A stretch of 64,000 bases of DNA from Candidatus Caccopulliclostridium gallistercoris (GTDB lineage Bacteria; Bacillota; Clostridia; Christensenellales; UBA1242). The stretch lies in NCBI GenBank assembly GCA_018713725.1, contig DVOJ01000005.1, forward strand, positions 1 through 64,000, given 5' to 3'. Below, in pieces: positions 1 through 64,000 of this stretch. Under the pieces are notes generated by a model, which saw nothing but the letters and a program-made list of their open reading frames with translations, had not been told where the DNA came from and did not search any database. Each line of letters opens with the position of its first letter. The first letter of the stretch is position 1. The position numbers were made by a program, and so were the translations under genes.

Positions 1-222
1 GACCGTTAAGCGAAATTTGACCGAAGGGCAAATGAGCCCGTTAGGTCAACAAATTAAAAACAATCAATGTTACTCTTCGAAGCGTTCACTTCGCACGAGA
101 GTAGCGACCAAGTTCCCAAGCGAAGCTGGAACTTGCGTCTGGTCGCTAAAAGAAATTTTTGTGACCGTTAAGCGAAATTTGACCGAAGGGCAAATGAGCC
201 CGTTAGGTCAACAAAAATTTCT
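1..222. repeat. Structured intergenic repeat with two 53-bp direct copies
   Basis: Positions 1-53 and 163-215 are identical. Each copy folds as a hairpin with an outer TTGACC/GGTCAA stem and an inner GGGC/GCCC stem. Between them lie two more hairpins, one near 73-107 and one at 108-148 closed by AGCGACCA/TGGTCGCT. The second copy is enclosed by AGAAATTTTTGT and ACAAAAATTTCT, which ends directly before the tRNA-Lys. The block is richer in G+C than its surroundings. A short open frame runs through it but is made of the repeat itself, so no protein is called. Confidence 0.7.
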
Positions 223-298
223 GGTTCACTAGCTCAGTCGGTAGAGCACTTGACTTTTAATCAAGGGGTCCCGAGTTCGAACCTCGGGTGAGCCACCA
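223..298 (+). tRNA. tRNA-Lys (anticodon TTT)
   Basis: The acceptor arms GGTTCAC and GTGAGCC pair with one wobble. The D arm (AGCTCAGTCGGTAGAGC), an anticodon loop with TTT, and the T arm (GAGTTCGAACCTC) are all present. The 3' CCA is encoded (296-298). It follows immediately after the structured repeat. Confidence 0.97.
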
Positions 299-428
299 CA
301 TTTGTTTTATGCAAATGAAAATAAGTAATGAATTTTGTATTTTTACAATAGTAAAGAAATCTTTATGCTAGACAAACTATCATATTTACGTTTTGACCGC
401 ATATATTAACTGGTATAAGGAGTTTATT

Positions 429-773
429 ATGTTTTTTAAAAAACAAAATCGTTCACAAAATAAGATTAAAACAGATTCTAACTTAGTTAGAGCTATGGGT
501 TATTTAAAACCTTATATAGTTAAGGATTTAAATAGAAAACCTGAAGAAATGGTGCAAGAGACAATAAGAGAAAGTGGTTTTTTGCATGCAGATATTAGAT
601 GGGGCGTTATAACTAAAAGAGCAGCTTTAAAGTGTTTTAATAGATTTATAAAGGTTGCTTATTATGATCCTGAAATGGTTCATCAAGTAGAACACGGCCC
701 CGGATATTTAGCTTATTATATACAAAAAACCGAAGAAAAAATGAAAAAACCTGAATTTGAGCCCTTACCATAA
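429..773 (+). CDS. Hypothetical protein, 114 residues
   Basis: The start at 429 is chosen because AAGGAG lies at 417-422; the frame is open further upstream to an ATG at 393, which has no ribosome binding site. The product is small, basic and probably cytosolic, with no signal peptide or membrane segment. It starts with a lysine/asparagine-rich stretch, followed by a mixed helical region with WGVITKRAALKCF near the middle. I do not recognise a family. It sits alone between two tRNA genes, a common site for accessory insertions. Confidence 0.7.
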   Translation: MFFKKQNRSQNKIKTDSNLVRAMGYLKPYIVKDLNRKPEEMVQETIRESGFLHADIRWGVITKRAALKCFNRFIKVAYYDPEMVHQVEHGPGYLAYYIQKTEEKMKKPEFEPLP

Positions 774-788
774 AAGGTAAGGAAATAT

Positions 789-871
789 GCGGATGTGGCG
801 AAATTGGCAGACGCGCTAGACTTAGGATCTAGTGGGAGACCGTGGGGGTTCAAGTCCCTTCATCCGCACCA
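789..871 (+). tRNA. tRNA-Leu (anticodon TAG)
   Basis: Class II tRNA: acceptor GCGGATG pairs with CATCCGC, the anticodon stem CTAGA/TCTAG encloses a loop with TAG, and there is a long variable arm (TGGGAGACCGTG). The T arm is GGGTTCAAGTCCC. CCA is encoded at the 3' end. Confidence 0.97.
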
Positions 872-927
872 ATATACAATATATAGGGTTGAATTTGGTA
901 ATAAAATCTATATATTGTGTAGTTAAG

Positions 928-951
928 AAGGCCATTTTGGCCTTTTTTTAT
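928..951 (+). terminator. Rho-independent terminator after tRNA-Leu
   Basis: An AAGGCC/GGCCTT stem with an ATTTT loop is followed by a T-rich tract. The rest of 872-1243 shows only A+T-rich sequence without a supportable gene. Confidence 0.85.
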
Positions 952-1243
952 TTTTTGTCTTAAAAATCTGCGCTTTAATCTGTGTCAAAATTTCTTTGTT
1001 TTTCTTTAATGAAAGATTGCTCAAAATCGTTATTAATTTTAGGCTTTAATCTAATTAAAAGACAAACTATAAATTAAATTATGAAAATTTAGTAATTTCT
1101 TGTTATTTATAAAAGATTATGCTAATGGGTTCTTTTATTTTGTTGAAAAACCATTTGATGTGTTACCACTTTACTTTTTTTTGGTTAAAGATAAACAAAA
1201 TTATTAAATGTATTATATTGTTTTTCAAGTATTAAAAAAATAC

Positions 1244-1272
1244 TTTACATGGAGTTTTGTCTAAGTTATAAT
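1244..1272 (+). promoter_or_regulatory. Sigma-70 type promoter of the HD-domain gene
   Basis: TTTACA at 1244-1249 and TATAAT at 1267-1272 are separated by exactly 17 bp, 19 nt upstream of the start codon. AGGAG lies between the promoter and the start. Confidence 0.75.
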
Positions 1273-1291
1273 ATTTTTGTAGGAGTGGATT

Positions 1292-1876
1292 ATGAGCATT
1301 ATCGTTTATGATGAAAATTTGTTAAATTCGGCAAAGGATTTCGCTATTCAAAAGCACAAAGGGCAATTTAGAAAGGGAACTAAAATTCCATATATTATTC
1401 ACCCTTATGAAGTTTTGAAAATTTTACAAGAAAATGGCGCTGATATCAAAACACAAATTGCTGGACTTCTGCATGATACATTAGAAGACACGAACACAAC
1501 TGTGGAAGAGATTGAAGCGAACTTTGGAAGTGAAGTGGCTGAGCTTGTAAAGTATGAAACGGAAGATAAAAGAAAAGAGTACAGAGAAAGAAAAGCTGAA
1601 CATATGGCAAAGTTAAAAACGGCACCATTAGAAGCAAAAATGGTGAATTGTGCAGACAAACTTGCAAATTTAAGAAGCACTTGGAAAGAATGCAAAATAG
1701 GAGATAGCTTTTGGGAACGCTTTAATGGTAGTAAACAAGATATCGCTTGGTATTACGGCTTGGCAATAGACGCTCTTCAAAGTTTATCCGGTATGCCAAT
1801 ATACGAAAATTTAAAAGATGTATATAAAGTTGTATTTGGTGATATGAAATTAAATAAAGGAAATGAAAAGTTATAA
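1292..1876 (+). CDS. HD-domain hydrolase, RelA/SpoT-HD (MESH1-like) family
   Basis: The 194-residue protein is a stand-alone metal-dependent HD phosphohydrolase. The signature residues are visible: H37 in IIHPYE, H61-D62 in LLHDTLED, and D122 in NCADKLANL. This pattern matches the hydrolase half of RelA/SpoT, and the KHKGQFRKGT segment near residue 21 is also typical. No synthetase or regulatory domain follows, so the likely reaction is hydrolysis of (p)ppGpp or a related nucleotide; the substrate is inferred. AGGAG precedes the ATG, and a consensus promoter lies just upstream. It opens a run of small accessory enzymes. Confidence 0.85.
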   Translation: MSIIVYDENLLNSAKDFAIQKHKGQFRKGTKIPYIIHPYEVLKILQENGADIKTQIAGLLHDTLEDTNTTVEEIEANFGSEVAELVKYETEDKRKEYRERKAEHMAKLKTAPLEAKMVNCADKLANLRSTWKECKIGDSFWERFNGSKQDIAWYYGLAIDALQSLSGMPIYENLKDVYKVVFGDMKLNKGNEKL

Positions 1877-1878
1877 TA

Positions 1879-1904
1879 AAATCCCGAAAATTCGGGATTT
1901 TTTA
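1879..1904. terminator. Bidirectional terminator between convergent genes
   Basis: AAATCCCGAA and TTCGGGATTT form a stem flanked by A and T tracts. It lies between the HD gene and the convergent cupin gene and slightly overlaps the cupin stop. Confidence 0.85.
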
Positions 1905-2327
1905 ATGCTCATCTAAATCTGATTCAAATTTTGTTTTATGTATAGTGCCTATTGGGTGTTGCGGTGGTGCATAAATAGAATACACTTTTAGTGGTGTGTT
2001 CTGTTCGTTTAATATGTTATGCCATGTACCAGCAGGAATTAAAACTGCATAATCAGGATTAGCATTTCCAATAAATTTTACGTCTTGTTTAGTTTTGCCC
2101 ATGTATACGGACGCTAGCCCATACTCTATACGAATAAACTGGTCTACGTTGTCGTGGAGTTCTAAGCCTATTTCGCCACCAGAGGGAATTGACATTACGG
2201 TTACTTGTAAGTGTTCTCCCGTCCAAATTGCTTTTCTAAAATAGTTATTAGAACAAGTTTCTTTATGTATGTTTATAATAGTTGGTTTATTGCCTAAATC
2301 GTTACTCATATCGTTTTTTGAATACAT
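1902..2327 (-). CDS. Cupin-domain protein
   Basis: A 141-residue single-domain cupin. The first cupin motif is visible as PSGGEIGLELHDNVDQFIRI with its G/H/E-type metal-binding pattern, and the second as LIPAGTWHNILN. Small cupins of this type act as sugar- or metabolite-binding proteins or isomerases; nothing here fixes the substrate. GGGAG stands just before the start. The gene is divergent from the GNAT gene at 2443. Confidence 0.85.
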   Translation of the reverse strand: MYSKNDMSNDLGNKPTIINIHKETCSNNYFRKAIWTGEHLQVTVMSIPSGGEIGLELHDNVDQFIRIEYGLASVYMGKTKQDVKFIGNANPDYAVLIPAGTWHNILNEQNTPLKVYSIYAPPQHPIGTIHKTKFESDLDEH

Positions 2328-2442
2328 TTTTTCTCCCTTTTTCCATTTATTTTATGATACAAAAATATTTATTGTGAAAGAATATATAATTTGTTGGCAA
2401 TTTCACGATTTATATGATATAATTAAAAACAAGGGAGAAAAT

Positions 2443-2970
2443 GTGGATTTAAAATTAGTTGTTCCCCAAAAAGAAGATTTGTGGTTTAAAAAAGAAATTA
2501 AAGAAGACCCTAACACAATGGATTATAATGCCGGATATGATTTAAATTTTAGTGGATATAATCGCGAAAACGGAATAATTCGAACAGACATAAAAGAATT
2601 GGAAGAAGTTTGGTCTAAAAAATGGATAGGAAATGAACCTACAAATTTTTACTATTATATAAAAGATGGAGATACTTTTATTGGCGAAATTTATGCTAAG
2701 TTCGATAGCAGTAAAAACTCGCATGAAATTGGTATAGTAATTAAAGGTGAGCATAGGGGTAAAGGTTATGCTACACCAGCAATAAAACTTTTATGTGAAA
2801 AGCTTAAAGAAAATGGAGTAAAGAATTTATATCATAAACTACCTATGTCAAGAAAGAGTGCAATAAAAGCTGATATTAATAACGGATTTGTTGTAATTAA
2901 AGAAAATATTGACGGCATGAAAAAATTTGGAGAAATTGAAAAGGTCGTTTACTTAGAAAAGAAACAATAA
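2443..2970 (+). CDS. GNAT family N-acetyltransferase
   Basis: The frame is open from an ATG at 2269, but AGGGAG at 2432-2437 points to GTG at 2443 as the true start, giving 175 residues. That also avoids overlap with the divergent cupin gene. An out-of-frame ATG at 2441 leads to a stop after three codons and may dampen initiation. The acetyl-CoA binding motif is seen as VIKGEHRGKGYATPA, followed by the typical KLLCEKLKENGV helix. It probably acetylates an amine, but the substrate cannot be told. Confidence 0.85.
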   Translation: MDLKLVVPQKEDLWFKKEIKEDPNTMDYNAGYDLNFSGYNRENGIIRTDIKELEEVWSKKWIGNEPTNFYYYIKDGDTFIGEIYAKFDSSKNSHEIGIVIKGEHRGKGYATPAIKLLCEKLKENGVKNLYHKLPMSRKSAIKADINNGFVVIKENIDGMKKFGEIEKVVYLEKKQ

Positions 2971-3045
2971 ATAAAATTTGCAAATTTAAAAAAGACTATA
3001 TTTTAAAAAGTAAAAATAAATTATTTATAAAATTAAAGATAAGTT

Positions 3046-3843
3046 ATGAATTTTAATTGTTTAATTCCTGAATTAAGAGTGTTTGATATTGAAAAGTCTA
3101 AAAATTTTTATACAAAAATTTTAGGCTTTAATGTGGCATATTCTAGAAAAGATTTTGCAATGCTTGTATTAGGTAATTGCCAAATTATGTTGCAACAACT
3201 TACACTCCCGTCAAGAAAAGGTAGTTGGAATGTTTCGGAAGATATGGTTTATCCGCTTGGGCGCGGTATAAATTTTCAAATTATTTTACCAGATATTTCT
3301 AAAGTGTATTATTCGCTTAAAAAGTTTAAAGTAAAAATTTTTATAGATTTACTGGTAAGTGATTATCAGGAAAATGATATAACAAATCATGTTCTTGAAT
3401 TTTTGGTGCAAGACCCTGACGGATATTTGTTAAGATTTCAACAAGATATAGAAGATTGGCATTTTGGAAATGATAAAGAAACAGCTGATAAATTATTTGA
3501 TTTGGTTATTAAAGGTGAAAAAACAGCAACGTCTAGTTTGTTTTTAAATGACACAAAAATTTATGAAGGTTTTTCTATATTAACCAATTGGGATAAAACT
3601 GAAAGAATAATTATTTATACTTCTAAAACTTATATTACAACATTTAATAAAATAACAAAAGAACATGCAAAAAGAGAAGGCGAGGGAGATAAATCTTTAG
3701 AAACATGGAAGAAAATTCATAAAAGATTTTTTTCTGAAGAACTAGAAAAACAAAATTTGAAATTTGAAGAAAATTGTAAAATCCTTTGTGAAGAATTTGA
3801 TATCCTTAGAAATTCTTATGAAACTGGCATAGTTAAAAAATAA
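3046..3843 (+). CDS. VOC (glyoxalase/bleomycin-resistance) - ASCH fusion protein
   Basis: The protein is 265 residues long. Residues 1 to about 133 form a VOC fold: ELRVFDIEKSKNFYTKILGF at the N-terminus and VQDPDGYLLRFQQD at the end of the fold. From about 136 an ASCH domain begins: W-HFG, then LFDLVIKGEKTATSS, then the GEGDKSLETWKKIHKRFF motif and a LCEEFDIL ending, as in YhfF-like ASCH proteins. ASCH domains are linked to RNA binding or nucleoside hydrolysis; VOC proteins bind small molecules or metals. The ribosome binding site is weak (AAAGATAAG). Confidence 0.8.
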   Translation: MNFNCLIPELRVFDIEKSKNFYTKILGFNVAYSRKDFAMLVLGNCQIMLQQLTLPSRKGSWNVSEDMVYPLGRGINFQIILPDISKVYYSLKKFKVKIFIDLLVSDYQENDITNHVLEFLVQDPDGYLLRFQQDIEDWHFGNDKETADKLFDLVIKGEKTATSSLFLNDTKIYEGFSILTNWDKTERIIIYTSKTYITTFNKITKEHAKREGEGDKSLETWKKIHKRFFSEELEKQNLKFEENCKILCEEFDILRNSYETGIVKK

Positions 3844-3877
3844 ATTAAATAGAGATAAAATATTATAGAGGTTAAAC

Positions 3878-4489
3878 ATGAATACACAAACAAAATTAAA
3901 CTTTAAATTTTTAGACCAATCTTATCAAAAAGATGCTACAACCATTGCGGCTGAGTGTTTTAAAAACGATAATTTTTTTGATTGGTTAGGTGACGAACAG
4001 CAAAAATTTGAATGTTTATACAAACTTTATTCAGAATGTTTTAAAATTTGCATGGAAATTGGAGCGTGTTTAGGAATTTTTCTTGAAGAAAAATTAATAG
4101 GCAATGTTTTTTTATTAGATTATGATAAATTAAAAGAAAATAAAAAATATTTTGAAATTATTTTTGATGAACATAGCAATTTTGGGGACGACGTTAGAGA
4201 GTTTATGTCGTATGCAAATAATTTAAAAAATGGTTATTATATTTTGGCTATATGTGTTAAACCGGAGTATCAAAAATGCGGATATGGAACACAGGCAATT
4301 GCAAAAATCACTGAATTATTTTCTGACAAAAATCTTTTTGCTGACGTTGACAATGCAAAATCTCTTAGTATGTATAGAAAAGTTTCATATGATATCACAA
4401 AAATAAGTGATAAATTTTATTATGTTTTGAAGCCTAGTTATAATAAAGAACGCCAAGAAGATACAAAGAAAAACAATTTTGAAAAGTGA
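3878..4489 (+). CDS. GNAT family N-acetyltransferase
   Basis: A 203-residue protein with the GNAT acetyl-CoA motif AICVKPEYQKCGYGTQAI at about residues 125-142, and a preceding ILGN-like beta strand (EEKLIGNVFLLDYD). The C-terminal part (NAKSLSMYRKVSYD) matches the usual closing strands. AGAGG precedes the ATG. It is 34 nt downstream of the VOC-ASCH gene and probably cotranscribed with it, ending at the terminator at 4524. Its substrate is unknown. Confidence 0.85.
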   Translation: MNTQTKLNFKFLDQSYQKDATTIAAECFKNDNFFDWLGDEQQKFECLYKLYSECFKICMEIGACLGIFLEEKLIGNVFLLDYDKLKENKKYFEIIFDEHSNFGDDVREFMSYANNLKNGYYILAICVKPEYQKCGYGTQAIAKITELFSDKNLFADVDNAKSLSMYRKVSYDITKISDKFYYVLKPSYNKERQEDTKKNNFEK

Positions 4490-4523
4490 GTTTTGGGTTG
4501 AAATACATATTAGAATAAAAAGC

Positions 4524-4547
4524 GTTTGCAAACTGCAAACATTTTTT
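4524..4547 (+). terminator. Rho-independent terminator
   Basis: GTTTGCA-AAC-TGCAAAC is followed by A and six T residues. It closes the 1292-4489 accessory cassette. Confidence 0.75.
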
Positions 4548-4646
4548 GGTGGATCGCCAGGGGCGCGCGTGCAGTGGCTGAAAAGCCACAAACCATTTAG
4601 ACGGGCAGGCAGAGACGGAACCGACCTGGACCCCCTGATTAAGAGG
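4547..4646 (-). pseudogene. tRNA-Lys(CTT)-like remnant in a G+C-rich patch
   Basis: Read on the plus strand, TGGTGG at 4547 and GGACCCCCTGATTAAGAG near 4628 resemble the 3' end and anticodon arm of the intact minus-strand tRNA-Lys(CTT) at 8722-8797. The middle is replaced by unrelated G+C-rich sequence that includes a GTGGCT/AGCCAC hairpin. It cannot fold as a functional tRNA. The remaining stretch 4651-4889 holds no gene I can support. Confidence 0.4.
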
Positions 4647-4889
4647 TGTCTTTGGGATTTCTTTTTTAGTGCCATTTTATGCTACTAAATTCCCTTTAAA
4701 TCCCTTATTTTCTCTACCAAAATCGTGTTTATCCCATAACTTTTGAATTTGTCTAAAATTATTTTGGTTTTTTTATTAGTTTATATTAGATGATTTATAA
4801 ATCCGAGAGAAATTATATCTATTTTTGTTTGCCTTTTTACTTTTATTTTTATATATTAATAATAAGGATAATTGTTAAGGGAGAATTTT

Positions 4890-5390
4890 ATGAATTTTTT
4901 AGGTTGGTTATTTAGTATTCCTAGTCGGCATTATAGAGATATGCGAAGATATGAAAGAGGGGGTGTTGGTGCAAGAATTTTTGCAATCATCCTTTCAATG
5001 CTTTTTATTGGTGCTGCGCTCGGGCTTGAATATTGGTTTTTGTCGTCACTTATGACAGGCGGTTCGCTTGGCGGTGGAATTGCAAAGGTTGTTGCGCTAA
5101 TTTTTATTGGTATTTTCTTTGTTGCAACTTTTATTGCTGCACTTGAATATTGTGGCGTTTATGCCTTCACTGCTTTTGCGATGGCGATTATGGGTGTTGT
5201 TTATAAAGCAGAAAAAAGGAAAGCATTGCTTGAAAAAAATCAAAAGAAAATTGAAAATTTGGAAGCAGAACTTGAGACAACTCCAAGTTTAAAATATAAA
5301 AACCTTGACATATTTGTCGGAATTTTTCAAATACTATTAGCAATCGGGCTTTTTGCTGGTGCTATTGCAGTTGCTGTTTTAACAGTTTGA
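4890..5390 (+). CDS. Small integral membrane protein, unknown function
   Basis: The start at 4890 is preferred over an ATG at 4872 because GGGAG sits 6-10 nt before it, giving 166 residues. The N-terminus is basic (SRHYRDMRRYERGG). Two close membrane segments follow (ARIFAIILSMLFIGAALGL and the VVALIFIGIFF region), then a cytosolic coiled-coil-like piece (EKRKALLEKNQKKIENLEAE) and a final membrane segment. I do not recognise the family. Confidence 0.75.
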   Translation: MNFLGWLFSIPSRHYRDMRRYERGGVGARIFAIILSMLFIGAALGLEYWFLSSLMTGGSLGGGIAKVVALIFIGIFFVATFIAALEYCGVYAFTAFAMAIMGVVYKAEKRKALLEKNQKKIENLEAELETTPSLKYKNLDIFVGIFQILLAIGLFAGAIAVAVLTV

Positions 5391-5512
5391 TAATGAAAAG
5401 ATAGGCAAATTGCTTGTTATTTTATAATTTTTATTATATTATAATTCTATAGTTATATGTTGACATTTTTCACAAACTACCCTTTTACTGCGTATAACAA
5501 AAAGGAGGATTT

Positions 5513-6532
5513 ATGAAAAAGAAAATTTTAAGTTTTTGTCTGGCATTTGCCGTTATTGTTCCTGCAATATTTTTGTTGTCGGCTTGTGGTGATGGCAATG
5601 ACACAACTAAAAAAGATAGGACAAACACTGCTGAAATAGTTAGTGTTTATCAAGATTATGGAGCAAGCCTTTATGTCGAAATGACAGGATTTGAACACGA
5701 CGAATATGAACTTACTGGTTCTTCTCGTCATAATTTAACTCTTGAATTTTCAATAAATAATGGAGAATGGTTTGAATGTGAACCAGTACAACTTTTTTAT
5801 GATGAAAGTGGCAAGGGTGTTTATCAAATACTATCTGCCACATATAACTATGGAGATAGTGAAGTTAGTTCTTTCACAATAATGATGACAGGTCAAAATG
5901 TAGAGCCGGGAAAAATTTCTATATCTGTTCGTATTCCAGAATCAAACACATACAACGCAAGTGCAGGCACATCTCCTTCCACCTACACATTAAAATCAAA
6001 AATTCAAACAATTGATGATAAGATAGGTGAGGGAGTTTATGGATTTGGTTCTCAAGGAACGTCAAATAGCCCTGAAGAAGAAAAATTTGTTTTTTATCAA
6101 GATTCTTCAAATCCATACAACTTAAAAGTAGGAAAATTTTATTCACAAGCAAATGAAAGTGGTGACAGTATTAGCTATGACCGTTTTGTAAGAGAATTAA
6201 CAGAGGAAGAAGAAACTCAATTTTCTGAATTCGATTTGGAATATAAAGTTGTTAATTATACTTCAAAATATATAACAACTGTCGAAGGCAGTGAAGATGA
6301 AAATATAGCCACTTTGGAAATAGCTAGTGATGAAAATGATGCTATTTATTCCACAAAAGGCTGGACAGATAGTTTAAGTTTAAGTAAAAGCAATCTTTGG
6401 ATTTATACAAATACTGGATTTTACTACGAATGTATGATTTTCCTCGTAAGGCTAAAAGCTACTGATGATACTGTTCAATCAGAAGCTATGTGTTTTGAAG
6501 TTTATATTGGCTCTGAAGAAATAACACAATAA
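5513..6532 (+). CDS. Putative lipoprotein, unknown function
   Basis: 339 residues with a lipoprotein signal peptide: KKK start, hydrophobic core, then the lipobox LLSAC with the modified cysteine at residue 25. The mature part is acidic and serine/threonine-rich without a recognised domain. It should be anchored to the outer face of the membrane after Lgt processing (an lgt gene is at 48542). A strong AAGGAGG lies 5-6 nt before ATG. Its own terminator has been split by an IS3-type element. Confidence 0.8.
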   Translation: MKKKILSFCLAFAVIVPAIFLLSACGDGNDTTKKDRTNTAEIVSVYQDYGASLYVEMTGFEHDEYELTGSSRHNLTLEFSINNGEWFECEPVQLFYDESGKGVYQILSATYNYGDSEVSSFTIMMTGQNVEPGKISISVRIPESNTYNASAGTSPSTYTLKSKIQTIDDKIGEGVYGFGSQGTSNSPEEEKFVFYQDSSNPYNLKVGKFYSQANESGDSISYDRFVRELTEEEETQFSEFDLEYKVVNYTSKYITTVEGSEDENIATLEIASDENDAIYSTKGWTDSLSLSKSNLWIYTNTGFYYECMIFLVRLKATDDTVQSEAMCFEVYIGSEEITQ

Positions 6533-6596
6533 AACATAAAGTCAAAAATCTCTTTGAAATTTTGGGGTGCACCCCAAAAGTTGGACAAAAATTTAA

Positions 6597-7442
6597 TTAA
6601 ATAATTTGATTTTGAGTTCGGTATTTTACCGGACTCATTTTCAGTTTAAGTATTATTCTCTCGTTATTGTAATAATATATATATTCTTTTAGTTTGTCAA
6701 TGAAAGTGTTAACACTTTCAAACTTTTCGCCATAAAACATTTCTGTTTTAAGTCTTCCAAAGAAGTTTTCCATTACGCTATTATCTAGGCAATTACCTTT
6801 TCTTGACATACTTTGAGTAATATTGTTTTCTTTTAATATCCTTTGGTATTCTTTCATTTGGTATTGCCAACCTTGATCTGAATGTAATATTGGAGTAGTA
6901 TTATTTGGTAGCTTGTTTATTAGTCCATTTAACATTTCTCTTGTTTGGTAAAAATTGGGACTAGTTGAAATTGAAAAAGAAAGTATTTCATTGTTATACA
7001 TATCTAGAATTGGAGAGAGATAAACTTTTTCATCACACACAGCAAACTCTGTTACATCTGTTGTTAATTTTTGGAATGGAGCATTTGCTACAAAATCTCT
7101 GTTAATTATATTAGGAGCAATTTTACCAACTTCGCCTTTGTAGGACTTGTATCTACTTTTTCTTTGTTTACCTTGAATATTTAGATATTTCATTAGTTTT
7201 AACACGGTTTTGTGATTGATTTTGTAACCTAAATTTTTTAATTCTATTAGTATTCTACGATAACCATATCTACCTTTATTTTGCTCAAATATCTTTAAAA
7301 TTTCCTTCTTTTCAATTTCATACTTATCTACATTACTAAACTGTTTTAAATGATAGTAGAAAGTGCTTCTTGATAACTTCGAAATCTCTAAAAGAGTATT
7401 CAGCGGATAATTTTGCCTTAATTCAGAAACAACTAATGCTTT
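6597..7442 (-). CDS. IS3-family transposase OrfB (DDE integrase), made by -1 frameshift
   Basis: The DDE catalytic core is visible: TTDVTEF, LHSDQGW and SVMENFFGRLK supply the two aspartates and the glutamate. The frame stays open upstream of the GTG at 7205 through GYRRILIELKNLGYKINHKT and on past 7442 into the end of orfA, so the functional product is almost certainly an OrfAB fusion. Slippage is expected at the A-rich run around 7440-7452. The coordinate 7442 marks the region of frame change, not a start codon. Confidence 0.85.
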   Translation of the reverse strand, partial: KALVVSELRQNYPLNTLLEISKLSRSTFYYHLKQFSNVDKYEIEKKEILKIFEQNKGRYGYRRILIELKNLGYKINHKTVLKLMKYLNIQGKQRKSRYKSYKGEVGKIAPNIINRDFVANAPFQKLTTDVTEFAVCDEKVYLSPILDMYNNEILSFSISTSPNFYQTREMLNGLINKLPNNTTPILHSDQGWQYQMKEYQRILKENNITQSMSRKGNCLDNSVMENFFGRLKTEMFYGEKFESVNTFIDKLKEYIYYYNNERIILKLKMSPVKYRTQNQII

Positions 7443-7846
7443 TTGTTTTTCTTTTGCTCTTCCGCACGAACTAAGGCATCTAATTTTTTTAAGTATTCAA
7501 TCTCAGCCTTGTAATATTGATTTTCTTCTTTTAGTCGTTGATTTTCAGCAATTAAATCTTCTTTTAGTTGCTTATTTAACTTTTTCTTTTTTCCTTTATT
7601 TGGGTTGTCCATTTTCGTAGTTCTACCACGCCGTTCTTTGTAAAGCCCAGCTTCTCCTTCTTCTAAGAATATGCGTTCCCATAATTTCAATTGAGAGCGA
7701 TAGTTGTTAGAATCAATAGAAGTAGAAACATCCCAATACTTTCTAACAGTTTCAGCATAACTCAAATGATTAGACCGCATATCTATTATACACGAAATTT
7801 TAAATTCTGGACTATATTTTTTAAATTTACTTCCTTTCTTCGCCAT
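7433..7846 (-). CDS. IS3-family transposase OrfA (HTH and coiled coil)
   Basis: 137 residues. The N-terminal half contains the HTH segment (YSPEFKISCIIDMRSN, then LSYAETVRKYWDV), and the C-terminal half is a lysine/glutamate-rich leucine-zipper-like coil (NQRLKEENQYYKAEIEYLKK). OrfA binds the terminal inverted repeats and fuses to OrfB by -1 frameshifting at the A-rich end of the gene. The start lies close to the right terminal repeat. Confidence 0.88.
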   Translation of the reverse strand: MAKKGSKFKKYSPEFKISCIIDMRSNHLSYAETVRKYWDVSTSIDSNNYRSQLKLWERIFLEEGEAGLYKERRGRTTKMDNPNKGKKKKLNKQLKEDLIAENQRLKEENQYYKAEIEYLKKLDALVRAEEQKKNKKH

Positions 7847-7943
7847 AAAAAAGTGAACCTCCTTAAGTGTCTAACTTTTGGGGTTCACTTCAATTTCAAG
7901 GAGATTTTTTTACTATTTTTATTTTTTATGATATAATCATAAA

Positions 7944-8317
7944 ATGAAAAATAAAAATCCAAGTATTGAGAGTTTAGAGAGAAAATATAGAAGGCACGAG
8001 GTTAGTTTTTCGCACATTGAACAGAAAACTGGTCAAGATGTAGAAAATGTTATTGCAAATCATGGGTCTACTCTGTTTCTGCTGAAGATGAGTGGCAAAA
8101 TAAAGTAAATACTAAAGTTTTATACAGGAATATTTATAAATTGTCACAAGAAGATAGAGAAATTTTGCTTGACTATATGACTGGTTTTAAACAAAAAGAT
8201 ATAGCCGAGAAGTTAGGTATTAGCCCTGCTGCTATCAATGGTAGACTTGACACGATTTTCTTAAATTATCGCACTTATCTTTGCAATGATAAAGAATTTA
8301 AAGAAAGAAGAAGATAA
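7944..8317 (+). pseudogene. Frameshifted HTH (sigma-70 region-4-like) regulator
   Basis: From ATG 7944 the frame reads KNPSIESLERKYRRHEVSFS and continues to ANH, then hits a stop at 8106. In the -1 frame from about 8063 it continues WVYSVSAEDEWQNKV and an HTH motif DIAEKLGISPAAINGRL, ending at 8317. The two halves read as one protein of about 123 residues. This is either decay by a single-base change or a programmed frameshift; no obvious slippery heptamer is seen. A -10-like TATAAT lies just before the start. It abuts the IS. Confidence 0.65.
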
Positions 8318-8471
8318 AACAAATGAAATTAATAAGACAAAAGAACTTGAAGAAAAAATTGTAAAATTAGAACAACAACTGAAATCTCAACAAGAAGATG
8401 AAGATTATAAAGAGTGGCTAAAAGAAAAAGAAATGCGTAAAAAGAAAAAACAAAAAGATTTTGAAATGTAA
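8286..8471 (+). CDS. Small charged coiled-coil protein (doubtful)
   Basis: 61 residues, almost entirely lysine and glutamate with a heptad-like core (EKIVKLEQQLKSQQEDEDYK). The start overlaps the end of the frameshifted HTH gene by 32 nt and no ribosome binding site is evident, so expression would depend on coupling. It could equally be the tail of the decayed neighbour. Confidence 0.35.
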   Translation: MIKNLKKEEDKTNEINKTKELEEKIVKLEQQLKSQQEDEDYKEWLKEKEMRKKKKQKDFEM

Positions 8472-8531
8472 TAAAATTGACTGGGGATTTATGATAATTT
8501 TCAGTCTTTTTTTGTGCTATTTTTCTAAAAA

Positions 8532-8657
8532 TTTTAGACAATTTTTTAGACAGTGGAAATTTTTGGCTGTTTTTAAGTAAAAAATTAGTTTGCAAAATGA
8601 TAAATAATTTTGTTAAAAATGTTGAACTTTTAGACACTTTTACGAAACTTTTAGACA
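8532..8657. repeat. Four copies of TTTTAGACA
   Basis: TTTTAGACA occurs at 8532, 8544, 8628 and 8649, all in the same orientation, in otherwise A+T-rich noncoding DNA downstream of the broken HTH gene. They could be binding sites for that regulator, by analogy with the TTTTGGCA boxes before the HTH gene at 22174. Confidence 0.5.
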
Positions 8658-8688
8658 GTTTTGAGTTGTTTTTTTAATATCTTGACAT

Positions 8689-8717
8689 TAAAAAATCCCT
8701 TATTTTATAAGGGATTT
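8689..8717 (-). terminator. Terminator of the minus-strand tRNA cluster
   Basis: An AAATCCCTTA/TAAGGGATTT stem with a short A+T loop; on the minus strand it is followed by a T tract. It lies 5 nt beyond the tRNA-Lys 3' end. Confidence 0.8.
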
Positions 8718-8721
8718 AGCA

Positions 8722-8797
8722 TGGTGGGCTGTCGGGGACTCGAACCCCGGACCCACTGATTAAGAGTCAGTTGCTCTACCAACTGAGCTAACAGCCC
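8722..8797 (-). tRNA. tRNA-Lys (anticodon CTT)
   Basis: Acceptor GGGCTGT pairs with ACAGCCC. The D arm (AGCTCAGTTGGTAGAGC), the anticodon loop with CTT, and the T arm (GGGGTTCGAGTCCCC) are complete. CCA is encoded. Confidence 0.97.
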
Positions 8798-8800
8798 ACG

Positions 8801-8874
8801 CTTGTAGTTTATACTCGTTTCGGAGCGTATGATTAAGAGTCAGCTGCTTTTGCTAACTGAGCTAGCGATCTACA
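8801..8874 (-). pseudogene. Degenerate tRNA-Lys(CTT) copy
   Basis: On the minus strand GTAG and CTAC ends, AGCTCAGTTAGCAAAAGC (D arm) and CTGACTCTTAATCAT (anticodon arm with CTT) are recognisable. The T arm lacks the TTCGA motif and the acceptor stem is imperfect. It lies directly upstream of the intact tRNA-Lys(CTT), so it is probably a decayed tandem duplicate. Confidence 0.6.
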
Positions 8875-8897
8875 AAATTTGCTCTATACTTATAAGC

Positions 8898-8940
8898 CGA
8901 AGGCAGCGGTTGCTGCATATTTTACTTTAACACTGCCTTC
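8898..8940 (+). repeat. Inverted tRNA-Gly fragment and hairpin
   Basis: AAGGCAGCGGTTGC at 8900-8913 equals the anticodon 3' stem and following arm of the minus-strand tRNA-Gly, but in the opposite orientation, so it forms an inverted repeat with 8977-8990. GAAGGCAG here also pairs with CTGCCTTC just before the T run at 8941. Confidence 0.5.
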
Positions 8941-8950
8941 TTTTTGACAT

Positions 8951-9025
8951 TGGAGCGAGAGACGAGATTCGAACTCGCAACCGCTGCCTTGGGAAGGCAA
9001 TGCTCTACCGTTGAGCCACTCCCGC
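8951..9025 (-). tRNA. tRNA-Gly (anticodon TCC)
   Basis: On the minus strand, acceptor GCGGGAG pairs with CTCTCGC (one wobble), the anticodon stem TGCCT/AGGCA encloses a loop with TCC, and the T arm has GAGTTCGAATCTC. The 3' end is T-CCA. Confidence 0.95.
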
Positions 9026-9075
9026 TAATGCTTGATTATTCTAGCACATTTACTTTTCTTTTGCAAGATATTTTA

Positions 9076-9843
9076 TTAACTTTTTTCATTTTTATTGAAA
9101 TTCTTTTTTAAACACTCCTTTAAAAGTTCTAAAAACTCGTCGTTATTTGCGGCTAGTGTATAGTTTTTAGTAGAATAAACTTTTCCGCCAGCTTCTGTAA
9201 TTAAAAACGTGCCAGGTTCCGTGTCCCATATATGATTGCTGAAATATATGGCTCCGCTTAATGCCCCTTTGGCTACAAAACATAGGGCAGAACAGGTTGA
9301 ACCGAATTTTCTTGAACCTGCTATTGTATGTAAATTTTTGAAAATTTTTGAAGATGCTTCTGGATTATTATAAGCAACTTCAAAAGAATATAAGGGTTTA
9401 CCTTTAACTTCACTTCTTACGTAAGTTTGTTTGCCATTTAAATAAGCGCCTTGACCTAACACTGCCACATAAGTTTCATTTATTGTGGGCATGGAAAGAA
9501 CGCTTGCAATGGTTTTACCGTCTTTTCTCATTGCAATTTGAATGCCCCAGCAGGGTAGATTGTTGGCAAAATTTACCGTGCCATCTATTGGGTCTATAAT
9601 AAAGCAGTTTTCAGTTGGCTTTTCTTTTGGGTTATATTCTTCGCTCACTATGTTAAAGTTTGGATATGTTTTTTTAATTCTTTTAATAAAATATTTTTCA
9701 ATCATTAAATCTAGATTTGTGACTAGATCGCCGTTATTATCCTTATTTTTTGTTAAAATTTGATGTTTTTTTATTAAATTATTGGCGTTTTTAACTAAAT
9801 TTTGCAAAAATTTTGCTTCTTTATCATATTGTTTGAATCTCAT
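9076..9843 (-). CDS. suhB: Inositol monophosphatase family protein
   Basis: 255 residues, the usual length. All three metal-binding motifs are visible: VSEEYNPKE (E for site 1), FIIDPIDGTVNF (the DPxDGT motif) and IWDTEPGTFLITEAGG (the C-terminal WD motif). Members dephosphorylate myo-inositol-1-phosphate or similar sugar phosphates such as NADP or fructose-1,6-bisphosphate; the substrate here is not known. The ribosome binding site AGGA lies within the end of the preceding gene at 9852, indicating one minus-strand operon. The symbol refers to the family. Confidence 0.9.
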   Translation of the reverse strand: MRFKQYDKEAKFLQNLVKNANNLIKKHQILTKNKDNNGDLVTNLDLMIEKYFIKRIKKTYPNFNIVSEEYNPKEKPTENCFIIDPIDGTVNFANNLPCWGIQIAMRKDGKTIASVLSMPTINETYVAVLGQGAYLNGKQTYVRSEVKGKPLYSFEVAYNNPEASSKIFKNLHTIAGSRKFGSTCSALCFVAKGALSGAIYFSNHIWDTEPGTFLITEAGGKVYSTKNYTLAANNDEFLELLKECLKKNFNKNEKS

Positions 9844-9851
9844 AATTTATC

Positions 9852-10955
9852 CTATTTTAATTTAAATGTTATAACTGCTGGGTTATGGTCGGAGTATTCA
9901 AAATCTGTGTCTATATTTTCCGAACTTACTATTTCAATGTTATCGGAAACTAAAAAGCCGTCTATTACAACAGTGTAGTTTACATCTTTTTCGTAAGGTA
10001 TTTCCGCAGCGCGACAGGTTGGCACAAGTTTTGTTGTTGCAAAGATGAAATGCTCTGGGATATCTTCTTTGGTTATAACGTTTACCCATTCCGGAACTTC
10101 TTGCTCGGTAGGGAAAGTGTTCAAACTATCTGCTATGTCGTGATTCCAATCGCCGCCGGCAATTACATAATTTCCTTTATTATATTCTTCTTCAATTACT
10201 TCATTTAAAAGTGCTAACTGCTGAGCTCTAATAACTCCACCTTCGTCGTAAGCGCTCATGTGAAGATTTATTAGCACAAGCTCTTTATCTGAGCCTTCAA
10301 TTTCAAGCCTTGAAATTATGAAACATCTATCTAAATCGAAAAATTTGTTTATAAAGCTTGTATCTACGGGGAAGGATTTTCTTACCGAACTACTAACGTT
10401 ATATTTTGAAAAGGTGACAATGCCAGAGTTTACCGTGCCGTGCGGCTTAGTTAACGGGTAGAATAAATAGCCGCTGTGAAAGTTTGAGGTAAAGATATTT
10501 GCGTAGGAACTAAAATTTTCTTTTAGCATATCGTACTGGTTTACAAAATAGCTTCTATGCGAGCTTGTGTCAACTTCTTGAAAGAACATAAAATCCGCGT
10601 TTAGTGCGTTTATTGTAGAAATTACGCCATTTGTGCTTTCAAGCACAGCATCTTTACTTTCTGCTCTGCTTTCTGTGCCCGTTTTTAAAGTGCCGTCTTT
10701 CATTTTACCAGTATCCATAAAAAAGGTAAAATTATGATTGTACGCACCAAAACCTATGTTATAGGTAGAAATTTTATATTCTGTGTTTAAAGAAATGCTG
10801 TATTCATTATTGTTTGAAATTTCCAAATTTAAGTTGTCTTCAATTCTATAATATGTTGCACTTAAATAGATAACGTATCCACCGAGCGTTAAAACAATAA
10901 GCCCAATTATGCAGGCAAGAACAATGGCTATAATTTTAAAAGTTTTTTTAACCAT
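9852..10955 (-). CDS. Membrane-anchored endonuclease/exonuclease/phosphatase (EEP) family protein
   Basis: ATG at 10955 is chosen because AGAGG stands 5 nt before it; a GTG two codons upstream overlaps that site. The product is 367 residues. An N-terminal membrane helix (IIAIVLACIIGLIVLTLGG) is followed by a DNase I-like catalytic domain with FFQEVDTSS, LINLHMSAYDEG, IAGGDWNHD and the closing SDHNPAVI motif, which supply the catalytic Glu, Asp/Asn and His. Relatives cleave nucleic acids, phosphodiesters or phospholipids; here the active site should face the cell exterior. Confidence 0.85.
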   Translation of the reverse strand: MVKKTFKIIAIVLACIIGLIVLTLGGYVIYLSATYYRIEDNLNLEISNNNEYSISLNTEYKISTYNIGFGAYNHNFTFFMDTGKMKDGTLKTGTESRAESKDAVLESTNGVISTINALNADFMFFQEVDTSSHRSYFVNQYDMLKENFSSYANIFTSNFHSGYLFYPLTKPHGTVNSGIVTFSKYNVSSSVRKSFPVDTSFINKFFDLDRCFIISRLEIEGSDKELVLINLHMSAYDEGGVIRAQQLALLNEVIEEEYNKGNYVIAGGDWNHDIADSLNTFPTEQEVPEWVNVITKEDIPEHFIFATTKLVPTCRAAEIPYEKDVNYTVVIDGFLVSDNIEIVSSENIDTDFEYSDHNPAVITFKLK

Positions 10956-10983
10956 AAACACCTCTAAAATAAGTATATCATAA

Positions 10984-11190
10984 TTAAAAATTTTTAGGAA
11001 ATGATTTTATATTTAAAATTTCAAAATATTCTGGCCAACGATATTCTCGTATTGGCATAGGGCGATAATTTTTAAAGTAGAGCACTAATGCCGGAGAAAT
11101 TTTGTTATAGCTTTTAACAAACTCGTATTTAACAAGCTCTCCGCTGGCAATTAAGCGCTTGGCTTTTGCGTGATAGTTAAAATATCTCAT
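10984..11190 (-). CDS. Small conserved-looking basic protein
   Basis: 68 residues, rich in Lys, Arg and aromatic residues, with compact motifs KRLIASGELVKYEFV and RPMPIREYRWPEYFEIL. There is no signal peptide. It lies 28 nt upstream of the EEP gene on the same strand and divergent from alr. The dense motif pattern suggests a folded protein, not a chance frame, but I cannot name a family. Confidence 0.6.
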   Translation of the reverse strand: MRYFNYHAKAKRLIASGELVKYEFVKSYNKISPALVLYFKNYRPMPIREYRWPEYFEILNIKSFPKNF

Positions 11191-11236
11191 GCTAGTAGTT
11201 TTACACCAAAGCTAGAATTAATTCATAAAAATATAC

Positions 11237-12274
11237 GTGAGCTATTCTACATGCGTTTTGAATAGAAAAAATCTATATGAAAATTTAGAGCAAATAAAAA
11301 AATATTGCCCTAATGTTTTTGCTATGGTGAAGGCTAACGCATACGGGCATGGAGTAAAAAACGTATGTAAACTTTTGTATGGAAAAGTGGATTTTTTTGG
11401 AGTGGCTTGCCTTGAAGAAGCTTTAGAAATAAGAAAATTTGATAAGCGTTCAAATATATTAATAGTTGGAATATGTAAAGACATATTTTTGGCTATAAAA
11501 AATAATATTTCTTTTACTATTGAAAATTTAGACGATTTTAAAAGTTTATTAAAATTTATAAAAAAACATGAAAAATTATTAAAAAATCATAAAAAAATAG
11601 CTAAAATTCATATAAAAATTAATTCCGGAATGAATAGGCTAGGGTTTAATGAAGTAGAAGAGTTTAAAAAATTATTAAATATTTATTTTAAATTTATTTA
11701 TAAAAAATACATAAAAATAGAAGGTGTATTCACACATTTTGCGTCTAGAAAACAGCTAAAAAATCAAGTTTATAAATTTAAAGAATTTTTAAGTGTTATA
11801 CCTAGTTTAATAAATCCAATCGTTCACATTGGTGGCGGAATAGGCAAATATGCTATTAAAGAATTTGAAAATGCTATGCTTAGGGTGGGAATAGATTTGT
11901 ATACAAATCCGTGCTACGTATTAACTATTAGTAGTGAAATTATTAAGGTTTTTTCTGTAAAAGCAGGCGAGTACGTAGGCTATGATAACGGCTATAAAAC
12001 GCAAAGTTTGGAAAAAATTGCCGTAGTGCCGCTAGGGTACGCAGACGGAATTAATAGGAAGGTAAGCGGGGAATTTGTTACAATTAATAAAAGAAGATAT
12101 AAGATTGTTGGAAATATCTGTATGGATATGTTCTTTGTAAAAGCGGACGAAAGTGTAAAACGCGGAGATACTGTTAAAATAAATTTTGAAGGTTGGGCGG
12201 AAAAGTGTGGCACTATTCCTTATGAGATTTTAACTTCAATTAAGCATAGAAGAATGAAAGATTTAATTATTTAA
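11237..12274 (+). CDS. alr: Alanine racemase
   Basis: PLP-dependent enzyme making D-alanine for peptidoglycan. The PLP lysine motif is seen as AMVKANAYGHG (about residues 29-39), followed by HIKINSGMNRLGF and FTHFAS, the MLRVGIDLYTNPC segment, and GNICMDMFFVKA near the C-terminus. At 345 residues it is slightly shorter than typical (about 370). GTG at 11237 is used as start; no ribosome binding site is seen, and a possible -10 lies only about 8 nt upstream, so the mRNA may be leaderless. Codon use is unusually rich in A+T and lysine in the 160-240 region. Confidence 0.92.
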   Translation: MSYSTCVLNRKNLYENLEQIKKYCPNVFAMVKANAYGHGVKNVCKLLYGKVDFFGVACLEEALEIRKFDKRSNILIVGICKDIFLAIKNNISFTIENLDDFKSLLKFIKKHEKLLKNHKKIAKIHIKINSGMNRLGFNEVEEFKKLLNIYFKFIYKKYIKIEGVFTHFASRKQLKNQVYKFKEFLSVIPSLINPIVHIGGGIGKYAIKEFENAMLRVGIDLYTNPCYVLTISSEIIKVFSVKAGEYVGYDNGYKTQSLEKIAVVPLGYADGINRKVSGEFVTINKRRYKIVGNICMDMFFVKADESVKRGDTVKINFEGWAEKCGTIPYEILTSIKHRRMKDLII

Positions 12275-12323
12275 GTAAAAATTCAAAAATTTTTAAAATC
12301 TTCTTTAATTTTTAATTGTTTTT

Positions 12324-12332
12324 TGATATATT
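12324..12332 (+). promoter_or_regulatory. Extended -10 promoter of rsmD
   Basis: TG-A-TATATT ends 6 nt before the ATG, so the predicted transcription start coincides with the start codon. Confidence 0.5.
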
Positions 12333-12338
12333 TTTATT

Positions 12339-12869
12339 ATGAGAGTAGTTGCAGGAAAATATAGGGGCAAAAAATTAATTAGCCCTAGTCATGATATACG
12401 TCCAACCTTAGATAAAGTAAAACAGGCTATTTTTACAAGGCTTCAATTTTTTGTAGAAGGAAAAAGCGTGCTAGACTTATTTAGCGGAAGCGGCGCATTA
12501 GGCATAGAGGCATTAAGTAGGGGCGCTAGCAAAGTAGTGTTTTGTGACGCAAATTATAATAGTATAAAACTTATTAAAGAAAATTTAAAAAGCTTAAAAG
12601 ATGAGAACTTTGAAGTTTTACAGGGAGACTATAAAACTTGTTTACACGCGTTTAACTCTCAGTTTGACCTTATAATTTTAGACCCGCCCTATAAAAGCGG
12701 CTATTACGACCCTGCATTAAAAATAATTGCTGAAAAAAAACTTCTTTCCAAAGACGGAATTATAGTTTGCGAGCGCGCAAAAGATGAAATAATTTCTAAC
12801 CAAGATTTTAACTTAGAATGCAAAAAAATTTACGGAACGGTGGCGGTAGATTATTTTGTGAATAAGTAG
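12339..12869 (+). CDS. rsmD: 16S rRNA (guanine966-N2)-methyltransferase
   Basis: 176 residues, normal for RsmD. The N-terminal MRVVAGKYRGKKL, the RPTLDKVKQAIF segment, the SAM-binding VLDLFSGSGALGIEALSRGA and the catalytic DPPYKSGYY (DPPY) are all present. It methylates G966 in small-subunit assembly. No ribosome binding site precedes ATG; an extended -10 box (TGATATATT, 12324-12332) ends 6 nt before it, implying a leaderless transcript. Confidence 0.93.
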   Translation: MRVVAGKYRGKKLISPSHDIRPTLDKVKQAIFTRLQFFVEGKSVLDLFSGSGALGIEALSRGASKVVFCDANYNSIKLIKENLKSLKDENFEVLQGDYKTCLHAFNSQFDLIILDPPYKSGYYDPALKIIAEKKLLSKDGIIVCERAKDEIISNQDFNLECKKIYGTVAVDYFVNK

Positions 12870-12915
12870 TAAGTTGGTTAATTAATAATCTAATAAATTT
12901 ATTTGAGGATATAAT

Positions 12916-13431
12916 ATGAAAGAAGGAAACGATTACGAAAAACAAAAAAATACACTAAAATTAATTAATAATGAATTTTTAAATTGTAATGACCCACATG
13001 AAAAAATTGATTTAAAGGCTTGCGATGTGTGTGGAAAGATTGTAGCCATTGATCAATTTGGTTTTGGAGAATGTGAAAATTGCGGATGGATACAAGACCC
13101 AAACTTGATAGAAATGTCAGATAAAGTTTTGTATCCGAATCGTATTTCTCTAAACAAAGCAAGATTTTTGTATAAACAAGGTAAAAAGTTAGAGCCTGAT
13201 ATAGACGATTTTATTGCTGGGCTTATGATGTACAGTGAAATGGAATTTTGGTATAATAATAAAAATTATGGAGTATGTCATGCAAATAACCAAATTGAAT
13301 TTTTTGAAGATAAAAATGAGAGCAGTTTACAAGTTTATGCAAATACAAGCGAATTTAGAGAAAAAGCTAATATAGATGGAAAATTATTGAAAGATATTTG
13401 GAAAGAAGTTGTAAAGGCGGATTATATGTAG
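12916..13431 (+). CDS. Cysteine-rich (CPCC-like) zinc-ribbon protein
   Basis: 171 residues with an N-terminal knuckle pair ACDVCGK and ECENCGW at about 36-59 that should bind zinc. The rest is acidic and aromatic (KARFLYKQGKKLEP, MYSEMEFWYNN) without a recognised catalytic motif. It resembles the CPCC family of small cysteine-rich proteins often found as accessory genes near toxin or immunity proteins. GAGG precedes the start. Function unknown. Confidence 0.65.
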   Translation: MKEGNDYEKQKNTLKLINNEFLNCNDPHEKIDLKACDVCGKIVAIDQFGFGECENCGWIQDPNLIEMSDKVLYPNRISLNKARFLYKQGKKLEPDIDDFIAGLMMYSEMEFWYNNKNYGVCHANNQIEFFEDKNESSLQVYANTSEFREKANIDGKLLKDIWKEVVKADYM

Positions 13432-13475
13432 GGTTAGACATATATTCTTTTTATTTAAAAATTTTATTATTTTAT

Positions 13476-13504
13476 TTTACAAGGTTAAAAAATTTTTATA
13501 TACT
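13476..13504 (+). promoter_or_regulatory. Promoter of pyk
   Basis: TTTACA at 13476-13481 and TATACT at 13499-13504 are spaced by 17 bp. The -10 box ends 8 nt before the ATG, and no ribosome binding site lies between. Confidence 0.6.
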
Positions 13505-13512
13505 ATAAATAT

Positions 13513-14922
13513 ATGAGAAAAACAAAGATTATTTGTACAATAGGTCCGGCTTCTTCTAGCGTTAAAGTGCTTGAAGAAATGGCAAGAGCTGGAATGAATG
13601 TGGCTAGAATAAATATGAGCCACGGAACACAACAAAGTCATCAAGAAATTATAGACAATTTGAATTTTGTTAGAATTGCTCACGATAAGCCAATTGCGCT
13701 TATGTGCGACACAAAAGGGCCGGAGATAAGAATAGGTAAGTTTGAAAAGGGCGAAGTTATTTTAAAGCCTAAAAAGGCTTTTACTTTAACGTCGCGCGAC
13801 GTTGTGGGCAATGAAAACATTGTAAGCCTTGTATATAAAAGGCTTGTTAAAGAAGTTAAGGTAGGCGATAAAATTTACGCTAATAACGGCTTGGTTGTTT
13901 TAAGGGTTAAAGAGATTACTGAAACGGATATTAAATGTAAAGTTCTTTTTGGCGGAAAGCTTACAAACAATAAAGGTTTAAATATTCCGGGAATAGTACC
14001 GGAAGGGGACTACATTAGCGAAGCGGATAAAAAAGACCTTTTATTTGCTATTAAAAACAATGCAGATTTTATTGCGGCTTCTTTTGTATCTAGCAAGCAA
14101 GACGTTTTGGCTTTAAGAAAGTTTTTAGCTGATAACGGCGGAAAAGATATTAAGATTATTAGCAAAATAGAAAATTCTTCTGGCATAAAAAACATAAATG
14201 AAATAATAGACGCAAGCGACGGCGTTATGGTTGCAAGGGGCGACTTAGGTGTGGAAATCCCGCTTGAAAAATTGCCTAGCGTACAAAAAAAGCTTATTTC
14301 AAAATGTCTAGAACAGGGTAAACTTGTGATAGTGGCAACAGAAATGCTTGAAAGTATGACTTCGTCCGTTCGTCCTACAAGGGCAGAAGTGTCCGACGTT
14401 GCAAACGCCATTTATGAAAAGGCTACTGCAACAATGCTTTCTGGGGAAACCGCAGTTGGAAAACACCCCGCGCTTGTTGTTAAAACTATGGCTAAAATTT
14501 TAGTTGAAGCGGAAAAACATATTAATTATAATGAAGATTTTATTTCTTCAAAGCGTAAAGTGCTTGGTGTAAGCGATTCTATTTGCAAAACAACATGCCA
14601 AAATGCAATTAGTGTAAATGCAAAATTAATAGTGGTGTTTACGTCTAGTGGCAACACCGCGCACCTTATTTCTAGCAATAGGGTCAGCACGCCTATACTT
14701 GCAATAACGCCAAATCAAAACGTTTACAATAGTTTAGCACTTTCTTGGAACACTATTGCATATAAAAATGATGTAATCAGTTCGGAAAAAGAAATGCTTT
14801 ACTTTGCAGAAAATACGGCGAAAACGCTTGAATTTGTTAGAAAAAATGATATAATAGTAGTAACAACGGGTACGCCAGAAGTTTCTGGGCAAACGAACAT
14901 GTTAAAAATTATCAAAATTTAG
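13513..14922 (+). CDS. pyk: Pyruvate kinase
   Basis: Final ATP-forming step of glycolysis: phosphoenolpyruvate plus ADP to pyruvate. 469 residues without the extra PEP-utiliser domain found in many Bacilli. Motifs in order: KIICTIGPASSS, ARINMSHG, MCDTKGPEIR, IISKIENSSGIKNINEI (catalytic Lys), MVARGDLGVEIP, and SGETAVGKHP. It appears to start without a leader. A small membrane-protein gene follows after 11 nt. Confidence 0.97.
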   Translation: MRKTKIICTIGPASSSVKVLEEMARAGMNVARINMSHGTQQSHQEIIDNLNFVRIAHDKPIALMCDTKGPEIRIGKFEKGEVILKPKKAFTLTSRDVVGNENIVSLVYKRLVKEVKVGDKIYANNGLVVLRVKEITETDIKCKVLFGGKLTNNKGLNIPGIVPEGDYISEADKKDLLFAIKNNADFIAASFVSSKQDVLALRKFLADNGGKDIKIISKIENSSGIKNINEIIDASDGVMVARGDLGVEIPLEKLPSVQKKLISKCLEQGKLVIVATEMLESMTSSVRPTRAEVSDVANAIYEKATATMLSGETAVGKHPALVVKTMAKILVEAEKHINYNEDFISSKRKVLGVSDSICKTTCQNAISVNAKLIVVFTSSGNTAHLISSNRVSTPILAITPNQNVYNSLALSWNTIAYKNDVISSEKEMLYFAENTAKTLEFVRKNDIIVVTTGTPEVSGQTNMLKIIKI

Positions 14923-14933
14923 AGGAGGTTTAA

Positions 14934-15293
14934 ATGGAAGACGATTTCAAGGAAGAAATTATCGTAGAAGATGATGATATGCCCGAAGAAGAAGTTTTAG
15001 AAGAAGAAAATAAGGAAGTTAAAAAAGAGGAAAAGCAAATTGTTATTACAAAAAGCTCTATTCCTTTTATACTTTCAATTGTTGCAATTTGTCTATCTTT
15101 CTTCAAAACTTTCTTTACAATAGTTTTAAGCACGTCTTACATAGCGCTTATAGTGCTACATTCTATTTTCTTTGCTGGCGCTGTGGCTTGCAGTGTGGCT
15201 GCATTAGTGCTAATTCTATTAAAGAATAAGAAAGTTGCTTTCACGCCGGAGCTTCTACTTTCATTTGTTGCAATAGTTATAAGCTTTATATAA
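14934..15293 (+). CDS. Small membrane protein with acidic N-terminus
   Basis: 119 residues. The first 35 are mostly Glu and Asp, followed by three hydrophobic segments (SIPFILSIVAICLSFF, IALIVLHSIFFAGAVACSV and the terminal LLSFVAIVISFI). AGGAGG lies 6-7 nt before ATG, and the gene is 11 nt after pyk, so they should be cotranscribed up to the terminator at 15293. No known family. Confidence 0.75.
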   Translation: MEDDFKEEIIVEDDDMPEEEVLEEENKEVKKEEKQIVITKSSIPFILSIVAICLSFFKTFFTIVLSTSYIALIVLHSIFFAGAVACSVAALVLILLKNKKVAFTPELLLSFVAIVISFI

Positions 15294-15322
15294 AAATGCT
15301 GTAAATTTTTACAGCATTTTTT
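15293..15322 (+). terminator. Terminator of the pyk operon
   Basis: AAATGCTGTAAA and its complement ending GCATTTTTT form a hairpin with a T tract, starting at the stop codon. Confidence 0.88.
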
Positions 15323-15333
15323 ATAAGCAAAAT

Positions 15334-15373
15334 AAAAAACAAGGGGAGAATGAAGTGAACCCCTTGTTTTTTA
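15334..15373 (-). terminator. Terminator of hup
   Basis: AACAAGGGG pairs with CCCCTTGTT. On the minus strand it is followed by a T tract, 12 nt after the hup stop. Confidence 0.85.
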
Positions 15374-15385
15374 AAATTCAAATTC

Positions 15386-15658
15386 TTAGTTAAATAAGTC
15401 TTTGAAAGCTTTGCCAACTTTGAAGCTAGGAGCTTTAGAAGCAGCAATTTTAACAGGTTGTTTTGTTTGTGGATTGATACCTGTTCTAGCTGGCTTACTT
15501 TTAAGCTCGAAAGTTCCGAAGCCTACAAGAGCTACTTTGTCGTTAGCTTTTAAAGCTTCAACAACTGTGCTAAACATAGCGTCGTAAGCTGCGTTTGCTT
15601 CCTTTTGAGTTAAGCCTGCTTTATCAGCAACTGATTTAATGAATTCTCCTTTGTTCAT
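15386..15658 (-). CDS. hup: HU family DNA-binding protein
   Basis: 90 residues, the canonical HU length. MNKGEFIKSVADKAGLTQK opens the helical dimerisation part, VGFGTFELK the saddle, and the DNA-binding arm carries RTGINPQTKQPVKI with the intercalating proline. It is the nucleoid-compacting protein. AAGGGG precedes the start. Confidence 0.96.
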   Translation of the reverse strand: MNKGEFIKSVADKAGLTQKEANAAYDAMFSTVVEALKANDKVALVGFGTFELKSKPARTGINPQTKQPVKIAASKAPSFKVGKAFKDLFN

Positions 15659-15789
15659 ACTTTTCCCCTTTTAATAATATTTGTTTAATTACTAAACACA
15701 TATATTATAGCCTATTTTATAATTAATTCAAACTAATTTTAAGTAGTTTTTTCTAATTTTTTATATTTTTCCCTTATTTTATGCGGGGT

Positions 15790-16626
15790 TTAAGGCTCTC
15801 TTAGGTAAAGTATACCAATAGTTTCAGGACCGCAGTGGCTGCAAATAGTTGCACCCGCTTGCATAGAGTAAACTTCTTTAAAGCCAAGCGCTTTAACTTT
15901 TTCTACTATCTCTTCCTTTAAACCTTCCATTGGGGAAGAAGACGTTACAAAACATCTAGTTTTTACTGGTGGATTTTCTTTAATTATATCGTCTACATAT
16001 TTTGGTAAAACGCTTTTTAGTGGACCCATGTATTTTTTAGTTGCTTCCATTTTGCCGTTTATTAGTTGAATTCTTATTTTAAGTTTTAAAAGGTTTGCAC
16101 CAAACACGGCAACAGCGGAACATCTTCCGCCTTTATATAAATAGTTTAACTTATTAATAATAAAGGAAGATTGCACTCTATTTGCTTCGCTTTCACATTC
16201 TGATAGTATCTCAGAAAGCGGTTTGTTAGCATTAATTTTGTCTATTGCAGATAAAATTAATACGCCAGAGCCGGAAGAAAGCTGTTTTGTGTCGATAACG
16301 TACACGTTTTCAAGTTCCTTTGCAGCTTGCACGGCGTTTGTTCCTGTGCTAGAAATTTCAAAAGATAGTGAAAAGTGAATAACTGCGTCGTACTTCTCTC
16401 TTAATTTTGAAAAAACTTCTTTGTAATCTTCAGGAGTTCTAGCCGATGTTTTTGGAAGCACCCCGGTTTTGTCTACGAAGTCGTAAATTTCTTTATAGGT
16501 TATGTCTGCTTCTGTATACTGGTCGTCGCCAAGGTTCACGTATAACGGAACAATGTTTATATCGTATTTTTCAATAAGTTCTTTTGGTAGGTCGCAGGTT
16601 GAGTCTGCTGAAATGCCAATTTTCAT
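15790..16626 (-). CDS. DegV family fatty-acid-binding protein
   Basis: 278 residues with the family pattern: IGISADSTCDLP at the N-terminus, the KTSARTPEDYKEVF segment, and the lipid-head-binding SSG/T motif region (LSFEISSTGTNAVQAA). The end GATICSHCGPETIGILY is also typical. DegV/FakB proteins bind fatty acids, often for phosphorylation by FakA; FakA is not in this window. AGGTGA precedes ATG. Divergent from radC. Confidence 0.93.
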   Translation of the reverse strand: MKIGISADSTCDLPKELIEKYDINIVPLYVNLGDDQYTEADITYKEIYDFVDKTGVLPKTSARTPEDYKEVFSKLREKYDAVIHFSLSFEISSTGTNAVQAAKELENVYVIDTKQLSSGSGVLILSAIDKINANKPLSEILSECESEANRVQSSFIINKLNYLYKGGRCSAVAVFGANLLKLKIRIQLINGKMEATKKYMGPLKSVLPKYVDDIIKENPPVKTRCFVTSSSPMEGLKEEIVEKVKALGFKEVYSMQAGATICSHCGPETIGILYLREP

Positions 16627-16697
16627 AAAATCACCTCACAAAATATGTTAACAAATTAAAAAATTAATGTCAAACACTATTAAAATATTTTTTGTTG

Positions 16698-16706
16698 TGC
16701 TATAAT
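16698..16706 (+). promoter_or_regulatory. Extended -10 promoter of radC
   Basis: TG-C-TATAAT ends 7 nt before the radC ATG with no ribosome binding site in between, so the transcript is probably leaderless. Confidence 0.55.
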
Positions 16707-16713
16707 TTTCCAC

Positions 16714-17424
16714 ATGGAACAAAAGAAGAATACGCATGAAAAACATAGAGAGCGCTTGCTTAACACCATTAAAGAAGTTGGCTTTGAAAAGTTAAACGAC
16801 ATAAACGCACTTGAATTTGTGCTTACTCTTATTATTCCTAGAAAGGATACAAATCCACTTGCGCACGCTCTTTTAGACCAGTTTGGAAGTTTTTCCAAAG
16901 TGCTAGACGCCGATTACAGTCAGCTTGTGCACGTGTTTGGCATGGGCGAGCGTTCCGCCACACTTTTAAAACTTTTTCCAGAAATTTTTAGAAGATATCA
17001 AAAGGATAGACTAGGAAAAAATCCGCTTATTAACACACTTGGCGATATGATAAGCTACTTTAAGCCAAGGCTTGAAAATAAACTTAGGGAAGAGTTTATA
17101 GTAGTTGGGCTAAACAATAAAGGCAGAGTTGTTGCAGAAAAAACTGTTTCTGTTGGCGGCAAGAATAGCGTGGCAATAGATAAGAAGGATTTAAGTTTAT
17201 TCATTTTAAATAAGCATATAAGTTCTGTAATATTTGCGCACAACCACCCGGGCGCAGACCCAAGGCCGTCTAGGGCAGACGTGGAAGCCACGGACGCTTT
17301 AAAAGCATTTTTATTATTAAATAATGTAAGGTTAGAAGATCATATAATAATTGGCGAAGACAGTGTGTTTTCCATGAAGATGCTTCAATACATAGAGGAG
17401 AAGGATATACGTGACGAATTTTGA
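16714..17424 (+). CDS. radC: RadC family JAB1/MPN protein
   Basis: 236 residues. A helix-hairpin-helix-like N-terminal part (AHALLDQFGSFSKVLDADY, VFGMGERSATLL) precedes the JAMM metalloprotease-like domain with the zinc-binding HNHPGADPRPSRAD at about residues 176-189. The family is called DNA repair protein RadC, but its true role is uncertain. It opens an operon in which radC, queH, lepB and ychF overlap one another by 4-20 nt. Confidence 0.93.
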   Translation: MEQKKNTHEKHRERLLNTIKEVGFEKLNDINALEFVLTLIIPRKDTNPLAHALLDQFGSFSKVLDADYSQLVHVFGMGERSATLLKLFPEIFRRYQKDRLGKNPLINTLGDMISYFKPRLENKLREEFIVVGLNNKGRVVAEKTVSVGGKNSVAIDKKDLSLFILNKHISSVIFAHNHPGADPRPSRADVEATDALKAFLLLNNVRLEDHIIIGEDSVFSMKMLQYIEEKDIRDEF

Positions 17425-18016
17425 TAAGGAGTTTGAAGAGATTGTAAATAATTTACACGGCAAAAAAAAGCTATTACTTCATAGTTGTTGCGCGCCGTGT
17501 TCTTCTTCCGTGCTTGAACGGCTAAAAGATAACTTCGACGTTACAGTGTTCTATTACAACCCAAACATTGCACCTTTTAGCGAATTTGAACGAAGATTGA
17601 AAGAACAGATAAAATTGCTTGAAAAATTAAAAATAAGTTATATAATAGGTGAGTACAAGCACGAAGATTTTCTTAACGCTATAAAGGGCTTTGAAAGCTA
17701 TCCAGAAGGGAGCCTAAGGTGCAGGCATTGCTACTATTTTAGAATGAAAGAGCTAGCCCGCCTTGCAAAAGATAGGTCTTTCGACTACTTTACAACTACA
17801 CTTTCCGTTAGTCCGCATAAGAACGCACAGTGGATTAATGAAATTGGAAAGGAGCTTGAAAAGGAATTTGACGTTAAGTTTTTAACGTCGGACTTTAAAA
17901 AGAAAAATGGATATTTAAGAAGTTTGCAGCTTAGTCAGGAGTATGGTTTATATAGGCAAGAATATTGCGGCTGCATGCCAAGAAAAAAGGGAGATAATGA
18001 AGCAAGTAGTAATTAA
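17411..18016 (+). CDS. queH: Epoxyqueuosine reductase QueH
   Basis: 201 residues. Cysteine motifs match QueH: HSCCAPCSSSVLERL near the N-terminus, EGSLRCRHCYYFRM in the middle, and LYRQEYCGCMPRKKG at the end. QueH carries an iron-sulfur cluster and reduces epoxyqueuosine to queuosine in tRNA. The GTG start lies inside the end of radC (14-nt overlap), implying translational coupling. No other queuosine gene is in the window, so the substrate pathway must be elsewhere or salvage-based. Confidence 0.92.
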   Translation: MTNFDKEFEEIVNNLHGKKKLLLHSCCAPCSSSVLERLKDNFDVTVFYYNPNIAPFSEFERRLKEQIKLLEKLKISYIIGEYKHEDFLNAIKGFESYPEGSLRCRHCYYFRMKELARLAKDRSFDYFTTTLSVSPHKNAQWINEIGKELEKEFDVKFLTSDFKKKNGYLRSLQLSQEYGLYRQEYCGCMPRKKGDNEASSN

Positions 18017-18704
18017 AAATAGTAATAGTATATGGAAAAAGATATCCTATGTTATTTGCTCTATATTTATAGCGCTATTTTTAAGTTTATTTGCTTTTAT
18101 CTATACGCATCAATATTTTCCAGTAACAGGGCAATCTATGTACCCAACGATAAACGCAAACGGCATAGACGAAGACGGCGTTTACGTAAACCCCTACAAC
18201 AAGGGAAGTTACGGAGAGATAGTAGTAGCAAAAACTGAAACGGGTACAACGGTTATTAAAAGAGTGTTAGGCTTAGAAGGTGATATAGTTGGCTTTGTAG
18301 AAGAAGACGACGGCACGTATTTTTATAGAATTCCTGCGGGCACGGAAAGAGAAGAGTATGAAAACAATTTAATAAATTTTAAAGTTGTAGAGCCGTATAT
18401 TTCAGATATATCTGGAAATAGTACGCAAAAAAAACATTTTGAAAGTATGCTTGCTGGGGAAAGGGAAAATATCGTATTTATAATCAATAAAAATGAACAA
18501 CTAGTGTATCCTTTTTTTAAAGTGCCGGAAAACGAAGTTTTCATAATGGGAGATAACCGCGGGCACACAACGGATAGCTCGGATTACGGTTCACTGCCAA
18601 TTGAAAATGTAATTGGAAAGGTGGACTATTTAGTAAAAAATAATTACTGGCAAGTTTTTGACATTATATTAAAGATAATAACTTTTAAAGGGAGTAACAT
18701 ATGA
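17997..18704 (+). CDS. lepB: Signal peptidase I
   Basis: The frame is open from 17943, but GGGAG before ATG 17997 marks the start, overlapping queH by 20 nt and giving 235 residues. A single membrane helix (VICSIFIALFLSLFAFIYT) is followed by the catalytic Ser47 in TGQSMYPT, Lys88 in TTVIKRVLGLEGD, and the conserved MGDNRGHTTDSSDYG box. It cleaves signal peptides of exported proteins such as those at 20289, 25117, 54301 and 59350. Confidence 0.94.
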   Translation: MKQVVIKNSNSIWKKISYVICSIFIALFLSLFAFIYTHQYFPVTGQSMYPTINANGIDEDGVYVNPYNKGSYGEIVVAKTETGTTVIKRVLGLEGDIVGFVEEDDGTYFYRIPAGTEREEYENNLINFKVVEPYISDISGNSTQKKHFESMLAGERENIVFIINKNEQLVYPFFKVPENEVFIMGDNRGHTTDSSDYGSLPIENVIGKVDYLVKNNYWQVFDIILKIITFKGSNI

Positions 18705-19792
18705 AAATTGGTGTAGTAGGTTTACCAAACGTTGGAAAAAGTACGCTTTTTAACGCAATTACACATGCAGGTGCGGAAAGTGCAAACTATCCGTTTTGCA
18801 CAATAGAGCCAAACGTTGGAATTGTGGCGGTAAAAGATGAAAGGCTAGATAAGCTTGCCGAGCTTTATCACACGGAAAAAGTTACGCCAGCAACAATAGA
18901 GTTCGTGGATATAGCCGGGCTAGTTGCGGGCGCAAGTAAGGGCGAAGGGCTCGGGAACAAATTTTTAAGCCATATACGTGAATGTGACGCCATTGTGCAA
19001 GTGGTAAGATGCTTTGAAAATGAAAAGATTATAAACGTAAACGAAGGCGTAGACCCAAAGCGTGATATAGAGATAATAAACCTAGAACTTATTCTTTCCG
19101 ATTTAGAGAGTGTGGAAAAACGCTACGAGCGCGGAAGCAAACTAGTTCGAACGGGAGAAAAGAGCGCGCTGCAAGAAGTTGAAGTTTTAAAGAAGATTAA
19201 AGAGTGTTTGGAAGCGGGAAAACCGGCAAGAGTGCTTAGTTTTGATAAGGAAGAAACTCCAATTGTAAAGAACTTATTCCTTTTAACCACAAAGCCTGTT
19301 ATCTACGTAGCCAATATAGATGATAAGGACATAAATAACGAAAATAACAAATATGTAAATGCCGTAAAGGAAGTTGCGGCGGCGGAAGGTGCACAAGTTA
19401 TAACAATGTGCGCAAAGCTTGAAGAAGAGATTGCATCACTTCCAGAAGACGAGCAAGAAGCATTCAAGGAAGAGCTTGGAATTAAGGAAAGCGGACTTGA
19501 AAAATTAGTTGTTAGCAGCTACGACCTTTTAGGGCTCATGAGCTTTTTGACGGCGGGCGAAAAGGAAGTGCGTGCATGGACTATAAAGAAGGGAACAAAA
19601 GCTCCGCAAGCTGCTGGCAAAATACATACAGACTTTGAAAAAGGCTTTATAAAGGCGGAAGTAATAAACTATCAAACTTTACTAGATTGTGGCGGCTACA
19701 CGGAAGCCAAAGAAAAGGGCAAAGTTCGCATTGAAGGTAAGGACTACGTAGTTCAAGACGGCGATGTAATGTTATTTAGGTTTAATAATTAA
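18701..19792 (+). CDS. ychF: Ribosome-binding ATPase YchF
   Basis: 363 residues, the usual length. G1 is GVVGLPNVGKSTLFNAI, followed by NYPFCTIEPNVG, the DIAGLVAGASKGEGLGNKF switch region, and the C-terminal TGS-like part with RAWTIKKGTKAPQAAG and the FEKGFIKAEV segment. The start overlaps lepB by 4 nt (ATGA). YchF is an Obg-related ATPase that associates with ribosomes. A terminator follows, after which the accessory island begins. Confidence 0.97.
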   Translation: MKIGVVGLPNVGKSTLFNAITHAGAESANYPFCTIEPNVGIVAVKDERLDKLAELYHTEKVTPATIEFVDIAGLVAGASKGEGLGNKFLSHIRECDAIVQVVRCFENEKIINVNEGVDPKRDIEIINLELILSDLESVEKRYERGSKLVRTGEKSALQEVEVLKKIKECLEAGKPARVLSFDKEETPIVKNLFLLTTKPVIYVANIDDKDINNENNKYVNAVKEVAAAEGAQVITMCAKLEEEIASLPEDEQEAFKEELGIKESGLEKLVVSSYDLLGLMSFLTAGEKEVRAWTIKKGTKAPQAAGKIHTDFEKGFIKAEVINYQTLLDCGGYTEAKEKGKVRIEGKDYVVQDGDVMLFRFNN

Positions 19793-19796
19793 AAGA

Positions 19797-19830
19797 AAAA
19801 CGCAAAGGAAAAGAACTCCTTGCGTTTTTT
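19797..19830 (+). terminator. Terminator after ychF
   Basis: AAAACGCAAAGGA and TCCTTGCGTTTTTT form the stem and T tract. Confidence 0.88.
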
Positions 19831-19849
19831 GTTTGGGGGCGGCTTCGTT

Positions 19850-20031
19850 CAGGATGACGAGGGTAAGGGCTGACGAAGAGTCTTCGAAGGCTTCACTCCG
19901 CTGTCATTCTGAGCGGAAGGAATCGTGTTAATAATAGTATTTGCTAGATGGATTGCATGAATTTATAGATAGGCTAATATGCAGTCGAATGAATCTCCTC
20001 CCGTGACCCGCCACAAATTTTAAAAAATCTT
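19850..20031 (+). repeat. Dispersed intergenic repeat, left copy
   Basis: A close copy lies at 36986-37178 in the same orientation. Long identical blocks include the region around GTCATTCTGAGCGGAAGGAA and TGCAGTCGAATGAATCTCCT. Internally TCCGCT and AGCGGA form a hairpin. No open frame is supported. It lies in the long gap (19831-20288) between ychF and the first island gene. Confidence 0.85.
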
Positions 20032-20111
20032 CTAAAATACTGCATTTTTGTTCAAGCTGCAGTGTGGCAGGAAAGGAAAGTAAAAAAAACTAGAAAAGTG
20101 TTTAATTTCGC

Positions 20112-20140
20112 TTGACAAAAATGCGGGGGGGGGGTAGAAT
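20112..20140 (+). promoter_or_regulatory. Candidate phase-variable promoter with a G10 spacer tract
   Basis: TTGACA at 20112-20117 and TAGAAT at 20135-20140 are separated by exactly 17 bp, of which the last ten (20125-20134) are all G. Slippage in the G run would change the spacer length and so promoter strength. It points at the secreted protein gene starting at 20289, leaving a leader of about 140 nt. Confidence 0.7.
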
Positions 20141-20288
20141 CACTACGTGATTTTAAAAATAATAAAATTTATTTTACAAAGTCTGCCAGTCTATGTTAAT
20201 ATATCAATATAATCTATTAGTATGTAAAGACATTTGCTAAAATAGAATAAAAAAACTAAAAAATAAAATAATAACAAAGGAGAATATT

Positions 20289-21797
20289 ATGAAAAAGAAA
20301 ACTAGGATTATAGGTAGCATTTCTGCTCTTGCCATAAGCATGGCAATGCTAACGTGCGGAGTGCTTGCCGCAAGCCAAGTTAGCCTAGACGTTACAAGTA
20401 ACGTTAGCTTTGAAGCAAAAGGTGTGTACGTAAAGGTTAACGGACAAATACAAAAGGGCGCTAGCAAGGGCGAACTTGCAGATGCAGTGGATACCACAGG
20501 AACAGACTATAAATACATAGGTTATTCCTACGACGCAGTTACCGAGCAGACGGAAACCGGACAAACTGCTACAACGTTTGATGACACTCCGGTAGGCACA
20601 GCATCAAACGGCACAATGACGGCTTGGAGCATTGGAACAATAGAGTTTGACGAAACAAATAAGGTAATAAGGTACAACTTTACCTTTACAAACTACTCAG
20701 AATTTCCAGTAAATGCCACAATAGTAAACTATTCCACAGCAGACGGTTCAACACCAGCCCTAACTACTGCGCTTGATTCATTTGGTGAAGACGTTACGGC
20801 GGAAGAGAGCGTAGAAGGCGGAGTTATACAAATTCCAGCTTTAAGTGATAGCACGCCGGGTACTGCGAATTATACAATAACGTTAACTTTAAATAATTTT
20901 AGTAGCAGTTTAAGTCAGCCTATTGCATTAAATTTTGAATTTACAGAATATTTTCCATCGGTTACCGATTATTTAGAATGGGTAGCAGACGACCCAGGTA
21001 CAACCACTGCAAATGACGGCTACTGGACACTAACTATGGGAGAATACCAAGGTACACCACTAGTATGGCGCATGGTTTTAAAGGAAGAAGAAGGTAACGA
21101 CGTAAGCAGTGTAGCAAACTATACACAAGATACAGTTTTAAGCGGAAGTTATTATTTTTTACTAGATACCTATAAAGCAAATGTATTTAATTGCAGTTTT
21201 GAAAATAATTTTACTGATTCTAGGCCATTTCCAAGATTAGACGAATATGGAAGTACAGTAAAAGTAAACGACTATGCAGTAAGTAATATCCGTGAGTACC
21301 TAACAGGAACAGACGTATATAGAGGATATACTTCTAGTGGCTCGGATAGAATTCCGGCACTAGCAACCGGTCAAACAGAACCAGAGAACTTTATAACAAA
21401 GTTTAATCTTGAAAGCTCGCCAGTATACAACATGATAGAAGGAAGGGCTCTATCTGACTTATATTCAAGAATGGCGTATGGTACAACAGGTTCAGCAGTA
21501 GAATTTGATACTGATGTAGAAAATGGTGTAGGAGAATTAGCAGGAATTGATCCTGATACTACACAAGATAAGCTCTGGCTACTTAGCTACTACGAAGCAT
21601 CAAAAATAACCATGACGCAAGGTACATCAGCAGATTCAGGAGCAAGAAGTTGGGATGATGACTATTGGCTCCGTTCGCCTTTTTCGTCTATTCCTAACAT
21701 TGTCTACTATGTCTCTGCGTACGGCGCTATCGGTAATTCTACCAATGCCTATTATACTCTCTGCGCGCGTCCTGCTTTCAAAATCTCTATTAACTAG
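20289..21797 (+). CDS. Secreted protein with DUF6273-like (lectin-fold) C-terminus
   Basis: 502 residues. The signal peptide (KKKTRIIGSISALAISMAML) ends near the VLAAS site, and the next part (VSLDVTSNVSFEAKG) resembles SipW-dependent TasA/camelysin-type proteins. A beta-rich Ser/Thr segment follows. From about residue 230 a DUF6273-like module begins (WTLTMGEYQGTPLVWRM), ending in DDYWLRSPFSS and CARPAFKI. This fold is related to C-type-lectin-like domains used for ligand binding. The last 47 codons use CGT, TCG, CTC and GTC, unlike the rest of the gene. AAAGGAG precedes ATG. A candidate phase-variable promoter lies upstream. Confidence 0.8.
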   Translation: MKKKTRIIGSISALAISMAMLTCGVLAASQVSLDVTSNVSFEAKGVYVKVNGQIQKGASKGELADAVDTTGTDYKYIGYSYDAVTEQTETGQTATTFDDTPVGTASNGTMTAWSIGTIEFDETNKVIRYNFTFTNYSEFPVNATIVNYSTADGSTPALTTALDSFGEDVTAEESVEGGVIQIPALSDSTPGTANYTITLTLNNFSSSLSQPIALNFEFTEYFPSVTDYLEWVADDPGTTTANDGYWTLTMGEYQGTPLVWRMVLKEEEGNDVSSVANYTQDTVLSGSYYFLLDTYKANVFNCSFENNFTDSRPFPRLDEYGSTVKVNDYAVSNIREYLTGTDVYRGYTSSGSDRIPALATGQTEPENFITKFNLESSPVYNMIEGRALSDLYSRMAYGTTGSAVEFDTDVENGVGELAGIDPDTTQDKLWLLSYYEASKITMTQGTSADSGARSWDDDYWLRSPFSSIPNIVYYVSAYGAIGNSTNAYYTLCARPAFKISIN

Positions 21798-21870
21798 TGG
21801 AGAAATGGGTTAGTTTCGCGCGTTGAGCTATATAACTAAAAAGTTCAAGTAAAACATAAATATATAAACT

Positions 21871-21907
21871 AAAACGTCAAGTTTTACTTGGCGTTTTAAA
21901 TTTTTTT
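21871..21907 (+). terminator. Terminator after the secreted lectin-like gene
   Basis: AAAACGTCAAG and CTTGGCGTTTT pair with one wobble, followed by a T-rich tract. Confidence 0.8.
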
Positions 21908-21913
21908 CAAAAA

Positions 21914-22144
21914 TTTTGGCAGTGTTTATTGATTTTGGCAGGTTTGTGATTATAAAATTTCCCCAGAAAAAACTTTTTAAAAATTTTTCTAACCTTGACA
22001 CGCTTTTGGCAGTTTTTTATCCTTATTATTGAACATAAGTTCTATAAAAAGCAAAAACGTCGACAAATTTTGTAAAAAAATAGAAAAATTTCGAAGTTTT
22101 TTACAAAAAGTTGCCAAATCATTTGATGCTAATAGTTTTGGCAA
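21914..22144 (+). promoter_or_regulatory. Array of TTTGGCA boxes, operator-like
   Basis: TTTTGGCAG occurs at 21914, 21933 and 22004. A perfect inverted pair TTGCCAAA/TTTGGCAA sits at 22111-22118 and 22137-22144, just before the HTH gene at 22174. The third box lies in the spacer of the promoter at 21995. Otherwise 21908-22173 is A+T-rich noncoding. Confidence 0.55.
21995..22023 (+). promoter_or_regulatory. Candidate promoter overlapping a TTTTGGCAG box
   Basis: TTGACA at 21995-22000, 17-bp spacer containing TTTTGGCAG, then TATCCT at 22018-22023. A protein bound to the box would block or remodel this promoter. Confidence 0.5.
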
Positions 22145-22173
22145 TATATTATTTGAATAATGGGGGAAATAAA

Positions 22174-22713
22174 ATGAAATCTTGGATTAAAACAATTTTT
22201 ATGATTTATAGGCACTTGCCTAGAATTATCGACTCCATAGACAAAGTGTTTCAAGCTAGGGCGTTAAATGGGGGAGTAATGTCTGGCAGTGCAATAAGTT
22301 ACAACAACGTTTACAATTTATCTGAAAATTTATTAAAGCTTACTGAGAGAAAAAATGCACTTATCAATTTAAAGGTGCTAACAGATTCTATTATTAAAGG
22401 CATAGATAAAAAGCTTGCTAAAATTTTAATTTTAAGATACATAGATGGTTTTAATTTTAAAATGTTAGCCGAGCACTTCAATATTTCGGAAAGAACGGCT
22501 TATAGAAGAATAGACGAAGCCTTAACTATGGCGAGCATGGCATTAGAAGGTTTGGGCTACGATAAAGAGAAAATAGAAAAGGAATACAAAGAGGAAGCTT
22601 GGCTTTTTGATATCTCTAACGAATCCGACGCTACTGACTATATAAAAATAGATAGTAGCTATTTAAACAGCATAATTAGAACATATAAAAAACTTTCTTA
22701 TAGTGCTAACTAG
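22174..22713 (+). CDS. HTH (sigma-70 region-4-like) phage late-regulator-type protein
   Basis: Start 22174 follows a GGGGG ribosome binding site; an upstream in-frame codon at 22111 falls inside the operator region. 179 residues. A helical N-terminal half is followed by the HTH motif LAEHFNISERTAYRRIDEAL at about residues 103-122, preceded by ILILRYIDGFNFKM. This layout matches ArpU-type or sigma-like activators of late phage genes. It is the first gene of the particle module. Its stop overlaps the convergent gene by 4 nt. Confidence 0.7.
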   Translation: MKSWIKTIFMIYRHLPRIIDSIDKVFQARALNGGVMSGSAISYNNVYNLSENLLKLTERKNALINLKVLTDSIIKGIDKKLAKILILRYIDGFNFKMLAEHFNISERTAYRRIDEALTMASMALEGLGYDKEKIEKEYKEEAWLFDISNESDATDYIKIDSSYLNSIIRTYKKLSYSAN

Positions 22714-23516
22714 TCGTCTAGTTCGTAGTAGTCGCTCTTTTTTAAACGCTTGATTTTTTTAGGTTTTTCAGCACTACTTTCCTTGCTTAAAATTCTTGCC
22801 GGCTTAAAAAGAAGATATATTATAAGAAGGCAGGGAAGGCACACTGCAACAACTATTAAAATTTGCGTGGGCGAAGAAAAATTCAGCGTGCTGGGCGAGC
22901 CCGTGTTTTCTTCTTCAACAAAAATAGGTTCCGTTCTAATTTCAAGCACTTCGGTGTTTGTAGGGATTGTGGTAAGTTTATCGCAAAATAAAGAGTATAG
23001 GTAGCCTAGCTTGCTAGTAGTTCCGTTTAAATATTTGCAGTAATACCAAATGTTTGTGCATTCTGGCACCATGGTGTCGCCGTCTATTGAGCCGTAATAT
23101 ACAAGGTCTGTTTCTAAGTATGGCACGTTATCCACTATTTCAAAGGGCGAGCTATTACTAGGCACACTTCTAAGCTCTAAGCCATTTAAAGAAATTACTC
23201 TAAAAGATAGTTTTTCAGCATATGGAGTTATTGGCGTGCCTAAAACCGGGGTTACTTCACTCTTCTTTACGTAGCCGTAAAGGTCGGAATAGCGCGCGCT
23301 ATAAAAGTAGTCGCCGGCGTTATCTAATAGCTGCACAAAATAGCTGTTTGGAATGTAAAAAAGCTTAGACGTATCGTTTGGCGCAGAGTAAAAACACACA
23401 TTGTTTGTGGTAATTCTGGCGTATATAATTTCGTCCGACTGCGCTTTTGCAGGCAAGGAAAAAGAAAAACTAAAAACGTTAGCAAAAATTATAGCTAAAA
23501 TAATTAAAATTTTCAT
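22710..23516 (-). CDS. Membrane-anchored SH3-like protein
   Basis: 268 residues. A signal peptide (ILIILAIIFANVFSFSFSLP, ending AKA) is followed by two SH3-like beta segments (NNVCFYSAPNDTSKLFYIP; GLELRSVPSNSSPF) as found in cell-wall-binding SH3_3 domains. A membrane helix (ILIVVAVCLPCLLIIYLLF) and a short basic/acidic cytosolic tail (KKIKRLKKSDYYELDD) follow. It would sit on the cell surface facing the wall. It is the only minus-strand gene in the particle module. Confidence 0.75.
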   Translation of the reverse strand: MKILIILAIIFANVFSFSFSLPAKAQSDEIIYARITTNNVCFYSAPNDTSKLFYIPNSYFVQLLDNAGDYFYSARYSDLYGYVKKSEVTPVLGTPITPYAEKLSFRVISLNGLELRSVPSNSSPFEIVDNVPYLETDLVYYGSIDGDTMVPECTNIWYYCKYLNGTTSKLGYLYSLFCDKLTTIPTNTEVLEIRTEPIFVEEENTGSPSTLNFSSPTQILIVVAVCLPCLLIIYLLFKPARILSKESSAEKPKKIKRLKKSDYYELDD

Positions 23517-23613
23517 TAGTTAATTTTAAATCTTATTTGCAAAATTGGCATATATAATTTTGTCTTAAATTAGCCAACTTTGCATTTTTTTATATAACAG
23601 GAAGGGGGCTAAC

Positions 23614-25041
23614 TTGAAAGAACTTATTAAAAAATTAGATGCCGTAACAAAAGAACTTATTAAAAGATATATGAAGAACGCGCTCAGTAGGTACAATACG
23701 GGCAAAATTGTGCATGAAAAGCAGTTGCTTTTTCATAAATGCCAAAAAAGAAATAGGTGGGTGTTTGGCGGAAATAGAAGCGGCAAAACGGAGTGCGGCG
23801 CAGTGGAGTGCATTTGGCTTGCAAGGGGAATACATCCGTTTAGAAAGAATAAAAAGTGTGTTAATGGCTGGGTGGTGTCTGTATCTAGGCAAGTTCAAAG
23901 AGAAGTGGCTCAAAGTAAAATTTTGCACTATTTAAACCCAGATTGGATTGTGGACGTCTGCATGATGGAAGGCAAAAAGGAAGGGTACGAGAACGGAATA
24001 ATAGACTACATAGTTATAAAAAACGTTTCTGGCTTAAATTCTAAAATTTACTTTAAAAGTGCAGACCAAGGCAGAGAAAAGTTTCAAGGTGCAAGCCTAG
24101 ATTTTGTTTGGTTCGACGAAGAGCCGCCGGAAGATATATACTACGAGTGTTTGATGCGTGTTTTTGATAAAAAAGGGGATATTTTTGGAACAATGACGCC
24201 GCTAAAAGGCTTAACTTGGGTGTATAATGAAATCTATTTGAATGATAAGAATAACCCGGAAGTTTGGTGCGAAAATATGACGTGGGAAGATAACCCATTT
24301 TTAGATAAAAGCGAAATTGAACTTTTAACGTCAACACTTTCTGAAAGCGAGCTAGAAAGTAGAAAATATGGGAGGTTTATGAGCTCGGGCGGGCTTGTTT
24401 ATAGCGAGTTTGACGAAAATATTCACGTTATAGAACCCTTTGACGTGCCGCTAAGCTGGCAAGATAATATTTCCATAGACCCGGGGCTTAATAATCCGCT
24501 TTCTGCGCATTGGTATGCCGTGGACTACGACGGCAACGTCTACGTTATAGCAGAACACTTTGAAGCTAAAAAAGACGTTGTTTATCATGCGGAAAAAATT
24601 AAAGAGATTTCAAATAAACTAAATTGGCATAGGGCAAGTAACGGCATGATTTCCACGCTTATAGATAGTGCGGCAAGCCAAAGAACGTTAGCTGCGGAAA
24701 AGAGTGTTGTGGAGCTATTTTACGATAACGGAATACTTGCAAACCCTAAGGTAGATAAGAATTTATTTGCGGGAATTTCCAGAGTTAAAAGCTATTTAAA
24801 AAATGCGGAAGGTAAGGCAAAACTTTTTATTTTTAAAACGTGCACAAATTTAATTCGAGAATTTAAAGGCTATTTTTGGGGTAAGGGCGATAACCCCATA
24901 AAAAAGGACGACCACGCGCTAGACGAGCTTAGATACTACATAGTTAGCCGCCCAGAAACGCCTAAAAAATTAAGCGAAAAATCTGATATTCAAAAGGATA
25001 AAGAAAAATTAATAAAAAAATTATCAAAAAAATATTATTAA
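23614..25041 (+). CDS. Phage terminase large subunit
   Basis: 475 residues, TTG start after GAAGGGGG. The N-terminal ATPase has Walker A GGNRSGKT (residues 52-59) and Walker B VWFDEE (165-170), with the coupling motif GTMTPLKGL. The C-terminal RNase H-like nuclease has SIDPGLNNP (first Asp 289), LIDSAAS and the KKDDHALDELRYY ending. It packages DNA into proheads. All expected catalytic residues are present, so it looks functional. The small-subunit candidate is displaced to 28673. Confidence 0.93.
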   Translation: MKELIKKLDAVTKELIKRYMKNALSRYNTGKIVHEKQLLFHKCQKRNRWVFGGNRSGKTECGAVECIWLARGIHPFRKNKKCVNGWVVSVSRQVQREVAQSKILHYLNPDWIVDVCMMEGKKEGYENGIIDYIVIKNVSGLNSKIYFKSADQGREKFQGASLDFVWFDEEPPEDIYYECLMRVFDKKGDIFGTMTPLKGLTWVYNEIYLNDKNNPEVWCENMTWEDNPFLDKSEIELLTSTLSESELESRKYGRFMSSGGLVYSEFDENIHVIEPFDVPLSWQDNISIDPGLNNPLSAHWYAVDYDGNVYVIAEHFEAKKDVVYHAEKIKEISNKLNWHRASNGMISTLIDSAASQRTLAAEKSVVELFYDNGILANPKVDKNLFAGISRVKSYLKNAEGKAKLFIFKTCTNLIREFKGYFWGKGDNPIKKDDHALDELRYYIVSRPETPKKLSEKSDIQKDKEKLIKKLSKKYY

Positions 25042-25116
25042 TTATTTAAAATTAATTTTGTTAATTTAAATAATTGTGTTATATTTAGGTAGAATATAAA
25101 TAGTGAGGTAACTATT

Positions 25117-28100
25117 TTGAAAAAAATATTTAGCTTAATTTTAATATTTTGTATGGCTGCTACGGGGTTCGGCGTTTTAAACGCAAACTATGTGGCAAAG
25201 GCTGCTACGCCTACTGGAACGCCTATTAATAATGAAGAAGATTTTTTATCAATATCAAATTCTAGTGATAATTACTATTTAGCATCTAATATAACACTTT
25301 CTAATTATACGCCCTTAAACTTTTCTGGAACATTAAATGGAAACGGCTACACCATTTCGCTTTCCCAAGACCAAAACCAAGCAATAAACTTAACCAGAGA
25401 AAATACAAACGTTGCTGAGGTTGCCGATGGCGTTATTGAAAGCACTATCCATATTGCTAGCGAGTTAACTTCTCTTAAATATAGCTATAACTATATAGAC
25501 GAAAATAATCAAACTCACAAATCTGTATCAATAACTTTAAATAGCGGCTTAGCGGCAGGGGATAAAACCTTAGTGGATAGAATTTCTACGCTTTTCCCAA
25601 CGGAAGACTCCGCAACCCTTGCCACGCTAATACCTCAAAATAACATCACGTTAAATATTGAAGAAGTTAGAACGGCGCAGTCCGGTTCTATGAATATAGA
25701 TGATTATTTCGGCATATCAGCATATGATAACGTTAGAGTAACATTAAACGGCGCAGATAACGACGTTGCCACTTACACTATTCCTAGTTTAAATAACAAC
25801 TACGCCGGCGGAGTGACGTTTAAAATTACATATAAAGGAAATGTTTATAACTATATTTTAGATAATATTAGCCAAGACGTTAAAGATATACAAATTGAAA
25901 AAGACGGCAATCTTTTATTAGTAAGATATACAAATGAATTAAATGAATTTGAATATAGGCAACAAAGTATAGTTGACGACGATTTTACTGGTTCCACATT
26001 AGCCGCCCTTGTAAACAGTAGTAGTATAAGTTTTGGGCTTGGCAGTTTAAATTCTTTCTTTGTAGATAGTTTTATTTTTAATCAGGTAAAACCTACGGAT
26101 TATTCTAAGGTATTTGTAAATAATCTAGACCGCGCAATTAGCCTAAGCCTTCAACTTGTTGCATCTCAGGACGGCGGCGAAACTATTAGTTCAAGCGAAT
26201 TTACAACGGTGTTATCTCCGGGCGAACATGAAATTTTCTTCTACATTGGTGGAGACCCAAGTAGAGCGGACGGCATTTTTGCGGATAACACTCAGCTTCA
26301 AAACCCAAGTTTGTATAATTTTACTGTAAACAACTTAACGCAAATAGAATTTTATGTGGAAAACACTAGCACGCAGCCAGTAAGATATGCTTTTATAGTT
26401 ACAGGTACGCCAAACAGCACTGGCACGGGCTCTAATATAGAATCTAGCGAGATTGTTGGATATATTGGCGGAGAAAAAAGTGAACTAATTTCATTTACAT
26501 ATAGCTCGCTTTTTGGAAACATTACGCCAAGCTCATATAGTTTTAATACCACAGCGCCAGAAGTAACATCTATAAGCGACGCAGGCGGACTTTTCAATAG
26601 ACTTACAGGCGCAACTATTAAAAATTTAAATATAGAAAATTGGACAACCTTTACTTCTTCAATTTCAACCGTTGGGCTTCTTGCTAGCACTTCGGAAGGC
26701 GCTATAATAGAAAACGTTCAAGTTAGCGGATATATTGAAGTGGAAGCAAACACGTCTATTACGGCAGGCGGATTAATTGGTTCAAGCACGGGTACGCAAA
26801 TTAAAAACTGCTATTCTACGGCACAAATTATGGCAACAGGCACAAGCTTAACTGCTAGTCAAATTGTAGTTGGCGGCTTAGTTGGAAAAATGGTAGAAGG
26901 TGAAATTACCAACAGCTTTGTATTCTCGGAAAGTTCAGACAATCTTTTAAGGGCGGAAGCTACAAAACTAGATTTAGATTCTGAAAGTATGCCTGTATCA
27001 GACGTTATTTTGGGTGGATTAGTTGGCGTTGTATGGAAAGGAAATATTATCAACAACTTTGTTAGCGGAAATGTTTATGGTAGCACAGTAAACGATGCCG
27101 TTACACCTAAAATAGGGCTCTTATTCGGCGAACTTGGCACGGGAGTATACTTGCCAAGCGCTGGAAGCATATCAAACAATCACGCGGTTTCAAGTTCAGA
27201 GTATAATCTACTTGGAGCAACAAGCGAATATTCGCTTGTAAACTGCACGGAGCTTGAAAGTGCATCTATATTTAGAGAGCAATCCACGTTTACGTCTGGG
27301 AATCTTTGGAATTCATATTATCCTTGGGATTTTGCTTCTACTTGGCATTCAATTGCTAACAGCAACCACATTGTGCTTCAACCTTTTCAAAGTTTTACTA
27401 TCACGCTTGCGCCTTCTAACGATGAGCCATCAAGCCATGTTATTGCAAGCTTAGAGGCCGAAAGTTTAGGGGAGAATAACACCATTAGATATGGTGACAC
27501 GGTAACAATTACTGCTAGCATTAAAGAAGGCGAAGAGCTTTTATATAGGGTTTCTGCAATTCAAAAAGACGGCGTTAATTTAAATTTTGAAGAAGAGAAG
27601 GACGAAGCCGGTAACGTTTTAAGTGTTAAAGTAACGTTTGAAATGACGGCAGCAACGTCTGGGCTCTATAACATTTTAACAGAAGCCATTAATCATACTC
27701 TTATAATAGAAAGCGCAGATGCAGCTCAGGGTGGCGTTAAAATTAAGGGCGCACAAAGAGACCTTGAAAGCATTGAAATTTCCATTTCAAACGACGGTGT
27801 TTACGAATTTGAAGCTGTTCCAGCCACAGATTATGGCTTTGTAGAATGGGTTTGGGTAACCATTGTAGATGGGCAAGAAGTTCTAACAACTGCAAGGCTT
27901 GGTCAGTACGAGGAAGGCATGGAAGATACTAGAAACCAAGCAAGGCAATCTGTTGCCGTAAGGTTTACGAGTGAAAACTTAGGCAATTCTTATCTATATG
28001 TTCCATCGCCTACGGAAATGAACCAAACTTACACTTTAAGGGCAATATTCACAAGCCAGATTTGCAGCATGACAGTAAGAACGTCTTTAAGTACGGAAAA

Positions 28101-28497
28101 CTGTGCAACCATATACATCAATGAAGTGCCATACGATTTTACAGAAGAAAATAGCTATATTTTCCAAGGCGCAATTTCTCGTGATGCAGACGTTGTAATA
28201 AGAATAGAAGTAAGAGATGGCTATGAATTCTTAGGTTGGCAAGCGGGCAACACGTCAGACCCTATTGAAAACTTTTTAAGAGATTCCGAAGCGTCAGACG
28301 AAGAAATAACTTTTAGAACGTCTAATCAAGAATTTTTACTTATTGCTAACATAGAAAAATCAGAAAGCGCGGCATCAGACCTAACATGGCTTTGGTGGAC
28401 ACTTGGCGGCATAGGCGAAGCTGCAATAATAGGTGTAGCCATTTGGCTAATAGTAAGAAGGTCCAGAAGGTCAAGCTTCATGAGCGACTATTATTAG
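25117..28497 (+). CDS. Large secreted, membrane-anchored repeat protein
   Basis: 1126 residues, TTG start with GTGAGG before it. Signal peptide MKKIFSLILIFCMAATGFGV to about residue 30 (AKA). Residues 530-690 contain GLUG-like beta-helix repeats (VGLLASTSEGAIIENVQVSG, AGGLIGSSTGTQIKNCYS, VGGLVGKMVEGEITNSF, LGGLVGVVWKGNIINNF). The later part carries InlB-B-like TLIIESADAAQGG and YEFLGWQAG segments. A C-terminal membrane helix (LGGIGEAAIIGVAIWLIV) and an Arg-rich tail anchor it. It lies between terminase and portal genes, which is unusual for a virion operon. Confidence 0.85.
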   Translation: MKKIFSLILIFCMAATGFGVLNANYVAKAATPTGTPINNEEDFLSISNSSDNYYLASNITLSNYTPLNFSGTLNGNGYTISLSQDQNQAINLTRENTNVAEVADGVIESTIHIASELTSLKYSYNYIDENNQTHKSVSITLNSGLAAGDKTLVDRISTLFPTEDSATLATLIPQNNITLNIEEVRTAQSGSMNIDDYFGISAYDNVRVTLNGADNDVATYTIPSLNNNYAGGVTFKITYKGNVYNYILDNISQDVKDIQIEKDGNLLLVRYTNELNEFEYRQQSIVDDDFTGSTLAALVNSSSISFGLGSLNSFFVDSFIFNQVKPTDYSKVFVNNLDRAISLSLQLVASQDGGETISSSEFTTVLSPGEHEIFFYIGGDPSRADGIFADNTQLQNPSLYNFTVNNLTQIEFYVENTSTQPVRYAFIVTGTPNSTGTGSNIESSEIVGYIGGEKSELISFTYSSLFGNITPSSYSFNTTAPEVTSISDAGGLFNRLTGATIKNLNIENWTTFTSSISTVGLLASTSEGAIIENVQVSGYIEVEANTSITAGGLIGSSTGTQIKNCYSTAQIMATGTSLTASQIVVGGLVGKMVEGEITNSFVFSESSDNLLRAEATKLDLDSESMPVSDVILGGLVGVVWKGNIINNFVSGNVYGSTVNDAVTPKIGLLFGELGTGVYLPSAGSISNNHAVSSSEYNLLGATSEYSLVNCTELESASIFREQSTFTSGNLWNSYYPWDFASTWHSIANSNHIVLQPFQSFTITLAPSNDEPSSHVIASLEAESLGENNTIRYGDTVTITASIKEGEELLYRVSAIQKDGVNLNFEEEKDEAGNVLSVKVTFEMTAATSGLYNILTEAINHTLIIESADAAQGGVKIKGAQRDLESIEISISNDGVYEFEAVPATDYGFVEWVWVTIVDGQEVLTTARLGQYEEGMEDTRNQARQSVAVRFTSENLGNSYLYVPSPTEMNQTYTLRAIFTSQICSMTVRTSLSTENCATIYINEVPYDFTEENSYIFQGAISRDADVVIRIEVRDGYEFLGWQAGNTSDPIENFLRDSEASDEEITFRTSNQEFLLIANIEKSESAASDLTWLWWTLGGIGEAAIIGVAIWLIVRRSRRSSFMSDYY

Positions 28498-28513
28498 GTG
28501 GCAACAAAATTCA

Positions 28514-28548
28514 AAAAAGGCGCAGAGCTTAGCTCTGACGCCTTTTAA
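28514..28548 (+). terminator. Terminator after the repeat protein
   Basis: AAAAGGCG..AGAGC-TTA-GCTCT..CGCCTTTT stem with a short T run. Confidence 0.8.
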
Positions 28549-28617
28549 TTAAAAATAAAACTATTTTGTCAGTATTATTTGAATTCTTTTAAGTTATAAA
28601 ATAAAATTAGGGTAATT

Positions 28618-28654
28618 AAAGTTATCGCGGGAATGCTCCGGCGGTAACTTTTTT
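28618..28654 (+). terminator. Hairpin with T tract before the packaging genes
   Basis: AAAGTTATCGC and GCGGTAACTTT pair (one wobble), followed by TTTTTT. It ends 18 nt before the gene at 28673 and could act as an attenuator for the downstream capsid genes. Confidence 0.6.
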
Positions 28655-28672
28655 AATTTAAGAAGGTTTAAT

Positions 28673-28963
28673 ATGGAGGAATTTAACGAGAAAAAATTAA
28701 AAAAGGCAATTATTAAACGCGCTCTGGGTTACGACGCCGACGAAGTGGTGGAAGAGTATTCTTACGACGAGGAAGGCAAACCTAAACTTTCTAAAAAACG
28801 TGTTACTAAAAAACACTATGCGCCAGATATCTCTGCTATGAAAATTTTAATTGAACGCTATGGCAATTTAAGTAGGGAAGAAATTGAACTTATGTCGGAC
28901 GAAGAGCTAAGGGCAGAGCGCAACAGGCTTATTAAACTGCTTGAAGAGGAGGATTATGGTTAG
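28673..28963 (+). CDS. Small packaging-associated protein, possible terminase small subunit
   Basis: 96 residues, strongly charged and helical. The pattern KKAIIKRALGYDADEVVEEY, then KKRVTKKHYAPDISAMKIL, resembles small proteins found beside phage terminases in Clostridia, which may be small terminase subunits. AAGAAGG precedes ATG. It overlaps the next gene by 8 nt. Assignment rests on gene context and resemblance. Confidence 0.6.
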   Translation: MEEFNEKKLKKAIIKRALGYDADEVVEEYSYDEEGKPKLSKKRVTKKHYAPDISAMKILIERYGNLSREEIELMSDEELRAERNRLIKLLEEEDYG

Positions 28964-29165
28964 AGAAATTTCCTACAAGGCAACCTGCGATATGCTAGGT
29001 TGCAAAAACGAGGCTAAATATTGTTTGTTTACCAAAAAACGTTTTAGCCCAAAAATTCACTTTTGTGAAAGCTGTAAAAAAGGGCTTTATGAAGAACTTG
29101 GAAAAAGCATAGTTCCAAGAAGCTTAGACGCCCCGTATTCACCTAAAAGGTTAAGTAAATTTTAA
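28956..29165 (+). CDS. Small zinc-finger-like protein
   Basis: GAGGAGG supports ATG 28956 over 28941, giving 69 residues. MLGCKNEAKYCLF and HFCESCKKGLYEELG supply four cysteines and a histidine in a zinc-binding layout. The C-terminus is basic. It sits between the putative small terminase gene and the portal gene, suggesting a packaging-linked role, but no family is recognised. Confidence 0.65.
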   Translation: MVREISYKATCDMLGCKNEAKYCLFTKKRFSPKIHFCESCKKGLYEELGKSIVPRSLDAPYSPKRLSKF

Positions 29166-29175
29166 AGGAGAAATT

Positions 29176-31017
29176 ATGAAAGTTGAAGAAAAATTAGTAA
29201 ATGAAGTAGTTGAAGACTTCAAAAAAAGACAGGAAGAAAAGAGAAGCTTTGAAGCTCAGTGGCAATTAAACATGAACTTTGTTATGGGTAATCAGTACTG
29301 TGGAATTGGCTATAACGGAGAAATTACAGACTTTGAAAAACAATTTTTTTGGCAGGAACATGAAGTTTACAATCATATAGCGCCGCTTATTGAAAGAAGG
29401 CTCGCTAAGCTCCAACGTGTTCGCCCAACTATGACGGTTGTTCCATCTTCTGGCGACGAAAAGGATATTAAAACGGCTAAAATTTCAAAAAAGATTGTAA
29501 ATTCCATATATAACAAGTTAAACGTGTACAACGTTATAACGGAAGCTACAAAATGGAGCGAAATTTGCGGAACGGCGTTTTATAAAGTTATTTGGAATAG
29601 CGCAAAAGGCGCTACACTTGTAAATGATAAAAACGGAAAGGCTATAAAAAGTGGCGACGTGGAAATTACCGCGGTTTCGCCCTTTGAAATTTATCCGGAA
29701 AGCGTGAACTGCTCTAACATTGAAGATTGCAGAAGCATAATTCACGCAAAGGCGTACCATGTAGATGAAATCAAGAATAAGTGGGGCGTAGACGTTAAAG
29801 GGGAAACTTTAAACGTGTTCTCGCTAGACGGCGTTTCAAGAAATATGGGCGGGCTTGGCTATAACTCTAACGTAAATAAGGTTATATCTTCGGCAAGAGA
29901 TAACTACGCAATAGTTATAGAGCGCTACGAAGCTCCGACCATTAAGTATCCAAACGGAAGGCTTATAATAGTTGCTGGCGACAAACTTTTACACGTGGGC
30001 GAGCTTCCTTTTATAAACGGCGAAGACGGCAAACGCGGTTTTCCGTTTATAAGACAAGTAGCGTCAGACCAAACGGGTAGCTTTTGGGGTACAAGTGTTG
30101 TGGAGAGAGTTATTCCGCTTCAACGCTCGTATAACGCAATCAAAAATAGAAAACATGAGTTTTTGAACAGGCTTTCTATGGGCGTATTAACCGTAGAAGA
30201 CGGCTCTGTGGACACGGAAAACTTGGAAGAAGAAGGCTTGTGTCCGGGCAAAGTGCTTGTGTATAGGCAAGGTTCATCTGCACCAAGATATTTGAGCACA
30301 GGCAGCGTGCCATTAGATTTTACCTATGAAGAAGAAAAACTTTTGAATGAAATTTCCTTGGTTAGCGGAACATCGGACATACTTAACGATAGTACGGTAA
30401 CAAACAGCCTTTCTGGAACTGCACTTCAACTTTTAATAGACCAAGACGAAACTAGAATTTCTGTAACGGCGGAAAATATTCGCGAAGCGTTAAGAAGAAT
30501 GGCGCAACAGGTTTTAAGGCTTTATAAACAATTTGCAACGCTTCCTAGGCTTTTAAAAGTTGTTGGAGAAAATGGAGACTTAGAAGTGCTATATTTCACA
30601 ACGTCGGATATAACTTCAGACGAAGTTGTGTTTGAAACGGAAAACGAGATAAACGAAAGCTTGGCTCAGCGTAGAAGTATGGTGTTTGAACTTTTAAATG
30701 CTGGGCTACTTCACGATGAAAACGGAAAGCTTAGCAACCGTATGAGAATTAAGGCGCTTGACCTTTTAGGTTTTGGCATTTGGGAAAATTCTCAGGATTT
30801 AAACGAACAGCACACCAAGCGCGCAAGCAAGGAAAACGCTATGCTTCTTGAAAATAGTATGCCAGAGCCATGCGAGATAGATAATCATAAGCTTCACATA
30901 GACGAGCATACGTCTTTCTATTTAGCAAACGACCTTAATGAAAAACAAAAAGAAGAGCTTTTAAAACATATAAGAAAACACAAACAATTTATTAGTTTAA
31001 TGGGAGAAGAAAATTAA
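29176..31017 (+). CDS. Phage portal protein (P22-like)
   Basis: 613 residues, the size of podovirus portals. N-terminal DFKKRQEEKRSFEAQWQLNM, then YNHIAPLIERRLAKLQRVRP and VVPSSGDEKDIKTAKI are typical of P22-like portal families. Later IPLQRSYNAIKNRKHEFLNR and SGTALQLLIDQDETR belong to the wing/stem region. The dodecameric portal forms the DNA entry vertex. AAAGGAG precedes ATG. It overlaps the scaffold gene by 1 nt (TAATG). Confidence 0.88.
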   Translation: MKVEEKLVNEVVEDFKKRQEEKRSFEAQWQLNMNFVMGNQYCGIGYNGEITDFEKQFFWQEHEVYNHIAPLIERRLAKLQRVRPTMTVVPSSGDEKDIKTAKISKKIVNSIYNKLNVYNVITEATKWSEICGTAFYKVIWNSAKGATLVNDKNGKAIKSGDVEITAVSPFEIYPESVNCSNIEDCRSIIHAKAYHVDEIKNKWGVDVKGETLNVFSLDGVSRNMGGLGYNSNVNKVISSARDNYAIVIERYEAPTIKYPNGRLIIVAGDKLLHVGELPFINGEDGKRGFPFIRQVASDQTGSFWGTSVVERVIPLQRSYNAIKNRKHEFLNRLSMGVLTVEDGSVDTENLEEEGLCPGKVLVYRQGSSAPRYLSTGSVPLDFTYEEEKLLNEISLVSGTSDILNDSTVTNSLSGTALQLLIDQDETRISVTAENIREALRRMAQQVLRLYKQFATLPRLLKVVGENGDLEVLYFTTSDITSDEVVFETENEINESLAQRRSMVFELLNAGLLHDENGKLSNRMRIKALDLLGFGIWENSQDLNEQHTKRASKENAMLLENSMPEPCEIDNHKLHIDEHTSFYLANDLNEKQKEELLKHIRKHKQFISLMGEEN

Positions 31018-31616
31018 TGGAAGAAGAAGTAGTTAGGGAACAACCCAAAGTTGAAGGCGAAGTGCAAGATAGTTTAAATAGCTTGGAAACACCTGAAACT
31101 AGCGGCTCCCTTGGTAAATTTAAAGACGCGGAAAGTTTACTTGCAGCCTATAACAATTTGCAGGCGGAGTTTACTAAGAAGTGCCAAAAACTAAGTGCCT
31201 TGGAAAAAGAAAATAATAAAATTGTGTACACAGAAGAAGATTGGAATAAACGCGTAGCCAGCTTCTTAGAAAAAAATCCAGAGGCAAAAAAGTATTCTAG
31301 AGAAATTTCCGAAGCAATTTTAAATAATGAAGATTTAAAAAGCAAGGAAAACGCTTTAGAACTAGCATGGTCCGGCATAGCCATGAAAAATTATGTTGAA
31401 CCTGAAAAACTAGCTAAGGATAAAACCTTTTTAAATTCTTATATTTTTAACAATGAAGAAATTAAAAAACAAGTTTTAGAAAGCTATTTAAAGGAGCTAA
31501 AAACTGCCCCAGAAGTTATTTCAGGTTCTAGCGGTTTAAGCCCTTCTTCTAAGGAAGAGTTTACGCCCAAAAGTTTAAGTGATGCCAAAAAATATGTAGA
31601 GAAATTTTTTAAATAG
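31017..31616 (+). CDS. Putative capsid scaffolding protein
   Basis: 199 residues, acidic, helical and rich in Glu/Lys. The central LGKFKDAESLLAAYNNLQAE is typical of scaffold proteins of clostridial phages, followed by a coiled-coil-like FTKKCQKLSALEKENNK. The C-terminus KSLSDAKKYVEKFFK is basic and amphipathic, as expected for coat binding. It lies between portal and coat genes, the canonical position. Confidence 0.8.
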   Translation: MEEEVVREQPKVEGEVQDSLNSLETPETSGSLGKFKDAESLLAAYNNLQAEFTKKCQKLSALEKENNKIVYTEEDWNKRVASFLEKNPEAKKYSREISEAILNNEDLKSKENALELAWSGIAMKNYVEPEKLAKDKTFLNSYIFNNEEIKKQVLESYLKELKTAPEVISGSSGLSPSSKEEFTPKSLSDAKKYVEKFFK

Positions 31617-31625
31617 GAGAAAATT

Positions 31626-32861
31626 ATGGTATCAATTTCAAGTGCCAACGAAGCGTTAAAAAGCGTGTATTTAGGCGTTGTGGCAAATCAGCTTAACGTG
31701 AACGCAAACCCACTTCTTGGCAAAATTAAACAATCATCACAAGACGTTTGGGGTAAAGAAATTATTAAACTTGCGCCTTACGGCATAAACGGCGGCATTG
31801 GTGCTGGCGATGAAACAGACCCACTTCCAAAGGCAGCAGGAAATAATTACGTACAATTCAAAACGTCATTAAAAAACCTTTACGGAAGAATTGAAATTTC
31901 CGATAAGGCAATTAGAGCTTCTGCAAATAATGCGGGCGCTTTTGTAAACCTTTTAAACGATGAAATGGAAGGTTTAATTAAGGCTAGCAGCTTTAATCTT
32001 GGAAGAATGCTCTATGGAGATGGAACAGGTCTTCTTGGAACAGTAACAAAGGCATATTCAACAAGCGAAAAATATCTTCAAATGGACGACGTAAGAAACT
32101 TCATAGAAGGTATGGTTGTAGATATTTACAATGCAGATAGCAAAATTGAAGGTGCTAGCGGTTACAGAGTAACTTACGTAGATAGAGCAAATAAGCGTAT
32201 ATATCTTAATTTTGAATCATCTTTTAGTACAACTATTGCAGCTGATTCTAAGGTATACGTTCAAAATTCTAAGGACTACGAAATTACAGGTCTTGGCGCA
32301 ATATTTGGCTCTGGCACAACACTTTACGGCTTAACAAAGAGCGAATATCCTTGGCTTAACCCTTACGTTTCTACAACTTCTGCTGAAATTTCCGACGTTT
32401 TAATTCAAGACGCCATAGATTTCTTAGAGCAGGCTAGTGGAAGCGAAGTTAACTTCATCTCTTGCTCTACAAAAGTTAGAAGAGCATATCAAGACTACTT
32501 AACAAAGTTTAGAAGAAATATAGACGTTTGCGAACTTGCTGGCGGCTATAAAGCTATTACTTACAACGGCATTCCAGTAGTGGCAGACCGTTTTGTAGAA
32601 GATGGCACAATGTACCTTTTAAACACAAACGATTTCACTCTTCATCAACTTTGCGATTGGAAGTGGCTTGAAGGTGACGACGGCAAGGTTATTAAACAAA
32701 ATGCCGGCTATCCAACATATTCCGCAACCTTAGTTAAATATGCAGACCTTATCTGCGACAGACCAAACGGTCAAGCTAAAATCTCTAACATTTCAGCTAC
32801 TGTTTCTAGTCCGTTTAGCGATATTGTTACTGCTATTGAAGAGGCTCACGTTACAGAGTAA
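31626..32861 (+). CDS. Phage major capsid (coat) protein
   Basis: 411 residues. It starts with SISSANEALKSVYLGVVANQ, then GRIEISDKAIRASANNAGAF, and ends with Q-AGYPTYSATLVKYADLICDRPNG, typical of HK97-fold coat proteins of podovirus type. GGAG precedes ATG. Its stop codon lies inside the outer stem of a structured element that separates it from the next gene, which could reduce readthrough into the downstream genes and keep coat in excess. Confidence 0.88.
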   Translation: MVSISSANEALKSVYLGVVANQLNVNANPLLGKIKQSSQDVWGKEIIKLAPYGINGGIGAGDETDPLPKAAGNNYVQFKTSLKNLYGRIEISDKAIRASANNAGAFVNLLNDEMEGLIKASSFNLGRMLYGDGTGLLGTVTKAYSTSEKYLQMDDVRNFIEGMVVDIYNADSKIEGASGYRVTYVDRANKRIYLNFESSFSTTIAADSKVYVQNSKDYEITGLGAIFGSGTTLYGLTKSEYPWLNPYVSTTSAEISDVLIQDAIDFLEQASGSEVNFISCSTKVRRAYQDYLTKFRRNIDVCELAGGYKAITYNGIPVVADRFVEDGTMYLLNTNDFTLHQLCDWKWLEGDDGKVIKQNAGYPTYSATLVKYADLICDRPNGQAKISNISATVSSPFSDIVTAIEEAHVTE

Positions 32862-33018
32862 GGAAGCGTCAGCCCGCGGAAAAACGTCGCGATGCGGCGT
32901 TTGCTGTCAAGCGCGCCCAAACAGTCACGTACGTCTGTGTACGCTCCTGCTTTGGCGCACTTGCCGAGCCTTGCCTCGCTCGTTTTTGCACAGGCTGAAA
33001 GATTAACCGCTTCCTTAC
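32858..33018 (+). repeat. Structured G+C-rich element overlapping the coat gene stop
   Basis: The outer stem GTAAGGAAGCG (32858-32868) pairs perfectly with CGCTTCCTTAC (33008-33018). Inside are TCAGCC/GGCTGA, AAACGTCGC/GCGGCGTTT and a long imperfect arm from about 32910 to 32989. The architecture is like the elements at 45523 and 47532. A frame across it (32740-33006) is not believed to be a gene. Confidence 0.75.
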
Positions 33019-33041
33019 CCATATAAAAAAGGAGGAGAAAA

Positions 33042-33311
33042 ATGTTAATTGAAATAAAGCATGACGTCTTTTACGTCGCAGAAAGGTTAAAGGAAATAGA
33101 TTTCAAATATTTTATCCTCTATAACACAGATAAGAAAAAATACGAAATTCATCACAGCGGGCAGTCGGACACTTATTGTCTGACTGTTCCTTATGATGAA
33201 CTCGATGCTCGTACGGTAAACTTTGTAAATCAAACTCGAGTAGAAAATCGTGATAGATTATTAAAAGAACTGGACGAAGAAAATAGAAAGAGAGGAATAT
33301 ATGAAAGTTAA
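33042..33311 (+). CDS. Small virion-module protein
   Basis: 89 residues, acidic with a basic end. IKHDVFYVAERLKEID and YFILYNTDKKKYEIHHSGQ suggest a compact alpha/beta fold, then a coiled-coil tail. Similar small proteins are common after coat genes in clostridial phages, role unknown. AGGAGG precedes ATG, and it overlaps the connector-like gene by 11 nt. Confidence 0.7.
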   Translation: MLIEIKHDVFYVAERLKEIDFKYFILYNTDKKKYEIHHSGQSDTYCLTVPYDELDARTVNFVNQTRVENRDRLLKELDEENRKRGIYES

Positions 33312-33864
33312 GGAAATTATATCGCTTGCACTTACGTTTTTAAATAAGGAAGAACTGGCTAGTTTTACTCCGTTTGGAGAAAATAGCACTGTTCCAGAAC
33401 TAGAAGCAAAAGAAATTTTAAACTTAAAAAAGTGCTTTAACCTTGTGTACAATGAAATAGCTGTTTCCTATCTGCCACTTGTAAAAAGTGAAGACGTTCT
33501 TTTTATAAACGGCGTTCTTCCATACGCAAATATTTCCAAAAACATAACGGAAGTTAGAAAGCTATACGCAAATGGCAAGAATGTACCATACACCATAGAA
33601 GAAGACGGTATTCATGCAAACATACTCTGCGCCAAGCTTACATATAACTACGTGCCGAACGAACTAGATTTTGAAGACGAAGTTTTTATGTTTGGCGGTA
33701 AACTTCAAGAAAGAGTGCTTGCCTATGGCATAGCAATGGAATACTGCTTGATTTCTGGCTTGTATGACGACGCAGAAGTTTGGGAAACAAGATTTTATTC
33801 AGGGCTTAGAGACGCCTGTTTAAAAAAGAGCGAAATCCGTATTCCTGTTAGGAGGTGGATTTAG
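33301..33864 (+). CDS. Head-tail connector-like protein (P22 gp4-like position)
   Basis: 187 residues, close to the size of P22 gp4 (166). The N-terminal half is helical (VKEIISLALTFLNKEELA, then LKKCFNLVYNEIAVSYLPL), with a small beta domain and then the helical ERVLAYGIAMEYCLISGLY segment, as in gp6/gp4-type connectors. Called by position between coat and hub genes and by fold-like features; direct homology is not proven. Confidence 0.65.
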   Translation: MKVKEIISLALTFLNKEELASFTPFGENSTVPELEAKEILNLKKCFNLVYNEIAVSYLPLVKSEDVLFINGVLPYANISKNITEVRKLYANGKNVPYTIEEDGIHANILCAKLTYNYVPNELDFEDEVFMFGGKLQERVLAYGIAMEYCLISGLYDDAEVWETRFYSGLRDACLKKSEIRIPVRRWI

Positions 33865-35369
33865 TGTTCTATTCAAATAGGGTTAAAACAAAGACTACGA
33901 AAAATTATAAAATTTCATACACAAGTTTTGCTTCTGGAATGAACACGGAAGTAGACGACAATCTTCTTCCACACAAACAAGGGAAAGTTGTATACAACTA
34001 CGAAATAAAAAATGGTGCATTAAAAACAGGCCTTGGCTTTAAAGAACTTACGCTTCCCAACACAATTCCAGACGAGTTTGGTGAAGACAGGGTTATACAA
34101 ATTTATCAAAACAAAAATATAACTAATCTCTGGCATTTCAGATATTACGACACGAACGCGCTTGAAAGAAGACACAAAGTTATGTACACTACCGCGGACG
34201 GCGACCTTTGCTATTTCGACGTATTCCACTATGTATCAAATTCCTTTAAAGTGCCGGACATTCCACTTTTCACAAGTGTGCCCGTTGCAATAAATTATAG
34301 GTTAAATGGCGAAGATTGTATGATTTTTAGCTCTCCAACCGACGATATGTTAGTTTTCACACAAAATTATCTTGCAAAAACCTATGAAGACGCACCTAAA
34401 CTTGTATCCGTTTGTATCCATTATGAAAGATTGTTTGCAATTTTGGAAGGCGAGCGCAACACACTTGTATTCAGCGCCAACCTAGACCCAACGTCTTGGG
34501 ATTACGAACTAGACGAAGCAGGCTTTATTCAAATGGTGGACGAACGTGGAAGCATGTGCGCCGTGCTATCCTTTAACGACTACGTGTACGTGTTTAGAGA
34601 TTATGGCGTGGCAAGAGTATCTGCATACGGTTCACTGGAAGATTTTAGCGTGAGCCAACTTTTTGTTTCTAGCGTAAAAATTTACGGTGGAACGGTGTGC
34701 TCTTGCGGGGATAGAATAATGTTTCTAGCCAAAGACGGCATTCATTATTTTAGCGGCTATTCCACAACAAAACTAGAACTTGGAATAGAGAACATGTTTG
34801 AAGGCTTAGAAAATGAAAACGCGTCTGCTTGTTTTCACAACGGAAAATACTATCTTGCTTGCAAGTTAAACTTTCCAGATAGCGAAGTTATTGGCTGCGA
34901 AAGCGGAAGCTTTGTAAATAACGCGCTAATTGAATACGATTTAAAATCCGGCGAAATAAACGTTTTAAGGGGAGTTGACATAAACAAAATGATTAGCCTT
35001 GAAGAAGGGGAAATCTCCAAACTTGTGGCTTGTTTTAACGGAAGTTATGCAAATAAAATGGGAGAACTTACTCACGACGGCAAAATTTTTGGAAATAGCT
35101 TAAAAAGCGTGTGGACGTCGCCAAATTCTAACCTTGGATACTCTGGCAAACAAAAGTGTATTAAGGAAATTTATTTAAAGTCGGAATACGACTGTAAAAT
35201 TAACGTTAAATCGGATTACGAAGAAAAAACTTACAATGTAAAAGGAAAATCTGGTACGCAAAGAATTAAAACTAATGTGCGCGGCGAATACGTTCAAATT
35301 AGTTTTATTACGGAAAACGCTTTGGCAGAGATATCATGTCCGGAAGTGGTGCTTTCAGTGTATGGATGA
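33864..35369 (+). CDS. Tail hub / DNA-stabilisation protein (P22 gp10-like)
   Basis: GTG 33864 is preferred because GGAGG sits 8 nt upstream; a GTG at 33855 overlaps that site. 501 residues, near the size of P22 gp10 (472). Sequence is dominated by short beta strands with periodic aromatic residues (SFASGMNTEVDDNLLP, DLCYFDVFHYVSNSF, SFNDYVYVFRDYGVARVSA), suggesting a beta-propeller hub. It overlaps the connector-like gene by 1 nt and follows it as in P22. Confidence 0.65.
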   Translation: MFYSNRVKTKTTKNYKISYTSFASGMNTEVDDNLLPHKQGKVVYNYEIKNGALKTGLGFKELTLPNTIPDEFGEDRVIQIYQNKNITNLWHFRYYDTNALERRHKVMYTTADGDLCYFDVFHYVSNSFKVPDIPLFTSVPVAINYRLNGEDCMIFSSPTDDMLVFTQNYLAKTYEDAPKLVSVCIHYERLFAILEGERNTLVFSANLDPTSWDYELDEAGFIQMVDERGSMCAVLSFNDYVYVFRDYGVARVSAYGSLEDFSVSQLFVSSVKIYGGTVCSCGDRIMFLAKDGIHYFSGYSTTKLELGIENMFEGLENENASACFHNGKYYLACKLNFPDSEVIGCESGSFVNNALIEYDLKSGEINVLRGVDINKMISLEEGEISKLVACFNGSYANKMGELTHDGKIFGNSLKSVWTSPNSNLGYSGKQKCIKEIYLKSEYDCKINVKSDYEEKTYNVKGKSGTQRIKTNVRGEYVQISFITENALAEISCPEVVLSVYG

Positions 35370-35511
35370 TTTAGAAGTCTACTATAAACTCAAACGTTTT
35401 AAACGTGTTAAATATTATGAAAATAGTCCAGAAATTTTAGAATTTCGAGCTATGCAAAAGGAGAAAAAATGTATACATACAAATTCACAGACGAACAGTC
35501 GGAAAAAATAA
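35362..35511 (+). CDS. Small basic protein overlapping the next gene
   Basis: 49 residues from ATG 35362, overlapping the hub gene end by 8 nt and the following gene by 43 nt. MDDLEVYYKLKRFKRVKYYEN and SPEILEFRAMQKEKK look like a real helical peptide. The AAAGGAG used by the next gene lies inside it. Its reality is uncertain. Confidence 0.45.
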   Translation: MDDLEVYYKLKRFKRVKYYENSPEILEFRAMQKEKKCIHTNSQTNSRKK

Positions 35512-36338
35512 AAAAACAAACTGACCTTTTTGACCAGTTTAAAAACATCGACAAAAAATATTCTTTTGATAATTCCAGTATTGCCCTAGATAGAATGGAG
35601 TACACTGCGCCTTCTCAGGAAGAAGTGGAAGAGAGTGCAAAATCCAGCCTTCAAAGTTATTTAGACCAAGGCAAGAACGATATTTTAGAAGAATATTCAA
35701 GTAAAGTTTCAAATATTGAAAATCTTCAAAACACAAACAAGGAAAATTTAACTTCACAAAAAGAAAATTTAAAGAATACCTACAAAGAGCTTAAACAAAA
35801 TGCGTCCGAAGATGCAACTAGTAGGGGGCTTGCAAGGTCTTCAATTGTGGTAAACATTCTAGACGCTTTCGACCAAGGTATGCTAGACGAATATTCAAAA
35901 CTCGACCAAGAGTATACCAAAAAGTTCCAAGAGCTTGAAGAAGAAAAGAGCCTTCTTGAAAGCCAAAAAAATAGTGCTTTAAATTCCTTTGATATTTCTT
36001 ACGCTACAAAACTTAATGAAAAAATAGAAGAGATAAACAAAGAAATTGAAGAAAAAGAGAAGGAAGTATTAGAGTACAACAATAAAATTGCTGAAAAAGA
36101 AGCCGAGTATAAGTTAGACCAGCAAAAGCAAAATCAGGAATTAATAGATTTTATAGGGAAGTATGGCTCCACAGCATTAAACAGAGTTAAAGAAGAAGAA
36201 AAATACAACGCTGCACTTTCTTATTTCTACACCCTAGATAAAAACGAAGCCTTAGCTGAACTACTTAATAACGACCAATACAAAGTAGAACTTGGCAACT
36301 ATTATTCGCAATTAGAGCGCACTCTAAGAAATAGATAA
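35469..36338 (+). CDS. Coiled-coil protein, possible tail needle or internal protein
   Basis: 289 residues, almost wholly helical with long heptad stretches (QEYTKKFQELEEEKSLLESQ, KIEEINKEIEEKEKEVLEYN). A short conserved-looking ATSRGLARSSIVVNILDA lies mid-protein, a motif type seen in some phage internal proteins. P22's needle (gp26, 233 residues, trimeric coiled coil) also follows gp10, so this may be its counterpart; that is inference from position and fold. AAAGGAG precedes ATG. Confidence 0.6.
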   Translation: MYTYKFTDEQSEKIKKQTDLFDQFKNIDKKYSFDNSSIALDRMEYTAPSQEEVEESAKSSLQSYLDQGKNDILEEYSSKVSNIENLQNTNKENLTSQKENLKNTYKELKQNASEDATSRGLARSSIVVNILDAFDQGMLDEYSKLDQEYTKKFQELEEEKSLLESQKNSALNSFDISYATKLNEKIEEINKEIEEKEKEVLEYNNKIAEKEAEYKLDQQKQNQELIDFIGKYGSTALNRVKEEEKYNAALSYFYTLDKNEALAELLNNDQYKVELGNYYSQLERTLRNR

Positions 36339-36339
36339 A

Positions 36340-36576
36340 ATGTGGCAAGATATTATAAACATAATAATAAGTAACGGTATTTTTGCCATACTTTTCGTGT
36401 CCCTTCTATTTATTCAAATTAAGGATAGCAAAAAACGCGAAGAAAAATATCAAGAAGCAATAAAAAAACTTTCTCATCATCTAGACGTTGTTGAAGATAT
36501 CAGCGAAGACGTTAAGGAGATGAAAAAAATAATAATAATTCCAAAGAAAAAAGGAAGTAAATTAAATGAAATTTAA
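36340..36576 (+). CDS. BhlA/UviB family holin-like protein
   Basis: 78 residues: one N-terminal membrane helix (IIISNGIFAILFVSLLFI), then DSKKREEKYQEAIKKLSHHL and VVEDISEDVKEMKKI, the family hallmark of BhlA/UviB. These proteins permeabilise the membrane and are encoded near phage or bacteriocin lysis genes. It begins 1 nt after the coiled-coil gene stop and overlaps the next holin by 11 nt. Confidence 0.85.
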   Translation: MWQDIINIIISNGIFAILFVSLLFIQIKDSKKREEKYQEAIKKLSHHLDVVEDISEDVKEMKKIIIIPKKKGSKLNEI

Positions 36577-36865
36577 AGACAGAATAAAATCTTACGGCTT
36601 TTGGACGGCGCTTTCCGGTGCGGTGGTAATACTAGCGCAATCTATAGCAAAATGTTTTGGTTTAGAAATAGAAGAAGAGTTAATTTCAAACATAATAATG
36701 TCTATATGTGGTGTGCTAGTTGTGTTTGGTGTTGTAACAATGCCGAATAAAAAAACAAGTTCAGACGAAAGCGAAGAAAAAACTGAAAGTGAAGAGAGCT
36801 CTGAAAGTGAAGAAAAAATAGAAGAAAAAACTATTGAAGAAAAAGAAAATATTGAAACAAAATAA
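36566..36865 (+). CDS. phiLC3-type phage holin with acidic tail
   Basis: 99 residues: KFKDRIKSYGFWTALSGAVV, two membrane helices (VVILAQSIAKCFGL and IIMSICGVLVVFGVVTMP), typical of phiLC3/Tuc2009 holins, then an acidic Ser/Glu tail of about 35 residues. No endolysin gene is found beside it. It is the last gene of the module, followed by a terminator. Confidence 0.85.
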   Translation: MKFKDRIKSYGFWTALSGAVVILAQSIAKCFGLEIEEELISNIIMSICGVLVVFGVVTMPNKKTSSDESEEKTESEESSESEEKIEEKTIEEKENIETK

Positions 36866-36877
36866 TAAAAATTAACA

Positions 36878-36927
36878 TAAAAACGCCCTAAAATTCAAAA
36901 AAAATTGAATTTTAGGGCGTTTTTTTA
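36878..36927 (+). terminator. Terminator of the particle module
   Basis: A long stem (AAAACGCCCTAAAATTCAA with its complement) followed by seven T residues. Confidence 0.92.
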
Positions 36928-36985
36928 TGGATTATTAATTTAATTAATTTTATTTTATAGCTTTAATATCTTCTTCGACTGCTCT

Positions 36986-37178
36986 CAGGGTGACGATGGT
37001 AATGGTTAACGAAGAGACTTCGAAGGCTCTTGCGAAGGCTTCACTCCGCTGTCATTCTGAGCGGAAGGAATCTTGTTAATAGTGGTATTTGCTAGTTGGA
37101 TTGTATGAATTTCTAGATAAGCTAGTATGCAGTCGAATGAATCTCCTCCCGCGACCCGCCATAAATTTTAAAAAATCT
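36986..37178 (+). repeat. Dispersed intergenic repeat, right copy
   Basis: Same orientation as the copy at 19850-20031 and closely matching over most of its length, with a short extra segment near 37027. The remainder of the gap 36928-37299 holds no gene. Confidence 0.85.
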
Positions 37179-37299
37179 TTTATAAGTGAAACTCTTTGCA
37201 GTTTTTTTACGTCTTTTTAAAAATATTTAAAAATAAAAAAGGAATATTAACTTTTCACGTCGAATATACTTATTAGTTGCGATTTTTTAAAGGATTATA

Positions 37300-39075
37300 A
37301 TGTTAAGCAAAGGATATAGTTCGGATTTCATTGAAAAACTAAAGAGTAAAAATGAAATAGTTAGCACCATCTCTAAATATATTCACGTGGAGAAAAAAGG
37401 AAGGAACTATTGGGCTTGTTGCCCGTTTCATTCCGAGAAAACTCCTTCTTTTTGCATAAATGAATATGATCAATACTATCACTGCTTTGGCTGTAAGGAA
37501 TCTGGCGACGTTATAACCTTTATAATGAAATATGAAAATTTGGACTACCCAGAAGCTGTGGAAGAACTTGCTAAAAATGCAGGCATGGAACTTCCAAAAT
37601 ATTCTGGCGACGAAAAGTTTTTAGAAAGGAAAAAGGAAAAGGACGAGCTACTTAGCATTTTGAATCTCGCTCGCGAGCATTACAAAGCAAACATTTATTT
37701 AAAAGAAGCAAAACCTGCTCAGGATTACATAAAATTACGCGGGCTTGGCAGGCACGAACTTGAAGACTTTGAAATAGGGTATAGTTTAAATTATTCAGAT
37801 TTAGTCAATTATTTAACGGAGAAAGGAAAAAAGCTTGAAGATATTAAAAAAGCCGGGCTTATTGAAAGCGGCAACAAGGGCGGCTACTACGACGTTTTAG
37901 CAGGAAGGCTTATATTTCCAATTGTGAACGCAAGCGGAGATTGCATAGCTTTTAGCGCCAGAGATCTAACGGGCAAAAGTATGGCAAAGTATAAAAACAC
38001 GCCGTCTACGCCTGTGTTTGATAAGAGTAGAACGGTGTATGCAATTAATCTTGTTAAAAAGGAAAAGCAGGCAAATGGCATTCCGAACATAATTATTGTA
38101 GAAGGTCAGATAGACGTTATAGCCATGCACAAGGCGGGCTTCAAGCAAACTGTGGCGTGCCTTGGAACAGCCTTTACTTACGAGCACGCCAGAGAGCTAA
38201 AAAGGTATTCTGAAAACATCGTGCTTTGCTTTGATGGCGACTTTGCCGGAATTAAGGCGAGCCTTAGAGCAATACCAATTTTAGAGACGGCGGGCTTAAA
38301 CGTTAAGGTTGCCATGCTTCCAGACGGCAAGGACCCAGACGAATTTTTAAAAGAGTTTGGTGCGGATAAGCTTAAAGAACTTCTAGAAAAGGCCGTGCCG
38401 GCAACGGATTTTAAAATTTTATCCGTTAAAAAGAAATACAATATTTCAAATCCGGCTGAAAAGGCAAAGTTTGTTGCGGAAGCTTTGGAAGTTTTAAGAG
38501 GGCTAACTTCGGAAACGGAAAAAGACGTTTACTTAAAAGTTGTTAAGGATATTTCCGGCGTGCCACTGGACGTGCTTCGCCGCGACTTACTTGGCAAAGC
38601 CGTAGAAGAAAAGAAGGAAGAAAGCGTTATAAAGCCGCTTAACGTCAGCACGAAGGCTTTAAGCTATATTTTAGCTTGCATGCTTCATAGAAAGGACTTT
38701 GTGGAAATTAAGTTCGATCTTTCAAAACTAATTGAAGACCAAAATCAAAAAGCGCTATATTCCTTAATAAAGGAAAGAGAAAGCGAAGGCAAGGAACTTC
38801 ACGTTACAACAGTTTTTGACTATTTCGACGTGGACAACCTTCCAGAAATTAAGGACATAATAAATTACAACTTTGAAGAGATTAAGGACGAAAAACAGTA
38901 CTTTGAAGAGTGTTTGTGGCTTGTTGTGGAGAGCTATTTAAAAGATAGACAGGCAAAACTTACCACAATGTTTAAGGAAGCAAGCTCTCAGGAAGAGAGA
39001 AAAAAGATTTTAGAAGAATTGAACAGAATAACAAAACAAGTGAAGAATAAAAATTTGGAGGATTTTAATGCTTAA
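37300..39075 (+). CDS. dnaG: DNA primase
   Basis: 591 residues. The CHC2 zinc-binding domain ([12 protein letters not shown], then YHCFGC) is at about 40-63, followed by the catalytic core with [16 protein letters not shown] and the TOPRIM acidic motif LCFDGDFAG. The C-terminal DnaB-interaction part follows. It makes RNA primers for replication. AAAGGA precedes ATG. It overlaps rpoD by 8 nt, the conserved macromolecular synthesis arrangement. Confidence 0.96.
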
Positions 39076-40123
39076 CGAAAAATTAGAAGTAGAATTTAAA
39101 AAGTTTTTAGACATTGGTCATAAAAAGGGCTCCGTCAACGACGAAGATATTTATGCTAAGCTTTTTAAGGCGGAAGCAACCGCAGACGAGACCAACGAGT
39201 TTATAAAAAGGCTTGAAGACCATGGCATTAAAATTATAAAAACCATAGAGCCGGAAAAGGACGTTAATTTAGATAATCTTTTAGTGCAAGTGAACTCAGA
39301 TGACCCTGTTAAGATGTATTTAAAAGATATAGGTAGGGCGCCGCTACTTTCACCAGAAGAAGAAGTGGAACTAGCTAAAAAAGTTTTGCAGGGCGACGAG
39401 TATGCAAAAGCAAAGCTCTCTGAAAGCAATTTAAGGCTTGTTGTAAGCATAGCAAAACGCTACGTTGGCCGTTCTGGTATGCAATTTTTAGACTTAATTC
39501 AAGAAGGAAACATAGGTCTTATTAAAGCCGTTGAAAAATTTGATTATACCAAAGGCTTCCGTTTTTCCACATATGCAACTTGGTGGATACGTCAGAGCAT
39601 AACGCGTGCCATGGCAGACCAAGCTAGAACTATAAGAATACCAGTTCACATGGTGGAAACAATTCATAAACTCACGCGTGCCACAAGGCAGCTTATTCAA
39701 AAACTTGGCCGTGACCCAACCACAGAAGAGATTGCAGAAGCTATGAATTTATCAGTGGAAAAGGTTAGTGAAATACAAAAGATAGCTCAAGACCCTATTT
39801 CACTTGAAAGCCCAGTAGGCGAAGAAGACGATAGCAAAATTGCGGATTTCATAGAAGACGAAACTATAAAATCTCCGGTTGAAGTGGCGAGCCAAAATTT
39901 GCTTCGTGAGCAACTACTTTCAATAATTGAAACTTTAACTCCAAGAGAGCAAAAGGTTATAAGGCTTCGTTACGGGCTAGACGATTCCCACCCACGTACG
40001 CTTGAAGAAGTGGGCAAAGAGTTCAACGTAACGCGTGAAAGAATTCGTCAGATAGAGGCAAAGGCACTAAGAAAACTTCGCCATCCATCTAGAGCAAAAA
40101 AACTTGTAGATTTTAATGAATAA
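39068..40123 (+). CDS. rpoD: Primary sigma factor RpoD/SigA
   Basis: 351 residues, with a short acidic region 1.1-like N-terminus ([15 protein letters not shown] and so on). [11 protein letters not shown] marks region 1.2, [19 protein letters not shown] regions 2.3-2.4, and [20 protein letters not shown] region 4.2. Recognises TTGACA/TATAAT promoters such as those noted in this window. GGAG lies within the dnaG end. Confidence 0.97.
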
Positions 40124-40133
40124 GGAGATAAAT

Positions 40134-40841
40134 ATGGATATAAAGAAAATTCTAGAATATCAAGAAAAAGATAAAAAAGTAATAAATCTAGAACGAGAGC
40201 TAGATTCAAGCGAAGATAAAAAAATCTATCAAAGCATGCAAAACGTGGCGAAGGACGCTCAAGCTCGCTCTGCTAGTTTAGATAAAAGCGCGGAAGACGT
40301 TGTAAGGGAATACAATAATTTAAAGAAGGCTTTCGACGACAATCAAAAATTATTAGATAATTTAGAGAAGAAGGATCTAACAAATTTAGACGAAAACGGG
40401 ATAAAAGAGTTAAAAGAGCTTACAAATAAAATAGTATCTAATTTAAATTATTTAGAGAAAAAAATAATGGCTCAAGCGGACGCCGTTAAGAAGATATTAG
40501 ACGAATTTGACAACACTAAAAAACGTTATAATGCAGCTAAAACCAAGCATACGGAGCATAAGCAAAAGTTTGAAGCGGAAAAAGCAAAATTAGAGCCGGA
40601 AATAGAGAAAGCTCAAGCCGAGCTTGCCGAGCTTGAAAAGGGAATAGACAAAGATTTGCTTGCACGTTATAAAGCAAAGCGCACAGACAAATTTTTCCCG
40701 ATATTTGTTCCACTTAGAGGCTCATCTTGCGGCGGTTGCATGATGGAGCTTTCCGTAGCTCAGATAGAAAAATTAAAGAAAAACGGCATATTAGAATGCG
40801 AAAATTGTAGAAGATATATATACTTAGACGAAAATAAATAG
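40134..40841 (+). CDS. Coiled-coil C4-type zinc-ribbon protein
   Basis: AAGGAG before ATG 40134 sets the start, giving 235 residues. A long coiled coil (NNLKKAFDDNQKLLDNLEKK to LEPEIEKAQAELAELEKG) leads to a C-terminal zinc ribbon with CGGCMMELSV and LECENCRRYIY. The family (zf-RING_7/CdsZ-like) is frequent next to dnaG-rpoD in Firmicutes and is of unclear function, possibly nucleic-acid binding. It begins 10 nt after rpoD. Confidence 0.88.
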   Translation: MDIKKILEYQEKDKKVINLERELDSSEDKKIYQSMQNVAKDAQARSASLDKSAEDVVREYNNLKKAFDDNQKLLDNLEKKDLTNLDENGIKELKELTNKIVSNLNYLEKKIMAQADAVKKILDEFDNTKKRYNAAKTKHTEHKQKFEAEKAKLEPEIEKAQAELAELEKGIDKDLLARYKAKRTDKFFPIFVPLRGSSCGGCMMELSVAQIEKLKKNGILECENCRRYIYLDENK

Positions 40842-40867
40842 AGATTTTAATTAATCTCTATTTATTA
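40834..40867. terminator. Bidirectional terminator
   Basis: AATAAATAGAGATT and AATCTCTATTTATT form the stem between two convergent genes. Confidence 0.8.
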
Positions 40868-40868
40868 T

Positions 40869-41633
40869 TTACCCAAAAAATGAAATTAATATGTTTTTTA
40901 GCTCGCGCGTTAGAAAACGTATGCTCTTTAAGTTTTCACTCATGGCTCCAAAGGAAATTATTAATGCGCTTAGCGTTCTAAAATTCTTTTCTTCACATGC
41001 CATTATCATGGTTTGAACTACATAGCGCGCGTCGTCAACTAAATCCTTTTTACGTTCATATTGAAGCTCGGAAAGAATGTCTTTGCAAATGTTTTCACAC
41101 TCGTTAAAAAATTTTTCTATATTTTCTTCTTCTTCGCTTTGCTCTTCTTGCGGTTCTTCTTTTTCAGGTTGCTCTGTTTCTGGAACGTTAAAGTTTTGCT
41201 CTGGCTCTGCTTCTTCTTCCTTAAAATAGTTGTAAATTATATTCCTAAAAGGTTTTACCGTTTCGCTGGCAAACTTAGAGAAGGGGTCTACGCCTTCTTC
41301 GTCGGAATAATATTCGTTTAAAAAGGAATTTAAATCTAGCTTTTTATTGTTTATTTCCATAAGCAAGCAAAACACGAAGGGAAGAATTTTTTCAGGTTCT
41401 TCTGGCAAAACGAACTTCTTTCTAGGAAGGGTAATTTCCGCACGTGAAAACTCTCTGTCAAAATTAAAGTTTTGCATGCATTCGGCAAGAAGCTTATATA
41501 CTTCCTTGCTTTCGCCTATGTCATTTAAAATTTTTGCAATCTTGTATTCAGATAAAATAAATTTGCCGTTTATAAGTTCATCACAAGAATTAATTAAATT
41601 GTTTATTTTTGCAACTTCTTCTATTGAAATCAT
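40869..41633 (-). CDS. Hypothetical protein with acidic linker
   Basis: 254 residues, helical at both ends. Two globular-looking segments (KINNLINSCDELINGKFILS to LDLNSFLNEYYSD, and RKKDLVDDARYVVQTMIMAC to the end) are joined by an acidic Glu/Pro/Gln linker at about residues 148-175. No signal peptide or membrane helix, no recognised motif. Convergent with the zinc-ribbon gene and divergent from the DUF4364-like gene. Confidence 0.7.
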   Translation of the reverse strand: MISIEEVAKINNLINSCDELINGKFILSEYKIAKILNDIGESKEVYKLLAECMQNFNFDREFSRAEITLPRKKFVLPEEPEKILPFVFCLLMEINNKKLDLNSFLNEYYSDEEGVDPFSKFASETVKPFRNIIYNYFKEEEAEPEQNFNVPETEQPEKEEPQEEQSEEEENIEKFFNECENICKDILSELQYERKKDLVDDARYVVQTMIMACEEKNFRTLSALIISFGAMSENLKSIRFLTRELKNILISFFG

Positions 41634-41708
41634 ACTTTACTCCAAAATAAATAATAGCATAAAGTTTATAAAAAACAAAGAATTTTGACAACATTAGGCA
41701 TAAATTCT

Positions 41709-41737
41709 TTGCTAAATTTTTAAACTTGTGATAAAAT
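41709..41737 (+). promoter_or_regulatory. Promoter of the DUF4364-like gene
   Basis: TTGCTA at 41709-41714, 17-bp spacer, TAAAAT at 41732-41737 with an extended TG just before it. Confidence 0.5.
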
Positions 41738-41760
41738 CTTAGCGTTAAAGGGCAAAGTAT

Positions 41761-42303
41761 ATGGAATTTTCACAAGACTCAACTGTAAGTAAGCTAACAC
41801 TACTATTTATTTTAGAAAAAATGGAGATACCACTAACGGAGAACTCTATTATAGATATCTGCACTAGTAGGAACGATTGGCTAAATTATATGGAATGTAA
41901 AGACGTTCTCTATCAATTGATAGAGGCTAATTTTGTGTATAAGTCTGGAACGGGCAACGCAAACGAAGAGCGCTACAACATTACATACGAAGGGCAGAAC
42001 TGCTTGGAACATTTTTATGATAGAATTCCAGCCGAACTAAGAGAGCAAATAGCGGAGTATGCAAAGGAAAACAAAGTTCACTTTAAGCGCGCGCAAGAGT
42101 ATGTTAGCGACTATAATAAAAATGACGACGGCTCCTATACAGTTGTGCTTAAAATTCGCTCTTCACTTGTAAACCAAAGCTTATTTGAAATGAAAATAAA
42201 AACTCCGTCTAGGCAAAGCGCAATTGAAACTACAAGAAATTGGGTAGATAAGGCGCACCTAGTTTACGAATACGTTTACGAAACACTTATGAACAATAAT
42301 TAA
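41761..42303 (+). CDS. DUF4364 family (winged-helix-like) protein
   Basis: 180 residues. The N-terminal part (KLTLLFILEKMEIPLTENSI, then YNITYEGQNCLEHFYDRIP) is the winged-helix-like fold of DUF4364 proteins of Clostridia; the C-terminal half is a small beta domain (DGSYTVVLKIRSS). Probably a transcription-related protein. AAAGGG precedes the start. The stop overlaps the convergent ylbJ stop by 4 nt. Confidence 0.82.
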   Translation: MEFSQDSTVSKLTLLFILEKMEIPLTENSIIDICTSRNDWLNYMECKDVLYQLIEANFVYKSGTGNANEERYNITYEGQNCLEHFYDRIPAELREQIAEYAKENKVHFKRAQEYVSDYNKNDDGSYTVVLKIRSSLVNQSLFEMKIKTPSRQSAIETTRNWVDKAHLVYEYVYETLMNNN

Positions 42304-43277
42304 AATATTAAAAGTAAAAGGGCAGAAATAGCGCTTGCAAAAATAGCATGCGTTATTTTTTGTTTAAGAAAAAAACTCATTTTCATATCAAATTTTTTTA
42401 AGAATACTAGTGCTTGCATTGTGGTGGCAAGCCCGCCAAAGCTAATGATAAATGTGCAAAGTACGCCTGTAAAAAACTCATTTAGCCCAAGTTTTGAAAT
42501 ATCTAAACACCCGCGCGTTATTTCAAAAATTCCATTAAAAATTGAATTAAAAATATTTATATCTAAATTAAAAATTTTAGAAAATAAACTAGAAATTGGA
42601 TAAAAAATATTCAAATTATTTAAAATTTCAATAATTACGAAAAAAAGTGCTATAAATCCGCCAATAATTAGCACGGAATGCACTGTATTCCACATAAGTT
42701 CGCCAATGCTAGAATTATTTTTTAAAATTATTTTTTTATTTATTTCTATATTTTTTTCTTTATGATTTCTATATAATAATCCGTTTATTAATGCGCCTAA
42801 AATATGCGAAATTAAAATAATTATCCCAAGGTTTTTACTAGCAAGCATGCCAATGCCTACGCTACCTAAAATAAACATAGGGCCAGAGTTTGACGTGAAG
42901 GTTGTAATTTTATAGGCTTCTTCTTTTGTAATGCTTCCGTTTTCATAAAGGTCTGCCACTATTTTTGCGCCAACAGGGTAGCCGGAAAGTATGCTTAAAA
43001 CGAACACGTAAATTGCCACACTTGGTACTTTAAAAATTTTGGGAAATAGTTTAAATTTTGTGGCCAAAATGTCTGCCACGCCAAGTTCTGTTAAGGTCTT
43101 TGTAAAGAACATAAAGGGAAGAAGCGCTGGGAGCACCACGGTTGCCCATACAACTAGTCCATTCAAACAAGACGTTATGTACACGGCGGGGTTAACTACA
43201 ATTGCAATAAGCAAAATTAGTATTATAAAAATTAGTATTACGTTTTTATTTATCTTAAATTTGTTTGACAATCTCAT
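42300..43277 (-). CDS. ylbJ: YlbJ-like integral membrane protein (nucleoside-recognition/Gate domain)
   Basis: 325 residues, mostly membrane-embedded. WATVVLPALLPFMFF, LSGYPVGAKIVADL and TFTSNSGPMFILGSVGIGM are hallmark segments of the sporulation protein YlbJ with its Gate repeats. In spore formers YlbJ contributes to lipid or dipicolinate-linked spore functions. No other sporulation gene is in the window, so whether this organism sporulates cannot be judged from it. GAGA before the start is a weak ribosome binding site. Confidence 0.8.
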   Translation of the reverse strand: MRLSNKFKINKNVILIFIILILLIAIVVNPAVYITSCLNGLVVWATVVLPALLPFMFFTKTLTELGVADILATKFKLFPKIFKVPSVAIYVFVLSILSGYPVGAKIVADLYENGSITKEEAYKITTFTSNSGPMFILGSVGIGMLASKNLGIIILISHILGALINGLLYRNHKEKNIEINKKIILKNNSSIGELMWNTVHSVLIIGGFIALFFVIIEILNNLNIFYPISSLFSKIFNLDINIFNSIFNGIFEITRGCLDISKLGLNEFFTGVLCTFIISFGGLATTMQALVFLKKFDMKMSFFLKQKITHAIFASAISALLLLIF

Positions 43278-43322
43278 GATATATTAATATAATAAAATAG
43301 TTAGTTTAATGAGAGAAAATGT

Positions 43323-44297
43323 ATGAAAGTTGAAAAATTGTTACTAAAAAAAGCAAAAGAAAAATTTAAAACTATAGTTTATCCGGAAGCGGATTTTAGC
43401 CCTAGAATTATAGAAGCTACAAAAATAATAGCCAAGAAAAAAATTGCAAAAGTAATTTTAATAGGCGACGAAAGCAGCCTTGTTTTAAAGTATGGCAAGC
43501 TTGATAATATGCAAATATTAAACCCCAAAACTTCAGACCTTGCTGAAGAACTTTCAAGCGCCTTCTACGAGCTTAGGAAGAATAAGGGTATAACTAAGGA
43601 AGAAGCAAGAGAGATACTTTACGACCCGTTTTATTTTGCTACAATGCTCGTCCATTTAGGCTATGCCGACGGCATGGTTGGTGGGGCAGAAGTATCAACG
43701 GCTAAAAACTTAAAGCCAGCGCTTCAAATTATTAAGGGAAAAACTGGGCTTGTTAGTTCTTGTTTTATGTTCTATGGGAAAAATAAGTTTATGAAAAATA
43801 AGCCATTTTTCCTTGCAGACGCTGGACTTGTGGAAGACCCAACTAGCGAAGGGCTTGCGGAAATTGCTGGTCAAACAGTAAATTCTGCTAAAAGCTTTAT
43901 AGGTTTAGAGCCTAGGCTCGCGTTCTTATCCTATTCTACAAAGGGCAGCGCAAAAGGGGAAAGTATAGATAAGGTTAGAAGAGCGTACGAACTTTTTAAG
44001 CAAAATAGCCCAAATATAATTGCGGACGGCGAAGTGCAACTTGATTGCGCGCTTGTTCCAGAAGTCAGTGCAAGAAAAGCACCAAATAGCGAACTTAAAG
44101 GGCAAGCTAACATTTTAATAGTTCCGGATATTAATGCTGGCAATATTGTGTATAAGGCTATACAATATTTTGGCGGTTTAAACGCAATCGGGCCTATAAC
44201 GCAGGGCTTTAATAAGCCTATTAACGACCTTTCAAGAGGTTGCAACGTTAAAGATATAATTATTTTAACAGCCATTACGGCAATTCAATGTGAGTAA
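43323..44297 (+). CDS. pta: Phosphate acetyltransferase
   Basis: Converts acetyl-CoA and phosphate to acetyl phosphate. 324 residues, single-domain form. KTIVYPEADFSPRIIEA opens it; YADGMVGGAEVSTAKNLKPA, the FFLADAGLV segment, and GPITQGFNKPINDLSRGC are conserved Pta blocks. It lies 9 nt before ackA and is clearly cotranscribed. Confidence 0.96.
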   Translation: MKVEKLLLKKAKEKFKTIVYPEADFSPRIIEATKIIAKKKIAKVILIGDESSLVLKYGKLDNMQILNPKTSDLAEELSSAFYELRKNKGITKEEAREILYDPFYFATMLVHLGYADGMVGGAEVSTAKNLKPALQIIKGKTGLVSSCFMFYGKNKFMKNKPFFLADAGLVEDPTSEGLAEIAGQTVNSAKSFIGLEPRLAFLSYSTKGSAKGESIDKVRRAYELFKQNSPNIIADGEVQLDCALVPEVSARKAPNSELKGQANILIVPDINAGNIVYKAIQYFGGLNAIGPITQGFNKPINDLSRGCNVKDIIILTAITAIQCE

Positions 44298-44306
44298 GGA
44301 GATTTT

Positions 44307-45500
44307 ATGAAAATTTTAGTATTAAACGCAGGTAGTAGTTCACTTAAATATCAACTTTTTGATATGACGGATAAGAGTGTAATAGCAAAGGGTAATTGTG
44401 AAAAGATTGGTCTTCAAACGTCTTTTATGAAATATAAGGCACATGGCAAGGAAGTTATTTTCACGGAAGAAATTAAAAATCATTCCGATGCAATAGAGCT
44501 TGTTTTAAAAACACTTCAAGATAGCGAAGTTGGCGTAATAATGGATATTGCAGAAATTGGAGCCATAGGTCATAGAGTGCTTCACGGGGGAGAAATTTAT
44601 AAGGATAGCGTGCTAGTTGATGAAGAAGTTTTAAAGAATTTAGAAGAGCTAATTCCATTAGGCCCATTACATCAACCTGCGAACATTATGGGAATAAAGG
44701 CGTGCAGAGAACTTACAGACGCTCCCAACGTTGCAGTTTTTGATACGGCATTCCATGCAAATATGCCAAAGGAAGCATATATGTACGGGCTCCCATATTC
44801 TGCGTACACAGATTGGCATATAAGAAAATACGGCTTCCATGGAACTAGCCACAAGTATGTTTCTGGCAGAGTTGCTAGCGTAATGAACAAACCTATTGAA
44901 GATTTGAAAATTATCACAGTGCATTTAGGAAACGGTTCTAGCATGGCGGCGGTAAAAGATGGTCATTCTATCGACACCACTATGGGCATGACTCCGCTTG
45001 ATGGTCTTGTTATGGGTACGCGTTCAGGAAATATTGACCCATCTATAATTGAATTTATAAATAAAAAGACGGGCTGGAGCATTGAAGAAATAACAAACTA
45101 CTTAAATAAAAAGAGCGGTATGCTTGGGCTTAACGGCAAAACTTCGGACATGAGAGAAAACAACGACCTTATAGCCGCAGGTGACGAGCGTGCTAAGCTT
45201 TTCTTAGATATTTTAGCATATCAAATTAAAAAATATATCGGCTCATATGCCGCAGCCATGGGCGGAGTAGACGCCATTGCTTTCACAGGTGGAATAGGGG
45301 AAAATCAGGAAGATATTCGCGAAATGTGTTTAGAAGGGCTTGACTTTTTAGGCATAGAAATAGATAAAGATAAAAACTGGAAACTTCCACGTGATACGGA
45401 AGAAGAGCTTTCTCTTCCTTCAAACAAGGTTAAAATTTATAGAATACCTACAAACGAAGAACTTGCAATTGCCTTAGATACTTTAAAACTTGCTAAGTAA
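44307..45500 (+). CDS. ackA: Acetate kinase
   Basis: 397 residues, the usual length. VLNAGSSSLKYQLF at the N-terminus, VFDTAFHANMP, YGFHGTSHKYVS, VHLGNGSSMAAV and FTGGIGEN are the signature blocks. It makes ATP and acetate from acetyl phosphate, so the Pta-AckA route for fermentative ATP is complete here. AAGGAG precedes ATG. The cloverleaf element at 45523 follows. Confidence 0.97.
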   Translation: MKILVLNAGSSSLKYQLFDMTDKSVIAKGNCEKIGLQTSFMKYKAHGKEVIFTEEIKNHSDAIELVLKTLQDSEVGVIMDIAEIGAIGHRVLHGGEIYKDSVLVDEEVLKNLEELIPLGPLHQPANIMGIKACRELTDAPNVAVFDTAFHANMPKEAYMYGLPYSAYTDWHIRKYGFHGTSHKYVSGRVASVMNKPIEDLKIITVHLGNGSSMAAVKDGHSIDTTMGMTPLDGLVMGTRSGNIDPSIIEFINKKTGWSIEEITNYLNKKSGMLGLNGKTSDMRENNDLIAAGDERAKLFLDILAYQIKKYIGSYAAAMGGVDAIAFTGGIGENQEDIREMCLEGLDFLGIEIDKDKNWKLPRDTEEELSLPSNKVKIYRIPTNEELAIALDTLKLAK

Positions 45501-45522
45501 GGTAAGTAAATTTTGTAAGATG

Positions 45523-45631
45523 AACCACATGCTTTAAAGCGCGGCGCGCCAAAGTGCCGCGCTTAAAAAGGGCGCGCTAGCTAGCGCGCCCTTTTGCTCT
45601 GGGGTGTAACCCCAGAGCAAAGCATGTGGTT
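45523..45631 (+). repeat. Cloverleaf-like palindromic intergenic element
   Basis: A perfect 13-bp outer stem (45523-45535 with 45619-45631) encloses three hairpins: AAGCGCGGC/GCCGCGCTT (45537-45564), a 30-bp perfect palindrome (45566-45595) and GCTCTGGGGT-GTA-ACCCCAGAGC (45596-45618). The T run after the outer stem could also terminate ackA transcription. Much richer in G+C than its surroundings. Confidence 0.9.
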
Positions 45632-45649
45632 TTTGTAAAAAGGATAGTT

Positions 45650-45889
45650 ATGAACGTAAAATCAGCTTTTGCTATGAGAGTTAGTAAAATATTGAATGAA
45701 AGAAAAATTTCTAGGTATAAACTTGAAAAGTTATCCGGTATTTCTCACACAAGTATGATAAGGATTTTTAATGGAGATAATCCGGACATAATGTTTTCAA
45801 GTATGGTTAAAATAATAGATGCGTTAGGAATGACGCTTTCGGAATTTTTTGACGACTCAATTTTTAAAATGGAAAATTTAGATATTTAG
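45650..45889 (+). CDS. XRE-family HTH regulator
   Basis: AAAGGA before ATG 45650 sets the start (79 residues). One helix-turn-helix domain: RVSKILNERKISRYKLEKLS, then GISHTSMIRIFNGDNPD, and the closing MTLSEFF. No effector domain. It sits alone between the cloverleaf element and a lipoprotein gene. Targets unknown. Confidence 0.85.
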   Translation: MNVKSAFAMRVSKILNERKISRYKLEKLSGISHTSMIRIFNGDNPDIMFSSMVKIIDALGMTLSEFFDDSIFKMENLDI

Positions 45890-45989
45890 CTTAAAATAAT
45901 TCAAAATATCAATAAAAGCACATTTTTTCTACAAGACAATTAAGTTTTTCTTGTCTATAATATCCTTGATTTTCAAAAAAGGAGGAGTT

Positions 45990-46496
45990 ATGAAAATTAT
46001 AAAAACTTTTGCACTTATGCTTGTGTTTGGTATGACCACGGCGGGCTTAGTTGCTTGTGGAAACACGGCAGAAAAAGCTACGCTTGGAACGTATAATAGC
46101 TCTAACCAAACTTTTACGGCATTAACAAGCGATGCAGAGTATTCTTTAACACAAGATGGCTACAATCTTGTTTTAAAGGGCACAATTCCATATTCAGAAA
46201 GTGTGCTTGGAATAGAAGCGGGAAATATTGTAGCAATAAGGTTCACAGCACCGTCTGGTGTTACAGTGGGCGGAGATGAAGCTTATGTTAAAACTACAAA
46301 TAGGCAAGATGAAGGTGGCTGGAATGAATACGACGAGACAGCTTTTGAAGAAGACGGCTCTCTTGTTTGGGTAACAAGTGTAAGCAAGGAAAATGACGTG
46401 CAAGTTAAAATAAAATGGAATGCAAACACCGCAGAAGTAACTTACACGTTAAGTGTAGACGACTCGGCTACGCTTTCACAGGCCCCGCAAGCTTAA
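45990..46496 (+). CDS. Putative lipoprotein
   Basis: AGGAGG before ATG 45990 sets the start (168 residues). Lipoprotein signal: KIIKTFALMLVFGMTTAGLV followed by ACG (lipobox LVAC, Cys 23). The mature part looks like a small beta-sandwich (YSLTQDGYNLVLKGTIPYSE), without a known domain. It precedes the ribosomal operon and has its own terminator. Confidence 0.8.
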   Translation: MKIIKTFALMLVFGMTTAGLVACGNTAEKATLGTYNSSNQTFTALTSDAEYSLTQDGYNLVLKGTIPYSESVLGIEAGNIVAIRFTAPSGVTVGGDEAYVKTTNRQDEGGWNEYDETAFEEDGSLVWVTSVSKENDVQVKIKWNANTAEVTYTLSVDDSATLSQAPQA

Positions 46497-46512
46497 AAAT
46501 TAAATAATAAAC

Positions 46513-46542
46513 TAAAAATGCTTGACAACAAGCATTTTTTTT
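46513..46542 (+). terminator. Terminator
   Basis: AAAATGCTTG-ACAA-CAAGCATTTTTTTT. Confidence 0.9.
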
Positions 46543-46545
46543 GTT

Positions 46546-46628
46546 ACTATACCTAAGTTATCCGCGTGGAAAAGGTTCAAATGCTACTAGCTACCTTAAC
46601 AGCGAGTTTTTTAGGAAGGAGGAATACT
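46546..46628 (+). promoter_or_regulatory. Possible L21 leader (ribosomal autoregulatory element)
   Basis: An untranslated segment of about 80 nt between terminator and rplU in the position of the Firmicutes L21 leader, with CGCG..AAAAGG and CTACCTTAACAGCGAG segments able to pair. Called mostly by position; a covariance-model search would decide. AAGGAGG at its end is the rplU ribosome binding site. Confidence 0.45.
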
Positions 46629-46934
46629 ATGTACGCTATTATCGAAACAGGTGGAAAGCAGTATAAAGTTAGCGTTGGCGACACAATTCAAGTAGAAAAA
46701 CTTGAAAGAGCAGTAGGCGATAAAATTACATTTAAGCCATTACTCGTTGCTGACGGAGACAAAATTACGGCTGGTGCACCATATGTAGAAAACGTAAGCG
46801 TTACCGCTGAAGTTACAGAGCATGGCAAGGGCGACAAGATTGTTGTTTTCAAGTATAAGGCTAAAAAGAATGAAAGAAAAAAACAAGGTCACCGTCAACC
46901 TTTCACAGCTATTAAAATTGTTGAGATTAAATAA
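46629..46934 (+). CDS. rplU: 50S ribosomal protein L21
   Basis: 101 residues, standard. [28 protein letters not shown]-like and [14 protein letters not shown] blocks are diagnostic. AAGGAGG sets ATG 46629; an upstream in-frame GTG at 46566 would run through the leader and is not used. It overlaps prp by 1 nt. Confidence 0.97.
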
Positions 46935-47257
46935 TGACAACAGTAAAATTTTTTAAAGATAAAAATATTTACACAGGGTTTGAATGTTTTGGACACACTG
47001 CTTTTAGTGATGTAGGCACAGATATTTTATGTAGCGCAATATCAGCGCTAACGCAAAGCACATATCTAGGCCTAAGCAAAGTTTTAAATTTAAAGTGCGA
47101 TATGGAAAAGCACGACGGGTATTTTAAAGTTATTGTTTTAGAAGACCAGTTAAAAGCACAGGACTTATTTAAAACTTTAAAACTCGCTTTAGAAGATATA
47201 AAGCTTGGCAATGAAAAATACATTCAAATCAATACTATTAAAAGGAGTGCAAAATGA
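46934..47257 (+). CDS. prp: Ribosomal-processing cysteine protease Prp
   Basis: 107 residues between rplU and rpmA, its universal place in Firmicutes. The catalytic histidine lies in CFGHTAFSD and the cysteine in [14 protein letters not shown]. Prp trims the N-terminal extension of L27, which is present in the next gene. Overlaps rpmA by 4 nt. Confidence 0.93.
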
Positions 47258-47532
47258 AATTTATAAGCTTACAGCTTTTTGCTCATAAAAAGGGTGGCGG
47301 TAGCACTAAAAATGGTAGAGACAGCCAAAGCAAGCGTTTAGGCGTTAAAGCTTATGCTGGCGAAAAGGTACTTGCTGGTTCTATTATTCTTCGTCAACGT
47401 GGCACCAAAGTTTATCCTGGAACAAATTGTGGAATGGGAAAAGACCACACGTTATTTGCGTTAGTAGATGGCGTAGTAAAATTTGAAAGCAAAAATGCTA
47501 AAAAAATTGCAAGCGTTTATCCAGCAGAATAG
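47254..47532 (+). CDS. rpmA: 50S ribosomal protein L27 with Prp-cleavable extension
   Basis: 92 residues. The leader MKFISLQLF precedes the mature start AHKKGGGST, matching the Prp recognition pattern (LQLF-A). The rest ([32 protein letters not shown]) is typical L27. Ribosome function at the peptidyl-transferase centre requires the trimmed N-terminus. The stop codon lies at the edge of the structured element at 47532. Confidence 0.97.
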
Positions 47533-47611
47533 TTTTTGCGAGGGCGCTACTCGCGCCTAAAAGGGCGGAGCCCTTTTCGCCCAGTGCTAAGCACTGGGCT
47601 CTCGCAAAAAC
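47532..47611 (+). repeat. Cloverleaf-like palindromic intergenic element
   Basis: Outer stem GTTTTTGCGAG (47532-47542) pairs with CTCGCAAAAAC (47601-47611). Three inner hairpins: GGCGC/GCGCC (47543-47557), AAAAGGGC-GGA-GCCCTTTT (47559-47577) and GCCCAGTGC-TAA-GCACTGGGC (47579-47599). Same plan as 45523-45631. Confidence 0.9.
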
Positions 47612-47627
47612 CTTTTAATAAACTCTT

Positions 47628-48452
47628 ATGATAAAAAGCATAGAAAAAGATAAAATTATAGTAGATAAAGAAGATTTTAACCTTGTCCAGACCTTAGAGT
47701 GTGGGCAAGTTTTTTCATATTTTAAAGAAAATGAAAACTACGTTGTGCAGTCGGCGGATAAAATTGCAATTATAGAAGAAAAAGAAGATTATTACATAAT
47801 AAACACATCTACGCCAAACTACTTTGTTAATTATTTAGATTTAAATACTTCTTACAAAGAAATAAAAAACAAACTTTTAAAATATCCAATAATGAATGAG
47901 CCAATTTCTTTTGGCAGTGGAATAAGAATTTTAAAACAAGATATTTTTGAAACAATAATTTCTTTTATAGTTTCAGCAAACAACAATATAAAGAGAATTA
48001 CCAAAATTTTAAATAAAATTAGAGAAAATTTCGGTAAAAAAATAGGAAAATACTATGCATTTCCAACACTAGAAGAGTTAAAAGGGGCAAACGAAGAGTA
48101 TTTCTTTAAACTTGGTGCAGGTTATAGGGCAAGATATTTAGAAAAAGTGTTAAAAGAATTAGAAGAATTTAATATAGAAGAAAGCAAAACTCTTCCAACG
48201 GAAGAACTGCGAAATAAGCTTATTTCACTTAGCGGCGTTGGTCCAAAAGTTGCCGATTGTATCTTACTTTTTGCTTATTCTAGACATGACGTTTTTCCAG
48301 TAGATACGTGGATGGCAAAGATGTACAACGATTTCTTTGAAAAGTGCGATAATAGAACGCTTATAAGAAAAAAATTAGTTGAATATTTTGGCGAATTATC
48401 TGGGTATGCGCAGCAGTATTTATTTTATTACAAACGTTCTAAAACTGAATAA
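47628..48452 (+). CDS. ogg: 8-oxoguanine DNA glycosylase/AP lyase
   Basis: 274 residues. An OGG N-terminal fold (FNLVQTLECGQVFSYFKE) precedes an HhH-GPD glycosylase domain with SFIVSANNNIKRITKIL and the catalytic LSGVGPKVADCILLFA (Lys) and VDTWMAKMY (Asp). It removes oxidised guanine. No clear ribosome binding site; a TAATAA-like box lies close upstream, so leaderless expression is possible. The terminator at 48458 follows. Confidence 0.93.
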   Translation: MIKSIEKDKIIVDKEDFNLVQTLECGQVFSYFKENENYVVQSADKIAIIEEKEDYYIINTSTPNYFVNYLDLNTSYKEIKNKLLKYPIMNEPISFGSGIRILKQDIFETIISFIVSANNNIKRITKILNKIRENFGKKIGKYYAFPTLEELKGANEEYFFKLGAGYRARYLEKVLKELEEFNIEESKTLPTEELRNKLISLSGVGPKVADCILLFAYSRHDVFPVDTWMAKMYNDFFEKCDNRTLIRKKLVEYFGELSGYAQQYLFYYKRSKTE

Positions 48453-48457
48453 AATTT

Positions 48458-48504
48458 TAGAGTACTATTGTTTTACATATTAAAACATTATAGTACTCTT
48501 TTTT
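48458..48504 (+). terminator. Terminator after ogg
   Basis: AGAGTACTAT pairs with ATAGTACTCT, followed by TTTTTT. Confidence 0.85.
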
Positions 48505-48506
48505 AA

Positions 48507-48535
48507 TTGACAATTTTAATAGTTTAGAATAAAAT
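48507..48535 (+). promoter_or_regulatory. Promoter of lgt
   Basis: TTGACA at 48507-48512 and TAAAAT at 48530-48535 with a 17-bp spacer. The -10 box ends 6 nt before the ATG, predicting a leaderless mRNA. Confidence 0.6.
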
Positions 48536-48541
48536 AACACT

Positions 48542-49456
48542 ATGTTACCAGATAAGATTTTTGGATTATTTTCAATGTATGGCTTAATGATAGGCGTAGG
48601 TATAATTCTATGCTTTGTAGTTTTGTATGTTTACGGCAAACGTGCAAAAATGAATAGCAAGTTTTTAGACTTTGTTTTTTATAACGGCATTGTAAGTATA
48701 ATAGGCGGATTTTTCTTTGCCTTTTTAGTTCAAGCAATACTCGATTACATAGCACACCCAGAAAACGGTTTTCACTTTCAAAACATAACCTTTATGGGCG
48801 GGCTTTTAGGCGGTGCTGGCATATTTTTAATTGGCTACTTTATATTTAGAAAAAAATATCCTAAGGGCGAAATTTTAAAGCTCTTGCAAATTGTACCATG
48901 CTGCATTTTAATTGCACACGCTTTTGGTAGAATAGGGTGCTTTTGCGCAGGTTGTTGCTATGGAATAGAAACGGATTCATGGCTTGGGATAGAATTCCCA
49001 GCCCATCCGGGCGTTAAAGTTTACCCAACGCAGCTTTTTGAAGCAATATTTTTATTTTTGCTTTTTGCATTATGTTCAATTTTATTTTATAAGCGTAATT
49101 TCAAATACAACTTGCCTCTATATATGATTGGCTACGGCGTATTCCGTTTTTGTATAGAGTTCATACGTGGAGATGACAGGGGAGCTTTTATTTTAGGAAT
49201 GTCGCCATCTCAGTTTTGGTCTGTACTTTTAGTTTTAGGCGGCATTGCTGTAATATTTTTAATAAAATATCTTTATAAGAAGCAGGACACAGAAGAAGAG
49301 TCGCTTGCCCTAGATTCGCCCATAGGAGCAGACTATCCCGAAGAAAAAGAAATTTCGCCAGAAAATGATAATAAAGAAGAGAAAAAAGAAAATAATAAAT
49401 TAAAAAAAGAAAATCAAAAAAAATTAGGCGATTTAGACGATAATAAAAAAGAATAA
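48542..49456 (+). CDS. lgt: Prolipoprotein diacylglyceryl transferase
   Basis: 304 residues, several membrane helices. The signature HAFGRIGCFCAGCCYG (about residues 122-137), YPTQLFEAIFLF and GYGVFRFCIEFIRGDDRG identify Lgt, which attaches diacylglycerol to lipobox cysteines, here for example in the proteins at 5513 and 45990. The last 50 residues are an unusual Glu/Lys/Asn tail, presumably cytosolic. No ribosome binding site is seen. Confidence 0.95.
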   Translation: MLPDKIFGLFSMYGLMIGVGIILCFVVLYVYGKRAKMNSKFLDFVFYNGIVSIIGGFFFAFLVQAILDYIAHPENGFHFQNITFMGGLLGGAGIFLIGYFIFRKKYPKGEILKLLQIVPCCILIAHAFGRIGCFCAGCCYGIETDSWLGIEFPAHPGVKVYPTQLFEAIFLFLLFALCSILFYKRNFKYNLPLYMIGYGVFRFCIEFIRGDDRGAFILGMSPSQFWSVLLVLGGIAVIFLIKYLYKKQDTEEESLALDSPIGADYPEEKEISPENDNKEEKKENNKLKKENQKKLGDLDDNKKE

Positions 49457-49481
49457 ATGGTTGAAAACCATAGTTTAAATT

Positions 49482-49508
49482 AAAAAATGACCCCACTGGG
49501 GTCATTTT
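49482..49508. terminator. Bidirectional terminator
   Basis: AAAATGACCCC-AC-TGGGGTCATTTT between convergent genes. Confidence 0.88.
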
Positions 49509-49526
49509 AATTTATAAGATATTTTA

Positions 49527-50576
49527 TTATATCTTCTTTCTAAACTCGTTTTTAATCATCTTTTCTGTGGTGTAGTAGCCGGCTGGGGCAGCTATAACGT
49601 CTGGTATCCTGTTTACTACTGTTGCACATGTAAGCTCTACCGTGCTTGGCTTTTCTATAACTACTCTTGTTGATGGTTCGCCTTCAATTGTCCAATCGTT
49701 GCAGTCGAATTCCGTTTTGTCGTAAACTTTACCAATGCACTCCGTTTCAAGCGTTATGCCTTCTTCCGTTTCCGTGGTAACAACGGCGCTCATACCAGTT
49801 GCGTTGCCTTTTGGAATAGTCATGTTAAGAGTGCTACTAAAAATTTTAGATTTTGCTATTTGCGGTACGCAAGTTTGATATTGTCTTTTAATGTGAAGCC
49901 CTAGTTGAGAAGCGAGCCAGCCATTTACGTTCCACATATAACTTGGAAGATATTTTCCGCTATTTATAACTTTTTGCCTTTCTTCGTCAGAAATTTTGTC
50001 TACGCTTGCCACTTGTTCGTCAAATTCCTTTAATGTCAAGCCAGCGCCATGCGCTCTAGCTAGAGCTATGCCGTAGTCTTCTACGTTGTAACTACTTTTA
50101 CCTCTAATTTTTTTAATGCTCTGTGTTGCACCTGCAAGAACGGTAATTAGGTTGCCCCAGAACACATCTTGATAGCCGCTACCACAAATTGTGCAACCTG
50201 TTTCTTTTGCAAGTTTGTCTATCTTTTTGAAAACTTTTGGGTTAGAGTTTGCAGGAAAGAAAGCTTCTTCACAAGTGGTAATTGCGTTTACGCCGCATTT
50301 TGCGCAAATTAAAAGAGTATCTTTAACGTCTTCAATTAAGCTCATAGTGGTAACAATAACAATGTCTGGCTTTTTCTTTAAAAGGAAGTTCTCAAATTCT
50401 TCCACGCCTTGAATTGTTACACCATATTTTTCTCCGCCCATAAGGGTAGAAATGTCGTGGCCGTGTTTAGATTTGTCTATGTCGAACGCGCCCACAATTT
50501 TGCCACCCTTTTCAATAACGTAGCGCATTGTGTACACGCTCATCTTTCCGCAGCCATACTGAACAACTTTGGTCAT
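49527..50576 (-). CDS. 2,4-diaminopentanoate dehydrogenase-like NAD(P)-dependent oxidoreductase
   Basis: AAAGGAG before ATG 50576 sets the start, giving 349 residues. An N-terminal Rossmann fold (VVQYGCGKMSVYTMRYVIEK, IVGAFDIDKSKHGHD) precedes a catalytic half (CTICGSGYQDVFW, ALARAHGAGLT, TVVNRIPDVIAAPAGYYT). This pattern fits the 2,4-diaminopentanoate dehydrogenase / dihydrodipicolinate-reductase-like group, used in clostridial ornithine degradation. No other ornithine pathway gene is here, so the substrate is uncertain. Confidence 0.75.
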   Translation of the reverse strand: MTKVVQYGCGKMSVYTMRYVIEKGGKIVGAFDIDKSKHGHDISTLMGGEKYGVTIQGVEEFENFLLKKKPDIVIVTTMSLIEDVKDTLLICAKCGVNAITTCEEAFFPANSNPKVFKKIDKLAKETGCTICGSGYQDVFWGNLITVLAGATQSIKKIRGKSSYNVEDYGIALARAHGAGLTLKEFDEQVASVDKISDEERQKVINSGKYLPSYMWNVNGWLASQLGLHIKRQYQTCVPQIAKSKIFSSTLNMTIPKGNATGMSAVVTTETEEGITLETECIGKVYDKTEFDCNDWTIEGEPSTRVVIEKPSTVELTCATVVNRIPDVIAAPAGYYTTEKMIKNEFRKKI

Positions 50577-50692
50577 AAAAAAATCTCCTTTTTCATTAGT
50601 TTGTCTCAAAATAAATTAATCATTCAAATATTTGACATTTTTTGTTAATTAATTTATATTGATATATATATTTTACACGAAAGGGATAAAAA

Positions 50693-51166
50693 ATGAAAAT
50701 AAATTTCATAAATTTTAAATGTTTTTGCATAAAAAATAAAATTAAAAAAATTTTTAATAGCGCTGTAAGCCATTTAAACTTTGGCGGATTTTCTGTAAAT
50801 TTAAAACTTTGCTCTTTAAGCGAGATAAGAGAGCTAAATAATAAATTTAGAAATATAGACAAGGAAACAGACGTGCTTTCTTTCCCGAATTTAAATTTTG
50901 TGGACAAAAAAATAGATACAAAAACGCTTTCCGAAGAACTAGACCAAGACACAGGGCTTGTATCACTTGGCGACATTGTTATTTGTAAAGAGATAGCAAA
51001 AAGGCAAGCTAAGGAGTACGGGCATAGTTATAAACGTGAAATTTGCTTTTTAGCGCTCCATGGGTTACTTCATTTGATTGGCTACGACCATGAAATTAAA
51101 GAGCAAGAAGAAGAGATGATGGCAAAGGCTGAAAGCATTTTAAAAGAGCATAAGGTTATTAGGTAG
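50693..51166 (+). CDS. ybeY: Endoribonuclease YbeY (rRNA maturation)
   Basis: 157 residues. The zinc-binding motif is LALHGLLHLIGYDHE (H-x3-H-x5-H), and the preceding RNIDKETDVLSFP and LGDIVICKEIAKRQAKEYGH blocks are standard. It matures 16S rRNA. The gene directly precedes era, 9 nt apart, the common pairing. Confidence 0.95.
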   Translation: MKINFINFKCFCIKNKIKKIFNSAVSHLNFGGFSVNLKLCSLSEIRELNNKFRNIDKETDVLSFPNLNFVDKKIDTKTLSEELDQDTGLVSLGDIVICKEIAKRQAKEYGHSYKREICFLALHGLLHLIGYDHEIKEQEEEMMAKAESILKEHKVIR

Positions 51167-51175
51167 GAGGGTGCT

Positions 51176-52063
51176 TTGTTTAAATTCGGATACGTTGGCG
51201 TAGTGGGTAACACTAATGCGGGTAAAAGTACACTTGTAAATGCCTTAGTGGGCGAGAAGGTTTCAATAGTTTCGCCTAAAAAGCAGACCACGCGTGATAA
51301 TATTATGGGAATTCTTACAAGAGATAACTACCAGCTTGTGTTCGTGGACACACCCGGGCTTCATAGAAGCAAAAACAAATTAGATAGATACATGATGAAA
51401 AATGTGCGCAACGTGGTTGCCGGCGTGGACGTTATTTTGTATGTGGTAGACGGAACGCGCTTCAAGGAAGAAGAAAACGACTATATTAAAAAACTTACGG
51501 ACACCGCACCAACTATTGTAGGCATAAGTAAAGTGGACGCCGGAAGCTATGAAAAAATTTATCCTATAATGAGTTCGCTTGGAAAAAATAAGGATATTAA
51601 AGCAATAATTCCATTTTCAAGCTATAAAAATAGGAATTTAGATGAAGTTATTAAGGAAATTTTAAAAATTCTACCCGAGCAGGACACAAAAAACTTTGAA
51701 TTTGACGAAGATATGTACACGGATAAATCCGTGCGTTTTATGGCGGCGGAAATAATTCGCGAGAAGGCGTTACTACTATTAAACGAGGAGCTTCCGCATG
51801 GTCTTGCAATAAACGTAACTAAATTTGACGAGCAAGAAAACATTGCGTATATAGATGTAGACATAATATGTGAGCGTGAGAGCCATAAAAGTATAGTAAT
51901 AGGCAAGCATGGCAATAAAATAAAAGAGATAGCAACTCGTGCGCGTGCGGACATAGAAGAGATGTTAGGCAAAAAGGTAATGCTTGAATGTTTTGTAAAA
52001 GTTCGCAAAAACTGGCGCGACGTAGAAAGCGAAATTGAAGATTTAGGGTATAAGTTAGATTAA
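51176..52063 (+). CDS. era: GTPase Era
   Basis: 295 residues, TTG start after GGAGG. G1 GNTNAGKST, G2 KKQTTRDNI, G3 DTPGLHRSKN, G4 SKVD, and the C-terminal KH domain with IVIGKHGNKIKEIATRARAD are present. Era binds the 3' end of 16S rRNA in 30S assembly. The NAG in place of the common NVG in G1 is a normal variant. Confidence 0.96.
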   Translation: MFKFGYVGVVGNTNAGKSTLVNALVGEKVSIVSPKKQTTRDNIMGILTRDNYQLVFVDTPGLHRSKNKLDRYMMKNVRNVVAGVDVILYVVDGTRFKEEENDYIKKLTDTAPTIVGISKVDAGSYEKIYPIMSSLGKNKDIKAIIPFSSYKNRNLDEVIKEILKILPEQDTKNFEFDEDMYTDKSVRFMAAEIIREKALLLLNEELPHGLAINVTKFDEQENIAYIDVDIICERESHKSIVIGKHGNKIKEIATRARADIEEMLGKKVMLECFVKVRKNWRDVESEIEDLGYKLD

Positions 52064-52094
52064 ATTTTTTGAAATTTATTAAAGAAGAAAATTA

Positions 52095-52562
52095 ATGATT
52101 GATTTACAAAAAAATGAAAAAATTGTAAAAAAAGGTAAATCAAATTATAAAAAAGCCGAATAAATACTTTAGGTGGTATACTTTGTTTAACCAATTTTCG
52201 ACTTATATTTGAAGCACATAATTTCAATTTTGGTGGAAAGACTGTTATTGATTTAAGTTTAAATCAACTTGTAAGATGTCAATCAGGTAAAATTAATTTA
52301 TTTTCAGGAGAAAGTATTTGATAGATATCAAAACAAATATGTTTTTATTGTTTATGATAGAAAAGGTTGGGCTGATACAATAGAAAAAGAAATTATAAAA
52401 TATAAAAACATAGAACAAAATTATTTAAATACTAAAATAATAGACTTAAACCAAGATGATGCATTTGATAAAATTAAAAAAATAAAAGAATTATATGACG
52501 CTGGTATTTTAAGTGAAGAAGAATATAAAAATAAAAAAATACAACTTTTAGAAAAAATATAA
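52095..52562 (+). pseudogene. Decayed GRAM-SHOCT protein gene
   Basis: Three pieces in alternating frames: MIDLQKNEKIVKKGKSNYKK (52095-52163), then GGILCLTNFRLIFEAHNF and the following GRAM-like strand region in the frame ending at 52321, then FDRYQNKYVFIVYDRKGW returning to the first frame and ending with FDKIKKIKELYDAGILSEEE, a SHOCT domain, at 52562. Two frame changes are needed to read one protein of about 155 residues, so it is a pseudogene unless sequencing errors are involved. Confidence 0.65.
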
Positions 52563-52585
52563 AACATTATAATTAAAATTTTTAT

Positions 52586-52621
52586 AAAAAACACAAATTT
52601 TTATTAAAAATTTGTGTTTTT
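52586..52621. terminator. Bidirectional terminator
   Basis: AAAACACAAATTTTTA and its complement, with A/T tracts on both sides. Confidence 0.75.
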
Positions 52622-52623
52622 AT

Positions 52624-54192
52624 TTACTTTATATACTCCTCATACGTGCACATTTTGTCTATAAAGGTGTTTTCGTCTACAAAGTCGAAGATGCGGTTGG
52701 CTACCGTTTCTACTATCTCTTGGTCGTGGCTCGCAAATATCATGGAACCTTTAAAGTTTATCATGCCTTTGTTTAACGCGGTAATACTTTCTAGGTCTAG
52801 GTGGTTTGTTGGTTCGTCGAGTAGAATAAAGTTTCCAGCTTCAAGCATCATTTTTGCAAACATACATCTAACTTTTTCGCCACCAGATAGAACATTAACT
52901 GGCTTCAAAGCTTCTTCGCCTGAAAATAGCATTCTTCCTAGCCAGCCGCGAATGTAGGCTTCCGTTTGGTCCTTTGAATACTGCCTTAGCCAATCGACAA
53001 TTGAAAGCGTACAGTTTTCAAAGTAGGGGTTGTTGTTTTGCATTAAATAGGTGTGTTTAATTGTCTTGCCCCAGTGAACGTGACCGCTATCCGGCTCTAT
53101 ATTGCCATTTAAAATTTCAAATAGCATGGTAGGGGTTAGGCTGTTGTTGCAAAGTATCGCCACTTTGTCGCCCGCGTTTATTGTGAAAGATATGTTGTTA
53201 AAATAGCCTTTTTTGGTTAAATTTTTAACAATCAAAATTTCTTTTCCGGGCTCTTGGGTAAATTCAAAGTTAATGTAGGGGTATTTTCTAGAAGAAGGCT
53301 TAAAGTCTTCAATAGTAAGTTTTTCAAGCTCCTTCTTTCTAGATGTAGCTTGACGAGATTTTGAAGCGTTGGCACTAAACCTTGCAATAAAATCTTTAAG
53401 CTCCTTTGCGCGCTGTTCCGCCTTTTTATTTTGCTCCTTACTCTGCCTTAGCATAAGCTGACTTGTTTCATACCAGAAATCGTAGTTGCCTAGGTACATA
53501 TTAATTTGCCCGTAGTCTACGTCGCAGATGTGTGTGCAGACCTTATTTAAAAAGTGACGGTTGTGGGATACTATAATAACCGTGTTTTCAAAGTCTAGTA
53601 AGAAATTTTCTAGCCACCTAACAGTTTTAAAGTCTAGGTTATTGGTAGGCTCGTCTAAAACTAGAATGTCTGGGTTGCCAAACAAGGCTTGTGCAAGAAG
53701 AACTTTAACCTTTTGTTTTGGGTCCATTTCGCTCATAAGTTTATTAAAATCGTTTTCACTAATGCCAATTTCTGTTAAAAGCGTTTTGGCTTCGCCGTCA
53801 GCTTCCCAGCCGCCAAGGTCGGCGTATTCCGTTTCAAGTTCAGCTGCTCTTATTCCGTCCGCTTCGCTAAAATCTGGTTTTGCGTAAAGGACATTTTTTT
53901 CTTCTTCAATTTCGTGTAAACGCTTATGACCTAAAAGCACTGTTTCAAGCACAGTTTTATCATCGTACGCATTTTGGTTTTGAACAAGTACGCTCATACG
54001 CTCGTTTGGGTCTTTAATTACTTCGCCTTTATTTGGCTCTATTTCGCCAGTTAAAATTTTTAAAAAGGTGGATTTACCAGCGCCATTTGCGCCAATAATT
54101 CCATAACAGTTTCCTTTAGAAAATTTTAAATTTACATCTTTAAATAGCACTCTTCCGCCAAATTGGAGAGATACATTTATAACTTGTAGCAT
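52624..54192 (-). CDS. ABC-F family ATPase with degenerate second Walker A
   Basis: GAGG before ATG 54192 sets the start (522 residues). NBD1: Walker A IGANGAGKST, Walker B ILVLDEPTNNLD. NBD2: signature LSGGEKVRC and Walker B ILLDEPTNHLDLES, but the Walker A position reads CNNSLTPTMLF, lacking the P-loop Gly and Lys. The linker (SKEQNKKAEQRAKELKDFIA) is charged as in ABC-F proteins. It resembles the YbiT/YkpA branch, which acts on ribosomes and not in transport. Regulator or antibiotic-protection roles are known in the family. Confidence 0.88.
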   Translation of the reverse strand: MLQVINVSLQFGGRVLFKDVNLKFSKGNCYGIIGANGAGKSTFLKILTGEIEPNKGEVIKDPNERMSVLVQNQNAYDDKTVLETVLLGHKRLHEIEEEKNVLYAKPDFSEADGIRAAELETEYADLGGWEADGEAKTLLTEIGISENDFNKLMSEMDPKQKVKVLLAQALFGNPDILVLDEPTNNLDFKTVRWLENFLLDFENTVIIVSHNRHFLNKVCTHICDVDYGQINMYLGNYDFWYETSQLMLRQSKEQNKKAEQRAKELKDFIARFSANASKSRQATSRKKELEKLTIEDFKPSSRKYPYINFEFTQEPGKEILIVKNLTKKGYFNNISFTINAGDKVAILCNNSLTPTMLFEILNGNIEPDSGHVHWGKTIKHTYLMQNNNPYFENCTLSIVDWLRQYSKDQTEAYIRGWLGRMLFSGEEALKPVNVLSGGEKVRCMFAKMMLEAGNFILLDEPTNHLDLESITALNKGMINFKGSMIFASHDQEIVETVANRIFDFVDENTFIDKMCTYEEYIK

Positions 54193-54300
54193 ATTTACCT
54201 CACTTACTCGTGGATTATACCATATATTTTTGCCGTTTTGCAAGGTAAAATGCGTTAAATTATTTTGAAAAAACGTAAAATTTGGGTATAATAACTATAA

Positions 54301-56058
54301 GTGAAAAAGAAAAAGTCGTGGTTAACTACATATTTTGTACTTATTGTTGCAGCGGTTTTTTGTTTGCAACTGGTTTTATCGTTCGGTAGTGTAGAGGAAA
54401 TCCCGCCTATAGATGCCGCTGTTTCTATTTCTGGGTTTAGCGGTGGAACTGGAACGTCTACAAATCCTTATTTAATTAGCGACGTTTCTGACCTTAATAC
54501 GCTTGCAAATCACGTAAATAGTGGCAAGTCTACTGCAAATACATATTTTAAACTGACAACAAGCTTAGATTTAAGCGGACAATCTCTTCAAATTGGCAAA
54601 AGGAGCAGCTCTGGGTCAACTTATTACTTTGATGGAACTTTTGACGGCGGCGGTAATGTCATTTACAATTTCAGTATATCAAGTTCAAGCACTTATTCAG
54701 GTTATTTAGGCTTGTTTGGATATTGCTATGGTGATATAAAAAATTTGCGAATGTCCGGCGGTAGTGTGTATTTAACGAAATCTTACGGAGCAGGCGCTTT
54801 TGTAGGTTATTTATATGGTGGCACAATTCAAAATTGTTTTAATTTAAGCTGTTCAGTTAGCACTTCTAGTAATATTAGTGGTACGGCATACTGCGGCGGA
54901 ATAGTTGGGTATGCTTCTAGCACTACATCTATAACTCAATGTTTAAATTATGCTAACGTTAGTTGTTATTTTAATTCCTCTGCCTATGCAGGTGGAATAT
55001 TAGGAAGAGATGGTGGAACTGCTACAATAAATGAATGTTTTAACGATGGTTATATTTATGCGGGCAGTTCTTCATATACATCAAACGCCTACGCGGCTGG
55101 CATTAGTGCTTACGCCGGCTATATTTCAAACTGTTTTAACTTAGGTAGCATTTATGCCTACGCAAAACAAACATCTACAACTTATTATTTTGGACTTGAA
55201 GGAACAGGTTATAAATACAACAATAATTATTATATATATGATTATAATTCTAAAACTTATAAACTTAATAACAATTATAATGATAATTCAATAAAATCAG
55301 CAACCGTGGTTTACGGAAAAAATAACATTATTCATGTTAGAATTTTAAAAGATGGGCAAAATTTGTGTTATAGAACTACGAATGTTGAAAATTCTAACGC
55401 CTATGGAATTGCTTATAATCCAGATTCTGTTCGATATTGTTATAATGCTGGCAGTTTTAGTAGTAACGGGTATTCTGGAAACACTACAACTAGATTTTAC
55501 GGAAGGTTATATGATGGACTTTGGAATTACAGTAGCTACTTTACAATTACAGCTAGTTTTTATAATTATGATAAAAGCGGACCAATAGCAAACAAAAATG
55601 TATCTTATGGTTATTATTATAGAGATTCTTCCTATAATGCCTATTCTACTTTTAGAATGAGCGGAGCAGCATCAGCTAGTGGCACTTATGATTATGAAGA
55701 TTATAATTACGTTAACCAGAAATTAGGAGTCAAGCTTGGTGGTACAACGCAATACGTTCGATATGTTGGAACAAATAGCTATAATCTTTGGATGTACGAC
55801 GAAGATTATGACGATAAAACAAGAGAAAATTTCTTACAAATGTCAAACGCTTCAAATAACTATTCAACAACGTTAAAATATAATACAACCCCAAGTGCTT
55901 ATGATGGTTCGCGTTATACCACTTTATCAAATTTAAAAAATGCAGTTTTAAATAATTTTGGCGCTAGCGGCAGTAAGTGGGTTTCAAATGACTTAATTTT
56001 AAATGGCTATCCACATTTTTCAAGTATATTCTGGCCGGATAATGCTACAGAATTTTAA
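54301..56058 (+). CDS. Secreted GLUG-like repeat protein A
   Basis: 585 residues, GTG start. Signal peptide (KKKKSWLTTYFVLIVAAVFC), then a GTSTNPYLISDVSDLNTLA entry motif and GLUG-like repeats (YLGLFGYCYGDIKNLRMSGG, YCGGIVGYASSTTSITQC, YAGGILGRDGGTATINEC) forming a probable beta-helix, rich in Tyr, Ser and Asn. The C-terminus SNDLILNGYPHFSSIFWPDN matches its paralogue at 59350. No membrane anchor or sortase motif is visible. Likely surface-associated adhesin-type protein. Confidence 0.82.
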   Translation: MKKKKSWLTTYFVLIVAAVFCLQLVLSFGSVEEIPPIDAAVSISGFSGGTGTSTNPYLISDVSDLNTLANHVNSGKSTANTYFKLTTSLDLSGQSLQIGKRSSSGSTYYFDGTFDGGGNVIYNFSISSSSTYSGYLGLFGYCYGDIKNLRMSGGSVYLTKSYGAGAFVGYLYGGTIQNCFNLSCSVSTSSNISGTAYCGGIVGYASSTTSITQCLNYANVSCYFNSSAYAGGILGRDGGTATINECFNDGYIYAGSSSYTSNAYAAGISAYAGYISNCFNLGSIYAYAKQTSTTYYFGLEGTGYKYNNNYYIYDYNSKTYKLNNNYNDNSIKSATVVYGKNNIIHVRILKDGQNLCYRTTNVENSNAYGIAYNPDSVRYCYNAGSFSSNGYSGNTTTRFYGRLYDGLWNYSSYFTITASFYNYDKSGPIANKNVSYGYYYRDSSYNAYSTFRMSGAASASGTYDYEDYNYVNQKLGVKLGGTTQYVRYVGTNSYNLWMYDEDYDDKTRENFLQMSNASNNYSTTLKYNTTPSAYDGSRYTTLSNLKNAVLNNFGASGSKWVSNDLILNGYPHFSSIFWPDNATEF

Positions 56059-56121
56059 AAATATCTTTAATTTGCTTTGTAAAATTAAAACGTTTTGTTA
56101 AAATAAAAATAGGGGGAAAAT

Positions 56122-56808
56122 ATGAATTATATTCCATTTTATTGTTTACTTGGCTTTGCCGTTATAGTAACACTATTATTTTTAATTTGGAGAGACCCAG
56201 CTAAACCTGCGTTTAACTCTCTTTTAAAGGGCATTTCAAGTTTTGCTTTTATGGCACTAGCGCTAGTTTGCGCATTTATGAACGAAGCCTTAACGCTTCC
56301 AGTGCTATTTATATTGATAGGTTTAACAGCCAGCATTTTTGGCGACCTATATCTTGCAGGGAAGGACTTTAAAAATGAACACGAAGATGGTGCTCTTTAC
56401 GCTGGATTTGGTTCCTTTTGCATTACTCAACTAATGTATTTGCTAGGGTTAATATTCCTATATGGCTTTACATGGTGGTCATTCCTAATTGGCGGACTTT
56501 TAACACTTGGCTTGCTTCTTTCAGAAAAAATGTTAAAGCTAGACTTTGGCAAGTTTAGAATAATAGTAGCAGTTTACTCTATACTTTTAATGACTGTTTT
56601 AGGTCAGGGTATTATGAGTTTAGCTCTAAATGGCTACACATTAGCAGGGCTTCTATTCATGCTTGGTGTAATCTTCTTTGCTTTGTCCGATTTAATTCTT
56701 TCCTTTATATATTTTAGAAAGGGGACAAAAGACATAGTTTACACGTTCAACTTACTCACATATTATATAGGTCAAATTTTAATAGCAAGTGCTATAATGT
56801 TTATATAG
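56122..56808 (+). CDS. YhhN-family (lysoplasmalogenase-like) membrane protein
   Basis: 228 residues with about eight membrane helices. LIGLTASIFGDLYLAGKDF and LFMLGVIFFALSDLILSFIY, then NLLTYYIGQILIAS, are the conserved acidic blocks of the YhhN/TMEM86 family, some of which hydrolyse lysoplasmalogens. GGGGG precedes ATG. The lipid link fits the neighbouring hydrolase and glycerol kinase, but no direct evidence exists. Confidence 0.82.
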   Translation: MNYIPFYCLLGFAVIVTLLFLIWRDPAKPAFNSLLKGISSFAFMALALVCAFMNEALTLPVLFILIGLTASIFGDLYLAGKDFKNEHEDGALYAGFGSFCITQLMYLLGLIFLYGFTWWSFLIGGLLTLGLLLSEKMLKLDFGKFRIIVAVYSILLMTVLGQGIMSLALNGYTLAGLLFMLGVIFFALSDLILSFIYFRKGTKDIVYTFNLLTYYIGQILIASAIMFI

Positions 56809-56825
56809 AAATAATTTATAAAATA

Positions 56826-56861
56826 AAAACTTAGGTAGAAAAATCTATCTAAGTTTTTTTA
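56826..56861. terminator. Bidirectional terminator
   Basis: AAAACTTAGGTAGA and TCTATCTAAGTTTT stem with a T tract, between convergent genes. Confidence 0.85.
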
Positions 56862-56874
56862 TAATTTTACTATA

Positions 56875-57747
56875 TTATTTATTAAAAAACTCTAAAACGT
56901 CCTTATACACATCTTCTTTATTTGTTTCGTTTAGTAGTTCGTGACGAGCGCGGTCGTAAAGAATAAGTTGTACATCTATACCGTTATCTTTATAAACTCT
57001 ATAAAGTTTTTCTGCACCTTTGGCGTTTTTACCGCTCACTGGGTCACTTGTTCCGCTAATAATAAGCACGGGTATATCTATATTTCCAATGTTTTTATAA
57101 TTTTTAGCCCCATTTTTAAACATGCTTAAATAAAAGCTGGCAGGGAAGGGTTGACCACAGAATTCGTCTGCCTTGTATTTTTCCCAATTTTCTTCGTCGC
57201 GTGAAAGCCAGTTATCGTTTGGGAATTTTTTGCCATAACCTTTAAGTGACATATTTTCTATAAGTTTTGCTTCATGCTTTTTTCCTTTAAAAGCACAAGT
57301 TAATTTTGCAAAGAATTTTCCAATCTTATATAGCACGTTATTAGTAAAAGTGGAGCCACAAAGCACGGCTTTTGAAGCAATGTTATCTGAATTTGCAATG
57401 TAGTATTGTGTTATAAAACTTCCAAAGCTGTGCCCAAATATGTAAACGGGAAGATTATATTTTTCTTTTAAAAATTTTGTTATTTCTATTTGGTCCTTTA
57501 CAATTTCTTGAAAGATATCGCCGTCGGAGTATCCTGGAATTTCGTCTATACTTTTTCCATGGCCTCTAAGGTCCGACGCGAAGCTTGTATAACCGTTTTT
57601 TTGCAAAAATTCCATAAAAGGTAAGTACCTTTTTGCGTGTTCTTGCATGCCATGCACAATTTGCACTACGGCCTTTGGTTTTTCTGCTTCAACTAAGTAG
57701 TAGTGAAGTTCTTTGCCGTCAAAACTTTTAAAACTGTCTTCTATCAT
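56875..57747 (-). CDS. Alpha/beta hydrolase, monoacylglycerol lipase-like
   Basis: 290 residues. VQIVHGMQEHAKRYLPF (oxyanion HGM), SDLRGHGKSIDE, the nucleophile elbow IFGHSFGSF, and later SGTSDPVSGKNAKG (Asp) and YDRARHELLNE (His) form a full catalytic triad. The pattern is that of lysophospholipase/monoglyceride lipase. It starts 9 nt after glpK on the same strand; released glycerol could feed GlpK, which is inferred. Confidence 0.9.
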   Translation of the reverse strand: MIEDSFKSFDGKELHYYLVEAEKPKAVVQIVHGMQEHAKRYLPFMEFLQKNGYTSFASDLRGHGKSIDEIPGYSDGDIFQEIVKDQIEITKFLKEKYNLPVYIFGHSFGSFITQYYIANSDNIASKAVLCGSTFTNNVLYKIGKFFAKLTCAFKGKKHEAKLIENMSLKGYGKKFPNDNWLSRDEENWEKYKADEFCGQPFPASFYLSMFKNGAKNYKNIGNIDIPVLIISGTSDPVSGKNAKGAEKLYRVYKDNGIDVQLILYDRARHELLNETNKEDVYKDVLEFFNK

Positions 57748-57756
57748 ATATTCCTC

Positions 57757-59211
57757 CTAATAAATATGTTCTAAGGCGTTTTTCCAACCCTCATAACATT
57801 CTATCATTTTTTCTTTGCTCTCTTTTGGCGTAAAGGTTTTTGCCGGTTTAATAAGCTTTGAAATATCTTCTAAACTTTTGAACGCTCCGGTGGCAAGCCC
57901 GGCAAGATAAACAGCGCCTAACACTGTGGCTTCTACGCTCTTTTGCCTTGTAACTTTAAGCCCGGAAAGGTCGGATAAAAATTGAAGTAAAAAGTCGCTA
58001 TTCGTAACACCGCCATCGCATCTAAGCTCGGAAATGTCGCCCATATACGCCAAAATATCTTGCGAACTATACACCATGCTTTCAAGGCACGCACGCACTA
58101 TGTGATACTTCGTAGTGCCGCGCGTCAGACCTGTAATGCTTCCGCGAACGTCGCCCTTCCAGTGCGGCGCTCCGAGCCCTGTGAAAGCAGGTATAAAGTA
58201 AACGCCTAGGTTGGTTGGGGCTTTTTTATCTATGTCGTTGGTTTCTTTCGGGCTAGAAATCATTTCCATGTTTTCCACAAGCCAAGTTATTGCGCTACCC
58301 GCATTAAAAACGCTTCCTTCTAAGGCGTATGTAGTTTTGTCGCCAATTTTCCAAGCAATGTCCGTTAGAAGAGTTTTAGAAGATATGGGCTTCTCCCCAG
58401 AGTTATAAAGTAGAAAACAACCCGTTCCAAAGGTATCCTTCGCCATACCTTTATAAAAGCAACCTTGTCCGAATAGAGCAGACTGTTGGTCACCAATCAT
58501 GGAAGCAATAGGAATTTCTCCAATAGCAGTTTTTGCCGTGCCTAAAATTTCTGAATTAGATACAATGCTAGGTAAGGTTTGCTTTTTTATGCCAAAATAT
58601 TTTAAAAGCTCTTCATCCCAACAAAGAGTATTAATGTTAAAAAGCATGGTGCGGCTAGCGTTTGTAACGTCTGTGGCAAACGTTTTTCCGCCTGTGAGCC
58701 TATAAAGTAAAAAGCTGTCTATTGTTCCAAAGCAAAGGTTGTCTTCTTCGTCTAGCGCTCTTACTTTTTCCGAGTTATCTAGTATCCATTTCATTTTAGA
58801 TGCGCTAAAATATGCATCAACAATAAGCCCTGTTTTCTTTTTTATAATTTTTTTCATTCTATTTGGAATGTTTTCACAAAACTTTTCCGTACGTCTACAT
58901 TGCCAAACGATGCTTTTATAGGCAGGTTTGCCAGTTTTTTTGTTCCACGCCACAACGCTTTCACGTTGATTTGTAATTCCAATGCCGTAAACTTCTTCTG
59001 GTTTCAAGCCATCTAAAACTGCGTTCAAACAACTTTCCACGCATTTAAAAATTTCTTCCGCGTCATGTTCCACCCAGCCCGGATTAGGATAGTATTGTTT
59101 AAAATTTTTACTTTCCTGTTTAACTATTGTCTTTTTTTTAACGTCGTATAGAACAGCTCTTGCGTTAGTAGTGCCTTCGTCTATACCAACAATATATTTC
59201 TTTTCCATCAT
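57757..59211 (-). CDS. glpK: Glycerol kinase
   Basis: 484 residues, normal length. GIDEGTTNARAVLYD, GITNQRESVVAWNKKTGKP, MIGDQQSALFGQ and AFTGLGAPHWKGDVRGSI are the expected blocks; EGSVFNAGSAITWL lies in between. It phosphorylates glycerol to sn-glycerol-3-phosphate. The phosphotransferase histidine region of regulated forms is not evident. The pair with the hydrolase suggests use of glycerides. AGAGG precedes the start; ATG one codon later is also possible. Confidence 0.93.
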   Translation of the reverse strand: MMEKKYIVGIDEGTTNARAVLYDVKKKTIVKQESKNFKQYYPNPGWVEHDAEEIFKCVESCLNAVLDGLKPEEVYGIGITNQRESVVAWNKKTGKPAYKSIVWQCRRTEKFCENIPNRMKKIIKKKTGLIVDAYFSASKMKWILDNSEKVRALDEEDNLCFGTIDSFLLYRLTGGKTFATDVTNASRTMLFNINTLCWDEELLKYFGIKKQTLPSIVSNSEILGTAKTAIGEIPIASMIGDQQSALFGQGCFYKGMAKDTFGTGCFLLYNSGEKPISSKTLLTDIAWKIGDKTTYALEGSVFNAGSAITWLVENMEMISSPKETNDIDKKAPTNLGVYFIPAFTGLGAPHWKGDVRGSITGLTRGTTKYHIVRACLESMVYSSQDILAYMGDISELRCDGGVTNSDFLLQFLSDLSGLKVTRQKSVEATVLGAVYLAGLATGAFKSLEDISKLIKPAKTFTPKESKEKMIECYEGWKNALEHIY

Positions 59212-59349
59212 TAAACCTCTAATTAGAGTATACAGTTTTTAAAAAAAATTTCAAAATAAATAAGCTAAGTTTATAAAAATTTAAATAAATTAAAAAATTA
59301 TTTGACATTTTATGGGCAAAATATATAAAATTAAAGAAAAAGGAGTTTT

Positions 59350-61188
59350 ATGCAAAATAATAGAAAAAGTTTTAATTTTATATATTTTTCTGTAAGTGCA
59401 ATGCTGTTTTTAATTGCTGTTTGCGTTATGTTTATTTTGCCTAAAAATGATAGTGCAAATTTGGGCGCAAATTATGCTTCGGAATTAAGTTTTACTAGCG
59501 GAACTGGAAGCTCTTCAAACCCATATATAATTTCAAATGCAGACCAACTAGCTGAACTTGCTTATAACGTAAACACTTTACATAATACTTATGATGGTAA
59601 ATATTTTGAATTAGATGCAAATATAGACCTTTCAGGCATCAGTTCTTGGACGCCAATAGGTAATTATAGTTATAATTTTCAAGGCCATTTTAATGGGAAT
59701 GAGCATAGTATTACAGGAATTAAATATTCAAGTACAACAACTTCATCTACTTCAAACTCAGCTTATGGTGGACTTTTTGGTTATATTTATGGTTCGGTAA
59801 TTGAAAATTTAACTATTGCTGGTGGAAGTGTTAGTAGTTATTATGCTGGAGCGCTAGCTGGTTATTCAGTTTCTTCTGCAATAAAAAATTGCAAAAGTGT
59901 AGATGTGGATATAGATAGCATACGATATGCGGGAGGACTTGTAGGTTATTCTTTTCGTTCTACATTTTCTAAATGCATGAACACTTCAGATGTAACTATG
60001 ACAAGAACTGGGACAACTTTATCTGGTTATTCGGGAGGTATTACTGGTTATGGAACAGGTTCAAGTGTTTCCATATCATATAATAGTGGCACAATTCTAG
60101 CCTATCAAAGTAAATATGACAATTCGCAAATTTTATATGCGGGTGGAATTGCTGGGTCTTTCGGAGCTGGCTCAATTTCAGAATGCTATAATTTAGGATA
60201 TATTAGGGCTGGATACAACACTTCAACTTCAACATCTTATGCGGGCGGAATAACTGGTTATGGTGGAAACATAAGTAACTCTGGAAATTCTGGCAGTGTA
60301 TATGCATATAGTGAGCAGAAAACTAGTCAAACAGATTTAAATGGAGATCCAATAGTTGCATTTAAAAATGGTGCCCAACCATATTATTATAGATTGGAGC
60401 CCAATTGGAAAGTTTCTAATGCAAATATTCTTTATACATATACAACTAATGCTTATGCTGGTGGAATAAGTGGTTATACTAAATATTCTCCATCTTATTG
60501 TTATAACGTAGGAAGTATTTCAGGTGGAAAACAAACTGTAAATTGTACTTTTACATTCGTATTTTATTGTCTTGACGCTTCATCTATAAGTGCAGAAAAT
60601 TGGGAAGGAGTTTTTGAAGCCTCAAAGGTCGTATTTTCATATACTTCAAAATATTATTATTCACCTATAAATGGTAATACAAATTTAAATAATACTAATT
60701 GTTATGGAAATGCTAGTTATGATTTAAATATAGGTGGTAATTTTCAAAATTATAGTGATATAAAACTAGTGCACAACGTATCTCCGTGGTATAAATTTTA
60801 TTATAATAATAATTGGGATTCAGCAGAATCTTTTTCAACGTCTTCTACCAAAACTACTACATTTGATGACGCTAATGGCTTCACAGCTGTAGATGATTCA
60901 TTACGAACAAAATTTATAACAACAAAAAACGGCGATACCATGAAATATTCAATAAATTTAAGATACTTTTGGAGAGAGGGTAAAAATGATGAAGGTTACA
61001 AAGAAGTAACTTTATATTCAAATTCATATAATAACACAGTGAAATTTTCTTCAAAGAATAATACACAACTTTCAAATTTAATAAATAGCGGGCTTAGTTC
61101 AACCTATTGGGCAAAAAACTCGCTTATGAATAACGGTTATCCGTTCCCTAAAAACTTGATGTGGTCGGCAAATGCTCAATCGTTTTAA
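59350..61188 (+). CDS. Secreted GLUG-like repeat protein B
   Basis: 612 residues, paralogue of the protein at 54301. Signal peptide (FIYFSVSAMLFLIAVCVMFI), then GTGSSSNPYIISNADQLAEL and an ISSWTPIGNYSYNFQGHFNG entry region. GLUG-like repeats follow (YGGLFGYIYGSVIENLTIAG, YAGGIAGSFGAGSISECY, YAGGITGYGGNISNSG). It ends with KNSLMNNGYPFPKNLMW, like the sister protein. No anchor motif. AAAGGAG precedes ATG. Probably surface-exposed. Confidence 0.82.
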   Translation: MQNNRKSFNFIYFSVSAMLFLIAVCVMFILPKNDSANLGANYASELSFTSGTGSSSNPYIISNADQLAELAYNVNTLHNTYDGKYFELDANIDLSGISSWTPIGNYSYNFQGHFNGNEHSITGIKYSSTTTSSTSNSAYGGLFGYIYGSVIENLTIAGGSVSSYYAGALAGYSVSSAIKNCKSVDVDIDSIRYAGGLVGYSFRSTFSKCMNTSDVTMTRTGTTLSGYSGGITGYGTGSSVSISYNSGTILAYQSKYDNSQILYAGGIAGSFGAGSISECYNLGYIRAGYNTSTSTSYAGGITGYGGNISNSGNSGSVYAYSEQKTSQTDLNGDPIVAFKNGAQPYYYRLEPNWKVSNANILYTYTTNAYAGGISGYTKYSPSYCYNVGSISGGKQTVNCTFTFVFYCLDASSISAENWEGVFEASKVVFSYTSKYYYSPINGNTNLNNTNCYGNASYDLNIGGNFQNYSDIKLVHNVSPWYKFYYNNNWDSAESFSTSSTKTTTFDDANGFTAVDDSLRTKFITTKNGDTMKYSINLRYFWREGKNDEGYKEVTLYSNSYNNTVKFSSKNNTQLSNLINSGLSSTYWAKNSLMNNGYPFPKNLMWSANAQSF

Positions 61189-61198
61189 ATTAGTATAG

Positions 61199-61231
61199 AA
61201 AAGAGCTTTTAGTTGTAAAGCTCTTTTTTAT
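61199..61231. terminator. Bidirectional terminator
   Basis: AAAGAGCTTT-TAGTTGT-AAAGCTCTTTTTT between convergent genes. Confidence 0.85.
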
Positions 61232-61232
61232 A

Positions 61233-62087
61233 TCATTTTATATATTTAAAACTGTTAATTATTGTAATTACAATTCCGCTTACTGGGAAGAGTATCCATG
61301 CTGGGTGCCAAAGCCTAAATAGAATTCCTAACAATATAAATAGGGCAGTGGTGGTAATTAATATTATGCCTGAAACGGAGTCGAAAAAGTTTGTTGTATG
61401 GTCTGGGTTTTTTATTCCTAATTCTCGTTCGTAGCTATCCATCATAATTTCGCCGTAAATTAAAAAGGACAGGGCAAAAACAAGTATTGTAAAGAAAATG
61501 GGAAGATAAATTCCAAAAGAAATGAACTCGTGCAAACTAACTATTATTATTGGGGATATTATACTTAAAAATACACCGGTAGATATGTAATGAATATACT
61601 TTTTCCCAAGTTTTAAACCGTTCTTTTCTAGTGTCTTACTTGCGCTCATATCTAGGAATATGCAGCAAGCAAAGGCAATGCTTGCTATAATTACTGAAAC
61701 ATATATTTGATAGGGAACTTGGAAGGCAAGGCACGTAACTAGTATTATTAAGTCGGCAAAAACAAGAATGAGTTCTAGTATAATTTGAAGTGCCATTTTT
61801 TTAGTGAGTGGGGAAGGGTCTACTTTTTGCGAGTTCTCTGGCTTTTTCTCTTCTTCTATTTTAGGTGGCTCTAAATTCTTTTCTTTAATCTTGCCCTTTA
61901 AAAGTTCGTCTATTGTTATGTTAAAAATATTAGAAAGCGTTATAAGCTGAGCGGTTTCCGGATAAGTTTCTCCGGTTTCCCACTTGCTTATTGTTTTATT
62001 ACTTACACCAACAAGTTTGGCAAGCTCTGCTTGCGTTAGGTGTTTATTTTTTCTAAGTTCATAAAGTAGTTTTGCAAAATCATTCAT
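61233..62087 (-). CDS. XRE-family HTH regulator with membrane domain
   Basis: 284 residues. N-terminal HTH (KNKHLTQAELAKLVGVSNKT, then ISKWETGETYPET), a Lys/Glu/Pro linker, then five or so membrane helices (IILELILVFADLIILVTCLA and later ones). Such membrane-bound XRE regulators sense envelope stress or peptides in Clostridia. No close partner gene; divergent from the 62275 gene. Confidence 0.85.
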   Translation of the reverse strand: MNDFAKLLYELRKNKHLTQAELAKLVGVSNKTISKWETGETYPETAQLITLSNIFNITIDELLKGKIKEKNLEPPKIEEEKKPENSQKVDPSPLTKKMALQIILELILVFADLIILVTCLAFQVPYQIYVSVIIASIAFACCIFLDMSASKTLEKNGLKLGKKYIHYISTGVFLSIISPIIIVSLHEFISFGIYLPIFFTILVFALSFLIYGEIMMDSYERELGIKNPDHTTNFFDSVSGIILITTTALFILLGILFRLWHPAWILFPVSGIVITIINSFKYIK

Positions 62088-62274
62088 AAAAATATAATAT
62101 CACAAAGTTTTATAAAAAACAATTATTTTATTGGATAAGCTTTTAAAAAATCTCTTTTAGCGGGAATTTTTGGAACTTTATATGGAACTTTGGGTAAAAT
62201 AGGGTATTTTTTTAAAATTTGCTTTAATTTTTTGTACGCTTTTGCTATAATCCAAGCATACATATTAATGACAT

Positions 62275-63162
62275 ATGAAGACAGTTTTCAAGAAATTATT
62301 TCATAAAAGGACAATTATTTCACTCGTTATAGTAATAGTGCTTGCATCTATAACGGGTTATTTTGGTGCGCAATTTTATATAGATAAGTTTATGATTGAA
62401 GTTCAAGCTGTTACGGAATCTGAAGACAGAGTTCGCGACGACATAGATAAAGTGTTAAGGGAGAATTCTGGTAAAAGCCCAAGCGAGATATCTCCAAAAG
62501 ATAATTTTATAATTGCAGAGTATTATTTGAATAAACAAACTAGCGTTAAGAAAATAACGTCTGGCACTGTAACTGCCTCTGGTATAAAACAAGGGCTTTA
62601 TGCTGAAAAAATTTTTGATGGCAGCGAATATTACTCTATGAAAATATCTAGCGGATTAGTTAGCCTTGCTACAAGGCTTTACTATAAAAGCGGCGCTGAA
62701 ACTGTGGACTACTTTAACGGCACGGACATAAAGGATACAACCGCCACATTTCCCGCAGAGCCTACAAAGGTGTTAACGCTTGAAGAGTATAAGCAAATGT
62801 ATGGCAGCCCAATGACGTACTTTATAAATTACGTTGTAAGCAGCAACACAGTTTTAAGTGAAGAATATTTAGGGCAAACAGAAAACGGAAACTATAAATT
62901 TAAGCTAAATTTAGATACGGCTTTTTCCGTTATGAACTATTCCTACGAGTTAAAAACTACGGCAGGTTCAAGCAAACTACCAAAGTTTGAAAGCATAGAA
63001 TTAACGTTTGAAATAGATGAAAATTTCAACTTTTTGCGTGTTGATATAAAAGAAAGTTATCAAGTTGCCGTTCCACAGCTTGGAAATATGTATATGGCCA
63101 CTTCTGGCGAACTTACGGAAATTTACGAGTATGGTGGAACTTATGAGATTCCAAGGAGTTAA
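62275..63162 (+). CDS. Membrane-anchored exported protein
   Basis: 295 residues. A basic start and membrane helix (TIISLVIVIVLASITGYFG) leave the rest outside. The outer part is beta-rich (KITSGTVTASGIKQGLYAEK, TAGSSKLPKFESIELTFEID). No clear domain or ribosome binding site. It is followed after 2 nt by a TTG-started gene of similar topology, so the two are probably cotranscribed and may work together. Confidence 0.75.
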   Translation: MKTVFKKLFHKRTIISLVIVIVLASITGYFGAQFYIDKFMIEVQAVTESEDRVRDDIDKVLRENSGKSPSEISPKDNFIIAEYYLNKQTSVKKITSGTVTASGIKQGLYAEKIFDGSEYYSMKISSGLVSLATRLYYKSGAETVDYFNGTDIKDTTATFPAEPTKVLTLEEYKQMYGSPMTYFINYVVSSNTVLSEEYLGQTENGNYKFKLNLDTAFSVMNYSYELKTTAGSSKLPKFESIELTFEIDENFNFLRVDIKESYQVAVPQLGNMYMATSGELTEIYEYGGTYEIPRS

Positions 63163-63164
63163 AT

Positions 63165-64000
63165 TTGAAAAATCTAGAAGCTAAAATAGAAGAGCTTGAA
63201 GAGAGAAAGGAAATAAAGAAGAAGTTTTCCATTAAAAGATTGTTTGCATACATTGGCGTGTATGTAATTTTATCATTTTGTTTTGGCTTTGTTATAGTGC
63301 TTGGCACCGACACCACATCTTCAAGCAGTCTACCAACGCTTGACATAGAAGATGAAGAACCGCCAACAGCTTTTGCAAGTTTAATAAATAATCTTATGAG
63401 TATGAAAGATTTCTCTTCCGACCTAGCTTTAAGTTTAACTACGGAAGATAGTTCTAATTTAACAATTGGTGGAAATTTAGACGTTATACTTTATGAAGGC
63501 TACACAGGCGCAGAAGTTAACGCAAATATAAACGTAAACTATGGCGGAGAAGAATATAACTTAGCTCTTTTATATAAGAATGATAGTGTTTTTTTAACCT
63601 TAAATGAATTTAATTACACCTTTAAAGCGTCTTCCTTTATTTCCAGTCTTGGTGTTATTTTGCAAACTGCTGGCGTAGACGTAAGCGGGCTAGACGGATT
63701 ACTTGAAAATTTCGACATGTCCATTTTAAATAGTATAGAAAGCATGCTTTCAGAAGAGAGCTTTGAAAATTATAAGCTTTTAACGTTAAAAATTTCAGAC
63801 GCGTTACAGGTAAAAATTAAGACGGATTTAAACTACAATATAGAGCAAATCTATTTAAATGAATTTAATTACAATCAAAATTTAATAGATTTATCGTTAA
63901 ATTTAAAGGAAGTAAATGCAGGGCATGAAATAGAAGTGCCAGAAGATAAAACTTACGTAGATATTTCAGAAAGCACGTCTTTAATTGAAGCCTTATTAAA
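63165..64000 (+). CDS. Membrane-anchored exported protein, C-terminus cut by window edge
   Basis: TTG at 63165 follows AAGGAG with a 6-nt gap; no stop occurs before the window end (278 codons). N-terminal coiled coil (KNLEAKIEELEERKEIKKKF), membrane helix (LFAYIGVYVILSFCFGFVIV), then an acidic linker and a beta-rich outer part (SLTTEDSSNLTIGGNLDVIL). Same topology as the preceding gene. Confidence 0.75.
   Translation, partial: MKNLEAKIEELEERKEIKKKFSIKRLFAYIGVYVILSFCFGFVIVLGTDTTSSSSLPTLDIEDEEPPTAFASLINNLMSMKDFSSDLALSLTTEDSSNLTIGGNLDVILYEGYTGAEVNANINVNYGGEEYNLALLYKNDSVFLTLNEFNYTFKASSFISSLGVILQTAGVDVSGLDGLLENFDMSILNSIESMLSEESFENYKLLTLKISDALQVKIKTDLNYNIEQIYLNEFNYNQNLIDLSLNLKEVNAGHEIEVPEDKTYVDISESTSLIEALL

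Follow-up and report, generated by a model that had tools for sequence, protein, structure and literature searches.

Within the window, by which we mean the whole 64 kb stretch of DNA that was analysed, there is an intact particle module at positions 22174-36865, and all its named genes are present with open frames. They encode a regulator, an SH3 membrane protein on the minus strand, the large and small terminase subunits (TerL and TerS), portal, scaffold, coat, adaptor, tail nozzle, DUF7934 and two holins. By sequence the flanks are ychF on one side and dnaG-rpoD on the other, and the GC content of the module is 37.1%, compared with 33-35% for the flanks. An earlier sequence-only reading had placed here, between ychF and dnaG-rpoD, a P22-like particle module with TerL, a possible TerS, portal, scaffold, coat, connector and two holins. 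Its content and its location both held, with scaffold and adaptor assigned by position.

The module is headed by a sigma-70 region 4-like or ArpU-like regulator (22174..22713, plus strand; phrog_36 3.9e-9, phrog_1740 and phrog_248). It takes this place across families, and adjoins TerL in genomes where the module is split, and it is likely to be the activator of the particle genes. TerL itself lies at 23614..25041 on the plus strand (phrog_2, E 1.6e-32; PF03237 and PF17289). Its Walker A, Walker B and nuclease motifs are present at residues 52, 164, 287, 350 and 433, which bears out the claim that the catalytic residues are intact. About 60 of 65 relatives keep the ATPase motifs and two of the three nuclease motifs, the third being variable.

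The head genes follow on the same strand. The P22-type portal (29176..31017) matches PF16510 P22_portal at 1.7e-23 and phrog_156 at 2.7e-39, and the major coat protein (31626..32861) matches phrog_14242 at 3.4e-56. Between them lies the putative scaffold (31017..31616), which evolves fast and gave no database match in profile searches, and is assigned by its position, kept in 71 of 76 loci. The head-tail adaptor (33301..33864; protein cluster conn, 69 loci) is likewise assigned by position. Two small plus-strand genes accompany these: a four-cysteine protein before the portal (28941..29165; cluster g74, 54 loci) that is kept in many relatives, and a conserved protein after the coat (33042..33311; cluster g89, 60 loci) with a weak match to phrog_17018. 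The module ends with a BhlA-type holin (36340..36576, plus strand; PF10960 Holin_BhlA, 3.1e-17) and a Phage_holin_1 holin (36566..36865, plus strand; PF04531 4.8e-8, phrog_297 1.3e-14).

Comparison by sequence of the nozzle, adaptor, DUF7934 and coat with solved structures gave nothing usable, but a fold search succeeded for the nozzle (33855..35369, plus strand). Its AlphaFold model (pLDDT 87, pTM 0.88) was matched by Foldseek to the tail of phage Pa223 (TM 0.74) and to VP1 (0.70), and also to GP4 and T7 gp12. These are podovirus tail nozzles, and the particle would therefore be short-tailed. The gene had been read as a hub, and the following one, as a coiled coil in the needle position; both assignments are now refined. 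The latter is DUF7934 (35469..36338, plus strand; PF25588, 1.6e-40), a conserved late gene for a long protein whose model is all helix (pLDDT 91).

The TerS gene (28673..28963, plus strand) encodes only a C-terminal segment. The match to phrog_309 confirms the suspected TerS, and in the window it covers only positions 195-240 of the 319 in the profile. All seven members tested match only from about position 195 of 319, and the N-terminal two thirds of the profile is missing. The prophage-type comparators G803 and G714 have instead a full-length or helix-turn-helix TerS. We infer, from sequence alone, that the missing part is the DNA-recognition domain; this parallels the description of FpGTA, the gene transfer agent (GTA) of Faecalibacterium (PMC12946183).

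Two genes were missing from the earlier gene list, and neither product matched a virion family in the libraries searched. On the minus strand at 22710..23516 is the SH3 protein. An alignment of 18 relatives, with features read from the sequence, indicates a secreted, membrane-anchored protein with an N-terminal signal, SH3-like repeats and a C-terminal transmembrane segment with a basic tail. Its position and strand are kept across families, and it is conserved together with the module. Its role is undetermined; a receptor, self-protection or lysis control are all possible. The other is a GLUG-repeat cell-surface protein with a C-terminal transmembrane segment (25117..28497, plus strand; PF07581). 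This is confined to some genera, evolves faster (omega 0.15-0.24) and goes with the TerL half in the split genomes of genus g15, and is probably a lineage-specific passenger.

Examination of the window's genes, with profile searches, found no integrase, repressor, replication gene, tailspike or endolysin in the module, just as had been claimed. Nor was a killing domain of known type found in it with the profile libraries searched.

All seven genomes of the genus have the coat gene, as do 289 of 309 in the family, covering 42 of 42 genera and nearly always in single copy. Across the order it is found in 241 of 396 sampled genomes and in 18 of 31 sampled families. Public genomes of named relatives with the coat gene include those of UBA1242 and Candidatus Borkfalkia (order Christensenellales); no paper on the phage genes of Borkfalkia was found in the literature searched. 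In the class sample outside the order there is one family with four of four genomes positive, plus seven other matches. Those read in detail resemble prophages: in G1029 the module is present twice, in the same gene order both times, and G803 has a full TerS as well as a dnaB helicase. Occurrence outside the order is thus mostly sporadic and prophage-like. A tyrosine recombinase-like gene lies near the module in only one of 130 stretches. Only nine viral contigs match, with the same gene order and one of them carrying a host flank gene, and the coat is less than 30% identical to phage records at best. A complete prophage at this locus in a sister genome would have refuted a domesticated particle, and none was found among the genomes examined. 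One genome (G071), scored as 100% complete, has neither TerL nor coat. Its empty site was sought via the ABC transporter gene, and no close orthologue was found.

Gene order is kept across ten families, running from the regulator through the SH3 protein on the opposite strand, TerL, TerS, portal, scaffold, coat, adaptor, nozzle and DUF7934 to the holins. Several genera of the family, and also family f19, have a membrane protein (c24) and RNase J (c43) as neighbours of the module, and in Borkfalkia c24 is again found beside it. Retention of the c24-RNase J flank in several lineages favours a single ancestral position.

We compared trees of DnaG and of portal plus coat for 29 genomes from 12 families. 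Each tree has the minimum of 11 changes for the 12 families, 14 of 26 splits are common to both, and both place G018 and G188 apart from the rest of their family. The distances are correlated overall (Mantel r 0.73, with none of 9999 permutations as high) and within the family (r 0.60). Between families congruence is weak (r 0.26, with 771 of 9999 permutations as high), and there the coat is about 60% identical where DnaG is about 37%. Together these leave room for ancient transfers between families. Vertical inheritance is therefore shown at the family level and below; deeper than the family it is likely, with the deep nodes unresolved.

The genes are under strong purifying selection and are not decaying. 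Comparisons within the genus put omega at 0.03-0.045 (coat), 0.03-0.04 (portal) and 0.03-0.05 (nozzle), all much like DnaG (0.04-0.05); synonymous sites are close to saturation in these pairs. Median values in unsaturated pairs range between 0.026 (portal) and 0.22 (scaffold). In relatives the coat gene reads open, its few stops falling at the end of the match. Relaxed selection with frequent stops would also have refuted a domesticated particle, and this expectation failed, omega being well below 1 for every gene.

In three genera (g15, g16 and g38) the module is divided. The part containing the regulator, SH3 protein and TerL lies 23-127 kb from the part running from TerS to the holins, or on another contig. 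Each TerL in these genomes is single and intact, and 64-70% identical to that of the window. The breakpoint in g15 also parts a transporter, with the binding-protein gene left beside TerL and the permease and ATPase genes beside TerS, and one rearrangement could account for this split. The surroundings of the TerL part differ, being groES-groEL in G142 and c24-RNase J in G299, and several separate splits are therefore likely. TerL and head-gene trees of the split genomes agree (r 0.77), with one odd placement (G126). A split selfish element would not survive, and the persistence of unlinked intact halves thus indicates a host function. As a separate observation, TerL and coat have both been lost in G071.

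The regulator and TerS loci have a common promoter, TGGCAG-N6-TTGA-N17/18-TATAAT. The 64 kb window contains exactly two matches, at 21917..21958 upstream of the regulator (plus strand, as TGGCAG-N6-TTGA-N18-TAAAAT) and at 28567..28607 before TerS (plus strand). A scan of 125 loci (2.27 Mb) returned 57 matches, of which 50 stand upstream of one of these two genes (TerS in 37 cases, the regulator in 13); a reversed-sequence control returned four. Those before TerS include genomes where it opens an unlinked operon. Genome-wide there are 1-8 matches per genome, against 0-1 in the control. Identification as a sigma-54 promoter was rejected by eye, as the spacing does not fit. Other matches were rejected as regulon members, including a dnaA promoter and one also present in G071; they look like housekeeping promoters. 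The shared promoter class probably ties the unlinked loci into one regulon.

The same motif points to a further locus. In four g15 genomes it lies 2-20 bases before a gene for a long coiled-coil protein, one of which has a phage tail-fibre C-terminus (PF21882, 2.7e-11; phrog_1396). Many of the family's genomes encode fibre-like proteins of this build, with variable C-termini and often with the motif; five sister species in the window's genus are among them. Judged from the sequences, a third, unlinked locus encodes a tail-fibre-like protein. Thus the missing tail part is absent from the window, and a fibre-like gene stands at an unlinked locus in sister species. The draft genome to which the window belongs, 97% complete, yielded no fibre. 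The neighbour of the sister-species fibre gene is also absent from that draft, and the lack of a fibre may therefore be an assembly gap. The sole fibre match there (C12:37273) was discarded, being an exported coiled-coil protein that lacks the promoter.

What is shown, then, is an intact conserved module, present as one copy per genome without element functions, under purifying selection, congruent with its hosts at the family level, persisting at split loci and sharing a promoter class. We conclude that this is likely to be a host-domesticated podovirus-like particle system of the GTA type, passed down with the chromosome across a large part of the Christensenellales; DNA packaging and delivery are inferred. 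The GTA-type reading is supported by the family-wide single copy, the host-congruent trees, the persistence when split and the single promoter class. We describe the system as GTA-like and most likely a GTA, but not proven, as the literature read records neither particles nor packaged DNA nor transfer for these bacteria.

Six criteria for GTAs are available (PMC9662315). Full endogenisation, often at several loci, is met, given the single chromosomal copy, the division between two unlinked loci seen in three genera and a fibre locus as the third. Mostly vertical inheritance or co-diversification is met at the family level and below and is weak between families. For tailed-phage-derived proteins, portal, coat, TerL and nozzle are clearly homologous, with particles unseen. 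As to a genome too large or dispersed to fit whole into a particle, the split loci are spread over 23-127 kb or separate contigs, with head capacity undetermined. For random packaging of host DNA the evidence is only indirect, namely the TerS truncation in seven of seven members, and delivery of such DNA to other cells, the sixth criterion, is inferred. The criteria for a functional prophage are not met, given the lack of integrase, replication and lysogeny genes in the module, the near-universal presence and the terminase unlinked from the head genes in some genera; nor are those for a decaying prophage, with open frames and omega well below 1 throughout.

On the GTA reading, the sigma-like regulator would fire the shared promoter in some cells, and coat, scaffold, portal, adaptor and nozzle would assemble into short-tailed heads. 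TerL, working with a TerS that has lost its recognition segment, would fill these with chromosomal DNA without selecting the system's own genes. The holins would open the cell, and a fibre encoded elsewhere would target relatives, which would receive the DNA. A weak point of the GTA reading is that no endolysin is encoded in the module.

The strongest alternative is a domesticated particle that does not serve gene transfer, such as a DNA-filled or empty killing particle resembling PBSX, or some other service to the host. The same pattern of conservation would be expected, the variable fibre C-termini fit strain competition, and PBSX packages host DNA without injecting it (PMC12946183). However, selection maintains the terminase, the portal and the truncated TerS as well as the coat, so DNA packaging matters, and the profile searches revealed no known killing domain in the module. 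We consider this explanation unlikely. Repeated infection by a successful phage group might mimic vertical inheritance, and the greater conservation of coat than DnaG between families and the unresolved deep nodes leave some room for it. Against this are the single copy and lack of integration genes, the host-congruent trees within and among near families, the flank common to several lineages, and the mere nine viral contigs, of identical gene order and one bearing a host gene. Such a history is very improbable. A defective prophage decaying at the site would explain why integrase, repressor, replication gene, tailspike and lysin are absent from the window, but not the near-universal single copy in the family, the purifying selection, the retention after division into unlinked loci or the shared regulon, and it can be virtually ruled out. 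The earlier preference for a domesticated or GTA-like particle over a decayed prophage is thus supported.

A bolder form of the GTA reading is that of a podovirus-type GTA lineage older than the families of a large part of the Christensenellales and active in hundreds of gut species, with a dispersed regulon under its own sigma-like activator and promoter, paired with the conserved SH3 membrane protein. We lean slightly towards this view. To our knowledge no other GTA has an SH3 membrane protein. Very few GTAs are known outside the Alphaproteobacteria, and the one from gut Clostridia was not described until 2026. If the reading is correct, there would be an order-wide standing route of gene flow in uncultured gut bacteria with small genomes. 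It could also explain the packaging events in faecal Christensenellaceae that lack a known operon; these were reported for the genera HMG11616 and QANA01 with no operon named (PMC12946183). The three-locus regulon and its promoter offer a direct route to further parts, and to the timing of particle production.

Several known systems share features with the module. Microbacterium phage Shocker and Arthrobacter phage Jasmine, which have a related coat, and phages with P22-type portals have homologous coat, TerL or portal proteins, but unlike the module are complete phages, with coat identity below 30%. The remaining likenesses are not based on sequence. In BhGTA / VSH-1 of Brachyspira one conserved terL lies apart from the structural cluster (PMC9662315), as in g15, g16 and g38 here, but this system belongs to spirochaetes and has a 16.3 kb gene cluster of its own. 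The RcGTA family (Rhodogtaviriformidae) shares vertical inheritance, dispersed loci, a dedicated regulator and slow evolution (PMC9662315) with the present system, but is alphaproteobacterial. RcGTA is siphovirus-like. By analogy, and from the published description, the closest known system is FpGTA (PMC12946183, Nat Commun 2026). This is podovirus-like, with an operon of about 10.5 kb carrying TerS, TerL, portal, scaffold and coat, the TerS being without an obvious DNA-binding domain; its fibre and lysis genes are located in a second, unlinked operon. Its particles, of about 40 nm, have been shown to contain 8.4-8.9 kb of host DNA. Both systems have a gut Clostridia host and the same plan. 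Whereas FpGTA belongs to the family Ruminococcaceae, the present module is found order-wide in the Christensenellales and includes a conserved SH3 membrane protein as well as a defined promoter.

At loci L169, L180, L166 and L087, which belong to other families or genera, two or three long additional genes lie between the nozzle gene and that for DUF7934 or the holins. Those scanned from this set returned no database match, and they probably encode tail-tip proteins. The coat gene is present as a tandem pair in genome G249 (locus L230), and two coat matches per genome are found in most members of genera g24, g31 and g33. It is possible that these paired coats form a two-protein shell. The gene for the GLUG-repeat surface protein (window 25117-28497) still adjoins TerL in those genomes of genus g15 in which TerL is unlinked from the coat gene. 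This protein might be a passenger of the module or a partner to it; either is possible.

Genome G053 encodes a second membrane-anchored SH3-domain protein (L369:3506-4114, minus strand), resembling that adjoining TerL, immediately upstream of its unlinked fibre gene. The match of this protein to PF08239 (E = 2.4e-5) lies slightly below the curated cut-off. In the genus of the window, the gene that comes after the fibre gene encodes a protein of 208-210 amino acids (L365:9126-9758 and L366:9706-10332), and the one such protein scanned had no Pfam match. Genome G071, lacking both coat and TerL, retains a fibre-like gene (locus L312, G071:C1:286808), and this gene has a sequence that nearly matches the promoter. 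A variant (TGTCA) of the module's promoter element is also present at dnaA (G000:C16:36034 and G066:C9:38538), and could conceivably link particle production with the start of replication.

The single-contig, 2.4 Mb genome G338 (family f31), positioned at the base of the trees, carries the module twice, at two sites (L170 and L254). Gene order is unchanged in the IMG/VR contigs bearing the module (L093-L101), and at least one of these (L098) includes the host flanking membrane-protein gene c24. These contigs appear to be pieces of chromosome that have been catalogued as viruses.
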